Positions 1 to 59,474 of a stretch of DNA of 59,474 nt are shown piece after piece. The first letter of the stretch is position 1; the number at the start of each line of letters is the position of its first letter. The translations under genes were made by a program, and so were the position numbers. The notes beneath the pieces were generated by a model. That model was not told the DNA's origin, made no database searches, and saw only the letters and a program-made list of their open reading frames with translations. The DNA comes from an uncultured Erysipelotrichaceae bacterium (GTDB taxonomy: Bacteria; Bacillota_I; Bacilli_A; RF39; UBA660), in contig CAOJNP010000004.1 of NCBI GenBank assembly GCA_948439995.1, positions 1 through 59,474 on the forward strand, written 5' to 3'.

Positions 1-1
1 A

Positions 2-181
2 CAAGTAAGACAGATTGGATCATGGTATCAAGACGAAGCCTGGTTTGTCTATACTACTGAACCTTGGTTTATACGTGGTCATGAGTTTCTTGGTGGAGCT
101 TGTGTTGGAGTGTTTGCTTTGGGTCATTCTCTTGGTAGTATGTTTTCATGGGCTGGTTTTCGCGTCGTGCTAGCGCTTTAG
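2..181 (+). CDS. DGR target (variable) protein, C-terminal fragment
   Basis: The gene is cut by the window edge; 59 codons remain, ending in TAG. The frame reads GSWYQDEAWFVYTTEPW, then a glycine-rich stretch with GVFA, and ends GFRVVLAL. A PW...R...G..GVFA...GFRVVLA scaffold is typical of the C-type-lectin or formylglycine-enzyme-like fold diversified by DGRs, whose variable residues form the ligand-binding face. Nearly the whole fragment is variable repeat. The retroelement genes follow downstream on the same strand. The N-terminal part, and so the cellular location, cannot be seen. Confidence 0.85.
   Translation, partial: QVRQIGSWYQDEAWFVYTTEPWFIRGHEFLGGACVGVFALGHSLGSMFSWAGFRVVLAL
41..164 (+). 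repeat. DGR variable repeat (VR)
   Basis: These 124 nt match 2941-3064 with only four differences, at 122, 123, 143 and 144. At all four the downstream copy has A and this copy has G, G, T and T. Substitution only at template adenines is the signature of DGR mutagenic retrohoming, so this is the recipient and 2941-3064 the template. The changes turn two Asn codons into Gly and Phe. Identity ends at CGCG; the VR continues TCGTG where the template copies read ATAGT. Confidence 0.85.
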
Positions 182-186
182 CGCTA
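171..186 (+). other. Hairpin at the VR 3' end
   Basis: TAGCGC (171-176) pairs with GCGCTA (181-186) around a TTTA loop; the target stop codon lies inside. A short GC-rich hairpin or cruciform with a tetraloop just downstream of the VR is a known DGR requirement, for example in Bordetella phage, where it stimulates target recognition. None of the downstream template copies has this sequence, which fits a recipient-only signal. Confidence 0.6.
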
Positions 187-200
187 ACTCTGCTTTTGTA

Positions 201-389
201 AAATTAAATCGAAGAAGTGGATTAAAATTAAAAGAAAAATCTATGAATGTTTGAAGCCTTTCGCTCCCTTTTTGGCGAAAGGCTTTTGCAGTTTTCTACC
301 AGCGTTAGCTGGTAAAAAAAGTATGCGCTTTTCCGTTTTGGGAAAAGCGCATGTAAATTTTTTTTTCTACGAAGAGTTCGATTTAATTT
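201..389. other. Nested inverted-repeat block with three hairpin arms
   Basis: A perfect 13-bp inverted repeat (201-213 with 377-389) encloses three hairpins: an 11-bp stem (254-264/275-285), a 7-bp stem with tetraloop (297-303/308-314) and a 12-bp stem (323-334/341-352). The first and third could act as intrinsic terminators for the target gene, but a closing stem around three arms is more than a terminator needs. No convincing ORF covers the block. I do not recognise a known RNA family. Confidence 0.55.
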
Positions 390-416
390 GACATTTTTCG
401 CAAATAACAATATAAT
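388..416 (+). promoter_or_regulatory. Consensus sigma-A promoter of the DGR operon
   Basis: TTGACA (388-393), a 17-bp spacer and TATAAT (411-416) match the vegetative consensus exactly. Transcription would start near 423, about 290 nt before the first DGR gene. The -35 box overlaps the right arm of the 13-bp inverted repeat. Confidence 0.75.
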
Positions 417-422
417 TTGAAT

Positions 423-705
423 AGGAAGGAATAGAAAATATTTTTTCTAAACCTTTCTTCAATTACAGGATTTAAAATATAATATTGGTTTTCAAAAAGT
501 CTCAAAAAAATCGTCCTGTTTTTGAGTAGTAAGATGTAATATCAAATGTTTTTACATTTGGTAGTGTTATAAGAGTTGGTAGTTTTTACTAGCTCTTATT
601 TCATCCTTTTGGAAAAATTCTTTGTTTTTCAAAGTTATGGTCGAATTCTTCCAAGTCAATTTAAATGAATTTTAGCAGTACATGATTTTTGTATTGCTTT
701 TTTTT
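423..705 (+). ncRNA. Structured leader RNA of the DGR operon (unknown class)
   Basis: Between the promoter and the first gene the transcript can form successive hairpins: 424-460 with an internal loop; ACAGGA (from about 466) with TCCTGT (about 530); CAAATGT/ACATTTG (544-550/554-560); an 11-bp stem with two G-U pairs around 568-597; a stem with nested CTTTG/CAAAG around 609-650; and the terminator stem 674-698. G-U pairs that keep stems intact point to RNA rather than DNA structure. It could be an attenuated leader, a riboswitch-like element or an independent small RNA. It matches no family I can name. Confidence 0.5.
674..705 (+). terminator. Intrinsic terminator directly in front of the DGR genes
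   Basis: AGCAGTACA (674-682) pairs with TGTATTGCT (690-698) with one G-U, followed by a U tract to 705. The ribosome binding site GGAGG (706-710) begins immediately after, so termination here would cut off the downstream operon. This suggests attenuation or a separate short transcript. Confidence 0.65.
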
Positions 706-713
706 GGAGGTAA

Positions 714-1100
714 ATGATGAGTAAAATTTATGAAAAATATCTTGCATTAAAAGAAAGTGATCCAGATAAATTATATTTATTTCGTTGTGGAAACTTTTAT
801 ATCTTTTTAGCAGATGATGCTGATTTTATTAATAATTATGTTGTATTAAAACGAACAAAATTTTCAAAAGAAGTGATGAAATGTGGTTTTCCCGTGGGAA
901 GTAAAGAAGAATATTTAAAAGTATTTGAACATCAAAATTTAAAAATTGAAGTAATTGAAAATCCATTGTTGCCAGTAGAAATTAGTGAACGAGAAAAATT
1001 TGTTGTAAATTATTTAAAAAATATAGAAATCAATATGCTTACACCGATTGATGCAATTAATAAATTAAAAGAATTACAGGAGATGTTTTATGAATCATAA
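714..1100 (+). CDS. DGR accessory protein, MutS-domain-I-like
   Basis: The 128-aa protein resembles the N-terminal mismatch-recognition domain of MutS: an early YLALKESDPDKLYLFRCGNFY stretch parallels the MutS 'YLELKEKYPD..LLFRVGDFYE' motif, then a GFPVGSKEEYLK segment matches the 'GVP.H....YL..L' part. The clamp, lever and ATPase domains are absent. MutS-like small proteins are known accessory genes in some DGRs; the role is unproved. GGAGG lies just upstream of tandem ATGs, and the gene overlaps avd by 11 nt, so it is part of the retroelement operon. Confidence 0.65.
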   Translation: MMSKIYEKYLALKESDPDKLYLFRCGNFYIFLADDADFINNYVVLKRTKFSKEVMKCGFPVGSKEEYLKVFEHQNLKIEVIENPLLPVEISEREKFVVNYLKNIEINMLTPIDAINKLKELQEMFYES

Positions 1101-1464
1101 AGAAGAAACAAAAACTGTAGAAGATTTAATTATCTATAAGCAATATATTGAATTAATTTATTATACCGAAAATATATTAATGAAATATCCAAAATGTGAA
1201 AGATTTGCATTAGCAAGTACGATTAAAAATGCTACTTATGAGGGAATGCGATGTGTTATAAATGCATTTAAAGAATATAATCGTGATCAAAAATTATCGA
1301 ATTTAAATCATTTAGATACGACTTTAAAAATGATTAAAGTTATGATCAGAGTATCTTACAAAAAAAGATATATTAATGCAAAAAATTATACAGCATGGGG
1401 GAAAAAACTGGCTAATTTGGGTAACTTGCTTGGAGGATGGATGAAATCATGCCTAAAACAATAA
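1090..1464 (+). CDS. avd: Accessory variability determinant (Avd), four-helix bundle
   Basis: The 124-aa, Lys/Tyr-rich helical protein has size, composition and position typical of Avd. Avd forms a pentameric barrel that binds the reverse transcriptase and the template RNA and is needed for mutagenic cDNA synthesis. The central segment ALASTIKNATYEGMRCVINA and the ending with a conserved Trp (AWGKKLANLGNLLGGWMKS) fit the family (23S rRNA intervening-sequence-like or Avd-like fold). It overlaps the gene before and the reverse transcriptase after it, which suggests translational coupling. Confidence 0.8.
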   Translation: MNHKEETKTVEDLIIYKQYIELIYYTENILMKYPKCERFALASTIKNATYEGMRCVINAFKEYNRDQKLSNLNHLDTTLKMIKVMIRVSYKKRYINAKNYTAWGKKLANLGNLLGGWMKSCLKQ

Positions 1465-2477
1465 GAAATGTTTATGATGAAAAATTAACATTTATTAAAC
1501 TTTTAGAGGCTCATGAACGCGCAAGTAAAAATAAAAAAAATCATAAAGATGTGATTTTATTTGAAATGGATTTAGAAAGTAACATTGCGAATTTATTACA
1601 TAAAATAAAAACAGGAACTTATCGTATGGGGAAATATCATGAATTTTATGTGTATGAACCAAAGCAAAGACTGATTAAAGCACTACCTTATGTTGATCGA
1701 ATTGTGCATCAATGGTATGTAGAAGAATTTATAAAACCATATATGGCACCCCGATTTATTTTTACTAGTTTTGCATGTATTGAAGAAAGAGGTGCCCATA
1801 AAGCAGTGGATTTTTTACAGAAATATATGAGAATAATGAAACGAAATTATGGCAATTATTATATTTTAAAATGTGACATCAAAAAATATTTTTATAATAT
1901 TGATCGTAACATTTTATTTCAAATTTTATCTCGTTATATTTCGGATAAAAAATTACTTGATTTTACAAAGTTATTATTATTTGATGAACCAGAATCTATT
2001 GGAATTCCAATTGGAAATTACACGAGTCAGTATTTTGCCAATATTTATTTAAATGAATTAGACCATTATGTGAAGGAGAAACTAAGAGTCAAATATTATT
2101 TAAGATATATGGATGATTTTATTTTGCTTTGTAAAACAAAAGAAGAAGCAAGAGAATATAAGAAGATTCTTGAAGAATTTCTTTCTTTTAAATTACATTT
2201 AGAATTTAACAAAAAAACTAGATATTATCCAAATAGTATGGGAGTAGATTTTTGTGGATATAAAGTTTTTGAAACACATCGTTTAATACGAAAAAGAAGT
2301 AAAGATAAAATGCGACGTCACATTAAAAAGTGGAATAAAAAGTATCGTTTAGGAACTTTAGATTTAAAAGAAGTAGAACAAAGTTGGAATGCGTGGCTTG
2401 GACATATTAAACATGCAAATTGTTATACTCTTCAAAATCGTTATCATGATTTAATGGAGTTTCGAGACATCTTTTAG
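1449..2477 (+). CDS. DGR reverse transcriptase
   Basis: The RT domain shows CDIKKYFYNID (catalytic Asp, about residues 142-152), then IGNYTSQYFANIYLNELD (about 188-205) and the catalytic YMDD box (about 220-223). IGNxxSQ in place of the QGxxxSP of group II intron and retron RTs is diagnostic of DGR RTs, which misincorporate opposite template adenines. The 342-aa length fits; there is no maturase or endonuclease domain. GGAGG at 1432-1436 favours ATG 1449 over ATG 1437, which would touch the RBS. It overlaps avd. Confidence 0.93.
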   Translation: MPKTIRNVYDEKLTFIKLLEAHERASKNKKNHKDVILFEMDLESNIANLLHKIKTGTYRMGKYHEFYVYEPKQRLIKALPYVDRIVHQWYVEEFIKPYMAPRFIFTSFACIEERGAHKAVDFLQKYMRIMKRNYGNYYILKCDIKKYFYNIDRNILFQILSRYISDKKLLDFTKLLLFDEPESIGIPIGNYTSQYFANIYLNELDHYVKEKLRVKYYLRYMDDFILLCKTKEEAREYKKILEEFLSFKLHLEFNKKTRYYPNSMGVDFCGYKVFETHRLIRKRSKDKMRRHIKKWNKKYRLGTLDLKEVEQSWNAWLGHIKHANCYTLQNRYHDLMEFRDIF

Positions 2478-2528
2478 GAAATTTTGTCAAAATCATTTTT
2501 ATTCTTTTAAAAGAGTGATACATTTTTT

Positions 2529-2768
2529 ATGGTGAATAAAATGAATTTATATTATCAAAATGAGACACTTTTTATTGATGTAAATGGTATTTTAGATGAA
2601 GAACATATGAAATATTTAAAACGAAAAATCTTTCGAATTGTAGATGATTATGATATTAATCATATTATTCTTAGAAGTTATCCTAATAATTTAGAATATA
2701 AAAAAATGTTTCAGCAAATAAAAAAAGAATATAATCAAAAATATACGGGATATTTTGTCATAAGATAA
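2529..2768 (+). CDS. Small STAS-like protein next to the DGR RT
   Basis: This 79-aa protein follows the RT by about 50 bp. The segment LFIDVNGILDEEHMKYLKR and the following hydrophobic IINHIILR-type strand resemble the beta-helix pattern of STAS domains (anti-sigma-factor antagonists such as SpoIIAA), but the usual phosphorylatable Ser region is not recognisable and the protein is short. ATG 2529 and ATG 2541 are both possible; no strong RBS is visible. A regulatory or accessory DGR role is inferred only from position. Confidence 0.45.
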   Translation: MVNKMNLYYQNETLFIDVNGILDEEHMKYLKRKIFRIVDDYDINHIILRSYPNNLEYKKMFQQIKKEYNQKYTGYFVIR

Positions 2769-2774
2769 TTTAAT

Positions 2775-2802
2775 TTGTCTTTCTTTTATCCCTTAATATG
2801 AT
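2775..2802 (+). promoter_or_regulatory. Possible promoter for the template-repeat array
   Basis: TTGTCT (2775-2780), a 16-bp spacer and TATGAT (2797-2802) would start a transcript near 2809 that runs through the three template copies. Template RNA must be transcribed in a DGR, so a promoter here is plausible; the boxes are imperfect. Confidence 0.4.
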
Positions 2803-2941
2803 TTTAGTAATATTTTTCTAAATATATAGTATGCTTTTTTCTTTCATGTAGTAAGAATTCTTAGAGTGGTTTCGCAGAAATTTATTAAATTATTTGAAAA
2901 TTTAAATTTTAATGTTATATTTATTAGGGATTACGATAAGT

Positions 2942-3064
2942 GGTTTGTCTATACTACTGAACCTTGGTTTATACGTGGTCATGAGTTTCTTGGTGGAGCT
3001 TGTGTTGGAGTGTTTGCTTTGAATCATTCTCTTGGTAGTATGAATTCATGGGCTGGTTTTCGCG
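2942..3064 (+). repeat. Template repeat copy A (TR-A), donor of the upstream VR
   Basis: 123-nt core, 97% identical to the VR of the target gene; every difference is an A here (3022, 3023, 3043, 3044). Read in the target frame it gives the PWFIRG...GVFAL...AGFR scaffold with Asn at the two changed codons, then DSNYDK and stop instead of VVLAL. Only 19 of 124 bases (2941-3064) are A, low for a template repeat and for this genome. A 72-codon frame runs through it from a GTG at 2866 without an RBS; I treat that as non-coding. Confidence 0.8.
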
Positions 3065-3238
3065 ATAGTAACTATGATAAATAAAGTTTAAAATTAATTT
3101 ACGAATTAATAAAGAATTGTCATAGAGTTGTAATTCCATTTCTTCGGAATAAATACATTTAATTATTAAAACAAGATTAGTAAAAATATTCGAACTTTTT
3201 GTTTTATATTTTACTTTGTTTCATGGGATTATAACAAA

Positions 3239-3361
3239 GGTTTGTCTATACTGCTCAGCCTTGGTACACTCGTGGTGGTGTGTTTTCAGTCGGCATTGGT
3301 GCTGGAGTGTTTGCCATTCATCCTAATCATGGTAGAGTGGATCTGGCTTATGGTTTTCGCG
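3239..3361 (+). repeat. Template-like repeat copy B (TR-B)
   Basis: Same 123-nt length and scaffold as copy A (FV.T..PW..R...GVFA...GFR) but different at most variable-position codons, reading for example QPWYTRGGVF and IHPNHGRVDLAYGFR. An in-frame TAA just upstream (TTATAACAAAGG context) shows it is not translated from the flank. It is followed by the same 25-nt tail and AT-rich hairpin (3390-3396/3401-3407) as copy A. It could be the template for another target gene, or a stored variant. Confidence 0.7.
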
Positions 3362-3534
3362 ATAGTAACTATGATAAATAAAGCTTAAAATTAATTTACG
3401 AATTAATAAAGAATTGTCATAGAGTTATAATTCCATTTCTTCGGAATAAATACATTTATTATTAAAACAAGATTAGTAAAAATGTTTGAACTTTTTGTTT
3501 TATATTTTATTTTGTTTCATGGGATTATAACAAA

Positions 3535-3657
3535 GGTTTGTCTCTACTGTTCAGCCTTGGTTTCTCCGTAGTGGTGGTCATTTTATTGGATTGGATGCCG
3601 GAGTGTTTGCCATTGGTCGTGCTTTTGGTAGTGTGGATCCAAACATTGGTTTTCGCG
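3535..3657 (+). repeat. Template-like repeat copy C (TR-C)
   Basis: Third 123-nt copy, preceded by the same 3'-flank sequence as copy B. It encodes the same scaffold with a different variable-residue set (QPWFLRSGGHF, AIGRAFGSVDPNIGFR). Its 3' tail differs from A and B after CGCG (GTTTTATACTATGATAA), so the array unit is broken here. No start codon or RBS serves this frame. Confidence 0.65.
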
Positions 3658-3733
3658 GTTTTATACTATGATAATTTAATTATGACAAATAAGTTTAAGG
3701 ATTTAATTCATTTTAGAAGAAAATAAATTCATA

Positions 3734-3768
3734 AAAAAATAAGGTATAAACAAAATACCTTATTTTTT
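3734..3768. terminator. Bidirectional intrinsic terminator
   Basis: A 14-bp stem (3734-3747/3755-3768) with A tract on one side and T tract on the other separates the rightward DGR region from the leftward symporter gene and can serve both. Confidence 0.8.
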
Positions 3769-3774
3769 CTTTTT

Positions 3775-4971
3775 CTATTCTTTTAATAATTTTTCAATAA
3801 ACATGGTTGATGGAACATCGCCTGTTGCATTTAAACATGTTGCTGGAGCATCAATGAGCCATGCAATAGTTGTTAATAATATATAAGCTGAAGTTGGAAA
3901 ACCAAAAATAGATAATATTAATAATTCACTAATTAAACCACCTGATGGAATTCCTGACATTGCCATGCAAATAAATGTTGCAAGTAAGAGTGTGATTAGT
4001 ATATTTGGAAGTGTAAAGAAATTTTTTCCATAGATTGCGAATAAAAACATTACTTTTAAAACAGTTCCCATACTTGAGCCTTCCATGTGAGTAGCAGCAC
4101 CTAACGACATACTAACACTACTTATTTCGTTTTTCACTTTTAATTTTTTTGCAGCTTCAATATTGATTGGTAGTGTTGCAAGAGAAGAACAGGTAGCAAG
4201 TGATGTAAAAGCAGAACTTGAAATGTGTTTCCAAAGATCTTTTACTCCATTTTTTCCTCTACTTAAAACCGCATATAAACTATAGAATAATGCAAAATAA
4301 ATAACACATGCAATTAAATAAATGACGAGATAAGATGCATAGGAACCGATCAATTCGGGACCCATTTCTGCAATGAGATTTGCAAAGTAAGCACAAATTC
4401 CAATTGGAGCATAATACATAATGATATCAATTACTTTTAGTAAAGCCTCATTTCCACCTTCTAATAATCTTTTTACGGTTTCCCCTTTTTCTTTTGCAGC
4501 AGCAACGCCAAAACCTACTAAGCAAGAGAAAATAATCAGTGGTAATAAATGTTTTCTTGATAATAATTCTGAGAAATCTGAAACAGTAATGGTTTCAACA
4601 ATTTTTTCTTTGATATCAATATTTTCTACTTCTAAGTTTTCAGTTGGTATAGGGTTGTCTATTTTTGGTCTCGCAAGTGAGAGTGTTCCCATCATGAAGA
4701 TAGAACTAATTAAACTTGTTGTTAAAAATACAATAAGTGTTGTGCGTACAATTTTACCAAATTTCTTTCCTGAACCAAATTTTGCAATGGAACTTGATAT
4801 TAAGAAAAAAACAAGCGGTACTACGATGGTAAATAATAAATTGATGAAAATATCTCCTAAGGGTTTGATGATGCTTACTTGTTCTTTTAAGAAAATTCCG
4901 AGTAAACATCCAATTATCATGGCAATAATTAATACAATTGATGATTTCCATTTGATTTTTATCTTTTTCAT
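3775..4971 (-). CDS. Dicarboxylate/amino acid:cation symporter (DAACS family)
   Basis: The 398-aa integral membrane protein has the GltP/SstT/DctA family pattern: several N-terminal TM helices, a serine-rich re-entrant loop (AFTSLATCSSLATLP), the GAATHMEGSSMG segment, and the ending LIDAPATCLNATGDVPSTM with the substrate and cation-binding NxTGD. Such carriers import Glu, Asp, Ser/Thr or C4-dicarboxylates with Na+ or H+; the substrate cannot be fixed here. AGGAGG precedes the ATG at 4971, so I use it rather than the in-frame ATG seven codons upstream, which overlaps a probable -10 box (TATAAT on this strand, 4991-4996). Confidence 0.88.
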   Translation of the reverse strand: MKKIKIKWKSSIVLIIAMIIGCLLGIFLKEQVSIIKPLGDIFINLLFTIVVPLVFFLISSSIAKFGSGKKFGKIVRTTLIVFLTTSLISSIFMMGTLSLARPKIDNPIPTENLEVENIDIKEKIVETITVSDFSELLSRKHLLPLIIFSCLVGFGVAAAKEKGETVKRLLEGGNEALLKVIDIIMYYAPIGICAYFANLIAEMGPELIGSYASYLVIYLIACVIYFALFYSLYAVLSRGKNGVKDLWKHISSSAFTSLATCSSLATLPINIEAAKKLKVKNEISSVSMSLGAATHMEGSSMGTVLKVMFLFAIYGKNFFTLPNILITLLLATFICMAMSGIPSGGLISELLILSIFGFPTSAYILLTTIAWLIDAPATCLNATGDVPSTMFIEKLLKE

Positions 4972-5122
4972 AAAAATACCTCCTAGTTTCATTATATCGA
5001 TACTTTTTTAAAAATAGAAAGAAAAATTGACATTTCTTGACATTTTTCTTTTTTTTCTTGAAACAGGAATTTAATTTTTCATAAAAGAATAAATTTTCTT
5101 TAGAGAATTCAAAGGAAAAGTC

Positions 5123-5151
5123 TTGAGAATTTTCTTCTATTTTGATAAAAT
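5123..5151 (+). promoter_or_regulatory. Promoter of rpsB-tsf
   Basis: TTGAGA (5123-5128), 17 bp, TAAAAT (5146-5151). Transcription starts near 5158, leaving a leader of about 110 nt before rpsB. Confidence 0.65.
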
Positions 5152-5157
5152 ACAAGT

Positions 5158-5266
5158 GGCTTTTAGTAAGCAAATAGACATGTGAAAGGGAAAAAGGAAT
5201 TCGAGTGCCGAAGAGGTGAATTTCTTTTGTTGATCTTTACAGGTGAAAAACGAAGGAGGATTTATT
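5158..5266 (+). promoter_or_regulatory. Possible structured rpsB leader
   Basis: AGGAATTC (5195-5202) pairs with GAATTTCT (5218-5225), one G-U, around a GC-richer 15-nt loop containing GTGCCGAAGAGG, which stands out from the AT-rich surroundings. Autoregulatory leaders are common on ribosomal protein operons; I cannot assign this to a described class. Confidence 0.4.
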
Positions 5267-6205
5267 ATGGCCGTAGTTTCTATGAGTAACCTTTTAGAAG
5301 CTGGAGTTCATTTTGGACATCAAACAAAACGTTGGAATCCAAAAATGAAACCTTATATCTTTGCTGCAAGAGAAGATATTTATATTATTGACTTGCAAAA
5401 AACTGCAGAAAAATTGGAAATTGCTTATCAAGAAGTAAAGACAATTGCAGAAAATGGTGGAACATTCTTGTTTGTAGGAACTAAAAAACAAGCAAGTGAA
5501 GTATCCAAAGAAGAAGCAGAAAGAAGTAATTCATTTTATGTAAATGAAAGATGGCTTGGAGGAACGCTTACCAATTTCCGTACAATTAGAAGAAGAGTAA
5601 AACGTTTAGAAGAAATTGAAAACATGGAGAAAAATGGAACATTTGAAGTGTTACCGAAAAAAGAAGTTATCGGACTTAAAAAAGAATATGAAAAATTAAA
5701 TCGATTATTGTGTGGAATTCGTGGAATGGTAAAAATTCCACAAGCATTGATTATTGTTGATCCAAAAAAAGAAATCAATGCGATTCGTGAAGCAAGAAAA
5801 TTAAATATTCCAGTATTTGGTCTTGTTGATACCAATTGTGATCCAGATGATGTTGATTTTGTAATACCTGGAAATGATGATGCAGTTCGCTCTGTAAAAG
5901 TTGTTTTAGGTGTTTTAAACAATGCTATTTGTGAAGCAAATCATTTAGAAATGGTAGATTATGTAACAGAAGAAGATAAGAAAAAAGCTATAACAAAAGA
6001 AAATACTACCGAAGAAGTAAAACCAATTATGGAGGAAGCTTTAAAAGAAGATCAATCAGTAAAAGAAATGGCAGCAGCAGAAGAAGAAATCAGTGATTTA
6101 TCGAGAAAAACATTAGCAGAATTAAAAGCCATGGCAAAAGAAGCAAACATTAAAGGTTATAGTACCATGAAAAAAGATGATTTAATTGCATCTTTATCAA
6201 AATAA
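5267..6205 (+). CDS. rpsB: 30S ribosomal protein S2 with C-terminal SAP/Rho-N-like extension
   Basis: S2 family throughout: [19 protein letters not shown] at the start, [12 protein letters not shown] and [19 protein letters not shown] further on. S2 is placed late on the 30S head-body junction and helps bind S1 and mRNA. At 312 aa it is longer than the usual 230-260: after about residue 235 there is an acidic linker and a last segment with [20 protein letters not shown] and KKDDLIASL, a helix-extended-helix pattern like Rho-N/SAP nucleic-acid-binding motifs. AAGGAGG precedes ATG 5267; a start eight codons upstream lacks an RBS. tsf follows 14 nt downstream. Confidence 0.97.
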
Positions 6206-6219
6206 TTGGAGGGATATTT

Positions 6220-7095
6220 ATGATTACCGCTGAAATGGTAAAGAATTTAAGAGAAACAACTGGTGCAGGCATGATGGATTGTAAAAAAGCACTTGCAGAA
6301 TGCAATGGAGATATGGAAGCTGCTGTCGATTATTTAAGAGAAAAAGGAATTGCCAAAGCGAATAAAAAAGAATCTCGTATTGCAGCAGAAGGTTTATCAA
6401 ATATTTTTATTGATGGAAATAAAGCCATCATATTAGAAGTAAATTCTGAAACAGACTTTGTAAGTAAAAATGATGAATTTAAAGAAATGATTGAAGAAAT
6501 TGGGAAAACAATTTTAAGTGGTAATGCAACTACTTTAGAAAGTGCTTTAGAACTTCAAACAAAAGAAGGAACAATTCAAGATTTAATTGTTTCTAAGACT
6601 GCTAAAATAGGAGAAAAATTATCTCTTCGTCGATTTGAAGTTTTAGAAAAAGAAGACAATGAAGTATTTGGAGCTTATTTACATTTAGGAGGTAGAATTG
6701 CAGCATTATCTGTTTTATCAAGTACAACAGAAGAGATTGCCAAAGATGTTTCTATGCAATCTGCAGCAATGAGTCCAAAATATGTTTTCCGTGAAGAAGT
6801 TCCAGCTGATGAAGTAGAAAGAGAAAAAGAAATCTTAAAAGAACAGGCAATGAATGAAGGAAAACCTGAAGAAATTGCTATGAAAATGGTAGAAGGAAGA
6901 CTTCATAAATTCTTCAAAGAAATTTGTCTTAGTGAACAAGCTTTTATTAAAAATGGCGATATGGATGTTGCTACTTATGTAAAAAATCATGGTGGTACGA
7001 TTAAAAAAGTAGTTCGTTATGAAGTTGGCGAAGGAATGGAAAAAAGACAAGATGATTTTGCACAAGAAGTTATGAATCAAGTGAATGGAAATTAA
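6220..7095 (+). CDS. tsf: Elongation factor Ts
   Basis: The 291-aa protein begins with the UBA-like domain and the signature LRETTGAGMMDCKKAL, followed by the EF-Ts core with LEVNSETDFVSKND. EF-Ts catalyses GDP release from EF-Tu. Length fits bacterial EF-Ts. It is co-transcribed with rpsB (GGAGG RBS, 14-nt gap) and is followed by an intrinsic terminator; pyrH, normally next, is absent from this spot. Confidence 0.97.
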   Translation: MITAEMVKNLRETTGAGMMDCKKALAECNGDMEAAVDYLREKGIAKANKKESRIAAEGLSNIFIDGNKAIILEVNSETDFVSKNDEFKEMIEEIGKTILSGNATTLESALELQTKEGTIQDLIVSKTAKIGEKLSLRRFEVLEKEDNEVFGAYLHLGGRIAALSVLSSTTEEIAKDVSMQSAAMSPKYVFREEVPADEVEREKEILKEQAMNEGKPEEIAMKMVEGRLHKFFKEICLSEQAFIKNGDMDVATYVKNHGGTIKKVVRYEVGEGMEKRQDDFAQEVMNQVNGN

Positions 7096-7099
7096 TTTT

Positions 7100-7126
7100 G
7101 ACACTTTCTTAGGAAAGTGTCTTTTT
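7100..7126 (+). terminator. Terminator of rpsB-tsf
   Basis: GACACTTTC (7100-7108) pairs with GAAAGTGTC (7113-7121) around TTAG, followed by TTTTT. Confidence 0.9.
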
Positions 7127-7171
7127 AGATGAATTGCTTTATGTTATACTTTATTTAAGTGAGTGATTTAG

Positions 7172-7774
7172 ATGAAAGTAGAAAAAAAACCAATGTCAAT
7201 GACTCAGAAAATAATTTATGCCCTTTGTTTTATTGGATTAATATGGGCTTTTATTTTTTTGGGAACAAGAAATTATAAAGTAAAAGAATTAACCGATTCA
7301 GAATTATTTAGTAAAGAATATAAAACCATTTCTGAAAATAATTTATTTCAAGTTTTCAATTCTTCGGAAGCATTAACATTTTTAGAAAAAGGAACTGGAA
7401 TTTTATTTTTCGGTTTTCCAGAAAATAAATGGAGTAATAGTATTGCAGAAATGTTACATGAAGTTAGTTTAGAACAAAACTATTCCATTTCTTATTTTAA
7501 TTTTTTAGAAGAACGTCAAAGTCGTCATGATAATTATATTGGTATGATTCGTGAAATGGATGATTATTTAAGAAGTGATGATGAAGGAAAACTAAATATA
7601 TATGCTCCTATCATTGTTTCTGTAATTCATGGAAAAGTAATCTATTTTGATGATCAATTTACTTTTGTAAATAATCATTTGGATCCAAAAGATTATTGGA
7701 CTGCAGAAAAAAAAGAAGAGTTTATGAATCGTTTGCGTCACATCATAAATGAATTAAAAGCGGTAGAAAAATGA
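7172..7774 (+). CDS. Membrane-anchored thioredoxin-fold-like protein
   Basis: One N-terminal TM helix (about residues 13-31) precedes an extracytoplasmic domain of about 165 aa. The segment GILFFGFPENKWSNSIAEML looks like the beta-alpha unit around a thioredoxin active site (as in bacteriocin-transport accessory proteins), but no CxxC cysteines are present, so redox activity is unlikely. It overlaps the following gene by 4 nt (ATGA), so the two probably work together at the membrane. The family assignment is tentative. Confidence 0.6.
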   Translation: MKVEKKPMSMTQKIIYALCFIGLIWAFIFLGTRNYKVKELTDSELFSKEYKTISENNLFQVFNSSEALTFLEKGTGILFFGFPENKWSNSIAEMLHEVSLEQNYSISYFNFLEERQSRHDNYIGMIREMDDYLRSDDEGKLNIYAPIIVSVIHGKVIYFDDQFTFVNNHLDPKDYWTAEKKEEFMNRLRHIINELKAVEK

Positions 7775-8235
7775 GTTCGTTTCAAAAAAATATTTTCACC
7801 AAACAACAAATCTTTTTTTGTATTTTTTCTGTTTTCTTTTTTCTTTTTCTTCTTTGTGGTGATTGGATTGTTACAAGATTTATTCCAGTTAATCCCAATC
7901 AAGAATATTTTTTAAATTCTAAATTAGAACAAGATGATTTGATTGAAATTTCCCTAGAAGAAGCATTTCATCTCATTTTAAGCGAAGAGCAAATTAATTT
8001 ATTATTTATAGAAAAAGAAAAAATTAATTCGGTCGAAAAAATGAAACATTTAGAATCTCTTTATTTTGTAGATTTAAATACTATTCATCAAGATGAAAAA
8101 ACATTTTTAACTTTTCGAGAAAAAATTCCAGAAATAAAATTGGAACAATCGAGTTTTTTTTCCTTTCAAAATGGTGAATTAAAAGAATATTATGAAGTAG
8201 TCAGTGAAAAAAATGATACCATAAAAGAATCGTGA
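7771..8235 (+). CDS. Hypothetical membrane protein paired with the preceding gene
   Basis: The 154-aa protein has one strongly hydrophobic N-terminal helix (about residues 13-31, rich in Phe) and a charged extracytoplasmic domain of about 115 aa without cysteines except one in the TM. Its start overlaps the stop of the thioredoxin-like gene (ATGA), indicating translational coupling. I recognise no domain. The pair sits where pyrH is normally found between tsf and frr. Confidence 0.6.
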   Translation: MSSFQKNIFTKQQIFFCIFSVFFFLFLLCGDWIVTRFIPVNPNQEYFLNSKLEQDDLIEISLEEAFHLILSEEQINLLFIEKEKINSVEKMKHLESLYFVDLNTIHQDEKTFLTFREKIPEIKLEQSSFFSFQNGELKEYYEVVSEKNDTIKES

Positions 8236-8241
8236 TTTTAG

Positions 8242-8270
8242 TTGCGAAAGTTTTATTTCTTCGATATAAT
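8242..8270 (+). promoter_or_regulatory. Promoter of frr
   Basis: TTGCGA (8242-8247), 17 bp, TATAAT (8265-8270); start near 8277, about 30 nt before the frr ATG. The same TTGCGA/17/TATAAT combination precedes rpsU. Confidence 0.7.
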
Positions 8271-8307
8271 ATAATGAAGAAATAGATAATAGAAAGAGAG
8301 CTTTTTT

Positions 8308-8841
8308 ATGAAAAATGATGCTGAACAAAAATTTAAAAAAACGTTGGAAGCTTTGGATATTAAATTAATAAATATACGCGCTGGACGTGCAAACCCTGCT
8401 ATGTTAAATGGAATTCAAGTGGAGTATTATGGAACGCTAAGTCCCATTAGTTCTTTAGCGAATATTACGGTTCCAGAAGCAAGACAGCTTTTCATTAAGC
8501 CTTTTGATAAAAGTGTGTTAAAAGAAATTGAACGAAGTATTAATGAAGCAAATATAGGGATTACCCCTATTAATAATGGAGAAGTAATTATTCTTACGGT
8601 TCCAGAATTGACAGAGGAAAGAAGAAAAGATTATGTAAAACAAGCCAAAAGTATTTGTGAAGAAGCAAAGGTTGCAATACGTAATATTAGACAAGAAGTA
8701 AATAATGATATTAAGCATGCGGAGTTACCAGAAGATCAAGAAAAACAAGAATTACTAATGATTCAAGATCTGGTTAATGAATATAATAAATTAATTGAGG
8801 ATAAACTAAAAGAAAAAGAAAAAGAATTGATGAGTTTTTAA
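8308..8841 (+). CDS. frr: Ribosome recycling factor
   Basis: The 177-aa protein (typical about 185) has INIRAGRANPAMLNGIQVEYYG near the start and the PELTEERRKDYVKQAK helix, both family hallmarks of the L-shaped tRNA-mimic that splits post-termination ribosomes with EF-G. RBS GAAAGAGAG precedes the ATG. It has its own promoter, so it is a separate unit from rpsB-tsf. Confidence 0.96.
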   Translation: MKNDAEQKFKKTLEALDIKLINIRAGRANPAMLNGIQVEYYGTLSPISSLANITVPEARQLFIKPFDKSVLKEIERSINEANIGITPINNGEVIILTVPELTEERRKDYVKQAKSICEEAKVAIRNIRQEVNNDIKHAELPEDQEKQELLMIQDLVNEYNKLIEDKLKEKEKELMSF

Positions 8842-8915
8842 AGATTTATTTTAGAATTCACAAAAAATAAATTTTGTGGTAGACTATTAGGTAGTATAGA
8901 TGATTTGGTGATATT

Positions 8916-9605
8916 ATGAATTATAAAAATATAATGAAGAAAGAAACAAAAGTAATTGCTTATGTTGTCATTTGCTTAACACTTGTTGTAGTAGGTGTTA
9001 GTTATGCAATGTTTTTACAAGTTGATAAAAATACCGAAAATCAAGTAGTTGAAACAGGTTCTTTGGTGATTACATATCAAAATGGAAATGGTGAAAACAT
9101 TGGTGAAGGAGATGTTATTACTAGTAGCTCTTGTTTAGAACCAATGAGTGATAGTGATGCATCTATTATGACAGATTGTTCTTATAAATTAAATATTTTA
9201 AATAAAGGTAGTCTACCAGCAAGTTATAAAATTGTTATGTATAATAATGTTTCTGAACTTCCAAGTGGGAAAACATTTGTTGATCATAGTTTAATTCGAG
9301 TAGGATTAAAAAAAGGAAATCAAACATTGGAGTCTATAGGTACTTATACATTAGGAGACATTAATAAAACGCCAGAAACAGCTTCTTTAAGTGGTCAAAA
9401 TAATTATAAATATATTTTGGATGAAGGAACCTTAGAAGCAGGAAGTGATATTTCTTATAGTGTCCAAACATGGATTAATGATGCACTTGCCACAGCAGCA
9501 GTAAGTGGTCAATATGTTTATTTAAAAATTGATGTAAAAAGCGTAGTTACAGAAAATGCTCCCATTACAGAAGACAATGACTCTGGTTTAGAAAATCCAG
9601 CATAA
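8916..9605 (+). CDS. Secreted CamelysIn/TasA-like surface protein
   Basis: The 229-aa protein has an N-terminal TM or signal segment (VIAYVVICLTLVVVGVSYAMF) followed by a beta-rich ectodomain with two Cys pairs candidates (SSSCLEP, TDCSYKL). The VVGVSYAMFLQ motif followed by a polar, beta-rich region is like SipW-dependent TasA/camelysin proteins, exported matrix or fibre components of Bacilli. No sipW is in the window. Its exact role is unknown; the acidic Asn/Asp-rich tail is low-complexity. Confidence 0.55.
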   Translation: MNYKNIMKKETKVIAYVVICLTLVVVGVSYAMFLQVDKNTENQVVETGSLVITYQNGNGENIGEGDVITSSSCLEPMSDSDASIMTDCSYKLNILNKGSLPASYKIVMYNNVSELPSGKTFVDHSLIRVGLKKGNQTLESIGTYTLGDINKTPETASLSGQNNYKYILDEGTLEAGSDISYSVQTWINDALATAAVSGQYVYLKIDVKSVVTENAPITEDNDSGLENPA

Positions 9606-9606
9606 T

Positions 9607-9628
9607 AGCACGATAAGTGCTTTTTTTC
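9607..9628 (+). terminator. Intrinsic terminator
   Basis: AGCAC (9607-9611) pairs with GTGCT (9617-9621), followed by a T tract; a short stem directly after the stop codon. Confidence 0.65.
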
Positions 9629-9639
9629 TGGAAAAATTG

Positions 9640-9668
9640 TTGCGAAGAGGATTATCTGGTGATATAAT
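9640..9668 (+). promoter_or_regulatory. Promoter of rpsU
   Basis: TTGCGA (9640-9645), 17 bp, TATAAT (9663-9668) with an extended TGA before the -10 box. Confidence 0.75.
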
Positions 9669-9694
9669 TTTGGTAGCAGAAGGGAGGGAAAAAT

Positions 9695-9880
9695 ATGACA
9701 AAAGTTGTAGTAACAAATGGAAATATTGATGGAGCTTTAAAAAAGTTTAAAACCAAAGTTGCTCGAAGTGGTGTCCCTTCTGAATTGAAAAAGAGAAAAC
9801 ACTATGAAAAACCTGGAGTAAAAAGAAGAGAAGCAAAAAAAGAAATGATTCGTAATGCGAAGAAACATAAAAATTATTAG
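9695..9880 (+). CDS. rpsU: 30S ribosomal protein S21
   Basis: The 61-aa basic protein has the S21 pattern: NIDGALKKFKTKVARSGVPSE then KKRKHYEKPGVKRREAKKE. S21 binds near the anti-Shine-Dalgarno region of 16S rRNA. GGGAGGG RBS is well placed. rpsU heads the same cluster (yqeY-yqfA..recO) in Bacillus; yqeY, normally next, is missing here. Confidence 0.95.
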   Translation: MTKVVVTNGNIDGALKKFKTKVARSGVPSELKKRKHYEKPGVKRREAKKEMIRNAKKHKNY

Positions 9881-9906
9881 AAATGGGCATCCATTTCTTT
9901 TTTTTT
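9881..9906 (+). terminator. Terminator after rpsU
   Basis: GAAATGG (9881-9887) pairs with CCATTTC (9892-9898), loop GCAT, then eight T. Some read-through into yqfC is likely because no strong promoter is seen before it. Confidence 0.85.
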
Positions 9907-9929
9907 CATATAATTTATTGGTGAAGAAG

Positions 9930-10172
9930 ATGCAATTAGTGAATAAAGTACGCAGTTTTTTAGTTGATCAAAATTACTATATTGATATTTATGAAAATAA
10001 TATTCACATTTTTCATTACATTGATATTATGAAATTACAAAACGAAGAAATCATTTTACAAATGGATGGATTTCGTCTTATTTTAACAGGAGAAAATTTT
10101 CGAGTAAAACGATTAGAAAATCGGGAAATATTAGTTTCTGGTTTACTTAAAAATATAGTTTTTGAGCGATGA
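9930..10172 (+). CDS. yqfC: YqfC-family sporulation protein
   Basis: The 80-aa protein matches YqfC in size, order and content: MQLVNKVRSFLVDQ, then a beta-rich pattern with IHIFHYIDIMKLQNEEIILQ and RLILTGENFRVKRLENREIL, which reads as the YabP/YqfC fold. In Bacillus the gene is sigma-E controlled and lies before yqfD, as here. The start at ATG 9930 follows GGTGAAGAAG; an earlier in-frame ATG inside rpsU has no RBS. It overlaps yqfD by 4 nt. Confidence 0.85.
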   Translation: MQLVNKVRSFLVDQNYYIDIYENNIHIFHYIDIMKLQNEEIILQMDGFRLILTGENFRVKRLENREILVSGLLKNIVFER

Positions 10173-11311
10173 AGAGATTTATTTGGATTGAAGTAGAAGC
10201 TTACGAACCTAGTAAAGTTCTACTAAAGTTATTTAAGCAAAATATCAATGTATTAGATGTACAATATTTAAAACATGGTCTTCGCTTTCAAATGGATGCA
10301 TCACAAGTAAAAAAATTAAAAAAAATAGTTGGGTATCGATTTCGCAAAATTCATGAAAGTGGAATTTATGCTTTTTTCGATTATTTTAAGCAAAAATGGC
10401 TTATTTTTGCAGGTCTCATTTTATTTTGTTTTTTTCTATTTCTTTTGTCTCATATTATGGTATCGGTTCAAGTGATTCATTCTAATAAAGAAATTCGTGA
10501 ATTGGTAACAAAAGCTTTGGATCAATATGGAATTCGAAAATTAACATTGAAAAAAGATTTTGGTGAGATATCTCAAATTAAAGAGCAAATATTAAAAGAT
10601 TTTCCGGATCAATTAGAATGGCTAGAAATTGAAGTGAGTGGTATGAAATATGTCGTTCGAATTGAAGAAAGAATAATTACAAAGCAAGAACCGAAAAAGG
10701 AAAGATGTCATTTAATTGCAACAAAGTCTGGAATTGTAAAAAAAATGATTTTTTCTGTTGGGGATGCCAAAGTTGCAGTAAATGATTTTGTAAAAGAAGG
10801 GGATATTTTAGTAAGTGGAGAATTGATTGCCAATGAAGTGGTAACTGGTAATGTTTGTGCTACTGGGGAAGTTTTTGGAGAAGTTTGGTATACAACCAAT
10901 GTTAGTATTCCTTTGAATTATGAAGAAAAAGAAGAAACGGGAAAAGTTCGTTATAATTTGGAATGGTCAAAAGGTTCGTTAAATCATTTGATCTTTCGTC
11001 CTCGTTTAAAAAATTATGTAGATGAAAAAAAAGAATTGTTTTCTTTGTTTGGAATTCCGATCTCGTTTGTCAAACAAAAAGAAGTAAATGTAACTCCAAA
11101 AGTTTATACAGAAGAAGAAGCTTTAGAAAAAGCATTACAATTAGTGGATGAAAAATTTAATATGAAATTGAGTGAAAAAGAAGAAATATTGTCAAAAAAT
11201 GTTTTGAAAAAACAGGTGAATAATAGTACAATGGAAGTAGAGGTTTTTGTGTCTATAATCGAACAGATTAGTGGACAAGTCGAATTCCAGGAGAACAAAG
11301 AAGAAGGTTAG
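10169..11311 (+). CDS. yqfD: Sporulation protein YqfD
   Basis: The 380-aa protein fits the YqfD family: a cytoplasmic N-terminal domain of about 85 aa, one TM helix (about residues 88-110) and a large forespore-side or external region with DFPDQLEWLEIEVSGM and VKEGDILVSGELIANE segments. YqfD is a mother-cell (sigma-E) protein needed for late spore envelope steps. It starts inside the end of yqfC, so the two are coupled. Phylogeny would be needed for the exact ortholog, but gene order supports it. Confidence 0.88.
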   Translation: MKRFIWIEVEAYEPSKVLLKLFKQNINVLDVQYLKHGLRFQMDASQVKKLKKIVGYRFRKIHESGIYAFFDYFKQKWLIFAGLILFCFFLFLLSHIMVSVQVIHSNKEIRELVTKALDQYGIRKLTLKKDFGEISQIKEQILKDFPDQLEWLEIEVSGMKYVVRIEERIITKQEPKKERCHLIATKSGIVKKMIFSVGDAKVAVNDFVKEGDILVSGELIANEVVTGNVCATGEVFGEVWYTTNVSIPLNYEEKEETGKVRYNLEWSKGSLNHLIFRPRLKNYVDEKKELFSLFGIPISFVKQKEVNVTPKVYTEEEALEKALQLVDEKFNMKLSEKEEILSKNVLKKQVNNSTMEVEVFVSIIEQISGQVEFQENKEEG

Positions 11312-11315
11312 AGTT

Positions 11316-11933
11316 ATGATACTAAATTTATTCACCAATGCAATTGCAAAAATTTGGCCAATGTTAACAATTTTTTTGGTTGTTATTATTGCCATTCGTG
11401 TTTCTTATTTACGGATCAATCATGAAAAGTTTGTGTTTTATCGTGAATTTTGGAATCTTATTTTTGTAATATATGTTTTAATTTTATTTCAATTATTAAC
11501 AGATTCTGAAGTAAATACAACAGGTGGGTTAAATTTAGTTCCTTTTACAGAAATGTTTCGCTATAAATTAGGAAGTCCTTTATTTTATTCTAATGTCATT
11601 GGCAATATTGCTATTTTTGTACCATTTGGATATTTTGTCTCTAGCTATATTCATGCTAGTAAAATCAGCCATATTTTATTTATTAGTATTATAAGTAGTT
11701 TTACAGTCGAGTTAGTTCAGCTTCAAATCGGACGTAGTTTTGATGTTGATGATATTATTTTAAATGTAGTTGGAGCAGTTATTGGTTTTCTTCTTTTTAT
11801 TGCATTAAATGCAATTAAAAAACATTTACCACGTTTTTTTCAAAGTGATGTTTTTTATAATTTGATTTGCATTTTGTTTTGTCTGATCTTTTTAATTTAT
11901 TTTACAAAAATTATGGGATTAGGGTGGTTTTAA
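11316..11933 (+). CDS. VanZ-like membrane protein
   Basis: The 205-aa protein has four or five TM segments and the VanZ core: NLVPFTEMFRYKLG, NVIGNIAIFVPFGYF, then ELVQLQIGRSFDVDDIILN, a conserved polar stretch between helices. VanZ-like proteins are widespread; VanZ itself modulates teicoplanin susceptibility, but most members have unknown roles. ATG 11316 follows AGAAGAAGG; it sits where phoH and pgpH are found in Bacillus. Its stop overlaps the ybeY start (TAATG). Confidence 0.85.
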   Translation: MILNLFTNAIAKIWPMLTIFLVVIIAIRVSYLRINHEKFVFYREFWNLIFVIYVLILFQLLTDSEVNTTGGLNLVPFTEMFRYKLGSPLFYSNVIGNIAIFVPFGYFVSSYIHASKISHILFISIISSFTVELVQLQIGRSFDVDDIILNVVGAVIGFLLFIALNAIKKHLPRFFQSDVFYNLICILFCLIFLIYFTKIMGLGWF

Positions 11934-12373
11934 TGGATTCCGTTTTGATTAATGATGAATATGGTTATCAAAATTATGATTATTTACATGATGTCATTAA
12001 AGCAACGTTAAAGCATGAAAAAGCAGAAAATAGTATTTTGTCGATTATTTTTGTTGATGAAGAAAAAATTCAGGATTTGAACCGAGAATATCGAAATATT
12101 GATCGTATTACGGATGTTATTAGTTTTGCTTTTGAAGATACGAAAAATACTCTGCCAAAAGAAATACGTGTTTTAGGAGACATTTATATATGTATTCCGA
12201 AAATGATATTACAAGCTCGTGATTATGGTCATAGTGAGAAAAGAGAACTTTCTTTTTTAACAGTTCATGGTTTACTACATTTGCTTGGTTATGATCATAT
12301 GAAAAAAGAAGAAGAAGAAATTATGTTTCCCTTGCAAGAAGAAATTCTTTCTAGTATGGGTATTATAAAATAG
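11933..12373 (+). CDS. ybeY: Endoribonuclease YbeY (rRNA maturation)
   Basis: The 146-aa protein carries the zinc motif HGLLHLLGYDH (three His) and the upstream NREYRNIDRITDVISFAF signature. YbeY is a metal-dependent RNase needed for 16S 3'-end maturation and ribosome quality control. ATG 11933 overlaps the VanZ stop by one nt and is preceded by AGGGTGG; an upstream in-frame ATG lies in the preceding gene. It precedes era, a functional partner in 16S maturation. Confidence 0.95.
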   Translation: MDSVLINDEYGYQNYDYLHDVIKATLKHEKAENSILSIIFVDEEKIQDLNREYRNIDRITDVISFAFEDTKNTLPKEIRVLGDIYICIPKMILQARDYGHSEKRELSFLTVHGLLHLLGYDHMKKEEEEIMFPLQEEILSSMGIIK

Positions 12374-12389
12374 ATTTGGAAGTGGTAAT

Positions 12390-13277
12390 TTGAAAAGTGG
12401 TTTTGTTAGTATTATTGGACGCCCTAATGTTGGAAAAAGTACTTTGATTAATACAATTATTCAAGAAAAAATAGCAATAACTTCAAAAACTGTACAAACA
12501 ACAAGAAATATTATTCAAGGAATTTATAATGAACCAGGTTATCAAATTGTTTTTATGGATACACCAGGAATTCATAAACCAAAAAGTAAGTTAGGAAAAA
12601 TTTTAAATAAAGAATCTTATTCTTTAATGAAAGATGTCGATGCAGTATTATTTGTAATTGATGCTTCTACTGGATTTGGAAGCGGTGATAAATTTATCAT
12701 GGAAAGTTTGAAAACCAGTAAAGTTCCTGTTATTTTAGTTTTAAATAAGATTGATTTGATCACCAATGAAAAACTTCTTTTGATGATTGGAGAATACAAA
12801 AATTATTTTAATTTTTCGGATATTGTTCCAGTCAGTGCTTTTAAAAATGATAATGTAAATCGTCTTTTGGATGTTATTAAGACTTATTTAAAAGATGATG
12901 TGATGTATTTTAATACAGACATGAAAACGAGTAGTAGTAAATACTTTATGATAAGCGAATTGGTAAGAGAAAAGTTATTTGAAGTAACAATTGAAGAAGT
13001 CCCACATAGTCTTACTTGTTTGACTTCCAATTATGAAGAAGAAGAAAATTTAATTCGAATTGGTGTTGATATTATTGTCGATCGTGATTCTATTAAAAAA
13101 ATAATTATTGGACGTCATGGTGAGCGATTAAAAATTGTTGGTACATTAGCTCGTAAAGAAATGGAAAGTATGCTTCATAAAAAAGTTTATTTGGAATTGT
13201 TTGTAAAAACAGTTAAAAACTGGAGAGAAAAGGAAAAATATTTAAAAGAATTAGGTTTTTATGAATTTGAGTCATAA
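12390..13277 (+). CDS. era: GTPase Era
   Basis: The 295-aa protein has G1 GRPNVGKST, G3 DTPGIH, G4 NKID in the N-terminal TRAFAC GTPase domain and a C-terminal KH domain (IIIGRHGERLKIVGTLAR). Era binds the 3' end of 16S rRNA during 30S assembly. The start is TTG at 12390, 4 nt after a GGAAGTGG Shine-Dalgarno; no closer ATG fits the family N terminus (MKSGFVSIIGRPN). ybeY lies directly upstream. Confidence 0.96.
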   Translation: MKSGFVSIIGRPNVGKSTLINTIIQEKIAITSKTVQTTRNIIQGIYNEPGYQIVFMDTPGIHKPKSKLGKILNKESYSLMKDVDAVLFVIDASTGFGSGDKFIMESLKTSKVPVILVLNKIDLITNEKLLLMIGEYKNYFNFSDIVPVSAFKNDNVNRLLDVIKTYLKDDVMYFNTDMKTSSSKYFMISELVREKLFEVTIEEVPHSLTCLTSNYEEEENLIRIGVDIIVDRDSIKKIIIGRHGERLKIVGTLARKEMESMLHKKVYLELFVKTVKNWREKEKYLKELGFYEFES

Positions 13278-13342
13278 AATGAATCAGAATTGAATAAAAT
13301 TCTATCACAAGAAACATAATAGAAATAGAAAAGGTGATAGAA

Positions 13343-13429
13343 ATGAATAAAAAGGAATTGTGGCAAATGTTTCGAAAAACAGGGAAAATAGAATATTATT
13401 TGGCATACAAAAAAGCAGAAGAGAAGTGA
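13343..13429 (+). CDS. yqzL: YqzL-family small protein
   Basis: A 28-codon ORF begins with ATG 13343 after AAGGTGAT and ends in TGA. It reads WQMFRKTGKIEYYLAYKK, matching the W..F..TG.I..YL.YK pattern of YqzL, and lies between era and recO exactly as yqzL does in Bacillus. The Bacillus protein is somewhat longer; here the acidic tail is missing. Function unknown. It is easily missed because of its length. Confidence 0.75.
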   Translation: MNKKELWQMFRKTGKIEYYLAYKKAEEK

Positions 13430-13433
13430 TAAA

Positions 13434-14165
13434 ATGATTACCAAAGTAGAAGGATTTATCTTAAGTGAAGTGAGTTATGGTGAAACTTCGAAAGTAATCA
13501 ATGTTTTTACAAAAGAATTTGGAATCATAGGGATCATGTGTAAAGGTGTAAAAAGCTTAAAAAGTCGTTTGAGAGCTTTAACTTTACCATTTACTTATGG
13601 TTTTTTTTATATTTATAAAAAAGAAGATAAACTTTCTCTTTTAAAAGATGTCGATATTATCGATTCTTTTTGCTATATTCATTCGGATATTGAATTATTA
13701 GGTTATTTGAATTATATTTCTGAACTCACTAGTCAAGTTTTTAAAGAAAGTAATGATCCAGAAATTTATGCTTACTTTATTACTACCTTAAAAAAGCTCG
13801 ATCAGAAATTGGATCCATTGGTTCTTACTAATATTTTAGAAATTAAATATTTGGATTTTTTAGGAGTAGGACTGAATTTAAATGCTTGTAGTAGATGTGG
13901 TGATACCAAAAATATTATTACGATTGATGCTGATGCGGGAGGTTATCTTTGTAAAAATTGCATTAGAAATGAATTTATCGTGTCATTAAAAACAGTTAAA
14001 ATGCTTCGTATGTATTATTATGTTGAAATAAAAAGCATTACAAAGTTGAATATTAGTGAAGAAACCAAATCAGATATTAATCAATTTTTGACAAAATATT
14101 ACGATCGCTATACTGGAATGTATTTAAAAAGTAAGGATTTTTTAAAAAAATTAGAAAATTTATAA
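13434..14165 (+). CDS. recO: DNA repair protein RecO
   Basis: The 243-aa protein starts with the OB-fold region (EGFILSEVSYGETSKVINVF, then GIIGIMCKGVKSLKSRL) and contains a zinc site CSRCGDTKN...CKNC in the helical C-terminal half. RecO with RecR loads RecA onto SSB-coated DNA. GAAGTGAT before the ATG overlaps the end of yqzL, so both are translated from one transcript. Confidence 0.94.
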   Translation: MITKVEGFILSEVSYGETSKVINVFTKEFGIIGIMCKGVKSLKSRLRALTLPFTYGFFYIYKKEDKLSLLKDVDIIDSFCYIHSDIELLGYLNYISELTSQVFKESNDPEIYAYFITTLKKLDQKLDPLVLTNILEIKYLDFLGVGLNLNACSRCGDTKNIITIDADAGGYLCKNCIRNEFIVSLKTVKMLRMYYYVEIKSITKLNISEETKSDINQFLTKYYDRYTGMYLKSKDFLKKLENL

Positions 14166-14245
14166 CAATCGAAATGATTCCATTCTTTTCTGATTGCTTT
14201 TCTTTCTATTTATGTTAGAATATGCAAAAAAAGGATGATTATTTT

Positions 14246-14962
14246 ATGAAGTTAATGTTACATGAACAAGATAAATTTTCTAATTATGCACGAAAAAAAA
14301 TTTTTGATTTTTTATTTTATGGGGTCTCAGAGCAAGATTTTATTAATATGATTGGAGATATTAAGATCTCTAATTATTTATCACATGATTCTTTTTTTCA
14401 TTCACTTCATGCTTATATATTATCTGAACCGATTACTTTATCCGCTAGAAAACGAATTTATGTTTTTTTACAATATTTTCGAAATTGTTCTCAAGAAATT
14501 TCTTTTCCAGAACATAGTGAAAGTCATTTGAAAATCAATCAACTTTTTTCTCTTTTATCTTCTAAGGAAAATGTTTCAACGGTGTCGTTTTACAAAGAAC
14601 AATTGCTTATGAGATCAATTTTTGGTTCAACGTTATTTGATCATTATAATGATATTATATCCATTGTACGAGATTTGGAACTATTATGTGCTTGTTCGGA
14701 AAATACGAAGGAAGAAGCATTTCAAAAATATTTAAGACATTTTTTATTATCTCAATTTACATTAGATTCGATTTGTGTTATGGAGTGTGAATGTCCTCCT
14801 TGTTTTCATGATTCTATTTTTATAAAACGTATTCTTTTTATTTTAACTCAAAATGTTTATCAGCTTCAAAAAAAGGAATCCTTGAGTTATTTTGGGGGAA
14901 ATCAAGATCAACTTTCTAGTTTTTCTAAACAAAATCAGGAAATACAGCGAATTTTATCTTAA
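14246..14962 (+). CDS. Hypothetical protein
   Basis: The protein of about 238 aa is soluble, helical, and contains a Cys cluster (ELLCACSEN and later CVMECECPPCF), which could bind metal. I recognise no family. The start at ATG 14246 has GGATG upstream; the in-frame ATG at 14222 overlaps what looks like a -10 box (TAGAAT about 14216), so it would lie at or before the transcription start. It is a single-gene unit between recO and the T-box operon. Confidence 0.6.
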   Translation: MKLMLHEQDKFSNYARKKIFDFLFYGVSEQDFINMIGDIKISNYLSHDSFFHSLHAYILSEPITLSARKRIYVFLQYFRNCSQEISFPEHSESHLKINQLFSLLSSKENVSTVSFYKEQLLMRSIFGSTLFDHYNDIISIVRDLELLCACSENTKEEAFQKYLRHFLLSQFTLDSICVMECECPPCFHDSIFIKRILFILTQNVYQLQKKESLSYFGGNQDQLSSFSKQNQEIQRILS

Positions 14963-14974
14963 TCTATGAAAAAA

Positions 14975-15195
14975 CTTTAGAAAAGAAATAAAGATTTGCC
15001 AACTAGTTTAAAAACTCAAAAAGGTTTAATTATTCTTGCATTTTATCTTTATCTTTTTTATAATTTAACTATACAAGCGATGATGGTGTGGAATACCGAA
15101 GCTATATATTTTAAAGTGATTCTTCCAAATAGAATAAATAGGGTGGAACCGCGGAATTCATCCGTCCCTAATGTTTTAGGAAGTTTTTTCTTTTT
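14975..15195 (+). promoter_or_regulatory. T-box riboswitch upstream of the LOG-GNAT-glyQS operon
   Basis: The invariant T-box GGGTGGAACCGCGG is at 15141-15154 and is followed by a CCTAA/TTAGG terminator (15167-15171/15176-15180) with a T6 tract. A distal stem I loop motif (GATGATGGTGTGG) lies at about 15079-15091. Uncharged tRNA pairing to the leader stops termination and switches on the operon. The third gene is glycyl-tRNA synthetase, so tRNA-Gly is expected, but the specifier codon is not clearly GGN: by alignment with B. subtilis glyQS the bases before ATTCTT read AGTG. Confidence 0.9.
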
Positions 15196-15208
15196 TAGGA
15201 GTTGATTT

Positions 15209-15742
15209 ATGAAAGTTTTTGTCGGATGTTCTTCCAGGAATGAAATACCAAAAGAGTTTTTAAATTTAGCTTTGCAAGTGGGAGAGTTGTTAAAAGAAGA
15301 AGAAGTCATTATTGGGGGAACCAAATTTGGAATGATGGGAAATGTTGTTAACAATATTCCATTGAAACAAGTGAAACAAATTATTTTGAAAGATTATGTT
15401 AAAGAGGGAATGACTTTTCAAAATTCTTATCAGATTTGCAATTCTTCTTTTGAACGGTTAAATGAAATATGGAAACAAGCAGATGTCTTATTAATATTAC
15501 CAGGAGGAACAGGAACATTAGGAGAAATTTTCTTTTTTCTAGAAGAAAATCGTATGAATTTAGAAAAGAAAAAGTTGATTCTTTTTAATGATCAAGATTA
15601 TTATGATGAAATCATAACATTTATAGAGAAATTAAAACAATTAAATTTTGTGAATGAAGCAATTTTAGATGGTCTTAATCTAGTTTTCAGTTTAGAAGAG
15701 TTAATGAATTGTTTGGAAAGGATAAAACATGAAATATTTTAA
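15209..15742 (+). CDS. LOG-family nucleotide 5'-monophosphate phosphoribohydrolase-like protein
   Basis: The 177-aa Rossmann-type protein has the LOG signature PGGTGTLGEIFFFLEENR (PGGxGTxxE), with an upstream IIGGTKFGMMGNV glycine loop. LOG proteins cleave the glycosidic bond of nucleoside monophosphates (often annotated lysine decarboxylase); physiological substrates in bacteria are mostly unknown. It is the first gene after the T-box, with AGGAG RBS, and overlaps the GNAT gene by 14 nt. Why it is under amino-acid control is unclear. Confidence 0.82.
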   Translation: MKVFVGCSSRNEIPKEFLNLALQVGELLKEEEVIIGGTKFGMMGNVVNNIPLKQVKQIILKDYVKEGMTFQNSYQICNSSFERLNEIWKQADVLLILPGGTGTLGEIFFFLEENRMNLEKKKLILFNDQDYYDEIITFIEKLKQLNFVNEAILDGLNLVFSLEELMNCLERIKHEIF

Positions 15743-16271
15743 AAAATTAGAAGGAGAGCGAATCTATTTTTCTCCTGTATCAATCGAAGATGCGGAAATT
15801 TATACGAAATGGATGAATGATGAAGTGATTTGTAAAAATACAAATAATATGAGTCGTGTTACTTCCTTATTCAGTGAGAAAAATTGGTTAACTCAAGATC
15901 ATCCTTATACTTTTGCTATTCTTAAAAAAGAGAATGATGAATTAATCGGAAATATTGGCTTGGAATCGGTTGATTTTTTACATCAAAATGCGGAACTTGG
16001 AATTATGATTGGCGAAGAAAAAAATCGTCATTCTGGATATGGATCGGAAGCAATTCGTTTGATGTTAAAATATTGTTTTCAATTTTTAAATTTTCATTCG
16101 ATTCAACTCACTGTATTATCTTTTCATAACCAGGCAATTTCTTGTTATAAAAAGATAGGATTTCAAGAAGTAGGAAGAATTCAAGAAGTTATTTATATGG
16201 ATGGTAAGTATTATGATCGTATTATCATGCAATTATTAAAAAAAGATTGGAGAGAAAATGATGAAGAATAA
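15729..16271 (+). CDS. GNAT acetyltransferase, RimJ/RimL type
   Basis: The 180-aa protein has the acetyl-CoA loop region (GIMIGEEKNRHSGYGSEAIR) and ends with the FHSIQLTVLSFHNQAISCYKKIGF helix-strand typical of GNATs that acetylate N-terminal amines or small molecules. It overlaps both neighbours in the T-box operon. Substrate unknown. Confidence 0.85.
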   Translation: MKYFKKLEGERIYFSPVSIEDAEIYTKWMNDEVICKNTNNMSRVTSLFSEKNWLTQDHPYTFAILKKENDELIGNIGLESVDFLHQNAELGIMIGEEKNRHSGYGSEAIRLMLKYCFQFLNFHSIQLTVLSFHNQAISCYKKIGFQEVGRIQEVIYMDGKYYDRIIMQLLKKDWRENDEE

Positions 16272-17646
16272 AACAATGGAAGAATTGGTAAATTTTTGTA
16301 AGCAATATGGATTTATTTTTCAAGGAAGTGAAATTTATGGAGGATTATCAAATACTTGGGATTATGGTCCTTTGGGAATTCTTTTAAAAGAGAATGTACG
16401 TCGTGCTTGGTGGAAAAAGTTTATTCAAGAAAACCCTTATAATTATGGAATTCAAAGTTCGATTTTAATGAATCCTAAAGTGTGGGAAGCAACTGGACAT
16501 GTTACGAATTTTAACGATCCACTAATGGATTGTAAACGATGCAAAAATCGTTATCGTGCTGATAAAATTGTCGATGCTTATTTGCATGAGCATGATATTG
16601 ATCAAAATAGCGATGGATGGAGTAAAGAAAAATTAGAAACTTTTATTCGGGAAAGTAATAGTCCTTGCCCTAATTGCGGAGCTTGTGATTTTACTGAAAT
16701 TCGCCAGTTTAATACCATGTTTAAAACATTTCAAGGAGTAACAGAAGATGCCAAAGCAACGGTTTATTTACGTCCTGAAACGGCACAAGGAATGTTTGTA
16801 AATTTTTTAAATGTTCAAAGAAGTATGCGACTTAAACTTCCTTTTGGAATTGGACAAACAGGGAAAAGTTTTCGTAATGAAATTACACCAGGAAATTTTA
16901 CTTTTCGAACTCGAGAATTTGAGCAAATGGAATTAGAATTTTTTTGTAAACCTGGAGAAGATTTAGAATGGTTTGGTTATTATAAAAGTTATTGTATGGA
17001 TTTTTTAACTAGTTTAGGTCTTTCCAAAGAACATTTAAGATATCGAGATCACGAAAAAGAAGAATTAGCATTTTATTCTGTAGCTACTACTGATATTGAA
17101 TATGAATACATTCATGGTTTTGATGAATTATGGGGAATTGCTGATCGTACGGATTATGATTTATCAGTTCATCAAGAATATTCCAAAGAAGATTTACGTT
17201 ATTTGGATCCTGATACCAATGAAAAATACATCCCTTATGTTATTGAACCAGCAGTAGGTCTGGATCGAATGATTTTAGCTTTTTTAACCGAAGCTTATCA
17301 AAAAGAGATTGTAGAAGGAGAAGAAAGAATAGTTTTAAAAATACATTCTTATCTTGCTCCAATTAAAGTAACCATTTTGCCACTTGTTAAAAAAATTCAT
17401 GGAGATAAAGCCAAAGAAATTTATGGAGATCTTGCAAAATATTTTCAAGTTTCTTATGATGAATCTGGAAGTATTGGGAAACGATATCGTAGAAGCGATG
17501 CAATTGGTACTCCATTTTGTATTACAATCGATGATGAAACATTAAATTTTCATACTGTAACTGTTCGAGATCGAGATACAATGAAACAGATTACAATTGA
17601 TTTAAATGAGTTAAAAGATTATGTTTTAGAAAAGATTCAATTTTAA
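16258..17646 (+). CDS. glyQS: Glycyl-tRNA synthetase, homodimeric type
   Basis: The 462-aa protein is the single-chain alpha2 GlyRS: EIYGGLSNTWDYGPLG (motif 1 region), PETAQGMFVNF, motif 2 GKSFRNEITPGNFTFRTREF and motif 3 EPAVGLDRMILAFL, then a C-terminal anticodon-binding domain. A Zn-like CKRCKNRY...CPNCGAC insertion is present. It is last in the T-box operon and followed by a terminator. Tandem ATGs at 16258 and 16261 are equally plausible starts. Confidence 0.96.
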   Translation: MMKNKTMEELVNFCKQYGFIFQGSEIYGGLSNTWDYGPLGILLKENVRRAWWKKFIQENPYNYGIQSSILMNPKVWEATGHVTNFNDPLMDCKRCKNRYRADKIVDAYLHEHDIDQNSDGWSKEKLETFIRESNSPCPNCGACDFTEIRQFNTMFKTFQGVTEDAKATVYLRPETAQGMFVNFLNVQRSMRLKLPFGIGQTGKSFRNEITPGNFTFRTREFEQMELEFFCKPGEDLEWFGYYKSYCMDFLTSLGLSKEHLRYRDHEKEELAFYSVATTDIEYEYIHGFDELWGIADRTDYDLSVHQEYSKEDLRYLDPDTNEKYIPYVIEPAVGLDRMILAFLTEAYQKEIVEGEERIVLKIHSYLAPIKVTILPLVKKIHGDKAKEIYGDLAKYFQVSYDESGSIGKRYRRSDAIGTPFCITIDDETLNFHTVTVRDRDTMKQITIDLNELKDYVLEKIQF

Positions 17647-17670
17647 AAGTCCTTTGATTGGACTTTTTTC
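17645..17670 (+). terminator. Terminator of the glyQS operon
   Basis: AAAAGTCC (17645-17652) pairs with GGACTTTT (17660-17667) and is followed by T residues; it overlaps the stop codon of glyQS. Confidence 0.85.
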
Positions 17671-17697
17671 ATTCCTATTTGTTTTTTTAGTTCTTTT

Positions 17698-17726
17698 TTG
17701 TCAAAACAGAATTCTTATGTTAGAAT
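17698..17726 (+). promoter_or_regulatory. Promoter of the ABC-type IV permease-like gene
   Basis: TTGTCA (17698-17703), 17 bp, TAGAAT (17721-17726). Its position argues against starting the next gene at the TTG at 17698, which is the -35 box itself. Confidence 0.65.
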
Positions 17727-17751
17727 AGATGTAGAATTTGGAGAATCGTTT

Positions 17752-18426
17752 ATGAAAGAAAGAAAATTTGCAGAAGGAATATGCTTTTGGAAATTGTTTT
17801 GGATCTTTTTAATAGGTTCTATTTTTGGAGCATATTATGAGCAAATTTTAAATCTAATGATTCATTATCATTATCATCATGAATTTGTATGGCAATTAAG
17901 AAGAGGGGTAATTTATGGTCCCATTAGTCCAGTTTATGGAGCTGGAGCTTTGTTATTTGCTCTTTTTTTAATTCGTCATTTTAAAAGTAATTTTCATCTT
18001 TTTTTTAAAGCTGCATTGATTGGTGGTTTTTTTGAGTATGCGATGAGCTTTTTTCAAGAGACATTTTTGGGTACTATTTCATGGGATTATAGTAATGAAT
18101 TTTTAAATCTAAATGGTAGAACAACCATTCCGTTCATGATTGTTTGGGGACTTTTTGGACTTTTATTTGCAAAAGTAATTTATCCTATGATTTCTAATTA
18201 TATTGAATATTTTCCCAAAAAATTTGGTCAAATTTTTAGTATTATTTTGTTGGTTCTTTTAATTCTTGATTTTACAATTTCTTGGGGAGCTTTATTTCGT
18301 CAGAGATTGCGTTTAAAAGGGCATGAACCAATTACTTTTATTGGAGAATTTTTTGATCATCATTTTTCTGATGAATTTTTACGAAAATATTATTCAAATA
18401 TGAAAATTATTCCAGTTTCAAAATAA
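17752..18426 (+). CDS. Putative ABC-transporter type IV membrane protein (CmpB-like)
   Basis: The 224-aa protein has five or six TM segments with WLFLIGSIFGAYYEQ-like and GVIYGPISPVYGAGALL motifs and ETFLGTISWDY, matching the PF06541-type putative permease family. No ATPase neighbour exists, and the family's function is unknown. ATG 17752 follows TTTGGAG at good spacing and lies 20-25 nt after the predicted transcription start. Confidence 0.7.
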   Translation: MKERKFAEGICFWKLFWIFLIGSIFGAYYEQILNLMIHYHYHHEFVWQLRRGVIYGPISPVYGAGALLFALFLIRHFKSNFHLFFKAALIGGFFEYAMSFFQETFLGTISWDYSNEFLNLNGRTTIPFMIVWGLFGLLFAKVIYPMISNYIEYFPKKFGQIFSIILLVLLILDFTISWGALFRQRLRLKGHEPITFIGEFFDHHFSDEFLRKYYSNMKIIPVSK

Positions 18427-19431
18427 TATATTTAAGGTTGTTTTGAAAAGTCACATTAGTTCTTCTTATAATAATCAATTCTTTTTTTTAGTTTAATAAA
18501 AGTATTGTCCAATAGATGGAGTAAATAGTTTATTTTGGTGTGTGGGGATAAAAGTTTTATAACGATCAATTTTTTATATTTTGTTTGTTAACAAAGGCAA
18601 GACGTAACTTAATAATCTTTCTAAGCATTTTATATGAATATCCTTTAGATCTAGAAGAAGTAAGAGTAGCAATATTATGAGAATTTGTGATTCCATAGGA
18701 CAACTCATTTTGTATTGGAGAGCCTTTAATATCATTCCAGTTAGAGATAATATAATTATATTTTTGCTGGTAGTATCTTCACGTTTAGGAATGTGTTGAT
18801 TTTGTACCTTATGAAATAGAATATGCAACACATTCTAATTATTATTTAGGAAGAAAATGTGATAAAGAATATCAACATAATCGTATTATAAATAAAAAAA
18901 GAAATTAAGTGCAAATTACGATTTTTATTTGCAAGAATCTTAATTCATAGTTTTACAATTATTATCTTTTAATATTACTAAATTTTTTTAGAAATTACTA
19001 TGATACATGTTTCATGCTATATAATAAAGGTAATACTATAAAGCGAAAACTTTAGTTGCTTTGCAACTAGTCTCGCCTATAAAACTATACTTCAATACTA
19101 TGCAACCCCATAGTATCTTTTTAATATTTAAAAATTAATGTTTTAAAAAAATTTCAAATTTTTACTACTAATTTACTACTTTTGAAAGTTAAAATTTAAG
19201 GATTCTAACAATTTTTTAAGAAATATCCTTAAAAAATAAATTAGTTGTATCCATAGATAAATAAGGGTTACGAGAATATTTAAGAATTTATGAAATATAC
19301 TCAAAAAATACTGTATTTTTTACTAAAAAGGACAACAAAGTTTAAAAAAGGAAAGAAATTATTGGAACTAAAACTAGCAATTTTTGAATAAAAAATATAT
19401 AATGAAGAAATAGAAGCCTGAGGTGAGAGTT
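18427..19431. other. Gene-poor 1-kb stretch with decayed coding fragments
   Basis: No intact gene with an RBS is visible. On the minus strand, about 18770 down to 18575, one frame keeps 60-70 codons (SYGITNSHNIATLTSS, then KMLRKIIKLRLAFVNK) after an in-frame stop; on the plus strand about 18796-18908 a fragment reads VDFVPYEIEYATHSNYYLG. Both look like remains of genes I cannot identify. The right part holds an origin-like relic (19027-19117) and the hisS upstream region, with a TATAAT at 19398-19403. Confidence 0.45.
19027..19117. other. Relic of a CRESS-type replication origin
   Basis: AAGGTAATACTATA (19027-19040) is identical to the origin at 36714-36727 of the sigK element, so it contains TAGTATTAC on the minus strand. 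As in the intact origin, a short hairpin follows (19053-19059/19063-19069), then a GCC..CTATAAA motif. The flanking stem around the nonanucleotide is lost here. A further hairpin (19095-19102/19109-19116) with a T5 tail ends the unit. It fits an old insertion of a related element. Confidence 0.45.
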
Positions 19432-20733
19432 TTGAAAAATATTGAAATTCGAAATGTGAAAGGAACATTTGATTATTTACCAAAAGAACAACAAATAAGA
19501 AATCAAGTAGAGAATAGTTTAAAAGAAGTTTTTGAATCTTTTGGATATCTACCAGTTGTTACACCAACACTTTGCTATTACGACGTATTAGCTAGTAAAT
19601 ATGGGGGTGGAGCAGAAATTTTGAAAGAGGTTTATCATTTAACTGATCAAGGAGAAAGAAATCTTGCACTTCGTTATGATTTAACCGTTCCTTTTGCAAA
19701 ACTAATTACTCTTACAAAAGATTTAAACATGCCTTTTAAACGATATGAAATTGGTAAAGTATTTCGTGATGGTCCAGTTAAAGTGGGTAGAAATCGTGAA
19801 TTTATTCAATGTGATGTCGATGTTGTTGGCGTTTCAGATGTAATGATTGATGCAGAACTAATTAGTCTTTACATTCATGCTTTTAATAAATTGAATATTT
19901 CTTATACCGTTTTTTATAATAATCGCAAGTTAATGACTGGAATTTTACAAGTTTGCGGAGTAGAAGAAGAAAAAATGAATTCTGTAATTACTGTGATTGA
20001 TAAATTTAAAAAATTATCTCAAAATGAGATTAAAAAGGAATTTTTTAATTGTGGTATGAAAGAAGAGCAAATCTCTAAATTATATGAATATTTTAATATG
20101 GAATTTGAAGAAATTCTTGCTCAATTTCAAGAAACAGATCATTCTTTAATTCAAGAAGGAATTAAAGAATTAAAGGAAGTAAAAGATTATTTAAACACTT
20201 TAGGTGTGGAAGAAAAGACTCAAATTGATTTTACTTTAGCAAGAGGTCTTGATATTTATACAGGAACAGTATTTGAAGTTTTTGCAAAAATTAGTAACAT
20301 GACTTCTGCAATCGGTGGTGGTGGAAGATATGATAAAATTATTACTAATTTTATTGATGATGGATTGGAATATCCAGCTGTTGGATGTAGTTTTGGATTG
20401 GATGCCATTGTTGAAGTGTTAAAAGAGCAAGAAATTCTTCAAAAAAGAAGTACAATTGATTTATTTTTGGTGCCACTGAATACCAAAAAAGAATCTTTGA
20501 AATTAGCAAATGAACTTCGAAAAAGAGGAATTAAAGTAGATATTCAATATAACGAAAGAAAATTAAATAAAATATTAAATTCGATAGATCGAGAAAATAT
20601 CCCCTTTGTTATTGTTTTAGGAGAAAATGAAGTAAAAGAAAATAAAATAATTTTGAAAAATATGATTCATAAAACAAATCATGAATTTTCTATTCAGGAT
20701 TATGAGAATATTAGTAAAATGATTCGAGAATGA
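19432..20733 (+). CDS. hisS: Histidyl-tRNA synthetase
   Basis: The protein of about 433 aa shows KGTFDYLPKEQQIRN, motif 2 RYDLTVPFAKLI...RYEIGKVFRDGPVKVGRNREFIQCDVD, HisA motif FTLARGLDIYTGTVFEV and GGGRYDKI, followed by the class IIa anticodon-binding domain. It charges tRNA-His. AGGTGA upstream points to the TTG at 19432; a GTG at 19423 sits inside the RBS. It has no T-box and stands alone before tgt. Confidence 0.95.
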   Translation: MKNIEIRNVKGTFDYLPKEQQIRNQVENSLKEVFESFGYLPVVTPTLCYYDVLASKYGGGAEILKEVYHLTDQGERNLALRYDLTVPFAKLITLTKDLNMPFKRYEIGKVFRDGPVKVGRNREFIQCDVDVVGVSDVMIDAELISLYIHAFNKLNISYTVFYNNRKLMTGILQVCGVEEEKMNSVITVIDKFKKLSQNEIKKEFFNCGMKEEQISKLYEYFNMEFEEILAQFQETDHSLIQEGIKELKEVKDYLNTLGVEEKTQIDFTLARGLDIYTGTVFEVFAKISNMTSAIGGGGRYDKIITNFIDDGLEYPAVGCSFGLDAIVEVLKEQEILQKRSTIDLFLVPLNTKKESLKLANELRKRGIKVDIQYNERKLNKILNSIDRENIPFVIVLGENEVKENKIILKNMIHKTNHEFSIQDYENISKMIRE

Positions 20734-20779
20734 GAATTTCTCTTTTTTTATGAATTAGTGTCAATCTGATGAATCATAA

Positions 20780-22253
<1,474 letters not shown>

Positions 22254-22296
22254 TAAATTCCTTTTTTATAGATGATAGATTCTTATTTATTAAATC

Positions 22297-22327
22297 AAAA
22301 AACTTAACCTTTTAGTTAAGTTTTTTT
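22297..22327. terminator. Bidirectional terminator between convergent genes
   Basis: A 12-bp stem (22297-22308/22315-22326) with A tract before and T tract after serves both the rightward pilin-like gene and the leftward TIGR04086-like gene. Confidence 0.85.
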
Positions 22328-22333
22328 GTGACT

Positions 22334-22705
22334 TTAGGATCCATTTGTTTTTCTATTAATTCCAATCATTGCACTTACAATACTTATGATTAAAATAATT
22401 AAATAATAAAGAACTCTATAAATTGTTAATGGGGACCAAAAAAAGATCATGTTTAAGAAAATTAAAGTTAAAATTAGTATTCCACCAATTTTGAGTCCTT
22501 TTAAATAACCATTTTTTAAAGCAAGTTTTCCTGATGAATAACCGATATAAAATGTGATTATAAGCATATAAATGATTAATATGATTTGACTTGTTTTGCC
22601 AACAAATATACCAAAATAATTCAATATACTAAGAAGTAGAGATAAAAGAATGCTACTTCCTAAAAATAAAAGTAAAACTTTTCCATAGTGTTTTAATTGT
22701 TTCAT
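22334..22705 (-). CDS. TIGR04086-family membrane protein
   Basis: The 123-aa protein has four TM helices, with LLLFLGSSILLSLLLSILNYFG and the short polar GYSSGKLALKNGYLKGLKIG loop that characterises this small Firmicute family. Role unknown. AAAGGA precedes the ATG at 22705; a longer frame to 22738 has no RBS. Confidence 0.75.
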   Translation of the reverse strand: MKQLKHYGKVLLLFLGSSILLSLLLSILNYFGIFVGKTSQIILIIYMLIITFYIGYSSGKLALKNGYLKGLKIGGILILTLIFLNMIFFWSPLTIYRVLYYLIILIISIVSAMIGINRKTNGS

Positions 22706-22782
22706 TATATCAATTCCTTTAATAAATTGTATGATCATGATTAAAAATTTATTCTTTTGACCATAATACTATTGGTGATAAT

Positions 22783-23430
22783 ATGAATGAAATTTTTAAA
22801 ATTTTAATCCGAACTACTTTTTTTTACTTTTTTATTGTTTTATTGTATCGAATTATGGGAAAGCGAGAAATTGGTCAATTAGGAATCATTGATTTAATTG
22901 TTTCTATTTTGATTGCAGAATTAGTAGCAATCAGTATTGAAAATATTGATGCATCTATTTGGATGACCATTGTCCCTTTAACATTATTAGTTGGTTTGGA
23001 GCTATTGTTAGCATTCGTTAGTATCAAATCAAGAACATTTCGAACTTTTTTTGGGGGAAAACCATCCTTAATAGTGGTAAATGGAAAAGTAAATTATCGT
23101 GAAATGGTTCGTCAGCGTTACTCAATGGATGATTTACTTTTAAGTCTTCGTCAAAAATCAATTAAGAGTATTGATGAAGTAGAATATGCTTTTTTGGAAC
23201 CAAATGGAAAGCTATCTATTTTTCAATATAATTTTTTCAAGTTGAGTTCAGATTATCCAATGCCACTTATTTTGGATGGAAGCTTACAAAAGAAAGCATT
23301 AGAATATATTCATAAAAGTGAATATTGGTTGCAAAAGGAATTATCGCGAAAGAACTTAAATGTAAGTGACGTTTTTTACGCATTTTATAAAAAGAAAAAA
23401 ATTTACTTAATTCGAAAATGCGACTTATAA
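22783..23430 (+). CDS. DUF421 membrane protein (YetF/YrbG type)
   Basis: The 215-aa protein has three N-terminal TM helices with KREIGQLGIIDLIVSILIAEL and then a cytoplasmic domain with GKPSLIVVNGKVNYREM, MDDLLLSLRQKSIKSIDEVEYAFLE, which is the DUF421 signature. In Bacillus such proteins (YetF, YrbG) affect spore or stress traits. It is a single-gene unit. Confidence 0.88.
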   Translation: MNEIFKILIRTTFFYFFIVLLYRIMGKREIGQLGIIDLIVSILIAELVAISIENIDASIWMTIVPLTLLVGLELLLAFVSIKSRTFRTFFGGKPSLIVVNGKVNYREMVRQRYSMDDLLLSLRQKSIKSIDEVEYAFLEPNGKLSIFQYNFFKLSSDYPMPLILDGSLQKKALEYIHKSEYWLQKELSRKNLNVSDVFYAFYKKKKIYLIRKCDL

Positions 23431-23645
23431 CAAATTGTTAAAAAAAGATTTTTTTAAGAGCAGTGGAAAAGATTGATAAGTGATTATTTATTCCTTTTAA
23501 AACAACCTGATTAATTTTTACTTTTTTTTTGAAATCAATTTATGAATTTCTTTAAATTTTTTGAAAAAAATTGTAAGAAATCTTTTTTATTTTTTCCTAG
23601 AATGCTATAATAAATCATAAGATTTATAAAAAAGGAGATGCTGGT

Positions 23646-24176
23646 ATGGAAAAGAAAAAAAAGAGTCGCATTAAGCGAGCAAGATTCCGTCTGTTTTTTT
23701 TAGTAATCGGTTGTATTTTAGGGATTGGTGTTGTTTTTCTTTTCTTGATACATCATCTTTTTGAAATTCAAATTCCAGAACGTCTTCGTTATATTAAAGA
23801 TTATCAAGAATTTACACTATCTGTTGATACCGTTCCAGGTTGTACAGATGAAATTTATCCTTTGTTTCAATATGAAAATCAGATTTATAATGGAATCTGT
23901 GTTTGGAATGTTAGCGTTAATTATGGAACGGTAAAAGCACCTTTAAAAATGGTTTTAGAAGAGAAATATATTGAATTAAAAGATGTTTTAAAAAAGATGG
24001 GTCAATTGCAAGTAGATCCTCAAAGTGATTTTTTAGCTCAATATGAATATCGTAGAAGCGATCTAACGAATGAAAATTATCGGGTTACCGTTCTTCAAAA
24101 TCCATATCAAAATGTAGAATTAACACAAGTAACATTTGAACCATTCTTGGAAAAAATAGAAGAAAATGAAAATTAG
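23646..24176 (+). CDS. Hypothetical membrane-anchored protein
   Basis: The 176-aa protein has a very basic N terminus (KKKKSRIKRARFR), one TM helix (about 18-38) and an external domain of about 135 aa with two cysteines (VPGCTDEI and NGICVWN), which may form a disulfide. GGAGATG precedes the ATG. No family recognised. The stop lies inside the terminator shared with spoVB. Confidence 0.6.
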   Translation: MEKKKKSRIKRARFRLFFLVIGCILGIGVVFLFLIHHLFEIQIPERLRYIKDYQEFTLSVDTVPGCTDEIYPLFQYENQIYNGICVWNVSVNYGTVKAPLKMVLEEKYIELKDVLKKMGQLQVDPQSDFLAQYEYRRSDLTNENYRVTVLQNPYQNVELTQVTFEPFLEKIEENEN

Positions 24177-24206
24177 GAAGCAAATAGATACTTCCTAATT
24201 TTTTTC
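24171..24206. terminator. Bidirectional terminator overlapping both stop codons
   Basis: AATTAGGAAG (24171-24180) pairs with CTTCCTAATT (24191-24200), T tract following. The hairpin codes for the last residues of both the 23646 gene and the convergent spoVB, whose frames overlap by 4 nt. Confidence 0.85.
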
Positions 24207-25471
24207 ATATTTAAAAATACCACAATGATGATATTAATCATTTCCGCATAAATTAAACTATACATGCCAATTTGACAAAAACATAAAATCGTTAAAGAAC
24301 TTAATTTTATAATTTCGCCGATTAAAGTAATTTTCATGGTTTCTTTGGCATAACCAAGTGCTTGTAACATGCTCATGAGTGGAGCTTCCAAATAAAATAA
24401 AACAAAAAATGGAGCCAGTATACGAATATAATCTAAACCTAAATTGGTATTATAAATCATATGTAATAAGGATTCTCGATAACAATATATGGTAATTGAA
24501 AAGAAAAGTCCAACGAAAAACGAAAAACCAATTGCTTGCCAAAATCTTCGCTTGATCATAGTTTTATTTCTCATCCCTAAATATTTACTGATTTCTGGAA
24601 TTAAAGCGGAGCAGACAGCTCCTACGAAAAAACTTGGCATTGTTAAAAGGGCAATAGTATATGCATTATAAGCTCCATATTCTCTTAAAATGTATTCATT
24701 CGAATAACCACAAAAAAGTAATAAGTTGGTTAAAATAATTGGTTCTAAAAAGAATCCAATATTCCCAATAAATCGAGATGAAACAGTGGGAAGAGAAATT
24801 GCAAATACTTCTTTCATCGTTTTTTTATTTGGTTTGATATCTTCTTTTTTTATTGTAAATTTTTTAGGAGCAAAACAAATAAAAGTAATGATACTTACGA
24901 TTTCTGTCACAATATTAAATAAAATTAAACCCATGACAGCGAAAAAAATAGATTGCTTCATAAGAAGGGGAAGCAAAAAAAGAATTAGCATAATTTTGAC
25001 GATTTGTTCTATGATGTTGGAAATAGTATTAGGTATCATTTTTTGTTTTCCAAAAAAGTATCCTCTTAAAATAGAAGAGATACTAATAAATGGGAGAGTT
25101 AGTGTCATTGCAATTAATAAATAATAGCAATCAGGATTTTTTAATAAATTGGTTGCGATAGTTTTGCTCATGAAAAACATAAAAGTGACAAGTATGATAT
25201 TTAATAGCATGATAATGAAGCTTGCTGAAAATAATATTTTGGAACTTTTAAATTTTTGTTCTGCAATCATTTTACTAATGGCAATGGGAAGACTTAAAGA
25301 TGCAATAGTAATTAAAAGAGAATAGGTTGGCATGACAATCGAATATAAACTCACTCCGGTTTCTCCAATAATTCTGGTATACATAATTTTAATGAAAAAA
25401 CCTAGTATTCTGGTAATTGCGCCACCTAACATTAGAATTAAAGTAGATGTAATAAATTTATTTTTCCTCAT
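24173..25471 (-). CDS. spoVB: SpoVB-like MOP flippase
   Basis: The 432-aa membrane protein has about 12-14 TM helices and the MurJ/SpoVB/Wzx pattern: GGAITRILGFFIKIMYTRIIG at the start, ISSILRGYFFGKQKMIPNTI, SLPTVSSRFIGNI. SpoVB exports lipid-linked precursors for spore cortex peptidoglycan. The comN gene (next, divergent) is its neighbour in Bacillus too, supporting the sporulation assignment over a vegetative flippase. Confidence 0.8.
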   Translation of the reverse strand: MRKNKFITSTLILMLGGAITRILGFFIKIMYTRIIGETGVSLYSIVMPTYSLLITIASLSLPIAISKMIAEQKFKSSKILFSASFIIMLLNIILVTFMFFMSKTIATNLLKNPDCYYLLIAMTLTLPFISISSILRGYFFGKQKMIPNTISNIIEQIVKIMLILFLLPLLMKQSIFFAVMGLILFNIVTEIVSIITFICFAPKKFTIKKEDIKPNKKTMKEVFAISLPTVSSRFIGNIGFFLEPIILTNLLLFCGYSNEYILREYGAYNAYTIALLTMPSFFVGAVCSALIPEISKYLGMRNKTMIKRRFWQAIGFSFFVGLFFSITIYCYRESLLHMIYNTNLGLDYIRILAPFFVLFYLEAPLMSMLQALGYAKETMKITLIGEIIKLSSLTILCFCQIGMYSLIYAEMINIIIVVFLNMKKIRKYLFAS

Positions 25472-25552
25472 AATTACTCCTTTTCTAAAAAAATTCTTTG
25501 ATATATAATAAATGTATGCATAACATATTGTTTTTAGATTTCAGGTGAGAAT

Positions 25553-25816
25553 ATGGAAGAAATAATTGAATCATTAGATCGTCTTTATGAGCGATTAGTC
25601 CCTGCTTTAAAAAGTAAAGAGTTGGAAATGCATAAAAATCATATGATTTATATAACAAAAAAAGATATTTGGAATTTTTTTTATCATACTAAATGGAAAA
25701 AAGGAATGGATTTAACGTTAGCAGATTTGGTAGATGATATTTTAAATACAGATAATTTTGAAATTGATGAATATGTGAGAAAAGAAAGAGAGACCAATTA
25801 TGAATCCAAAGATTAA
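25553..25816 (+). CDS. comN: ComN-like post-transcriptional regulator
   Basis: The 87-aa protein has the family pattern: LYERLVPALKSKELEMHKN then ITKKDIWNFFYHTKWKKG and LADLVDDILN. B. subtilis ComN binds a 5' mRNA element of comE and interacts with DivIVA; a divIVA gene lies about 4 kb downstream. The neighbour spoVB is conserved. The C terminus overlaps the MBL gene by 17 nt. Confidence 0.72.
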   Translation: MEEIIESLDRLYERLVPALKSKELEMHKNHMIYITKKDIWNFFYHTKWKKGMDLTLADLVDDILNTDNFEIDEYVRKERETNYESKD

Positions 25817-26438
25817 TGTTTTTGCACAAAATTCCATTTTGATTAGTGGGTCTTATAAGGTTTATTTTGACCCATTTCATATTCCTGAAAATTTTCATGA
25901 TGCGGATTATGTTTTTATTACACATCCTCATTGGGATCATTTTTCATTAGTAGATCTTTTAAAAGTTAGAAATGAAAATACTTCTTTTTTTGTTCCCAAA
26001 GAAATATATGAAGAACTTTTGGACATAGGAGTCAAAGAAGAACAAATCAAAGTAGTAAAACCGGATGAAATTTACTATTTTGAGAAGATGAGTTTTCAAG
26101 TGATTCCAGCATACAATATTTTAAAAGATCATCATTTGAAAGAAAGCAATTGGATGGGATATTTACTGACTATGGATGAAATTATTTATTATATTGCAGG
26201 AGATACTGATGTGACTCCAGAAAATAAAAATATTGCAGCAGATGTTTTATTTTTACCAGTAGGTGGAACTTATACGATGAATTATGAAGAAGCTGCGAAT
26301 CTTGCGAATTTGATTCATCCAAAGCTTGCAATTCCAACTCATTATTTGACTGTTGTCGGAAGTATTTCAGATGCAGAAAATTTTTGCAATTTATTAAAAA
26401 AAGAGATTGCAAGTAAAATTTTTTATAAAGAAAAGTAA
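25800..26438 (+). CDS. MBL-fold metallo-hydrolase (UlaG/UPF0173-like)
   Basis: The 212-aa protein has the metal motif HPHWDHFS (HxHxDH variant), a later GDT (IAGDTDVTPE) and HY near the C terminus (IPTHYLTVVG), as in UlaG-like lactonases and YtkL-type proteins. Substrate unknown. It overlaps comN and precedes the relA-like gene by 8 nt, so the three are probably co-transcribed. Confidence 0.82.
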   Translation: MNPKINVFAQNSILISGSYKVYFDPFHIPENFHDADYVFITHPHWDHFSLVDLLKVRNENTSFFVPKEIYEELLDIGVKEEQIKVVKPDEIYYFEKMSFQVIPAYNILKDHHLKESNWMGYLLTMDEIIYYIAGDTDVTPENKNIAADVLFLPVGGTYTMNYEEAANLANLIHPKLAIPTHYLTVVGSISDAENFCNLLKKEIASKIFYKEK

Positions 26439-26446
26439 GGTGTATT

Positions 26447-28585
26447 ATGGAAGAGAGTATAACCATTGAAAAATTAGTTTCAGTAATTGAACCGATTATG
26501 TCAATGGAAGAAATTATTAAGATAAAAGAAGCATATTTCTATGTAAAAGAAAAATATCAAAAAGAAACAGAATTAGCAAAAGATTTTATTGAGCATTCTT
26601 TATCGGTTGCTTATATTTTAACTGATCTTCATGTAGATTCAACCACCATTTGTGCTGCTTTACTTCATGAAATATTAAGTAAAACTGAGACTTCAAAAGA
26701 AGAACTACAAGAAAAATTCGGTTCAGCAGTCATTGAAATTGTTGATTCATTAAGTAAAATTAATCATTTAGAATTACCGGATGATTCGGAAACTTCAGCT
26801 ATTTATTTAAGAAAAGTATTAGTAGGTCTTGCCAAAGATGTCCGAGTGATTTTTATTAAATTAGCCGATCGATTGCATGTACTTCGAAATGCCAGTTGTT
26901 TATCTATACAAGAACAAAAACAAAAAGCCAATGAAACGATGAGTGTATTGGTTCCAATTGCAAGTCGATTGGGAATCAATTCTATTAAAAGTGAACTAGA
27001 GAATTTATCTCTTTATTATTTAAAGCCAGAAGTTTATCAAGATATTTTAACGAGATTAAATGCATCTGAAGAAGAATTAAAAGATGTATTAGAAGACATG
27101 CAAGATTCGATTAGTAATATTTTAATGGAAAATGGAATTCATTTTTATATCAAAAGCCGTGTCAAAAGTGTACATAGTATTTATAATAAGTTGAACAATG
27201 GAAAGAAATGGAACAACATTTATGATATTTTGGCATTACGAATTATCGTTGATAAAGTAAGCGATTGCTATACTACAATTGGCTTAATTCATGCGAAGTA
27301 TCGTCCGATGCCAGGGAGATTTAAAGATTATATCGCAATGCCAAAAGAAAATATGTATCAAAGTTTGCATACAGGTGTTTTTGGAATTGATGGAAATTGT
27401 TTTGAAATCCAAATACGTACGTGGGAAATGGACGAAATTGCTGAAAAAGGAATTGCTTCTCACTGGTCTTATAAAGAAAAAGGTACAAAAAAAGTTCAAA
27501 GTATGATGGAACAAAAACTAGAGATTTTTCGTAATCTTATTGAAGCAAATGAAGAGGAAAATGATACCGATTTTGCAAGTACCATTACCAATGATTTTTT
27601 AAATGATTTTATTTATGTTTTTACCCCAAAAGGGGATGTAGTTGAATTACCAAAAGGATCTACTCCCATTGATTTTGCTTATCGAATTCATACTGCAGTT
27701 GGTGATAAAGTGGTGGGTGCTTTGGTAAATGATACTATTGTTCCATTAAATTATGAACTGCAAGATCAAGATATTGTCAAAATTAATACCAAAGAAACAA
27801 GTACACCATCCAAAGAATGGTTACAATTTGTTAAAACGAGTCAAGCAAAAAATAAAATTAAATCATATTTTAATAAACAAGATAGAGAACATTATATTTT
27901 AAAAGGAAAAGAAATATTAGAAAGTACTTTAAGAAAGAAAAAATTATCTTTTGAAACTGTTTTAAGTAACGAAAATATTAAAAAAGTTTGTAAAGACTTA
28001 AAATTAGATGATTTAAATGAAATTTATTTTGCAATTGGAACTCTTCGTTATACTCCCCTTTATATTATTAACTTAACCATGGAAGATAAGAAAAATGTTC
28101 AAGATGCTTTAATTGAAAAAGTAAGTCGTTCAAGTAATGTAGAACTAAAGCCTCAAAAAAGTGAAATTATTGTTGCTGGATCGAATGATATTTTAGTGAG
28201 TTTAGCAAAATGTTGTCATCCTGTTCGGGGAGATGCAATCAAAGGATATGTCACCAAAGGGGAAGGGGTTAGTGTTCATTTAGAAAATTGTCCAAATATA
28301 AAAGATAAAACAGAACGAATTATTGATGTTTCTTGGAATGCCGAAAAAGAAGGTAATTATTATACAACACTTTTTATTTCTGTTTTATTAGGAAAAAATT
28401 ATTTACTAGATATTATTGCTTGTTCTACGACTAAAAATATTTATATTGATTCTATCAAAACAAAGGAAGATATTAATTCTTTGAATTATGAAATAACGAT
28501 TAAAGTAAAAAATAAAGAAGAATTGGATGCCTTTATTTCAACATTGGAACAAAAAGAATTTATTAAGAAAGTAAGAAGAATTTAA
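26447..28585 (+). CDS. relA: RelA/SpoT-family (p)ppGpp synthetase, degenerate hydrolase domain
   Basis: The 712-aa protein has the full long-RSH layout: HD-type hydrolase region (about 30-200), synthetase (about 225-345, GRFKDYIAMPKENMYQSLHT), TGS (about 388-450, DFIYVFTPKGDVVELPKGST), a zinc-finger-like CCHPVRGD (about 588) and a C-terminal ACT. In the hydrolase domain the usual LLHDVVEDT is LLHEILSKTET: the catalytic HD is HE and the ED pair is missing, so it probably only synthesises (p)ppGpp. The synthetase motifs look intact. RBS AAGGTG. Confidence 0.93.
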   Translation: MEESITIEKLVSVIEPIMSMEEIIKIKEAYFYVKEKYQKETELAKDFIEHSLSVAYILTDLHVDSTTICAALLHEILSKTETSKEELQEKFGSAVIEIVDSLSKINHLELPDDSETSAIYLRKVLVGLAKDVRVIFIKLADRLHVLRNASCLSIQEQKQKANETMSVLVPIASRLGINSIKSELENLSLYYLKPEVYQDILTRLNASEEELKDVLEDMQDSISNILMENGIHFYIKSRVKSVHSIYNKLNNGKKWNNIYDILALRIIVDKVSDCYTTIGLIHAKYRPMPGRFKDYIAMPKENMYQSLHTGVFGIDGNCFEIQIRTWEMDEIAEKGIASHWSYKEKGTKKVQSMMEQKLEIFRNLIEANEEENDTDFASTITNDFLNDFIYVFTPKGDVVELPKGSTPIDFAYRIHTAVGDKVVGALVNDTIVPLNYELQDQDIVKINTKETSTPSKEWLQFVKTSQAKNKIKSYFNKQDREHYILKGKEILESTLRKKKLSFETVLSNENIKKVCKDLKLDDLNEIYFAIGTLRYTPLYIINLTMEDKKNVQDALIEKVSRSSNVELKPQKSEIIVAGSNDILVSLAKCCHPVRGDAIKGYVTKGEGVSVHLENCPNIKDKTERIIDVSWNAEKEGNYYTTLFISVLLGKNYLLDIIACSTTKNIYIDSIKTKEDINSLNYEITIKVKNKEELDAFISTLEQKEFIKKVRRI

Positions 28586-29124
28586 TGGAAAATGAAGTAA
28601 AAATTTTAGAAGTTGATACAGAAAAATGGATTTCTATGTTAGAAGAAATGGGTGCTAAGAAAATTGGTAGTTGGATACAGAAAAGAAAAGTTTATGATTT
28701 TCATCCTGTAAAAGAAAAAAAATGGATTCGTTTAAGAACCAATGGAGAAAAAACGACTTTAACGATCAAAGAAATATTGGATTCTACTAAAATTGATGGG
28801 GTTAGAGAGTTAGAAATTGAAGTTTCTGATTATGAAAAAACAGCTGAAATTTTAGAAGAATTGGGATATTATGCGAAAGCGATTCAAGAAAATAAACGAA
28901 TTCGTTATCTTTATGGAGATATCGAAATTGATATCGATACTTGGCCTTTGATTCCTACTTATGTTGAAATAGAAGGAAGAAATGTAGAATCAGTAGAACA
29001 ATTTTTGAAAAAAATTGATTATGACAAAGAAAAAATTACAACGTTAGATGTTGAAAATGTTTATCGTGAATATTATGGAATCGATATCAATCATTATCCA
29101 AATTTAACTTTTGAATTGGAATAA
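28585..29124 (+). CDS. CYTH-domain protein (CyaB/ThTPase-like)
   Basis: The 179-aa protein has the CYTH beginning (NEVKILEVDTEKW, ExxK form of the ExExK motif), WIRLRTNGEKTTLTIKE and acidic strands (IEIDIDTWPLIPTYVEIEG) that make the triphosphate tunnel. CYTH enzymes act on adenylate, thiamine triphosphate or polyphosphate. The start overlaps the relA stop (TAATG), suggesting a shared role in nucleotide or polyphosphate metabolism. Confidence 0.85.
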   Translation: MENEVKILEVDTEKWISMLEEMGAKKIGSWIQKRKVYDFHPVKEKKWIRLRTNGEKTTLTIKEILDSTKIDGVRELEIEVSDYEKTAEILEELGYYAKAIQENKRIRYLYGDIEIDIDTWPLIPTYVEIEGRNVESVEQFLKKIDYDKEKITTLDVENVYREYYGIDINHYPNLTFELE

Positions 29125-29203
29125 AAATGATTTATTGAATCCATTTTTTCTTTTGGAGGTTTTATGTTTTCAAATGAATGAAAGCTTTTTCATCATTTAA
29201 CAA

Positions 29204-29232
29204 TTGAAATCATTTTAAATATTTGCTAAAAT
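29204..29232 (+). promoter_or_regulatory. Promoter of sepF-divIVA
   Basis: TTGAAA (29204-29209), 17 bp, TAAAAT (29227-29232), about 25 nt before the sepF ATG. Confidence 0.6.
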
Positions 29233-29261
29233 GGTGGAGTAGAATATAGGAGGCTAGTAAC

Positions 29262-29669
29262 ATGGGTTTAAGTAAACTGAAAAAAATTTTTGCAGATGAT
29301 GATGAAGATACTTTAATGGGAACAGAAGATGAATATTATTCTGTTAGTGAAGAAGAAGCCTTACAAGAAGCTGATAAGACCGGAAATAAAATGATATTAT
29401 TAGAGCCAAGAGCTTATTCCGAATCACAGCAAATTGCTGATCATTTAAAAAATAGAAATAGTGTTGTAGTAAATTTAAAAAGAGTGACAAGCGAGCAAGC
29501 AAAAAGAATCATTGATTTTTTATCTGGATGTATTTATTCTATTGGTGGAAAAATGCAAAAAATTGGAGTTGGAATATATTTATGTACTCCAAAAAATGTG
29601 AATATTCAAGGTAAAATAAGTGATGAAGCAGAAAAACCAAAAGAGATTGATGATGAGATAGAATGGTAA
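29262..29669 (+). CDS. sepF: Cell division protein SepF
   Basis: The 135-aa protein has an N-terminal amphipathic MGLSKLKKIFADDDED region for membrane binding and the SepF core: ILLEPRAYSESQQIADHLKN, VVVNLKRVTSEQAKRIIDFL, SGCIYSIGGKMQKIGVGIYL. SepF rings bind FtsZ to the membrane. GGAGGC RBS. divIVA follows 30 nt downstream; the genes ylmG and ylmH that separate them in Bacillus are missing. Confidence 0.94.
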   Translation: MGLSKLKKIFADDDEDTLMGTEDEYYSVSEEEALQEADKTGNKMILLEPRAYSESQQIADHLKNRNSVVVNLKRVTSEQAKRIIDFLSGCIYSIGGKMQKIGVGIYLCTPKNVNIQGKISDEAEKPKEIDDEIEW

Positions 29670-29699
29670 AGATAATTTAATTGATCGTGAGGTGAAAGC

Positions 29700-30125
29700 A
29701 TGAAAAAATTTAGTACTAGTTTTAGTGGTTATAATAAGGTAGAAGTAAATGAGTTTGTAAAAGATGTCACAAAAGAATATGAAAGCATGCTTAACACCTT
29801 AAAAAAACGAGACCATGAAATGGAAGTTTTAAAACAAAAATTAATTAATTATCAAAATATGGAACATACATTGAATCATGCTTTAATGGTTGCTGAAGAT
29901 GCCTCTAGTCAAATCAAAAAAATGGCGAGAGAAGAATCCAAAGGAATCATTGATGATGCGAAAAGAAATGCTTCTCGGATTGTAAATGAAGCTTTAATGA
30001 GAGCAACAAAATTGGAAGAAGAAGCTGAAAACTTGCAACGAAGAATTATTAATTTCAAGCGTAAAATACGACAATCTATTGAATTGGAATTAGAAAATAT
30101 TGAAGGTATTGAAGAGGATTATTAA
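29700..30125 (+). CDS. divIVA: DivIVA-family cell division/pole protein
   Basis: The 141-aa protein begins FSTSFSGYNKVEVNEFVKDV, the lipid-binding N-terminal GYN..EV..FV motif, followed by two long coiled-coil stretches (about 30-65 and 70-135). DivIVA senses negative curvature and organises septum and poles. It is shorter than Bacillus DivIVA (164 aa). Together with sepF and comN in this window, a division and competence regulation cluster is preserved. Confidence 0.9.
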   Translation: MKKFSTSFSGYNKVEVNEFVKDVTKEYESMLNTLKKRDHEMEVLKQKLINYQNMEHTLNHALMVAEDASSQIKKMAREESKGIIDDAKRNASRIVNEALMRATKLEEEAENLQRRIINFKRKIRQSIELELENIEGIEEDY

Positions 30126-30210
30126 ATCCTTTTTTTCTTTTTATAACATTAAAATAAGAACGATTCTGATTTTCTTTTTTATAATTAAATTATAAGAAAA
30201 GAGGAATAAA

Positions 30211-31716
30211 ATGAAAAAATTGTTTCTATCAGTATTGGCTTGTTCTAGTATAATTTTGACTACGAATTATGTTCATGCGAAAGAAATCATACCAGAAGAA
30301 TCTAATCTAGTAGTGAATCCAAACAAAGTGGTCCAACTGGAAGAGGTAAAAAAATTAATACCTGATCAAATTAAATTAAACATGAAAGATACGGATCTTT
30401 TTCAAAATGAAGAAACTATGTTTGATAGTATTCTTTATGAAAAAGGAAAAACATTTATAAATTCTATTTTAAGAGCAAATGTAGAATTTGTAACTGAAAC
30501 AATTACGAGTGGTAATTATACTTATGAGCAGGAAAATTTTATAGTAAATGGAACTAAAATGTATTTTGATCTTTTTGTAACTGATTGGCGTACTATTGAA
30601 TTATCGATTTATGAAAGAAAATCACCAGATTTTTATCATTGTAGTAGTGAAGAAGAATGTAAGGATAAAGATATTGAAAAAACACTTCAATTTCGAAAAA
30701 AATTACAAGTAGTATATATCAATCATGATCAATTTGATCCAACTATAGAAGCATATGTAAAAAATGCTATTCAAAATGTAAATTTTAACAAAATTAGTAG
30801 TAACTTCAATTTAGAATATGAAGAATCATTTCATCAATTTAAAGACTATGTTAAGAAAAATATAAATGATGATTCTTTGCAACTTTATTTTTCTAGTTTT
30901 ACAGGTGGAGGGGATGGAGATTATTCAGTACAAGGAATTATGATAGCAATTGCTAAAAATGGAGTTGTTTATGAAGTTGTTCCAGGGTATGATGTTACTT
31001 TTAATGCTGTTATGATTCCAGAACATATTATAGATACTGATGAAGCATATATTCAATATGCTTTACCCAAAATCGAAGAAATTTGGAATCAATATTCTAT
31101 TTTGAATGTATCTAAATTAGCTGATCCAATTATTTCTGTATTTGATACAGAAATAACAAATGATGGGACTTTTTATAAAATTTTACTAAGTGGAGATGCA
31201 TGCAGTGATTCAGAGGAATGTTTTGCCAGAGTGATTTTAAAAAAAGAAAATAAGACCAAAGTAATTGATCATATTTCCATTTCAAATGATGCTAATATAA
31301 CATTAAAAGCAACAAAAATGGACAGAAATAGTAGTATTTATCAAGAAATGTTTGAAAAAGCAAAGTTAAATGGATTTTCTAATTTATTTGGGGCATACGA
31401 ATTAAGTTTCATTAGTGGAAATATCAAAGATGGTCTCGATATTACTTTCAGTTTAGGAGAACAATACAATGGAATCAATGCTTATGTTTTGCATCAAAAA
31501 AGTGATGGAACTTATGAAGAATTTAGAAAGAAAGTAGAAAATGGAACGATTGTAATTACGGTTTTTGAATTATCTCCATTTCTTATTTCTTTGGATGAAA
31601 CTCCAAATAATGTTCAAACGTCTTCTTTAAATGTTTTGTTTTATAGTATTATATCAGCTAGTTCTTTGTTTTTCATTGTATTCTTACAATTTAAAAAGAA
31701 AATGAAAAGAATTTAA
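30211..31716 (+). CDS. Secreted protein with C-terminal membrane anchor
   Basis: The 501-aa protein has a signal peptide ending at VHA (about residue 23) and a C-terminal TM (about 473-494) followed by basic KKKMKRI, giving a cell-surface protein. Acidic and beta-rich, with small cysteine pairs (HCSSEEECKDKD; ACSDSEECF) that could form disulfides. I recognise no domain. GAGG RBS. It is followed by a terminator and a decayed gene. Confidence 0.65.
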   Translation: MKKLFLSVLACSSIILTTNYVHAKEIIPEESNLVVNPNKVVQLEEVKKLIPDQIKLNMKDTDLFQNEETMFDSILYEKGKTFINSILRANVEFVTETITSGNYTYEQENFIVNGTKMYFDLFVTDWRTIELSIYERKSPDFYHCSSEEECKDKDIEKTLQFRKKLQVVYINHDQFDPTIEAYVKNAIQNVNFNKISSNFNLEYEESFHQFKDYVKKNINDDSLQLYFSSFTGGGDGDYSVQGIMIAIAKNGVVYEVVPGYDVTFNAVMIPEHIIDTDEAYIQYALPKIEEIWNQYSILNVSKLADPIISVFDTEITNDGTFYKILLSGDACSDSEECFARVILKKENKTKVIDHISISNDANITLKATKMDRNSSIYQEMFEKAKLNGFSNLFGAYELSFISGNIKDGLDITFSLGEQYNGINAYVLHQKSDGTYEEFRKKVENGTIVITVFELSPFLISLDETPNNVQTSSLNVLFYSIISASSLFFIVFLQFKKKMKRI

Positions 31717-31722
31717 AAAAGC

Positions 31723-31762
31723 AAAAATAGATATCTGTTTTTCAATCGTTATCTATTTTTTT
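31723..31762 (+). terminator. Intrinsic terminator
   Basis: AAAAATAGATA (31723-31733) pairs with TATCTATTTTT (31750-31760), T tract following. Confidence 0.8.
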
Positions 31763-31828
31763 GTCATTATTTGCGAATATTATTTTCTTTTTTTAAAATC
31801 TTTGGTATATTTTTGTAACCAGGTAATT

Positions 31829-32965
31829 ATGAAAATCATTGAAATCAAAACAGTAGAGGATTTTGAACAATTAAGAAAATTAAATAAAAAGGAATCTGTT
31901 TTACTAAAAATTTATGATCCGATGTCTAAAGTACAACTCTCATCGATTGATTTAAAAGGATTTCGAGGAAGGATTACTGTTTCTTTTCAGAATTCAAAGC
32001 ATCCATATTACTTTAATGTAATAGTTGAAAATGAAAATGGGAACACTTTTATATTTTCCAATGTTAATAGTAGTATTATTTATCTTGATCAAGGAAATAT
32101 GAAGTTTTTTATCAGGTGCAACCGAAAATCTATGGGATAACAGAAGATGCAGATTTTAATTCTTTACCAAAAAGATTATTACCAAAAACAAAATTAATTT
32201 TGCAACAGGATCTTGTTTTAAAGCAACGAATTTTACCTTCTTTAAGATGTAATATTGGATGGTAATAATCATACTATTTACGCGACCAAAGAAATTATTA
32301 TTTCTTGGAATTAATGTGGAATAACATTTCAAAATGTTTGTTTTCAAGAAATAGATCACGTTTTACCCATTCAAAATTTTTCAGATTTAGGGAACATTTT
32401 AAAATATTCAAACGATCGATTTGTTGCATATTTAACACAAAATATTAAACAGAAATGGATTACTCCAGTTTCATTAGAAGGCTTTTATGGAACCCTTATT
32501 TTACTTGGAAACGGATATGTATTAGATCATGTGCAATTAAAAAATAATCATGAGAATTCCATTGGATTAATTTCTTCTATTTCTAATTATACCAATTTTT
32601 TTTGTAAAGATTTTCATATTGTTCATCTCACTTTTCCAAAAGCAAATAAAAAAAAGATAGGGACAATTTTAGGAGAAAAAAAGTTTATCCAAATAAGTAT
32701 GTCACTGCTCCAGGTTATATATTTCAAAATTGTAATGTAAAAAATTCTTATATTCCTAATTTTTTACAAGCAGGTGTGTGTAGGAGAAGCTGATGAATTT
32801 ATTGAATTTATTCAATGTGGTACAGAACATATTTTAGAAATTTCAAATACGAAATTTATGTCACTTCCATATTTTGATGAAAGTCATTGTTTTTGTGCTA
32901 AGCATTATGATGGAAGAAAACGAATTGTCATTCCATCAAAAAGATATCGAAAAGAAATCAAGTGA
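31829..32965 (+). pseudogene. Decayed gene with multiple frameshifts
   Basis: A start (ATG 31829 after AGGTAATT) opens MKIIEIKTVEDFEQLRKLNK, but coding-like sequence continues only by changing frame several times: about 32110-32265 (EDADFNSLPKRLLPKTK), 32270-32530 (NDRFVAYLTQNIKQKW), 32531-32740 (NNHENSIGLISSISNY) and 32774-32965 (GEADEFIEFIQCG). At least three frameshifts and stops separate them. The original protein was about 370 aa and is unrecognised. It ends just upstream of sigK. Confidence 0.65.
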
Positions 32966-33008
32966 ATTTTTTAAATTGTATTACATAACTATTATTAAGG
33001 AGTGTAAT

Positions 33009-33344
33009 ATGTTTTTAATTCAATTATTTAAAAGTCTTTTCTTTTTTACTGGATCCTATTCGAATCAAGTTTTTCCGGATCCACTTAGTTTAGAAGAAGA
33101 AGAAAAGTGTATTGATTCTATGTTAGCTGGAAATTTAGATGCTCGTAATCAATTAATTGAACATAATTTAAGATTAGTAGCTCATATTGTAAAAAAATTT
33201 GAAACAAAAGATACAGATACTGATGATTTAATTAGTATTGGTACCATTGGACTTATTAAAGGAATTGATTCTTACAATAAAGAGAAAGCAACGCGAATTA
33301 CTACTTATGTAGCACGATGTATTGAAAATGCAGTACTCACATGA
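33009..33344 (+). CDS. sigK: Sigma-K, N-terminal part (interrupted by element)
   Basis: AAGGAG precedes ATG 33009. Residues 1-20 are hydrophobic (FLIQLFKSLFFFTGSY), the membrane-bound pro-sequence of pro-sigma-K, then FPDPLSLEEEEKC, NLRLVAHIVKKFETKDTDTD and SIGTIGLIKGID are region 1.2/2. The frame runs to ARCIENAVLT and stop; the native SigK sequence ends at Asn-107 (33329) in the core AAATG. The rest of sigK resumes at 42940. Sigma-K directs late mother-cell genes for coat and cortex. Confidence 0.95.
   Translation: MFLIQLFKSLFFFTGSYSNQVFPDPLSLEEEEKCIDSMLAGNLDARNQLIEHNLRLVAHIVKKFETKDTDTDDLISIGTIGLIKGIDSYNKEKATRITTYVARCIENAVLT
33326..33330 (+). other. attL core of the sigK element
   Basis: AAATG, shared with the right end. 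Left of it is sigK (TGTATTGA), right of it element sequence (CAGTACTCAC). The next bases form ATGATG, the start of the first element gene. Confidence 0.85.
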
Positions 33345-33841
33345 TGGAAATTAATGTATTGATTAGTGATCTATTCTATAGATTAAAAGATACAATAGAA
33401 ACAGAAATAATAATTAAATCTACTCCTACATGGAAAATAGATTCTATAAATAAAGATAGTAGCATAGGAGAACAGATCAAGTATTATCGTAGACTTGCAG
33501 GGTATAAACAACCTGAATTAAGTTTAAAACTTGGATTTACTAGACAAGCACTCCATCATTTAGAAAATCAAGAAATGAAACTTGTAGATATTAGATTATT
33601 AAAAGGTGTTATAGAAGAACTTGGAATTGAAGATAAAATAATTATTAATGATGACTACATAAAATTTTTACTTAATGATCCATGTAAAAATATTATTAAT
33701 ATAAGAGAACGTATGAATTTAACTAGACAAGAATTTGCTAATATGTTAGAGGTGTCTATTACATCAGTTAGAAGATGGGAAAATGGCAATAGTCATATAT
33801 CTAGAAATAAGTATGATAAACTAAAAAAATGTATGAGTTAG
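33341..33841 (+). CDS. Double-HTH (XRE-like) regulator at the left end of the element
   Basis: The 166-aa protein holds two HTH segments: about 42-85 (GEQIKYYRRLAGYKQPELS) and about 118-160 (NIRERMNLTRQEFANMLEVS). Its ATG lies 10 bp from the attL core and overlaps the TGA that ends the truncated sigK frame (ATGA), so in the integrated state it may be translated by coupling to sigK'. In the circle it lies in frame behind the recombinase. It could act as a recombination directionality factor or repressor; that is inference. Confidence 0.75.
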   Translation: MMEINVLISDLFYRLKDTIETEIIIKSTPTWKIDSINKDSSIGEQIKYYRRLAGYKQPELSLKLGFTRQALHHLENQEMKLVDIRLLKGVIEELGIEDKIIINDDYIKFLLNDPCKNIINIRERMNLTRQEFANMLEVSITSVRRWENGNSHISRNKYDKLKKCMS

Positions 33842-34035
33842 TCGCTCGTACATTCTTTTTTTGCTTCTTCTTCAAGATGATCTAAAACTAAATTTAAAAC
33901 TTTTTCTTTAGAAGAATCATTTATTTTTAGATTTTTAATTTTTTCTAGCATAAGTGTTGCATGGAATCTAGCCACACCATTTGCTAATACTTTCCTTTCC
34001 TCAGGTGTTTGTGGTAAATTGACAAAGACTTTCAA
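33838..34035 (-). CDS. Small element-encoded hypothetical protein
   Basis: The 65-aa helical protein reads LPQTPEERKVLANGVARFHA and ends KVLNLVLDHLEEEAKKE. AGGAGGTG precedes a TTG start (34035), a strong RBS that decides the start. Conserved-looking small ORF downstream of the FtsK-like gene; role unknown. Confidence 0.65.
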   Translation of the reverse strand: MKVFVNLPQTPEERKVLANGVARFHATLMLEKIKNLKINDSSKEKVLNLVLDHLEEEAKKECTSD

Positions 34036-34082
34036 GCAAACACCTCCTATAGTAAAATATATGAATTTTATTAAGGTTAATT

Positions 34083-35614
34083 CTATTTATCTTTTCTAAC
34101 TTTAAAATAGTTAGGATCTTCTGCTTCTTTTTCTTCTACATATTCGTTTACTAGTTTATCTCCATCAATTTCTAATTCATCATCTCCAATATCATATCTT
34201 CTATGAATATCAGACATTGTTTTTCTTGTAATTTCAAATGGTTTTAAAATTACTGGTTCAATTTCACTATCAATATTAAATACTTGTACGACATTATGGT
34301 TTCCATCTACAAACATACCAGCGATTCCATCTTTTAATAAATCATGGGCATCTGTATTTTCTAATATAATTTTAGATAAAATATCATCAGCAAATCCACA
34401 AAACTTAAATTTTAAATTTGAGTTAATTTGAGGTGGTATAATATCAGCTGATAATCTTTGACTATTTATGCACAAATGCACACCAGTTGCACGACCTTTA
34501 CGAGCGATTTCTTTTAATCTTTCTATACAATCTAAATATTCTTCTTTTGCTTCTTTTGATAAGCTTTTAACATCTATATCAAATACATCAGCAGCTTCTT
34601 CTAGGACTAGAAAAATATGCTTTCTAGGTTGTACTGGATTTTTAAATTTATTAAATGAATCTATGTTATAGCATGGAAATTTTAATTCATCTGTTCTATT
34701 TAAATGGATTTCATAAACCATTTTAACCATGTTTTGAAATCCTATTATACTATTAACAATCGTACAATTTTTTAATCTTTTCCAAATTCCAGTATAATCA
34801 ATTTTCTTGCCATCATAGATAAAAAGCTCACAATTTTGTCTTAATGCCTGATAGCAAATTGATTTTTGAACTATGCTCTTACCTGCACCAGTTGCCCCCC
34901 TAATTTTTCGTGTATTAGCTTTTTTGTATTCCAAATATATGGCTCATCAAAATTATTGATTCCAAGATTAAACTTTGGACTACCAGCTTTATAAGAAATA
35001 AGAAATTTATCATTCCAATTAATAGTTTCAGGATTAGATGGATCTAATTTACTTAAATTTATTAAGACTTTATTAGAAGCATGTGGTCTAACTCCCTTAA
35101 CATATTTTTTATCTAGAAAATTTTGTATTAGTTCTTGATTATTAATAAATTCATCTGTTTTTTTACTATTCTTATAAATTAACCAAAACTCATTATTTTT
35201 ATTGTTTGGATTAGGATACATAACAATCGTTTTAGGAGCTAAACCTTTGATTTTGTCATCACTAGTTTTAGGCATTAATGCTTTAACTAATTGTTCATCT
35301 TTTTCTTCATATTTAATTGGTTTAAAAAATAATTTACATATCACTATAATAGGAATTATTGATAGAACATGGATCAAAATATAAAATAAATTTATTTTCT
35401 TTCCTAAAAGTGTATTTAGTAATGGAATTTGTAAATTAACTTTATTTATATAGGGGATTATATTTAAATTCAAATTAAACATCAATAACATATATATTGT
35501 TAAGAATAATATACAAATCTTTATAATATAGCTTTTCCAGTTATGATATATTTGTAAAAATATTGTTTCTAGCTTTCTATATATACTAGATAAACTAAAT
35601 CTCTTTTTCTTCAT
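34083..35614 (-). CDS. FtsK/TcpA-like DNA translocase, split by a frameshift at its Walker A
   Basis: Two overlapping frames form one protein. The first (35614 leftwards) has two or three TM helices, then a cytoplasmic domain up to KLIHEKLGG; it then runs out of frame to a stop. The second supplies ATGAGKSIVQKSI (Walker A), VLEEAADVFDID (Walker B-like) and CINSQRLSADIIPPQI. A -1 shift in the G6 tract (+ strand C6 at 34895-34900) gives LGGATGAGKS and a 510-aa protein. Such ATPases couple element DNA to transfer. Could be an assembly error, a pseudogene, phase variation, or programmed frameshifting. ATG 35614 has AAAGGAG upstream and overlaps rep. Confidence 0.8.
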
Positions 35615-36662
35615 GATCTTTGTTCTCCTTTTCATTTATTAGTTTATTTTCTTCCATTTTATTTTTAGTAATTTCATTAGTCCAACCCTCTTTTTTAGTT
35701 TCCTTATGAACTATTATATTAGGCGATCCATCAGAATTTTTTCTAAACTCAAAAATGTTGTGAATGCGTCTACACCACGCACTATAAGTTGATGGATTCA
35801 TAACTCTATCATAAGCATAAATATTATCAAAACATTCGTTCGTACAAAAGTAAATATGTTCATACATTGCGATTTTATTATTGTACCTAGCACTTAAATT
35901 TAGTACTGGAAATCGATCAGTTAGAATCAACATTAATTCGATAGGAATTTGACCTTTAAACTCATCAAATAAGATTACAGATTGACCTGCATACCCATCC
36001 CATAACGAATTTAAATTTTGATAATTATAGATCCTAAAAATATCTTTTGCATTATATCTAGAATAGACATAGGTTGTCTTATAGGTAGCTGTCGCCCCAT
36101 ATATAAAAGTACAATCAATATTTCTAAATTCTGTTGAATATTTTTCTTTTAAATATTCTTGCCTAATATTCTCTATATCTTTTAAATGAAATAATAAATT
36201 TTCATTTTCTTCAATAATTTCTAAATTAGTTTTTCCATCTTTAATTTTTTGTAATACCTCTGCTTTTTCAGAAAGCCTTTTTTCCTTTACTGACATAGGG
36301 ATCTCTCCAGCTTCTTCAAAATCAATTAAAGTTTCGTTTTTATCTATGTACTTATCTGTTTTCATAAGATAATTTCGATTGTCAGTTGCACTTCCAAGAG
36401 CTTGTTCGATATGGGCATATTTGAATCTTTTTTTACAAGTTGAAAATCTTACAGGGCTATTACATTTAAAATAAGCATGATAATGTGGAGTTTTTTCTTT
36501 AATTCCTATTTCTTCTGATATACAAAAATAAATAGGTTTAAATTTTAAAATAGTTTCTTTAAAACTTTCTCTAGTAATGTTATATTTACTAGGATTATTC
36601 TGTGTAATTTGATAGGATCTAGATTGACTATCTTTTTTAACTTTACTAGCTATAAAAACCAC
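35595..36662 (-). CDS. rep: CRESS-type Rep: HUH endonuclease and SF3 helicase
   Basis: The 355-aa protein has all rolling-circle Rep motifs of CRESS-DNA viruses: motif I YQITQNNP (cf. circovirus FTLNNP), motif II TPHYHAYFKC (HxH), motif III YLMKTDKY (Y-x2-K, the nicking tyrosine), then SF3 helicase Walker A GATATYKTT, Walker B VILFDEF and motif C YFCTNE. It should nick the origin stem-loop nearby (36707-36737). The frame begins at GTG 36662, inside AAAGGAGTGG; a good RBS spacing would instead favour an ATA codon at 36653, so the start is uncertain. Confidence 0.92.
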   Translation of the reverse strand: MVFIASKVKKDSQSRSYQITQNNPSKYNITRESFKETILKFKPIYFCISEEIGIKEKTPHYHAYFKCNSPVRFSTCKKRFKYAHIEQALGSATDNRNYLMKTDKYIDKNETLIDFEEAGEIPMSVKEKRLSEKAEVLQKIKDGKTNLEIIEENENLLFHLKDIENIRQEYLKEKYSTEFRNIDCTFIYGATATYKTTYVYSRYNAKDIFRIYNYQNLNSLWDGYAGQSVILFDEFKGQIPIELMLILTDRFPVLNLSARYNNKIAMYEHIYFCTNECFDNIYAYDRVMNPSTYSAWCRRIHNIFEFRKNSDGSPNIIVHKETKKEGWTNEITKNKMEENKLINEKENKDHEEKEI

Positions 36663-36688
36663 TCCTTTATAAAAAAATTTTAAATGTC

Positions 36689-36764
36689 GCTACATTGCTA
36701 CAAACTATGCTATAAGGTAATACTATACTTATAGCATGGGGCTACGTAAGGCTTAACGCCTTAC
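36689..36764. other. CRESS-type origin: iterons, stem-loop with nonanucleotide, second hairpin
   Basis: A perfect 10-bp stem ATGCTATAAG/CTTATAGCAT (36707-36716/36728-36737) displays an 11-nt loop; on the minus strand the loop holds TAGTATTAC (36717-36725), identical to the circovirus nonanucleotide nicked by Rep. Direct repeats GCTACA at 36689 and 36697, and GCTAC at 36741, flank it like Rep-binding iterons. A second hairpin GTAAGGC/GCCTTAC is at 36746-36764. Rep lies just downstream on the same strand as the nonanucleotide. Confidence 0.88.
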
Positions 36765-36790
36765 TTGCCCTCACTATAAATATTTAATGT

Positions 36791-36985
36791 TTAGCTATTG
36801 TTAGACATTTTGATCTTTTGATTATGATTGTTTCCATAAGTCATAATTGCAAGTTCAATTTCAGCAGAGTCTAGAAATACTTTCTTTTCGTATGTTGGAG
36901 TTAATTGAATAATTACTACTACATATTCATTTCCAGTTTTCTCACTCACACGTGTTTCAATTCTACATGGTAGATCTAATTTCAT
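36791..36985 (-). CDS. Small element protein upstream of rep
   Basis: The 64-aa protein reads LPCRIETRVSEKTGNEYVVV, a beta-rich pattern similar to small DNA-binding or accessory proteins next to Rep in integrative elements. AAAGGA precedes the ATG. It would be co-transcribed with rep across the origin. No named family recognised. Confidence 0.55.
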   Translation of the reverse strand: MKLDLPCRIETRVSEKTGNEYVVVIIQLTPTYEKKVFLDSAEIELAIMTYGNNHNQKIKMSNNS

Positions 36986-37186
36986 ACTTATATTTTCCTT
37001 TCTACATTTAGCTTACCTTGTTGGGATCAAGTTAATATAAACTAAATGACTTTATTTATTTTTCCCTAATTTCCTTATTCAAGAGAATTGTTTAGCTACT
37101 TTAAATATGTTATAATATCTCTTGAAATCAAGCTTTTTTATAGGCCTATATCTCTGCTTGATAGCTATATCTTACCATAGGCGAAT

Positions 37187-37240
37187 ATGGTAAATATATT
37201 TGTAAAAATGGGTATTTATTAAATTTATTTTGGTATATAT
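37187..37240. promoter_or_regulatory. Three-box operator upstream of the XRE regulator
   Basis: GGTAAATA (37189), GGTATTTA (37211) and GGTATATA (37232) lie in direct order about 21 bp apart, two helix turns, just before the XRE gene RBS. The same triple is found at 38430-38480. Likely binding sites for an element repressor. Confidence 0.6.
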
Positions 37241-37259
37241 AAGAAAGGAGTTCTATTTG

Positions 37260-37850
37260 ATGTTAGAAATTAAAAGAAAAGAAAGAATAAAAGAAATATT
37301 TTCTATTGATGAAGATAAAAAAGAACATGTAGATAGTATAAATCATGCAGTAAAAGAGGTTTCTAGAAATCGTGTTAGATACTTACGAAAAAGTTTAGGA
37401 TTAAGTGTTGGCGAATTTTTAGATGAAATTGATGGCTTTAGTGAAGAAACTCTACAATCTATTGAAAAAGGAAATTGTGGCTTAACTTTAGATAAAGCTT
37501 TAAAAATTTCTCAAAAACATGAGGTTAGTTTAGATTATTTATTTGGAATAAGTGATTATATGAGCGAAAATGAAATAGCTTTAGAAAAAGCATTTGAATA
37601 CATTTTTGATATTCAATTTCCTTTATTCGATAATGAATCAGATCCTACACTAGTAGTAAATTTCTCTACAAATAAATATTTATTAGAATACTTTTATCAT
37701 AAAAAATTACTAGAACACCAAAAAGAAAATAAAGAGATTACAATAGAAGAATTTGATCTTGAAATTGAAAATTTAAGAAATAAATATTTTGAATTGATTA
37801 AGTCACCTATAGTAAAAAATGTAAAGTATAATTGCACTAAAATTGATTAA
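37260..37850 (+). CDS. XRE-family transcriptional regulator
   Basis: The 196-aa protein has an HTH at about residues 40-95 (RVRYLRKSLGLSVGEFLDEI, then LQSIEKGNCGLTLDKALKI) and a helical C-terminal part. AAAGGAG precedes ATG 37260; the frame is open ten codons further but without an RBS. It faces away from the rep operon, with a shared upstream region containing a three-box operator, so it may repress rep and its own gene. It converges with the 37900 gene at a shared terminator. Confidence 0.82.
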   Translation: MLEIKRKERIKEIFSIDEDKKEHVDSINHAVKEVSRNRVRYLRKSLGLSVGEFLDEIDGFSEETLQSIEKGNCGLTLDKALKISQKHEVSLDYLFGISDYMSENEIALEKAFEYIFDIQFPLFDNESDPTLVVNFSTNKYLLEYFYHKKLLEHQKENKEITIEEFDLEIENLRNKYFELIKSPIVKNVKYNCTKID

Positions 37851-37863
37851 TATTTAATTATAA

Positions 37864-37896
37864 AAAAATTATAGACTTTTTGATCTATAATTTTTA
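37864..37896. terminator. Bidirectional terminator
   Basis: AAAAATTATAG (37864-37874) pairs with CTATAATTTTT (37885-37895) between convergent genes. Confidence 0.8.
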
Positions 37897-37899
37897 TTT

Positions 37900-38349
37900 T
37901 TATCCTATTCTAATTAAGCAACCATCTTTACTAGCAATTCTAATATCACCAAATTCAGAGCAATCAGGATCAGACAAATTATACGTATATGTAGAAATCA
38001 TGTATATATCGGCTTTTCTATAATCATATCCATAGTAAAATAATCTTTCAGTATTCCAATACATTTTTATATCTCCTACACATAGCAAAGATAAACAATT
38101 GCCAAAACTAAATCTTTCTTCTACACAATAATAAACAACATGATCATATTCATTTTCAAAATCAGAAACTAATTTTTTATATTCAGGTAATAAATCTAAA
38201 TCAATCAGTTCATTATTTCTACACACTTTTGTTTTTCCTTGCTCAAAATCATTTAAGATAATAGGATCTAAATTAAATGTTTTTGATAACTTTTTTAATC
38301 TTCTTTTTGCTTCTTCTATTTGTTGTTCTTTTGATATATTTCTACTCAT
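37900..38349 (-). CDS. Element-encoded hypothetical protein
   Basis: The 149-aa acidic, soluble protein begins MSRNISKEQQIEEAKRRLKK and contains two Cys regions (HVVYYCVEERFSFGNCLSLLC; DPDCSEFGD). AAAGGA precedes ATG 38349; a TTG six codons upstream overlaps that RBS. Preceded by a triple GGTA operator. Function unknown; resembles cargo rather than transfer genes. Confidence 0.6.
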   Translation of the reverse strand: MSRNISKEQQIEEAKRRLKKLSKTFNLDPIILNDFEQGKTKVCRNNELIDLDLLPEYKKLVSDFENEYDHVVYYCVEERFSFGNCLSLLCVGDIKMYWNTERLFYYGYDYRKADIYMISTYTYNLSDPDCSEFGDIRIASKDGCLIRIG

Positions 38350-38411
38350 GATACCAATTCCTTTCAATTATTTTATTTATCAACATTAACTAGTATTTCG
38401 TTGACAAATAA

Positions 38412-38480
38412 ATGGTATCATAAGTATTAATGGTAAATAAATTTTGAAAATAGGTATTTATTAAAAATGTTTTGGTATAT
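38412..38480. promoter_or_regulatory. Second three-box operator, upstream of the 38349 gene
   Basis: GGTAAATA (38432), GGTATTTA (38453) and GGTATATT (38474) repeat the order and 21-bp spacing of 37187-37240; most intervening bases are also similar (AATGGTAAATA... TATTTATTAAA). A fourth partial box GGTATCA is at 38414. The two copies suggest one repressor controls both divergent units. Confidence 0.6.
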
Positions 38481-38502
38481 TTTAAAATTTATATGTTTTA
38501 TA

Positions 38503-38547
38503 AAAAAATTATGGATCAATTTATAAATCCATAACTTTTTTTCATGC
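38503..38547 (-). terminator. Intrinsic terminator
   Basis: TTATGGAT (38509-38516) pairs with ATCCATAA (38527-38534), flanked by A and T tracts with one mismatch between; suited to end the leftward HTH gene at 38597. Confidence 0.65.
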
Positions 38548-38596
38548 AGTAACTAACGAAATTTAAAATCATAATCTATTTAAACATTAATAAATA

Positions 38597-38866
38597 TTAA
38601 AGTTTACGATCAACAAAAAACTCTTTAATGTCTATTTCTAAAACACGAGAGATCCTATATAGTACGGCGATACTAAAAGATTGTTGAACTTTAGTAGATT
38701 CTATATTACTAATTAGACTATGGCTTAAATCACATTTTTCTGCAAGTTGTTCTTGTGTCATTTTCCCATACGAACTATATTTACTATTATTATGAAGTCT
38801 AAAATATTTTATATTCTTACTAACTAATTCATAAATATATCTGTCATCTTCAGGACTAAAATTCAT
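38597..38866 (-). CDS. Small XRE/HTH regulator
   Basis: The 89-aa protein is nearly all HTH: LVSKNIKYFRLHNNSKYSSY, then MTQEQLAEKCDLSHSLISNI and VLYRISRVLEIDIKEFF. AGGTGG precedes the ATG. It is divergent from the 39017 membrane gene and could control the cargo operon at 39017-41076. Confidence 0.8.
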   Translation of the reverse strand: MNFSPEDDRYIYELVSKNIKYFRLHNNSKYSSYGKMTQEQLAEKCDLSHSLISNIESTKVQQSFSIAVLYRISRVLEIDIKEFFVDRKL

Positions 38867-39016
38867 ATTATCACCACCTATATATATTTTCTCATTTATA
38901 GTAGATGTTTATAATATTCTTATTATAGATAAATGTTCTATAATAAGTGGCTTTCTGTGAAAAGTTATGTTATACTTATATTGAACTGATGGAGTTTAAA
39001 AAGTGAGAGGTGAAAA

Positions 39017-39694
39017 ATGATAAGTAGAATACTTAAAAAACTATTAAAGGCATTTTGCTATTTTATGATACTTGGACTTATATTCCAATATTTTCCTTTA
39101 TTATACATTCCTATATCGTTGTACTTAATTTTTAAATTATATAAAAATGATTTTTTTACTAAATTTTTAATAAAATATAAAATAAAAAAAGAATATAAAA
39201 ACATAAAATTTATAAATAAAATTAATTTATATGAAAATTTCAAAGAATATAACGAAGAAAATTTTGATAAAAATATATATGAATACAAAAAACACTTTAT
39301 ATGTTTATCAAAAAATAAGGTATCTATAATTGGCTATAACTCTATAAAAAATGAATTATATAAAAAAGATTTTGAGATCAATAATATAGAAGAAATATAT
39401 TTTGAAAATTCAACTGATGTTTATACATATACTACTTTTGATACAAAAACATATTATAGAACGATAACTACTCAATATAATTCATATACTGAAACTGTTA
39501 ATGAGCGAACACCTACTACAGCGAAAGGTTATAGAAAAGATTTTGGCTATGTAAATATTATATTTCAAGATATAGAAGAAAATGGAATAATGTTTGACTT
39601 TGGAAGACATAAAGATAGATATACAATACCTATAAAATTTAGAAGAATTTGTAGAAGAATTGGAATAAAAAATATATCAAAAATTCAATTATAA
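39017..39694 (+). CDS. Element cargo: membrane protein with PH-like domain
   Basis: The 225-aa protein has one or two N-terminal TM helices (about 14-40) and a cytoplasmic or external domain with repeated beta strands, including YTYTTFDTKTYYRTITTQYN and IPIKFRRICRRIGI near the end, like bPH-type membrane proteins. First gene of a three-gene cargo operon with the two lipoproteins; RBS GAGAGGTG. Confidence 0.55.
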   Translation: MISRILKKLLKAFCYFMILGLIFQYFPLLYIPISLYLIFKLYKNDFFTKFLIKYKIKKEYKNIKFINKINLYENFKEYNEENFDKNIYEYKKHFICLSKNKVSIIGYNSIKNELYKKDFEINNIEEIYFENSTDVYTYTTFDTKTYYRTITTQYNSYTETVNERTPTTAKGYRKDFGYVNIIFQDIEENGIMFDFGRHKDRYTIPIKFRRICRRIGIKNISKIQL

Positions 39695-39715
39695 AAAAGA
39701 AAGAGGTAAAAGAAA

Positions 39716-40249
39716 ATGAAAAAGATAAAATATTTAAGTCTAATTATGATAATAGCTTTCATGCTAACAGGTTGTGGTGGCAGTTCTGAAAAGGTAGTTT
39801 TGGCTAATGTAGTACATCCTACATCAGCAGAATACAATTATTATACGTTTAACGAAGTGAAAAATTTTGATAAAGTTTCTGTTAGTGGAATTAAATTAAA
39901 ACATAAAGAAAATAAAGTAAATAATAATAAAACACTTGGTGGAGATGTGGAATATGAATTTACTATAAAAAATACATCCAAAGAAACGATAGATAATATT
40001 GGTTATATGCTTTTCTTAAAAGATTCTAATGGAAGATCATTTGCAATTAGAGGAAAAGAAACAATAAGTTTAAAAGCAGGAGAAAAAACAAAAATAAAAG
40101 TATCTAGTATGTGGTGTAAAGATGATTGCGATAAATCAACTACTCAAATGCTTTTTATAGATGATTACAACAAAGATTATGCTACTTTAAACGTATATCA
40201 ATTAATTAGTACAAATTCAGATCAAACAATTAATACATCTGAATTATAA
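39716..40249 (+). CDS. Element cargo lipoprotein A
   Basis: The 177-aa protein has a lipobox (FMLTGCGG, Cys-20) and a beta-rich domain that reads like an immunoglobulin-type FxxxG-domain (DVEYEFTIKNTSKETIDNIG, LKAGEKTKIKVSSMW). GAAAGAGG RBS. Its signal peptide closely matches that of the next gene, a sign of duplication of the 5' end. Confidence 0.72.
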   Translation: MKKIKYLSLIMIIAFMLTGCGGSSEKVVLANVVHPTSAEYNYYTFNEVKNFDKVSVSGIKLKHKENKVNNNKTLGGDVEYEFTIKNTSKETIDNIGYMLFLKDSNGRSFAIRGKETISLKAGEKTKIKVSSMWCKDDCDKSTTQMLFIDDYNKDYATLNVYQLISTNSDQTINTSEL

Positions 40250-40269
40250 AAAGAAAGGAAGAATAGAAA

Positions 40270-41076
40270 ATGAAAAATGTAAAATATTTAAGTTTAATTA
40301 TGATTATGGCTTTAATGCTAACAGGTTGTGGAGATAAAGAAAATTCTAGTGGTGGAATTGATAATGTAAGTAATAAGAAAGTAGAATATTATAGTGAAGC
40401 TGAAACAATTTATTTTAATGCAGAAACAGGAAAGATATGTAATGATTATAAAGAAGAAAATAGCGAACGTTCAAATACTAATGGTTGTTTAAAATGGTAT
40501 TTATATAGTGATAATGGAGATAAAACTGTTAATCTTCTTTTAGATCATAATATATCTAACTCTATTGCTTGGAATACTAGAGAAAATCTAGTAAATGGTC
40601 CAAGTGATGAATTACTAACAACATTAAAAGAAAATACTAAAAAATGGACTGGTGTAGATGATCGAAAAGATCAATATACATTAAATTTGGGAGAAATCAA
40701 TTACACAATAGATTATAAAGGATATAAAGCAAGATTAATCTCTGGAGAAGAAATCAAAGAAATTGTAAAAGATACCTCATCAAATCAAAATGGAGATATT
40801 TATTTTGACAAATCTACTTGTAAATTTGATAGAGACTCTACTCCTAAATGCCAATATGGATGGTTATTTGATAGAACACAAAGCGATTGTAAAAATTATG
40901 GTTGCTTCAATGAGGGTGGTAGTTCTTATTGGACTAGTACAGCTTATTCAAATGATAGTTATAAAACAGCTTATAGAGTTTATTTAGGATTCTTAAGTCC
41001 TACTACTATTGATTCAAAAGATATTAGTATTGGAATTAGACCAGTAATAACAATAGATAAATCTCTAGTTAAATAA
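40270..41076 (+). CDS. Element cargo lipoprotein B
   Basis: The 268-aa protein shares the KYLSLIMIMALMLTGCG signal and lipobox with its upstream neighbour. The mature part ends with a segment like the Fibrobacter/Firmicute DUF6273-type (SSYWTSTAYSNDSYKTAYRV, IGIRPVITI), with several cysteines. Surface attached. AAAGGAAG RBS. Followed by a small terminator. Confidence 0.72.
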   Translation: MKNVKYLSLIMIMALMLTGCGDKENSSGGIDNVSNKKVEYYSEAETIYFNAETGKICNDYKEENSERSNTNGCLKWYLYSDNGDKTVNLLLDHNISNSIAWNTRENLVNGPSDELLTTLKENTKKWTGVDDRKDQYTLNLGEINYTIDYKGYKARLISGEEIKEIVKDTSSNQNGDIYFDKSTCKFDRDSTPKCQYGWLFDRTQSDCKNYGCFNEGGSSYWTSTAYSNDSYKTAYRVYLGFLSPTTIDSKDISIGIRPVITIDKSLVK

Positions 41077-41087
41077 TGATAGAATTG

Positions 41088-41113
41088 GACTTTATAAAAT
41101 AAAAGTCTTTTTC
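41088..41113 (+). terminator. Weak terminator of the cargo operon
   Basis: GACTTT (41088-41093) pairs with AAAGTC (41102-41107), followed by TTTTTCTTTT. Confidence 0.5.
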
Positions 41114-41192
41114 TTTTGCTTTAATCTATCTATTATTTCACTTTTGTGATATACTATATTAAGTTGATACATGTTGGAAAGGAATTGAAATT

Positions 41193-42944
41193 ATGAAAAG
41201 TACGAATAAGAAAAAAGATGATCGTAAAATAGCAATCTACTCTAGAAAATCAAAATATACAGGTAAAGGAGAAAGCACCAAGAATCAAATAGAAATGTGT
41301 AAAAAGAAAATCGCTTTTCAATTTGATGATATAGATTTAGATAATGATATTATTGTCTATGAAGATGAAGGATTTACTGGTTATAACATGAATCGCCCTG
41401 CTTTTCAAAAAATGTTAAAAGATATTAGAGATAATAAAATTAAAATCATAGCTTTTTATAGATTAGATAGAATTAGTCGTAATGTAACTGATTTTAGTAA
41501 TTTAGTAACAGAATTAGATAATTATGGAGTTGTTTTTTTATCAGCTACTGAAAATATAGAAAGCGTAACCCCTAGTGGTCGTGCTATGATGTTTATGAGT
41601 TCTGTATTTGCTCAATTAGAAAGAGATACTACTGCTGAACGTATAAGAGATAATATGATAGATCTTGCTAAAACTGGTCGTTGGCTTGGGGGGAATACTC
41701 CTACAGGTTTTGATTCAGAACAAATAGAACATATTACAATAGATGGAAAAAAACGTAAATTATTTAAACTTACAGAAAATGAAGAAATGCCTATTATAAT
41801 TACTCTATTTAAAAAAATGTTAGAATTAAAATCTTTAACTAAATTAGAAACTTATACGATTCAACATGATATAAAAACTAAAAATGATAAGTATTTTTCA
41901 CGTTGGGGATTAAAAAATATATTAACGAATCCTGTTTATGCTTATGCTGATAAAGACACACTAGAATACTTTAAAACGTTTGATGTAGAGATTTATGCAG
42001 AAGAAAAAGATTTTAATGGGGATCATGGTTTAATGGTTTACAATAAAACAGAACACAAAGGAAAAAATAAAGTCGTTATCAAAAGAGATGTAGAAGATTG
42101 GATTATTTCTATTGGAAAACATAAAGGAGTTGTTAGTGGTAAAGAATGGGTAGAAATTCAAGAATTAATCCTAAAAAATAGTGATATGAGGTATCGCAAA
42201 CCATCTGCTAGTAATTCTCTACTTTCAGGGCTTATAAGGTGTTCTCATTGTGGATCTTTCATGCGACCTAAACTAAAAAATAAAACTATTAGTGAAGATG
42301 ATAGAAGAAGATTCGATTATATGTGTGAGTTAAAAGATAAAAGCAGAAAACAAAAGTGTCAATGTAAAAATATTAATGGATTAGAAGCAGATGATTTAGT
42401 TATGGAAAAAATAAAAGAACTTGCTAATCCTAAATCTCTATTCTATCAATCATTAAAAGAAATATCTAAAAATACATTTACAGAAGAATATAAAAACAAT
42501 GAGGAGTTAAAAGCTTTAAGAACATCACTTACAAAAAATGAAAAAGATATATCTTCCTTACTCGATAAAATAAAATATGTAGATATTGATTTATTAGATG
42601 ATATTTCTAAAGAAATAAAATCTTTAAAAGAACAAAATTTAAAGATAGAAAAACAAATAAAGGATCTAACAAATACCAATTATGAAGAAATAAACGATAA
42701 AGATACTGCTGACCTTTTATTAAACGTTTTAGATACCTATTTTAACGAATTTAACGAATTAGACTTAAATACCAAAAGAAACCTAATAAAGCTTCTTGTA
42801 AGCTCTGTAACAACTGATGGAGAGGATATTACAATTAACTTTATAGGAGCTAGAACACTACAAGATAAAGATGTATGTGCTTGTAATAAAACAAGTGATG
42901 TATTAAGAATATCAGGATTTCCAACAGGTGAAGACAGCAAATGA
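41193..42944 (+). CDS. Large serine recombinase (sigK-element excisionase)
   Basis: The 583-aa protein has the resolvase domain (residues 8-160: IYSRKSKYTGKGESTKNQI with the nucleophile Ser in SRKS; AFYRLDRISRN; SSVFAQLERDTTAERIRDNM), the recombinase domain with GWLGGNTPTGFD, a zinc ribbon (CSHCGSFMRPK...CQCKN) and a coiled coil, as in SpoIVCA. It catalyses excision at the AAATG cores. Extended -10 TGATATACT is upstream. Its TGA stop overlaps attR, so in the circle the frame continues. Confidence 0.94.
   Translation: MKSTNKKKDDRKIAIYSRKSKYTGKGESTKNQIEMCKKKIAFQFDDIDLDNDIIVYEDEGFTGYNMNRPAFQKMLKDIRDNKIKIIAFYRLDRISRNVTDFSNLVTELDNYGVVFLSATENIESVTPSGRAMMFMSSVFAQLERDTTAERIRDNMIDLAKTGRWLGGNTPTGFDSEQIEHITIDGKKRKLFKLTENEEMPIIITLFKKMLELKSLTKLETYTIQHDIKTKNDKYFSRWGLKNILTNPVYAYADKDTLEYFKTFDVEIYAEEKDFNGDHGLMVYNKTEHKGKNKVVIKRDVEDWIISIGKHKGVVSGKEWVEIQELILKNSDMRYRKPSASNSLLSGLIRCSHCGSFMRPKLKNKTISEDDRRRFDYMCELKDKSRKQKCQCKNINGLEADDLVMEKIKELANPKSLFYQSLKEISKNTFTEEYKNNEELKALRTSLTKNEKDISSLLDKIKYVDIDLLDDISKEIKSLKEQNLKIEKQIKDLTNTNYEEINDKDTADLLLNVLDTYFNEFNELDLNTKRNLIKLLVSSVTTDGEDITINFIGARTLQDKDVCACNKTSDVLRISGFPTGEDSK
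42939..42943 (+). other. attR core of the sigK element
   Basis: AAATG preceded by the end of the recombinase gene (GAAGACAGC) and followed by sigK (AAATCTTGATG). The recombinase stop codon TGA uses the last two core bases and the first sigK base. Confidence 0.85.
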
Positions 42945-43311
42945 AATCTTGATGTATTTTCGTGGAAATAAAAAAAATGGAAACAATGTCAGTTTGAATG
43001 ATTCTATCGGTTATGATAAAGATGGAAATGAAATTAATTTAATTGATGTAATTAAAGATAATTCTATTGATATTGCTGATACTTTGCATACTAAACATAA
43101 TTTAGAATTATTGAATCATTATTTGAAAGATTTGAGTCCTAGAGAACAAGAAATAATTAAGAAAAGATATGGACTTTGTTTGGAAAAGGAACAAACTCAA
43201 AAAGAAATTGCCAAAGAATTAGGAATTTCTAGAAGCTATGTTTCTCGAATTGAGAAAAGAGCTTTAATGAAAATATTAAAAGAATTTTTAAAAAGTAAAA
43301 ATGATCTTTAA
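42940..43311 (+). CDS. sigK: Sigma-K, C-terminal part
   Basis: The sequence restarts with NEILMYFRGNKKNGNNVSLND, then IGYDKDGNEINLIDVI (region 3) and the sigma region 4 HTH ELGISRSYVSRIEKRALMKI. It has no start codon of its own in the native frame (a GTG at 42928 lies in the recombinase gene). It becomes active only after excision, when it joins the N-terminal part at Asn-107 without change of frame. A terminator follows. Confidence 0.95.
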   Translation, partial: NEILMYFRGNKKNGNNVSLNDSIGYDKDGNEINLIDVIKDNSIDIADTLHTKHNLELLNHYLKDLSPREQEIIKKRYGLCLEKEQTQKEIAKELGISRSYVSRIEKRALMKILKEFLKSKNDL

Positions 43312-43320
43312 GAATCTTGA

Positions 43321-43346
43321 AACATTGATTTTTTCAATGTTTTTTT
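43321..43346 (+). terminator. Terminator of sigK
   Basis: AACATTGA (43321-43328) pairs with TCAATGTT (43334-43341), followed by T residues. Confidence 0.85.
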
Positions 43347-43368
43347 GTGTATTTTTTTCAATGCTTCG

Positions 43369-43397
43369 TTTACGAAACAAGTTTCTCATGATATAAT
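43369..43397 (+). promoter_or_regulatory. Promoter of yqeG-yqeH
   Basis: TTTACG (43369-43374), 17 bp, extended TGATATAAT (-10 at 43392-43397). Confidence 0.6.
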
Positions 43398-43421
43398 ATT
43401 TTAGAAATGTAGGTGTCATCG

Positions 43422-43925
43422 ATGGATTCTTTTATTCCAGATATTTATCAAAAAAGCATTTTTACAATTGATTATAAAAATTTAAAAAAAACAGGAATCA
43501 AATGTATTCTTTTTGATTTAAATGATACGATTGCTCCAGAGAGTATGTCTGTTCCAGATAAAAAATTAAAAGATTTATTTGCATATTTGGAAGGATTAAA
43601 ATTTAAACTTATTATTTTATCAAATGCCAGTAAAAATAGAGTAGAACCTTTTAAAGAAAAATTAAATGTCGATTCGGCTTTTCAAAGTGGAAAACCAAGC
43701 TTACATAAATATGAAAAAATTTTAGATTTATATCGCTTTGATGTTCATGAAATAGTTTGTATTGGAGATCAATTATTTCCAGATATTTATTGTGCAAATA
43801 AAATGGGATTTCGAAGTATTTTAATCAATGCTATTAGTAATAAAAAAGCAACGTTTTTAAATCGTTTTTTGTTTCAGCAATTAAGAAAAAAAGGAATATT
43901 AGAAAAAGGAGTTTATTATGAATAA
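43422..43925 (+). CDS. yqeG: YqeG-family HAD phosphatase
   Basis: The 167-aa protein has the HAD motif I CILFDLNDTIAP (DxNxT variant of DxDxT), motif II ILSNASKNR and motif III/IV IGDQLFPDIYCANK, as in YqeG/PhnX-like phosphatases. ATG 43422 follows TAGGTG; a GTG nine nt upstream is inside the RBS. In Bacillus yqeG precedes yqeH too; here they overlap by 8 nt. Confidence 0.9.
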   Translation: MDSFIPDIYQKSIFTIDYKNLKKTGIKCILFDLNDTIAPESMSVPDKKLKDLFAYLEGLKFKLIILSNASKNRVEPFKEKLNVDSAFQSGKPSLHKYEKILDLYRFDVHEIVCIGDQLFPDIYCANKMGFRSILINAISNKKATFLNRFLFQQLRKKGILEKGVYYE

Positions 43926-44901
43926 AAAATGTTTCGGATGTGGAAGTATTTTGCAATCTATAAATCCTTCTTCAATAGGTTATATTCCAATCAAAAAAGC
44001 AGATGCTATTTATTGTGAACGTTGTTTTCGATTACTTCATTATCATGAGTTAAGAATGGATTTATTACCTTTTACCAATCAAGAATTATTGGAGCAAGCA
44101 AAAAAATTACAAAAACCAGTTTATTATTTTTTAGATTTATTTCAAGTTTCAGAAGAAGCCCTTGCACCTTTTTTAGAAATTTCTCAAGAAAAATATCTTG
44201 TGTTAACAAAAATTGATTTGATTCCGAAAACAATTTCTGTGGATCGTTTATTAAAACGAATTCAAAATATTTATCAAATAAAGGATAAGATTTTTGCTTA
44301 TACCAGAAAGAGCGAAAAATTACTTTTAACGATATTAAATCACATGAGAAATTTTGAAGCGTGTGTTTTACTTGGAATGACAAATGCGGGAAAAAGTAGT
44401 TTTTTAAAAGAAGCTATTTCGTATTGCAATCATGAAAATTGTCCTGCATTAGTTAGTGAAATGCCAAATACTACGCTTTCTTTTTTGGATTGGAAAGTGG
44501 ATCATTTTCATTTAACAGATGCTCCTGGTTTTTCTTTTCAAACAAAATGGGATGCTGAGATTTTATTAAAATCAATTCCAAAACATTTTATGAAACCAAT
44601 TACAATGCAAATGAAAAAAGAAACAATTTTAAATTTTGAAAACGTAGTTTTTTTATCTCAAAACTTAGATCAAAATAGTATTACGTTTTATGGAAATCAA
44701 GAATTTTTGTTGGAAAAAAAATATAAGATGGAAGAAAAAATGGAACAAGAAATTCAAATTAAAATTCCAAAGAAAAGCGATTTGGTTTTTCCAGGAATAG
44801 GTTTTTTTTCCATTTCTAAGCCTTGTCATATCATGATTCAATCGAATTTCGATCTTTCTTATGAAATTCGACCATCTTTGTTTGGAGGTTGTGATGATTG
44901 A
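43918..44901 (+). CDS. yqeH: Ribosome biogenesis GTPase YqeH (circularly permuted)
   Basis: The 327-aa protein starts with a zinc finger (CFGCGSILQ...CERCF) and then shows the G motifs in permuted order: G4 LTKIDL, G1 GMTNAGKSS, G3 TDAPGF. YqeH is needed for 30S assembly and replication control. At 327 aa it is about 40 aa shorter than in Bacillus, missing part of the C terminus. It overlaps yqeG and the next GNAT gene, so the three are one operon. Confidence 0.92.
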   Translation: MNKKCFGCGSILQSINPSSIGYIPIKKADAIYCERCFRLLHYHELRMDLLPFTNQELLEQAKKLQKPVYYFLDLFQVSEEALAPFLEISQEKYLVLTKIDLIPKTISVDRLLKRIQNIYQIKDKIFAYTRKSEKLLLTILNHMRNFEACVLLGMTNAGKSSFLKEAISYCNHENCPALVSEMPNTTLSFLDWKVDHFHLTDAPGFSFQTKWDAEILLKSIPKHFMKPITMQMKKETILNFENVVFLSQNLDQNSITFYGNQEFLLEKKYKMEEKMEQEIQIKIPKKSDLVFPGIGFFSISKPCHIMIQSNFDLSYEIRPSLFGGCDD

Positions 44902-45397
44902 AATCAAAAAATTAACAAAAGAAAAAGTAGCTGAATTTGTAACAGCTCACTTAAAATGTTGGGAAGAAACTTATGTGGGAATTTTTCCACCTGATGTCAT
45001 GGAATCTCGTTGGAAAAAGAAAGATGATCGAGTGACTCATATTACAAATCGATTGTATCATTCTGATTACTATTATTTTTCTTTAACACGTAATGATGAA
45101 ATCATTGGACTTTTGATATTTAGTATCATTGATGAAATTGCTTTGTTGGATGCAATTTATATTATGAAGCCATATCAGAAAAAAGGATATGGAACGAAAC
45201 TTTTAGAATTTATGGAACGTATTTTAAAAACTCAAAATATTACACAGTATTCTGTATATGTATTTAAGTCTTTAAAATCAAAAGACTTCTTTTTGAAAAA
45301 AGGGGCAATAAAAATAGAAGAAGATTATATTACGATTCATGGTAATGATTATAAGGAAATTCAATACGAAATAAAAGTAGGTGAGTTTGATGAATAA
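44894..45397 (+). CDS. GNAT-family acetyltransferase
   Basis: The 167-aa protein has LLDAIYIMKPYQKKGYGTKLLEFM (acetyl-CoA loop, QKKGYGTKLL) and ends SVYVFKSLKSKDFFLKKGA. GGAGGTTGTG precedes ATG 44894, which overlaps the yqeH stop. Substrate unknown. mutL starts inside its end. Confidence 0.85.
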   Translation: MIEIKKLTKEKVAEFVTAHLKCWEETYVGIFPPDVMESRWKKKDDRVTHITNRLYHSDYYYFSLTRNDEIIGLLIFSIIDEIALLDAIYIMKPYQKKGYGTKLLEFMERILKTQNITQYSVYVFKSLKSKDFFLKKGAIKIEEDYITIHGNDYKEIQYEIKVGEFDE

Positions 45398-47141
45398 AAT
45401 TCGAGTAATGGATGAGAATTTAGCAAATAAAATTGCTGCAGGAGAAGTCGTTGAAAAGTGCTCTTCTATTGTTAAGGAATTAGCAGAAAATAGTGTAGAT
45501 GCGGGTGCTACTGAGATTTTAATTCATTTAAAAGAGGGTGGTATTGGGAGTATTCATGTAATTGATAATGGAAGTGGTATGGACAAAGAAGATGCTTTAT
45601 TAGCATTTCAAAGACATGCAACAAGTAAACTTTATAAAGATGATGATTTATTTTTTATTGATACATTAGGATTTCGTGGGGAAGCGCTTCCATCAATTGC
45701 TAGCGTTTCTCATGTAACTTTAAAGACTTCTACTGGAGAAGTTGGAACATTTTTAAAAATAGAAGGTGGTGTTTTAAAGACAGTAGAAGAAGCTGATGCA
45801 AGAAAAGGTACTATTTTGTCAATAGATCATTTATTTTATAATACTCCTGCCAGATTGAAATATTTAAAAAGTGAACAGTCTGAATTGGCTTCTTGTGTTT
45901 CTTTTGTAGAACGTTTTTCCCTTGCACATCCGAGTGTCAGTTTTACTTTAACAAATGATGATCGTGTCTTAGTTAAAACCAGTGGAAGTGGTAATTTACA
46001 TAAAACGATTCATGAAATTTACGGATTACAAATTTCTAGTAAAATGATTGAAGTACAGGCAAGTAATAATGATTTTGATTTGTATGGATATATTGGAAAG
46101 CCAGAGATTTTAAAGTCAAATCGCAATCATATGATCGTGATGGTCAATGGAAGAGTAATTAAAAATTTAGATATTTTAAGAGCAATCAATGATGCATATT
46201 ATACTTATAAGCCTGATATAAAATATCCAGTTGTAGTATTAAAAATTGATACAGATCCTACTTTAATTGATGTGAATATTCATCCAACGAAACAAGATAT
46301 TAAAATTAATAAAATGAATATTTTATATGAATTAATTGTGACGACCATTAAAGATGCTCTTTATCAAAATTTATTAATTCCAAGTGCTGTGGAACGGCTA
46401 AGTGATATCAACTCGATTAAGCAAGATGTAATGAAATCCATAATAAAAGAAACAATGGAAGAATCTGTAAATGATTCAGTTCAAGCAACATTTGATCTTG
46501 GAAGTGTAGCGATAAATGAAAAAGAAGAGCCAGTTGTTTTTAATAAGGAAATGAAACAATTAAAATTATATCCAGTTGGTCTTGCTCATGGAACTTATAT
46601 TATTGCTGAAAATGAAGAAGGAATCTATTTAATCGATCAACATGCTGCACAAGAACGAGTGAACTATGAAAAAAATATGGAAGCTTTAAAAAATAAAAAA
46701 GTTTTTACAACAGATTTATTATTTCCTATTACAATAGAATTATCAAATAGTGAATTTTTAAAATTACAAGAACAAGCTACAACATTAAAAGAAATGGGAT
46801 TTGATTTAGAAGAATTCGGTTTGAATACTTTTGTTTTTAAGGGACATCCAACATGGATTTTGGAGGGATATGAAGAGGAGAGTATTCGTAAAATCATCGA
46901 TTTGATTATTGGAGGTCTTACCAGTTTTGATCGAGTAAAATTTAATGAAAGTATAGCCATTACTTTGGCATGTAAAATGAGTATTAAAGCCAATATGCAT
47001 ATTAGTCATGAAGCACAAGAAGAATTATTAAACGCATTATGTGAATGTGATAATCCTTATCATTGTCCCCATGGAAGACCAACGATCATAAAATTTAGTA
47101 TTTATGATTTAGAAAGAATGTTTAAAAGAGCAATGAATTAA
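45390..47141 (+). CDS. mutL: DNA mismatch repair protein MutL
   Basis: The 583-aa protein has the GHKL ATPase N terminus (KIAAGEVVEKCSSIVKELAENSVDAGA, DNGSGM, TLGFRGEALPSI, KGTILSIDHLFYNTPARLK) and a C-terminal dimerisation domain with DQHAAQERVNYEK and CPHGRP, the metal-binding endonuclease region of Gram-positive MutL. mutS is not adjacent. ATG 45390 follows GTAGGTGAG. The stop overlaps the decayed ABC gene on the other strand. Confidence 0.96.
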   Translation: MNKIRVMDENLANKIAAGEVVEKCSSIVKELAENSVDAGATEILIHLKEGGIGSIHVIDNGSGMDKEDALLAFQRHATSKLYKDDDLFFIDTLGFRGEALPSIASVSHVTLKTSTGEVGTFLKIEGGVLKTVEEADARKGTILSIDHLFYNTPARLKYLKSEQSELASCVSFVERFSLAHPSVSFTLTNDDRVLVKTSGSGNLHKTIHEIYGLQISSKMIEVQASNNDFDLYGYIGKPEILKSNRNHMIVMVNGRVIKNLDILRAINDAYYTYKPDIKYPVVVLKIDTDPTLIDVNIHPTKQDIKINKMNILYELIVTTIKDALYQNLLIPSAVERLSDINSIKQDVMKSIIKETMEESVNDSVQATFDLGSVAINEKEEPVVFNKEMKQLKLYPVGLAHGTYIIAENEEGIYLIDQHAAQERVNYEKNMEALKNKKVFTTDLLFPITIELSNSEFLKLQEQATTLKEMGFDLEEFGLNTFVFKGHPTWILEGYEEESIRKIIDLIIGGLTSFDRVKFNESIAITLACKMSIKANMHISHEAQEELLNALCECDNPYHCPHGRPTIIKFSIYDLERMFKRAMN

Positions 47142-48864
47142 TTGCTCTTTGTTTGTTCGTTTCGATATAAATTTTGATAAATATGATTTTCTTTTAAAAG
47201 ACTTTCATGAGTACCAATTGCATCAATTTTTCCATGATTTAAAACTACAATCTTGTCATGGTTTAAAATAGTAGAAAGTCGATGAGCAATCGTTACAATG
47301 GTTTTTCCATTTAATTTTGCTAAATTGTTTTGAATTTTTTTTGCGTTTTATTATCAAGAGCGCTGGATGCTTCATCTAATAGAAGAATGGGAGTGTTTTG
47401 TAGTAAACTTCTTGCAATAGCAAGACGCTGTTTTTGTCCTCCACTTAAATTAAAACCATTTTCTTGAATTATAGTTTGATATCCATTCGGCATTTTTAAA
47501 ATGTCTTCATGGATTTCTGCTTGCTTACAAGCTTTTATCATTTCGTCTTTTGTTATTTTTTGATTTCCTTTTAAGTTTTCTTCTATACTCATAGTAAAAA
47601 GATAGGAAGATTGGGAAACGATAGAAATATGATTTCTAATTTCTTCTTCTTTTAAATTTTCTATGTTTTCTCCAAAGAAAAGAATATTTCCTTCTTGTGG
47701 CTGATATAATTTGGTTATAAGCCGAAACAATGTTGTTTTTCCACAGCCACTAGACCCCACAAAAGCAACGGACTCTGCTTCTAAAATTTTAAAAGAAATA
47801 TTTTCTAAAATTGGTTTTCTGCTTTCATAAGAAAAAGAGACATTTTGAAATTCTAAAGCAGTTTTTGTTTTAGAAATGAGAGAATGTTTGCCATATTCTT
47901 CTTTTTTTGCTATTTCATCGTTTAATATTTCTAATATTTGATTTGCAGATAGTCAAAATATTTTTATATTTTCTAAGAGTGATTCGGTATAATCTAGTAA
48001 ATCAAAAATACTTGTTTCATAATTTAGAGCCATTAAAGCAATGGATATGGTTAATTTGTTATAGTAAATTAAATAGATAGATAAAGAGAACAATAAATAG
48101 CGAAAAATATTTTTAATATTATTCGAGAAGAAAAGAAAAAAACGGTTTACTTCACCTACATTTAGAAGCGATTTATTAAAGTATTGAATATTTTCTTCTG
48201 TTTTTTTTAAAAATATTTTTTTTAGATTCAATAATTTTATTTCTTCTACTCCTTTAATCAGTTCAATATTACCATTCATTAAAGTTTCAACTTTTTCTCG
48301 TTTCTTTTTGATTTCTTCTGTAAAACGTTTGGTTTTCGTTTTTTTAATAAAAAAAAGTAGTATTAAAAAGTAAAGATAGAAAAAAAAGAGAATATGACTC
48401 ATTAAAAAAATAGTAATTAGTGATCCGATATTAATAAAAATATCAATGATGTCATCTGTAATTTTGATAAAGAAATCAGAAATATCAATCGTATCATCAG
48501 TCATTCTTTGAATAAAAAAGCCAGTATTATTAGATTGAATTGACTCATATTTTGTGTTTAAAAAGTTTTTTGTAATATCTAAATGAAGATTTTTATAGGT
48601 TGAAGTGATAAATTTTTGAGCATGATAACTTATGAAATATTTTAAAATACTATAAAAAAAATGAATCAAAAAAATAAGTAAAGTTATTTTATAAAGAGTA
48701 TCGATTGAATTTGAAGTTAAAAGAAGAGTTTGTTTCGAAATTAGAATCGGTAAAATAATCCATATAATAACCATAATAATTCCTATGAAACAATAAAGAT
48801 AAAAATCTTTTTTTTCTTTCTTTGCATAATTTAATAGCCATTTTGTTAAACTAGTTTTTTTCAT
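47138..48864 (-). pseudogene. ABC exporter (membrane-NBD fusion), disrupted
   Basis: The frame starts with five or six TM helices (48864 to about 47955), then a TGA interrupts it (NIKIF*LSAN), continues with the ATPase domain FVGSSGCGKTTLFRLITK, SLLQNTPILLLDEASSALD, and shifts frame at an A8 tract (about 47337) before the H-loop region IAHRLSTILNHDK. The intact paralogue upstream at 48951 reads DYNLSANRVF at the corresponding place, showing that the stop is a lesion. One extra A would restore the second part. TGA as Trp is ruled out because other genes stop at TGA. Confidence 0.85.
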
Positions 48865-48950
48865 TTTATCACCACATTTATTGTAAAATGAAATAAATTA
48901 AATTAACTGACTTTTTTGATGTTAATAAAATCATTAAAAAAGAAAACAAA

Positions 48951-50711
48951 TTATTTTTTTGTTTCCTTTAACTCTAATTCATATAATTTTTGATAACTTT
49001 TATTTTTTTGTAATAATTCTTGATGTGTACCGACATCTAAAATTTTACCATCTTCTATAAAAACTAAGCGATCACTATTAATGACAGTGGAAAGGCGATG
49101 GGCTATAATTAATATTGTATATTCTCCTTGCATATTATCAATCGCATTTTGAATCTCTTTTTGCGTTTCATTATCAAGAGCACTGGTTGCTTCATCAAAT
49201 AAGATAATTTCTGTTTTTTGAACCAAAGCTCTTGCAATAGCAAGTCGTTGTCTTTGACCTCCAGAAAGGGAAACACCACCTTCACCAACAATTGTATCAT
49301 AGCCATTTGGAAGAGACATAATGTAATCGTGCAAACATGCGAGTTTACAAGCTTCCATCATTTCTTCTTCCGTTAAACCTTCTTTGATTAAACTTAAGTT
49401 TTCTCGTATACTCATGTTAAAAATATAAGGACTTTGATTAATAATGGAAATGTTACCACGTAGTGAATCTTTATCCAAATCTTTGATATTAATTCCATCG
49501 ATGGTAATTTCACCTTGACTTGGTTCATACAACTTACAAAGTAAATTAAAAATGGTTGATTTCCCAGACCCGCTTTTTCCAACAAAAGATACTGTTTCAT
49601 TTGCTTTAATTTTAAAGCTAATATCTTTTAAAATTGGTTCGTTTTCTTCATAAGCAAAAGACACATTTTTAAATTCAAAATCTCCATGTACTTTTTCAAT
49701 ATGTTTGCTTCCAAATGTTTCTTTTTGATCACTTTCAATAATTTGGAATACTCGATTGGCAGAAAGATTATAATCTTTTATTGATTCTAATAATTTTCCT
49801 ACAAAATCTAAAGTATGCATTATTTGATTTCGATAATTAAATAAAATAATAGCGGTTGGAATATCAAGTAATTCTTGTTTGATTAAATATATGACTAATA
49901 TAAAATAACTAAAGTTTAAAATATCTCGAAGATTACTATAAATAAATCGAAAAATTTGATTTGTTAGAGACATTTTATAACGACATTCTTGTGTGCTTGA
50001 GATGCGCTTTTGTGTTTCTTTTAAAAAGCTATCTTCAGCATTCAATACTTTAATATCTTTGGCACCTCTTACTAATTCAGAAATTAAACTAGTTGCTTTT
50101 TCTTTCTTTTTTCGATATATTTTATCGTTTTTTTGATAAACATCATTTTTCTTTTTTTGAATTAGAAATAATATAATTAAGAAAAATAAATAGAAAATAA
50201 AAATGTATTTGTTTAAAATAAATATACTGATTAAAATTCCTAAATTGGTTATGATTTCAGTAAGATAATCACATATAACTAAATATATATCTGCAATTTT
50301 ACTAGAATCACTAGAAATACGTTCGATAAAATAACCACTTGATTTTTTATTAAATTCTTGCGATGTTGTTTTTAAAATTTCTGAAGTCATGGTAATTTGA
50401 ATGTTTTTTAATGTAGTTCGATAAAATACTTCTGCATCTTTATTAGCTATCAATATGAAAACATTTCTTAAAATTTCTAAGCAAATTAAGGCAATTGTAC
50501 TATATAAGAGTTGCTCCCATATACCATTTGAAATATGTAGGATTTGTTTTGCTGTAAACATTGGAACAACTGCTCCAATAATACAAAGAACGACAGAACC
50601 GATTAAATAATAAATAAAATTTTTTTTACTTTCTTTTGCATATTGATATGATTTTTTGATATTTTTTAATGTTTCCCATTTTTGTTTTGGGAATTCTTCT
50701 GAGTCTTTCAT
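48951..50711 (-). CDS. ABC-type exporter, half transporter
   Basis: The 586-aa protein has about six TM helices (residues 35-300) and an ATPase domain with Walker A GKSGSGKST, signature LSGGQRQRLAIARAL, Walker B IILFDEATSALD and H-loop IAHRLSTV. It is of the MsbA/multidrug or peptide exporter type; the substrate is unknown. Its neighbour on the same strand is a degraded paralogue, so this pair probably once formed a heterodimer; it may now be a homodimer. Confidence 0.9.
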   Translation of the reverse strand: MKDSEEFPKQKWETLKNIKKSYQYAKESKKNFIYYLIGSVVLCIIGAVVPMFTAKQILHISNGIWEQLLYSTIALICLEILRNVFILIANKDAEVFYRTTLKNIQITMTSEILKTTSQEFNKKSSGYFIERISSDSSKIADIYLVICDYLTEIITNLGILISIFILNKYIFIFYLFFLIILFLIQKKKNDVYQKNDKIYRKKKEKATSLISELVRGAKDIKVLNAEDSFLKETQKRISSTQECRYKMSLTNQIFRFIYSNLRDILNFSYFILVIYLIKQELLDIPTAIILFNYRNQIMHTLDFVGKLLESIKDYNLSANRVFQIIESDQKETFGSKHIEKVHGDFEFKNVSFAYEENEPILKDISFKIKANETVSFVGKSGSGKSTIFNLLCKLYEPSQGEITIDGINIKDLDKDSLRGNISIINQSPYIFNMSIRENLSLIKEGLTEEEMMEACKLACLHDYIMSLPNGYDTIVGEGGVSLSGGQRQRLAIARALVQKTEIILFDEATSALDNETQKEIQNAIDNMQGEYTILIIAHRLSTVINSDRLVFIEDGKILDVGTHQELLQKNKSYQKLYELELKETKK

Positions 50712-50852
50712 CTATTCACCTCGCCGAATTAACATTATAGCAAAAAAGGTAAAAAGATGCATTATAATTCTTAATTTTTAACATTAATGTTCCTGATGTT
50801 TTGACAAATAAAATTCTTTATGATAATTTTTTGAAAAGAGAGAAGGAAAATT

Positions 50853-51725
50853 ATGATTTTAGCAATTGTAGGTCCTACTGGTGTTGGAAAAACAAAATTA
50901 AGTATTGAACTTGCTAAGATTTATAATGGTGAGATTATTAATTGTGATTCTTTACAAGTTTATCGTGGTTTGGATGTTGGTACTGCTAAAATTACGAATC
51001 AAGAAATGGAACATATTCCTCATCATTTATTAAATATCAAGAATGTAGAAGAAACTTATACCGTATTTGATTATCAAAAAGATGCAAGAGAATGTATTGA
51101 ACAAATAAAAGCCAAGAAAAAAGTTCCTATTTTTGTTGGAGGAACAGGAATGTATTTAAAAGCGGCTTTGTATGATTATCGATTTTTAGAAGAAGAGGAT
51201 ACTACTTCTTTGTATGATAATCTTTCCAATGAAGAGCTCCAAAAAAGAATCGATGAATATGAAACGGGGATTGTATTTGATAAACAGAATAGACGTCGTA
51301 TGATCCGTCTTCTTTCTAAATTAGATCAAGGATTTACTTTAAGTCAAAATGGATTTCAATTATTATATGATGATGTGATATTTATTGGTTTAACAATAGA
51401 TCGTGAAATTTTGTATCAACGAATTCATAAACGATTTGATCAAATGCTTATTCCTCTTATTGATGAAGTAAAACCATATATTATAAATGGCGTGAAAACA
51501 AAGCCTTTGATGACGGGAATCGGATACAAAGAGTTTTATGCCTTTTTTGACAATAAAAAGACTTTACATCAAGTAGTAGAAGAATGTAAACAAAATTCTA
51601 GAAATTATGCAAAACGTCAATTTACATGGTTTACAAATCAAATGGATGTTACATGGTTTGAAGTGAATTATGAGTCATTTCAAGAAACAGTCCAAGATGT
51701 GGTGAAATATATTGATTCAATTTAA
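50853..51725 (+). CDS. miaA: tRNA dimethylallyltransferase MiaA
   Basis: The 290-aa protein has the P-loop VGPTGVGKTKLSIELA, then NCDSLQVYRGLDVGTAK and FVGGTGMYLKAAL, the MiaA signatures. It adds the isopentenyl group to A37 of tRNAs reading UNN codons. GAGAGAAGGA RBS. TTGACA (50801-50806) with a GATAAT box at 15-16 bp spacing lies upstream. In Bacillus miaA follows mutL; here two ABC genes on the minus strand lie between. Confidence 0.95.
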   Translation: MILAIVGPTGVGKTKLSIELAKIYNGEIINCDSLQVYRGLDVGTAKITNQEMEHIPHHLLNIKNVEETYTVFDYQKDARECIEQIKAKKKVPIFVGGTGMYLKAALYDYRFLEEEDTTSLYDNLSNEELQKRIDEYETGIVFDKQNRRRMIRLLSKLDQGFTLSQNGFQLLYDDVIFIGLTIDREILYQRIHKRFDQMLIPLIDEVKPYIINGVKTKPLMTGIGYKEFYAFFDNKKTLHQVVEECKQNSRNYAKRQFTWFTNQMDVTWFEVNYESFQETVQDVVKYIDSI

Positions 51726-51739
51726 AATGATTAAAAAAA

Positions 51740-51985
51740 AAATTGACGATTTAAAAAAAAAAGATTACAATAAATGTATATTTCTAATGAGGAAAGATTT
51801 TAAAAGGAATTTCAAAAAGAGATGGTGGGTAGCTGAAAACACTAAAATTCTTTTTTTAAAGAACAGCCTCTATTCATTTAGAAATCGTAATACGACGTTA
51901 TCGTAATTTTGAGAGTACCTAGTAAAGTAAGGTGGCACCGCGGACTTTTTGTTCGTCCTTACATTTATTGGGCTTTTTTTATTTT
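51740..51985 (+). promoter_or_regulatory. T-box riboswitch before the HisZ-like / aspS / asnS operon
   Basis: The T-box AAGGTGGCACCGCGG (51929-51943) and GTCCTTAC (51955-51962) complete the leader. The distal loop motif GATGGTGGG is at about 51821-51829. A possible specifier AAC (51838-51840, in GAAAACACTA) would read tRNA-Asn, in line with asnS downstream, but the exact position is uncertain. Confidence 0.85.
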
Positions 51986-51994
51986 GGAGGATTT

Positions 51995-52927
51995 ATGAAA
52001 AAGAAAATACCATCGACTTTAGATATTTATGGACATCAAGCAAAAGAGTACGACTATTTATCTCGTGTGTTAGCTTCCTTTGCAGAAATTTATAATTATG
52101 ATTACAATGCTTCTGCTATTTTTGAAGAACAAGAAAATATCGTACGTTTTAATGGAATTCATGGCCGAATTCGAGCATATTTTGAATATCATTTTAATGA
52201 GGAAGAAATTCCTATCAAATGGTATTATCAAGAAGTTATTTATCATAAAGTTCAGAAAAATGAATTTGGTTTTCTTACTTTTGATAAAAATGATCAAAGT
52301 AATTTAGCCGAGATCATCTCCCTTGCGGTTCGTTTTTTGGAAGCTTGTGGACTTCGTAATTTAATCGTTCAGTTGAATGTTTTAGAACCTTTGTCATCAA
52401 ATATTTATAATGATTTAGATATTTTAGATATTAATTATGAAGAAAAAAAGATAGATTCTGATTTTTGTCAGAGTGTTGTATTTCAAATATATGGTTCCAA
52501 TGAAACAGATCAAAAAGTTCTTTTAATAGAAGGTGGAGATATGTCTCATCTAGTAAAAAAATGGAGTGGACTAACCAATTCTTTATATGGCTTTTTTGGA
52601 TATCTTGAAAATTTATTCGAAGTTTTACAAGGTAATTTATCACTAGAAAATAAAACATTGGATGTGATCGTAACATATGAAACCGATTTAGAAAAAGAAA
52701 AAGCTCTATATTTAACACAAGAATTACGTTTGAATGGTTTTAAAACAGAAAATATCAAACGATGTGAAAAAAGTTTTATAAAAAAGTATTATCCAACAAA
52801 ATATGTAATTTCTATAAAAGAAAAAACAATCAAAAATGATGAAATTATTTTAACGGATTTATATACCAATGAGAAAAAGACAGTCAAAGAGTTGGATTTA
52901 ATACAATATTTGGATATTAATTTTTAG
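51995..52927 (+). CDS. HisZ-like / histidyl-tRNA synthetase paralogue
   Basis: The 310-aa protein resembles a class II aaRS core of the HisRS/HisZ type (EQENIVRFNGIHGRIRAYFEYHF, KWYYQEVIYHKVQKNEFGFL, AVRFLEACGLRNL) with a C-terminal anticodon-domain-like segment, but lacks the canonical RYD and LARGLDYYTG motifs. HisZ is the regulatory subunit of short HisG; no hisG is in this window. TTTGGAGG precedes ATG 51995. Its control by an aspS/asnS T-box is unexpected for a His enzyme. Confidence 0.7.
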   Translation: MKKKIPSTLDIYGHQAKEYDYLSRVLASFAEIYNYDYNASAIFEEQENIVRFNGIHGRIRAYFEYHFNEEEIPIKWYYQEVIYHKVQKNEFGFLTFDKNDQSNLAEIISLAVRFLEACGLRNLIVQLNVLEPLSSNIYNDLDILDINYEEKKIDSDFCQSVVFQIYGSNETDQKVLLIEGGDMSHLVKKWSGLTNSLYGFFGYLENLFEVLQGNLSLENKTLDVIVTYETDLEKEKALYLTQELRLNGFKTENIKRCEKSFIKKYYPTKYVISIKEKTIKNDEIILTDLYTNEKKTVKELDLIQYLDINF

Positions 52928-52936
52928 GAGGATTCA

Positions 52937-53434
52937 ATGAAAAGAAAAAAAATAATACAACAAAGAAATGGTAAAAATACTACACTAAATAAAATAAAAA
53001 AACTGTATCGTTACTATTTAGAGTGTATGAAACAAGAAGCAATAACAAAAGAAGATAAAAATAGACAAACCAATTTAATAAAAAGTTTTTTATGGAGATT
53101 AAACATTTCAGCTGCTCTTATGGAACAAAAAGATTTTGCAGCAAAATTTTTGAAAGGAGATTATGATCATTTATTAAATTTATCTATATTGAATCAATCT
53201 GGACAACCTTTCAATGCTAATAACAAAAAGAACAAACCGTGTTCTTTGTCCAAAAAAATTGATGAAGATGTTGATCCGCTTAAAAAAGCGTATGATCAAT
53301 ATAACAATGGAGTTTTACCTTATGAAAGTTTTCTTCTGATTTTTCAAGAGTATTTTTGTGCAATTATAGATGTTTATAATCTTGGAAAGTCTGATGTTGA
53401 AACGATTACAAAAAGAAATTTAAAAAGGAGATAG
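52937..53434 (+). CDS. Hypothetical protein in the aspS operon
   Basis: The 165-aa basic protein (NKIKKLYRYYLECMKQEAIT, LIKSFLWRLNISAALMEQKD) is helical and unlike known families. GGAGG precedes ATG 52937. It sits 9 nt after the HisZ-like gene and 4 nt before aspS, so it is part of the T-box operon, possibly a tRNA-binding accessory protein. Confidence 0.6.
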   Translation: MKRKKIIQQRNGKNTTLNKIKKLYRYYLECMKQEAITKEDKNRQTNLIKSFLWRLNISAALMEQKDFAAKFLKGDYDHLLNLSILNQSGQPFNANNKKNKPCSLSKKIDEDVDPLKKAYDQYNNGVLPYESFLLIFQEYFCAIIDVYNLGKSDVETITKRNLKRR

Positions 53435-53438
53435 AGAA

Positions 53439-54752
53439 ATGAAAAAAATATTTGTTTCTGAATTGGAAAAATACTATAATCAAGAAATTGAATTTCAAGG
53501 TTTTTTAGATAAGTTAAGAGATTTACCTTATGTTATGTTTTTGGTTTTAAGAGATGGTACTGGAAAACTTCAAGTAACAATTGAAAAAACAGAAGATAAT
53601 GAAAGATTAATCGAATTATTACAAAGTGCTACTTTAGAATCTACTATCCTTGTAAGAGGAGTTTTAAAAGAAACACCTAGTGTAAAATTAGGTGGAATGG
53701 AATTAATTCCAAATGAAATTTTGCTGACCAGTGAAAGTGCATCAGAACTTCCTTTTGATTATAATAAAAAAGATAATAGTTTAAGAGAAACGAGATTAGA
53801 TTATCGATTTGTTGATTTAAGAAGAAGTGATAACCATTTATTATTTCAAGTGGCAACTTTATTAGAGCATAGCTTGAGAGAATTTTGTATAAAAAATCAT
53901 TTTATAGAAATCCATTCTCCAAAAATTAGTGGTGCTGCAGCAGAAAGTGGTGCTGAAACTTTTTCATTAGAATATTTTGGAAAAACTGCTTATTTATCGC
54001 AATCACCTCAGTTTTATAAGCAGATGGCAATGGCTTCTGGCTTTGATAAAGTCTTTGAAATTGGACCAGCTTTTCGAGCTGAGAATTCTCATACTAGCTA
54101 TCATGCAACTGAAATTAATATGGCTGATATCGAGATATCTTGGATTCAAAATTATGTAGAAATTATGGATTTTGAAGAAGAATGGCTTAAATTTGCCATT
54201 CGAAAAGTTTATCAAACATTTGGTGTTGACATGGAAAAGGAATTTAAAGTGAATTTGACGGATTTAGAAAAACCATTTGCACGAATTTCATTTTCGGAAG
54301 CGAAAAATATTTTGAAAGAAAAATATCATTATATTGGAGAAAAAGAAGATGATTTTGAAAGAAAAGAAGAAAATTTATTATGCAAGTATGCAAAAGAAGA
54401 ATTTGGAACAGAATTTATTTTTGTTACTGAATTTCCTTTTGCAGCAAGACCTTTTTATCATATGTTAAATGAGCAAGGCAAAACGTGCAGTTATGATTTA
54501 TTATTTCGAGGAATTGAAATTACGACAGGTGCTCAAAGAGAACACCGGTTGGATGTTTTAAAAAAACAAGTTGTAGAAAAAGGTATTACTTTAGAAAGTT
54601 TAGATTTTTATTTAGAATTTTTCAAATATGGTATGCCACCTCATGGAGGATTTGCCATTGGAATCCAACGTTTATTAATGCTTTTGTTAGGAATTGATAA
54701 TATTCGTGAAGCAACATTTATTTATCGAGGCCCAACAAGACTTAATCCATAA
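53439..54752 (+). CDS. aspS: Aspartyl-tRNA synthetase, archaeal/eukaryal type
   Basis: The 437-aa protein has the N-terminal OB anticodon domain and class IIb motifs: IHSPKISGAAAESGAETFSL, RAENSHTSYHATEINMADIE, GFAIGIQRLLMLLLGIDNIREA. Length and lack of the bacterial insertion (bacterial AspRS about 590 aa) match the archaeal-type form, which is often non-discriminating. Because asnS is the next gene, the cell may still make Asn-tRNA directly. AAAGGAG RBS. Confidence 0.9.
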   Translation: MKKIFVSELEKYYNQEIEFQGFLDKLRDLPYVMFLVLRDGTGKLQVTIEKTEDNERLIELLQSATLESTILVRGVLKETPSVKLGGMELIPNEILLTSESASELPFDYNKKDNSLRETRLDYRFVDLRRSDNHLLFQVATLLEHSLREFCIKNHFIEIHSPKISGAAAESGAETFSLEYFGKTAYLSQSPQFYKQMAMASGFDKVFEIGPAFRAENSHTSYHATEINMADIEISWIQNYVEIMDFEEEWLKFAIRKVYQTFGVDMEKEFKVNLTDLEKPFARISFSEAKNILKEKYHYIGEKEDDFERKEENLLCKYAKEEFGTEFIFVTEFPFAARPFYHMLNEQGKTCSYDLLFRGIEITTGAQREHRLDVLKKQVVEKGITLESLDFYLEFFKYGMPPHGGFAIGIQRLLMLLLGIDNIREATFIYRGPTRLNP

Positions 54753-54808
54753 AATAAGAAAAAAAGAATGATTTATTTCGGATGTCAAATAATAGTTAAA
54801 TAGGAGAG

Positions 54809-56182
54809 ATGAATATGTATTTAAAAGAATTAAAAGAAAAGAAAGATGAATTTTTAAATCGAGAAGTAAAGATTTCAGGTTGGATCAGAAATCATCGTCG
54901 TCAAAAAGATTTTGGTTTTATTGATTTTTCGGATGGAACAGATTTTGAGCACATGCAACTGGTTTATGATAAAGAAGTAGCAGATTTTGAAAAAATTTCT
55001 AGTTTGAAAAATGGAGCAAGTATTGAAGTAGTGGGGATATTACAAGAATCAAGTGGTACTGGGCAAGATTATGAAGTAGCAATGAAACAAGTTACATTAT
55101 TAGGAGATTGTCCTGATGATTATCCACTGCAACCAAAAGCTCATTCAAAAGAATTTTTGAGAACGATTGGCTATTTAAGACCAAGAGCTAATTTATTTCA
55201 GGCCGTTTTTCGTATTCGTTCTTTGGCTTCTATGGCTATTCATGAGTACTTTCAAAATAGAGGTTATGTTTATTTGCATGCTCCACTTATTACAGGAAGT
55301 GACTGTGAAGGTGCTGGAGAAATGTTTCAAGTAACTACTTTGCCTCTTGAAAAATTAAAAGGAGAAATAGATTATAAAAAAGATTTTTTTGGAAAAAAAG
55401 CAGGACTTACTGTTTCTGGACAATTACAAGGAGAGACATTTGCAATGGCGTTTTCCAAAGTTTATACGTTTGGTCCTACTTTTCGTGCAGAAGACTCGAA
55501 TACCAAAACTCATGCTGCCGAATTTTGGATGATTGAACCAGAAGTTGCTTTTTGTGATTTAAATGGAATCATGGACATTCAAGAAGATATGTTAAAGTAT
55601 ATTGTTCAAACTATTTTAGATAAAGCCAGTGAAGAATTAAAATTTTTAGATCGTTTTGCAGAAAAAGGTCTGATTGAAAAATTAACGACATTGGTTCATA
55701 GTAAATTTACAAGAATTACACATGAAGAAGTCATAACCATTTTAAAAAATGCTGATGTAAAGTGGGAATTTGAACCAGTTTATGGAGAAGATATTGCCAA
55801 AGAACATGAAAAATATATTACAGAATATTTTCATGGACCTGTTTTCATTACCAATTGGCCAAAAGACATTAAAGCCTTTTATATGAAACAAAACAGCGAT
55901 GGAAAAACCGTTGCAGCAGCAGATTTAGAAATTCCTGGTGTCGGTGAGTTAATGGGTGGTAGTCAAAGAGAAGAAAATTATGATAAGTTACTGACTCGTA
56001 TGAAAGAACTTTCAATGGATCCAGAAGAAATGGAATGGTACTTAAATTTAAGAAAATATGGAACTTGTGTTCATAGTGGTTTTGGAATGGGATTCGAGCG
56101 TTTATTAATTTATTTAACTGGAGTTGATAATATTCGCGATGTAATTGCTTATCCAAGAACTCCTGGAAATTGCGAATTTTAG
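54809..56182 (+). CDS. asnS: Asparaginyl-tRNA synthetase
   Basis: The 457-aa protein has KISGWIRNHRRQKDFGFIDFSDG, the OB domain, GSDCEGAGEMFQV (AsnRS signature), TFRAEDSNTKTHAAEFWMIEPE and FGMGFERLLIYLTGVDNIRD. Closely related to AspRS but with asparagine-specific residues. GGAGAGATG RBS. Last gene of the T-box operon. Confidence 0.95.
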   Translation: MNMYLKELKEKKDEFLNREVKISGWIRNHRRQKDFGFIDFSDGTDFEHMQLVYDKEVADFEKISSLKNGASIEVVGILQESSGTGQDYEVAMKQVTLLGDCPDDYPLQPKAHSKEFLRTIGYLRPRANLFQAVFRIRSLASMAIHEYFQNRGYVYLHAPLITGSDCEGAGEMFQVTTLPLEKLKGEIDYKKDFFGKKAGLTVSGQLQGETFAMAFSKVYTFGPTFRAEDSNTKTHAAEFWMIEPEVAFCDLNGIMDIQEDMLKYIVQTILDKASEELKFLDRFAEKGLIEKLTTLVHSKFTRITHEEVITILKNADVKWEFEPVYGEDIAKEHEKYITEYFHGPVFITNWPKDIKAFYMKQNSDGKTVAAADLEIPGVGELMGGSQREENYDKLLTRMKELSMDPEEMEWYLNLRKYGTCVHSGFGMGFERLLIYLTGVDNIRDVIAYPRTPGNCEF

Positions 56183-56208
56183 TTTGTTTTATAATTTTAA
56201 AAGAATAT

Positions 56209-56233
56209 GAAAAGATTTGGTCTTTTCTTTTTC
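56209..56233 (+). terminator. Terminator of the asnS operon
   Basis: GAAAAGA (56209-56215) pairs with TCTTTTC (56221-56227), followed by TTTTT. It overlaps the next promoter's -35 box. Confidence 0.75.
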
Positions 56234-56245
56234 TTATGGTATAAT
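56217..56245 (+). promoter_or_regulatory. Promoter of herA
   Basis: TTGGTC (56217-56222), 17 bp, extended TGGTATAAT (-10 56240-56245). Confidence 0.65.
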
Positions 56246-56272
56246 CTTGTTTAAGATAAGAAGGGTTTATTT

Positions 56273-58117
56273 ATGTTTGGTAAAATTAAATTTATAAGTG
56301 ATAATATTGCACATGTAGAAAATGTTGGAGGTTCAGCGGGAACTCAAGATTTAATGAATGTTCATGTCATTTTTGAAGCGTCTGGACAACGAATTTTAGG
56401 AGAAATTACGGAAATTAATCCAGAAATTATTAAAATTCGATTTTTAGGAGAATTTACGAATAATCGTTATGTAAATGGTGTAATTCGAAAACCACTTTTA
56501 TCAAGTAAAATCCGGATTATAAGTGGAAGTGAATTAAAAGAAATTATTGGAGTTGAATCAAGCGAATCTTTTACACTTGGACATAGTGCAATATATCGTA
56601 ATTATCATATTTATCCTAGCATTAATGACTTTTTTTCCAATCATTTTTCTATTTTTGGAAATAGTGGAAGTGGAAAATCTTGTGGAGTAGCAAGAATTAT
56701 TCAAAATATTTTTGGAAATAAAAATATGTTTAATTTTCATGCTAATTTGGTTATTTTTGATTCATTTGGAGAATATAAAAATGCATTTCGATCTATTAAT
56801 CAATATCACGAAAATTATAACTACAAGTTTATTACAACCAATCCAACAGATTCAGAAGATGTTCCTTTACAAATTCCTGTTAATTTATTAAATTTAGATG
56901 ATTGGGCTTTGTTATTACAAGCTAATAATCACAGTCAATTACCTATTATTGAACGAACATTGAGGCTTGCTAAAATCTTTAGTCAAAATAATGAGGAAGC
57001 AGAAGAGTATAAAAATCATTTGATTGCGAAAGCATTGTTAGCAGTATTGTTTAGCAATCAAACAACAGCTAGTAAGAAAAATGAGATATTTACTATTATT
57101 GAAGTGTGTCATACTACTGATTTTAATTTTGATTCAAGAATTGCAGGGCTTGGTTATTCTAGAAGTTTTTCGGAGTGTTTTGAAATTGATTCGAATGGGA
57201 ATTTTGGAGAAAGTGTTTTGATAACCGATTATATTTTAAAACATGTCAATGATGATTTAGAAGAAGTAAAAGAGCCAACGATTTATTCTTTTGGAGTTTT
57301 GGACTTTTCTAAAGCAATGGAATTTACTTTGATCAGTGAAGGATTTCAAAACAATAGTAAAGTTTATGATGATGCTATTATATTAAAGGTTCGTTTAGCT
57401 AGTATTTTAAATACTAAAGTTGGAAATTATTTTGTGAATATGGGACATGGAACAAGTGAACAATTTATTGGAAATCTACTTATGAATCAAGGAAAAAAAT
57501 CACAAATAATTAATATTAATTTAGAGGATATTGATGATATTTATGCAAAAGTAATTGTTAAAATTATGTGTCGTATTTTCTTTGATTTTTCTAAAAGTTT
57601 AAAAAATCGTGCTAGTATTCCATTTCATTTAATTTTGGAAGAAGCTCACCGATATATTCAACATGATATTGATACTTTTTTACTTGGATACAACATCTTT
57701 GATCGAATTGCCAAAGAGGGAAGAAAATATGGAGTAATTTTGGGTATCATTTCTCAACGACCAGTGGAAATAAGTGATACTGTTATCGCTCAAGTATCTA
57801 ATTTCTTAATCTTTAAAATGACGCATCCAAAAGATATTAAATACATAGAAGAAATGCTACCAAATATCTCATCTGATGTAATTGCAAAACAAAAAACATT
57901 GCAGCCAGGAAGTTGTGTTGCATTTGGTGGAGCATTTAAAATACCTATGATTGTGTCACTCGATTTACCAAATCCTCTTCCTTACAGTTCTAATTGCAAT
58001 GTCTCAAATTGTTGGAATGTTAAGAAAAAAGAAGATCAATCGGTTCAAGATCAAGCAGAAACGATTAATAATATTAATTTACAAAATGAAATTGACTCAC
58101 AAAGTACAACTGCATGA
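56273..58117 (+). CDS. HerA-type hexameric ATPase
   Basis: The 614-aa protein has an N-terminal HAS-barrel-like domain (about 1-95), Walker A FGNSGSGKSCGVARI (about 125-138), Walker B HLILEEAHRYI and Arg-rich helix DRIAKEGRKYGVILGIISQRP, as in HerA/FtsK-type DNA translocases (DUF87). HerA usually pairs with nuclease NurA, or with SIR2, DUF4297 or similar effectors in defence; no such gene is next to it here. The next gene is a muramidase. Confidence 0.85.
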   Translation: MFGKIKFISDNIAHVENVGGSAGTQDLMNVHVIFEASGQRILGEITEINPEIIKIRFLGEFTNNRYVNGVIRKPLLSSKIRIISGSELKEIIGVESSESFTLGHSAIYRNYHIYPSINDFFSNHFSIFGNSGSGKSCGVARIIQNIFGNKNMFNFHANLVIFDSFGEYKNAFRSINQYHENYNYKFITTNPTDSEDVPLQIPVNLLNLDDWALLLQANNHSQLPIIERTLRLAKIFSQNNEEAEEYKNHLIAKALLAVLFSNQTTASKKNEIFTIIEVCHTTDFNFDSRIAGLGYSRSFSECFEIDSNGNFGESVLITDYILKHVNDDLEEVKEPTIYSFGVLDFSKAMEFTLISEGFQNNSKVYDDAIILKVRLASILNTKVGNYFVNMGHGTSEQFIGNLLMNQGKKSQIININLEDIDDIYAKVIVKIMCRIFFDFSKSLKNRASIPFHLILEEAHRYIQHDIDTFLLGYNIFDRIAKEGRKYGVILGIISQRPVEISDTVIAQVSNFLIFKMTHPKDIKYIEEMLPNISSDVIAKQKTLQPGSCVAFGGAFKIPMIVSLDLPNPLPYSSNCNVSNCWNVKKKEDQSVQDQAETINNINLQNEIDSQSTTA

Positions 58118-58142
58118 GTCTTTTTTTGAAAGGTGTATATAA

Positions 58143-59342
58143 ATGAAAAAGAAATTAATTATAATTGGAGTCATTTTATTTATTTTAATTTTTTTAGTTG
58201 GTCTGTTTTTTTATTTGCGAATTCGATTTGCCAAAATAGAAGTGGAACTAAAAAGTGATTTGACCGTACCCATTCGTTCCAATGCAAAGTACTCTGATTT
58301 TTTAATTCATATCAATGGAACTTTATTAGAAGATCATCCAATTGATACCAGTAAAATTGGACCTCAAACAATTGAAATCCATTTTAAAAATGAGAATCAT
58401 ATTAAAGTAAAATATCAATTTACTATTGAAGTAGTAGACAAAGAACCTCCGATTGCATGGCTAAAAACGCAATATACCTTGTATCAAGGTTCTTCGGATG
58501 ATTTTTTTGACAGTATTATGTGTGCAGATAATTATGATTCGAATCCTGTTTGTGGTGTAGAAGGAAATTATGATATGAATACAATCGGAGAATATCCCTT
58601 AGAATTTGTGGCAAAAGATTTTAGTGGAAATGAAACAAGACGTCATTTTACTTTGCATATTATTGAAAAACCAACTGGTGGAAATTCTTCTAATCAATCT
58701 GGTTCTAAAACGCAAACTGATTTTTTAGAAGTAGTAAAAACTTATAAAAAAGAAAATACAGAAATAGGATTAGATATATCACATTGGCAAGGTGATGTAG
58801 ATTATGAAGCTTTAAAAAATGCTGGAGTAGAGTTTGTAATATTGCGTGTAGGAACTAGTAATGGAATGGATGGAGATTATATTTTGGATAAAAAATTTAT
58901 TCAAAATATTACAAGAGCAAATGAAGTTGGAATTCCAGTCGGTATTTATTATTATTCTTATGCAAATAATATGAAGCGTGCAGAACAAGATGCCAAATGG
59001 GTGTTAGAACAAATTAAAGATTATCAAGTAGATTTACCTATTGCATTTGATTGGGAAAATTGGGCTTCTTATAATGAATTTCATTTAAGTTTATTTGGTC
59101 TTTCTGATATGGCTGAAACATTTATGAGTGTTATCAGTAATGCTGGTTATGAAGGGATGTTATATAGTAGTAAATCTTATTTGGAACAAATTTGGTATCC
59201 AACGCGTTACAAAACTTGGTTAGCTCATTATACGAGTCAAACCAATTATAATGGCGATTATGAGTATTGGCAACTTTGTAGTGATGGTGTGATTAGTGGA
59301 ATACAAGGTGATGTAGATATTGATATTCGTTATAAAAAATAA
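58143..59342 (+). CDS. Membrane-anchored GH25 muramidase with Ig-like domains
   Basis: The 399-aa protein has an N-terminal TM (about 4-25), two Ig-like repeats (about 40-175, VDKEPPIAWLKTQYTLYQGS and AKDFSGNETRRHFTL), a Ser/Asn linker and a GH25 lysozyme domain: EIGLDISHWQGDVDYEALK, VGIYYYSYAN, IAFDWENWASY (catalytic Asp/Glu), KTWLAHYTSQ. It cuts the MurNAc-GlcNAc bond; the anchor suggests use on the cell's own wall. GAAAGGTG RBS. Confidence 0.92.
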   Translation: MKKKLIIIGVILFILIFLVGLFFYLRIRFAKIEVELKSDLTVPIRSNAKYSDFLIHINGTLLEDHPIDTSKIGPQTIEIHFKNENHIKVKYQFTIEVVDKEPPIAWLKTQYTLYQGSSDDFFDSIMCADNYDSNPVCGVEGNYDMNTIGEYPLEFVAKDFSGNETRRHFTLHIIEKPTGGNSSNQSGSKTQTDFLEVVKTYKKENTEIGLDISHWQGDVDYEALKNAGVEFVILRVGTSNGMDGDYILDKKFIQNITRANEVGIPVGIYYYSYANNMKRAEQDAKWVLEQIKDYQVDLPIAFDWENWASYNEFHLSLFGLSDMAETFMSVISNAGYEGMLYSSKSYLEQIWYPTRYKTWLAHYTSQTNYNGDYEYWQLCSDGVISGIQGDVDIDIRYKK

Positions 59343-59367
59343 TAATTTTTTAGAATAAAAATATGAC

Positions 59368-59396
59368 TTGTGTAGTAGATCTTAGAATGATATAAT
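59368..59396 (+). promoter_or_regulatory. Strong promoter near the right edge
   Basis: TTGTGT (59368-59373), 17 bp, extended TGATATAAT (-10 59391-59396). Transcription would begin near 59403; the remaining 72 nt contain GGGAGTCAGAACTC but no start codon with RBS, so it may be a leader or RNA gene running past the edge. Confidence 0.6.
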
Positions 59397-59474
59397 AATA
59401 TTACCAAAGGATAGTTAGTTACATAAAACCGACTATGGTGATAATTGGGAGTCAGAACTCTATGTGGTGTAGAA

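Follow-up and report, generated by a model that had tools for sequence, protein, structure and literature searches.

The window, 59,474 nucleotides long, is contig C4 of a gut-bacterial MAG (G000) of 1.14 Mb in 52 contigs, 90.6% complete. Downstream of an RT gene it carries three tandem copies of a repeat, with hypervariable cores between nearly identical linkers. In the usual description of a DGR (diversity-generating retroelement), a single template is protected and unlimited diversity thereby stays available, and the classical DGR of the BPP-1 type has one A-rich, constant TR (template repeat). The question raised by this locus is whether its A-poor copies are DGR templates at all and, if so, whether they form a library of stored variants or are templates that were themselves overwritten by mutagenic cDNA, the two readings put forward in the original prediction. 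All sequence data used here are MAG consensus from incomplete genomes with contig breaks inside repeats, and the window itself begins at such a break, 40 nt 5' of a VR (variable region).

The order in the window is target-gene 3' end, MutS domain I protein, Avd, RT, a 79-aa ORF and cores A, B and C (Table 1), the VR being located at the 3' end of the target gene. The RT is of the DGR type, based on the motifs IGNYTSQ and YMDD and the match to PDB 8ub7, which we take to be the BPP-1 DGR RT. The accessory protein is of the Avd type, with a score of 81.2 bits against NF033474 (cut-off 80) in addition to the bAvd match. The MutS domain I protein (window 717-1100) is a stand-alone DGR accessory, with similar ORFs 5' of Avd in loci L067, L068 and L157. 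The 79-aa ORF (window 2529-2768) directly follows the RT, matches no Pfam family and has a weakly SpoIIAA-like start; a similar ORF also follows the RT in L067 and L068 (L068 11124-11345; L068 RT 61% identical). The 6-bp stem of the candidate hairpin in the window was not better than shuffles (z -0.15), whereas its counterpart in L067 was strong (z -4.2). At two remote VRs a hairpin downstream of the VR was absent.

Table 1. Positions of the DGR features in the window.
Feature	Coordinates	Strand	Evidence
Target gene 3' end, open at contig start	2..181	+	ORF ...GSWYQDEA-WFVYT..GFRVVLAL-stop; same context in the other VR genes of G000
VR	41..163	+	97% identical to copy A; 4/4 differences at A of copy A
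Short inverted repeat 3' of VR, candidate target hairpin	171..186	+	6-bp stem in DNA fold
MutS domain I accessory protein	717..1100	+	Pfam MutS_I E 1.3e-11
Avd accessory protein	1090..1464	+	Pfam bAvd E 9e-21; NCBIfam NF033474 above cut-off
DGR RT, sole one found in G000	1437..2477	+	RVT_1; best PDB match 8ub7 E 6e-47
GGGATTA motif upstream of TR core A	2927..2933	+	sequence; recurs upstream of many cassettes
TR core A	2941..3063	+	template of VR 41-163; nt 4-77 identical to C15 VR
TR-RNA 3' element of copy A	3065..3210	+	model R1, 73.6 bits
TR core B	3238..3360	+	closest TR to C37 VR 5' block; 3' block identical to C49 cassette
TR-RNA 3' element of copy B	3362..3506	+	model R1, 75.0 bits
TR core C, terminal, without full RNA element	3534..3656	+	sequence; 3' block common to C47 cassette

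The predicted tandem array was confirmed: cores A, B and C are real, each 123 nt long, and are TRs of a DGR. Its reported properties were recovered as well, with linkers (3065-3237 and 3362-3533) that are 97% identical, a scaffold conserved in all three cores, and hypervariable cores with 97% (A), 66% (B) and 68% (C) identity to the VR at 41-163. All three are A-poor, with 19, 18 and 16 A of 123 and two, one and one AAY codons, respectively. Judged by sequence, copy A is still acting as a template though A-poor, having A at all four positions that differ from the VR, the four being the adenines in its two AAT codons. A structured RNA element is present 3' of copies A and B, not C. The proposed genome search for VRs matching copies B and C was successful for B (the 5' block of a VR on contig C37) and found none for C. 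Without the RNA element and a matching VR, copy C is only a candidate template. Chance can be excluded as the origin of the arrangement, since three sister MAGs, having as many as 18 copies, show it too.

The differences at template adenines that are expected between TR and VR in a DGR were found beyond the window pair. An L067 VR of unusual length differs from the array member of the same length (member 2) at ten positions, all of them A (p 5e-8). When changes at A were forgiven, one template fully explained five VR 3' segments from four genomes; forgiving C, G or T instead explained one VR 3' segment, which has no differences. A-only changes were seen in the 3' segment of the C37 VR derived from a C49 cassette (5/5) and in that of a G005 VR (4/4). 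Faithful copying without base-directed mutation, by which silent-cassette conversion would be recognised, was not found, the differences being adenine-only. Many VRs had no matching template in the assemblies.

Related cores are spread over many contigs of G000 and form two classes. The G000 set comprises ten template cassettes in four arrays, one DGR RT and 14 VR-domain genes. Three cassettes each are located on C4 and C49 and two each on C47 and C3, which places three arrays off the window contig. The RT was the single match in a genome search and no second DGR RT was found in G000; the arrays on C47, C49 and C3 thus have no RT of their own. The 14 VRs are at gene ends in the context ...SWYxDEA-core-..VLAI followed by the stop, whereas the ten template-like cassettes have no target-gene context, and target-gene flanks were found on none of them. 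No frameshift disrupts the reading scaffold in their cores, most of which lie outside any gene. One constant A-rich TR, typical of DGRs but not strictly defining, was not found in G000, where the ten TRs are dissimilar with 1.5 AAY codons each. No Pfam family was assigned to two target proteins, and an NCBIfam and PDB sequence search of one gave no match. The VR gene on C15 (L020 3943-4656), an ORF of 237 aa against 644 aa for the C17 gene, adjoins an RNA polymerase subunit gene and is possibly a silent or truncated target.

Several VRs are mosaics. In the C37 VR, nt 4-33 are nearest to copy B, with three differences of which two are at A, nt 34-78 are identical to a C3 cassette (seven differences to the next best template), and nt 76-123 are from the C49 cassette mentioned above. 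Three templates, each from a different locus and copy B among them, seem to have contributed to this VR. The C15 VR equals copy A exactly over nt 4-77 and then diverges; no known template accounts for its nt 78-96 or for a single base in the 5' block of C37. A VR of the sister genome G002 also joins two templates. Together with the C37 VR it indicates, from sequence, that segments of a silent library are transferred to an expressed site. The reading of the array as a library of stored variants is supported by VRs elsewhere that match particular cassettes, such as the C37 5' block and copy B. Homing in BPP-1 is fixed at the 3' end (the integration site) and short homology is enough for the 5' join (PMC3240598), so that mosaic VRs of this kind would arise from partial homing events in succession. 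Alternatively, the RT could switch templates.

Sequences immediately 3' of the cassettes can be aligned as a three-helix element (alignment A2, 34 sequences) with compensatory changes in 19 of the 23 predicted consensus pairs. Model R1 matches follow copies A and B and most cassettes of the sister species; in relatives outside the genus (L069, L075 and L157) they adjoin the TR. The element usually occurs in these relatives in one copy, whereas it is multicopy in this genus. Since R1 matches occur both here and beside the TRs of relatives, the cassettes constitute TR units that include the RNA part normal for TRs of this clade. A comparison with Rfam gave no match. The element may act in RT or Avd binding or in priming, a role for which BPP-1 is the model. 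Model R1 also offers a means of finding templates of this clade far from the RT.

In all three sister MAGs, whose RTs are 83-87% identical, tandem template cassettes are located near the RT: 18 in L067 (G004), 11 in L066 (G003) and 13 in total in G002, most of them in L065, where some units have shortened linkers. The array of 18 is interrupted by an ORF of 450 aa resembling an ATPase (L067 6810-8162). G001, of the same genus and 90% complete, has no RT and no R1 match; its 11 core-like matches may be remnants of a lost DGR. In DGRs outside the genus (RT identity of at most 62%) the identified TRs have 9-15 AAY codons and for the most part are A-rich and single. No comparable array was found outside the genus in a coarse repeat survey of 102 DGR loci, and none of this kind was seen in the loci of viral relatives (viral RTs at most 53% identical). 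The repeats 3' of the RT in L068 were considered as a second template array and rejected, being coding repeats; the interval from RT to rpsB in this locus (L068 11445-16194) has ORFs with internal repeats, and the same interval in the window has the array. L071 was also rejected as a long array. Additional repeat copies are present there, and two of them match the element weakly. These two matches (L071 11104-11224 and 16612-16748) are on the strand opposite the RT, with repeat copies nearby, and the locus may be a DGR with two TRs outside the genus.

The templates themselves showed signs of turnover. Mosaic runs among TRs exceeded those of all 200 permutations in four species, the G000 set in this test including four VRs. 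Core identity was hardly related to linker identity in G000 (r = 0.10) and G004 (r = 0.01), with r = 0.40 in G003, and six unit pairs of G000 with 93-98% identical flanks have cores that are 67-83% identical. The linkers beside cores of this divergence are 94-98% identical. In several variable codons the third base is kept and the first two vary, as a change from AAY to NNY would give; triplets of this type numbered 17 in frame versus 8 and 4 out of frame, although the phase test was modest. AAY codons per TR, 9-15 outside the genus, number 7-8 in G003 and G004, 2.8 in G002 and about 1.5 in G000 and G005. The core turnover unlinked to linkers, the AAY to NNY pattern and the AAY depletion speak for templates overwritten by mutagenic cDNA. 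The adenine enrichment in isolated TR-TR differences gave a divided result, in counts that are not fully independent per site: it agreed with overwriting in G004 (45/60 involving A versus 0.47 expected by composition) and G000 (9/12 versus 0.34), but was absent in G003 (3/16), the third of the three species tested. Differences in the flanks showed no adenine excess. The readings as stored library and as overwritten templates are compatible, and the sequences support both. Overwriting may have proceeded either by cDNA homing into TRs or by recombination from VRs or other TRs.

The arrays, the RNA element, the adenine-only TR-VR differences, the mosaic VRs and TRs and the linker-independent core turnover probably reflect a chromosomal multi-template DGR, in which a heritable, pre-diversified library feeds mutagenic retrohoming and the templates are themselves overwritten. 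Tandem cassette arrays, each unit consisting of a TR core and a structured 3' RNA element, would serve one RT/Avd set, partly beside the RT and partly in trans from other loci. The cassettes would be transcribed, and the RT would make cDNA from the RNA of one cassette, with errors at adenines. This cDNA would replace the 3' part or all of the VR at the target-gene end, with a crossover in the constant scaffold, and repeated 3'-anchored events from different cassettes would give rise to mosaic VRs. Mutated sequences of the same pool would overwrite templates, as cDNA, whereby adenines are consumed and variants stored.

Mosaic VRs, A-poor templates and tight scaffold homology would also result from silent cassettes and ordinary RecA-type gene conversion with an idle or irrelevant RT, as in vls and pilS, and the long identical blocks (C15 nt 4-77 and C37 nt 34-78) fit such a process. 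It is nevertheless unlikely here: informative 3' segments differ only at template adenines, which is the mutational signature of a DGR, RT and Avd are intact, and the cassettes keep a covarying RNA element for which plain gene conversion would have no obvious need. This element, conserved with compensatory changes, likewise makes it very improbable that the arrays arose by tandem duplication of a single TR or of the 3' end of a target gene and are now decayed and functionless. Copy C without RNA element, the shortened linkers of some L065 units and the few AAY codons left in the G000 templates would suit decay, but the cassettes carry no target-gene flanks, their scaffold is free of frameshifts though most cores are outside genes, and particular array members are matched by VRs.

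The library could instead have been captured from VRs, recombination returning successful mutated VRs to the array and the templates being mainly stores. The AAY content in G000 is VR-like (1.5 in cassette cores versus 1.3 in VRs) and the AAY to NNY pattern in TRs would follow, but in the closest pairs the A is in the TR, not in the VR, and we regard this course as rather doubtful. With these sequences it is inseparable from cDNA overwriting, and the likelihoods assigned to it and to the multi-template DGR overlap because the two differ in the template-rewriting step alone.

The system shares with the classical DGR of the BPP-1 type the RT and Avd, the TR-VR pair, the adenine-directed differences and the VR at the gene 3' end, but its templates number 10 to 18 or more, differ from one another, are depleted in A and have recombined; in G000 most of them are on contigs other than that of the RT. 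The single-TR DGRs of related Bacilli and Clostridia (L069, L075 and L157) have the same RT/Avd/MutS_I module where examined, the same TR 3' RNA element and a similar VR scaffold; their one TR is located between target gene and accessory genes, whereas the arrays of this genus are 3' of the RT and elsewhere. More than one template sequence has been reported for Stenotrophomonas, with two TRs (PMC6642488), and for T. denticola, with strain-level TR types (PMC4891356), but those cases concern few TRs or different strains. In the open-access papers searched, no description was found of already diversified templates kept as a long tandem library. As in vls and pilS antigenic variation, an expressed site is rebuilt segmentally from a silent library with conserved joints; here, however, an RT system and adenine-directed mutation go with the transfer.

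The system links adenine mutagenesis with cassette-based antigenic variation. Tentatively, it may be a two-level repertoire generator, in which RT-driven shuffling of dispersed inherited cassettes is combined with the writing back of mutated products, so that past variants are stored. The DGR template is here neither single nor protected, and variants would accumulate in it, allowing memory and combinatorial assembly, which makes the need for template integrity in DGRs testable.
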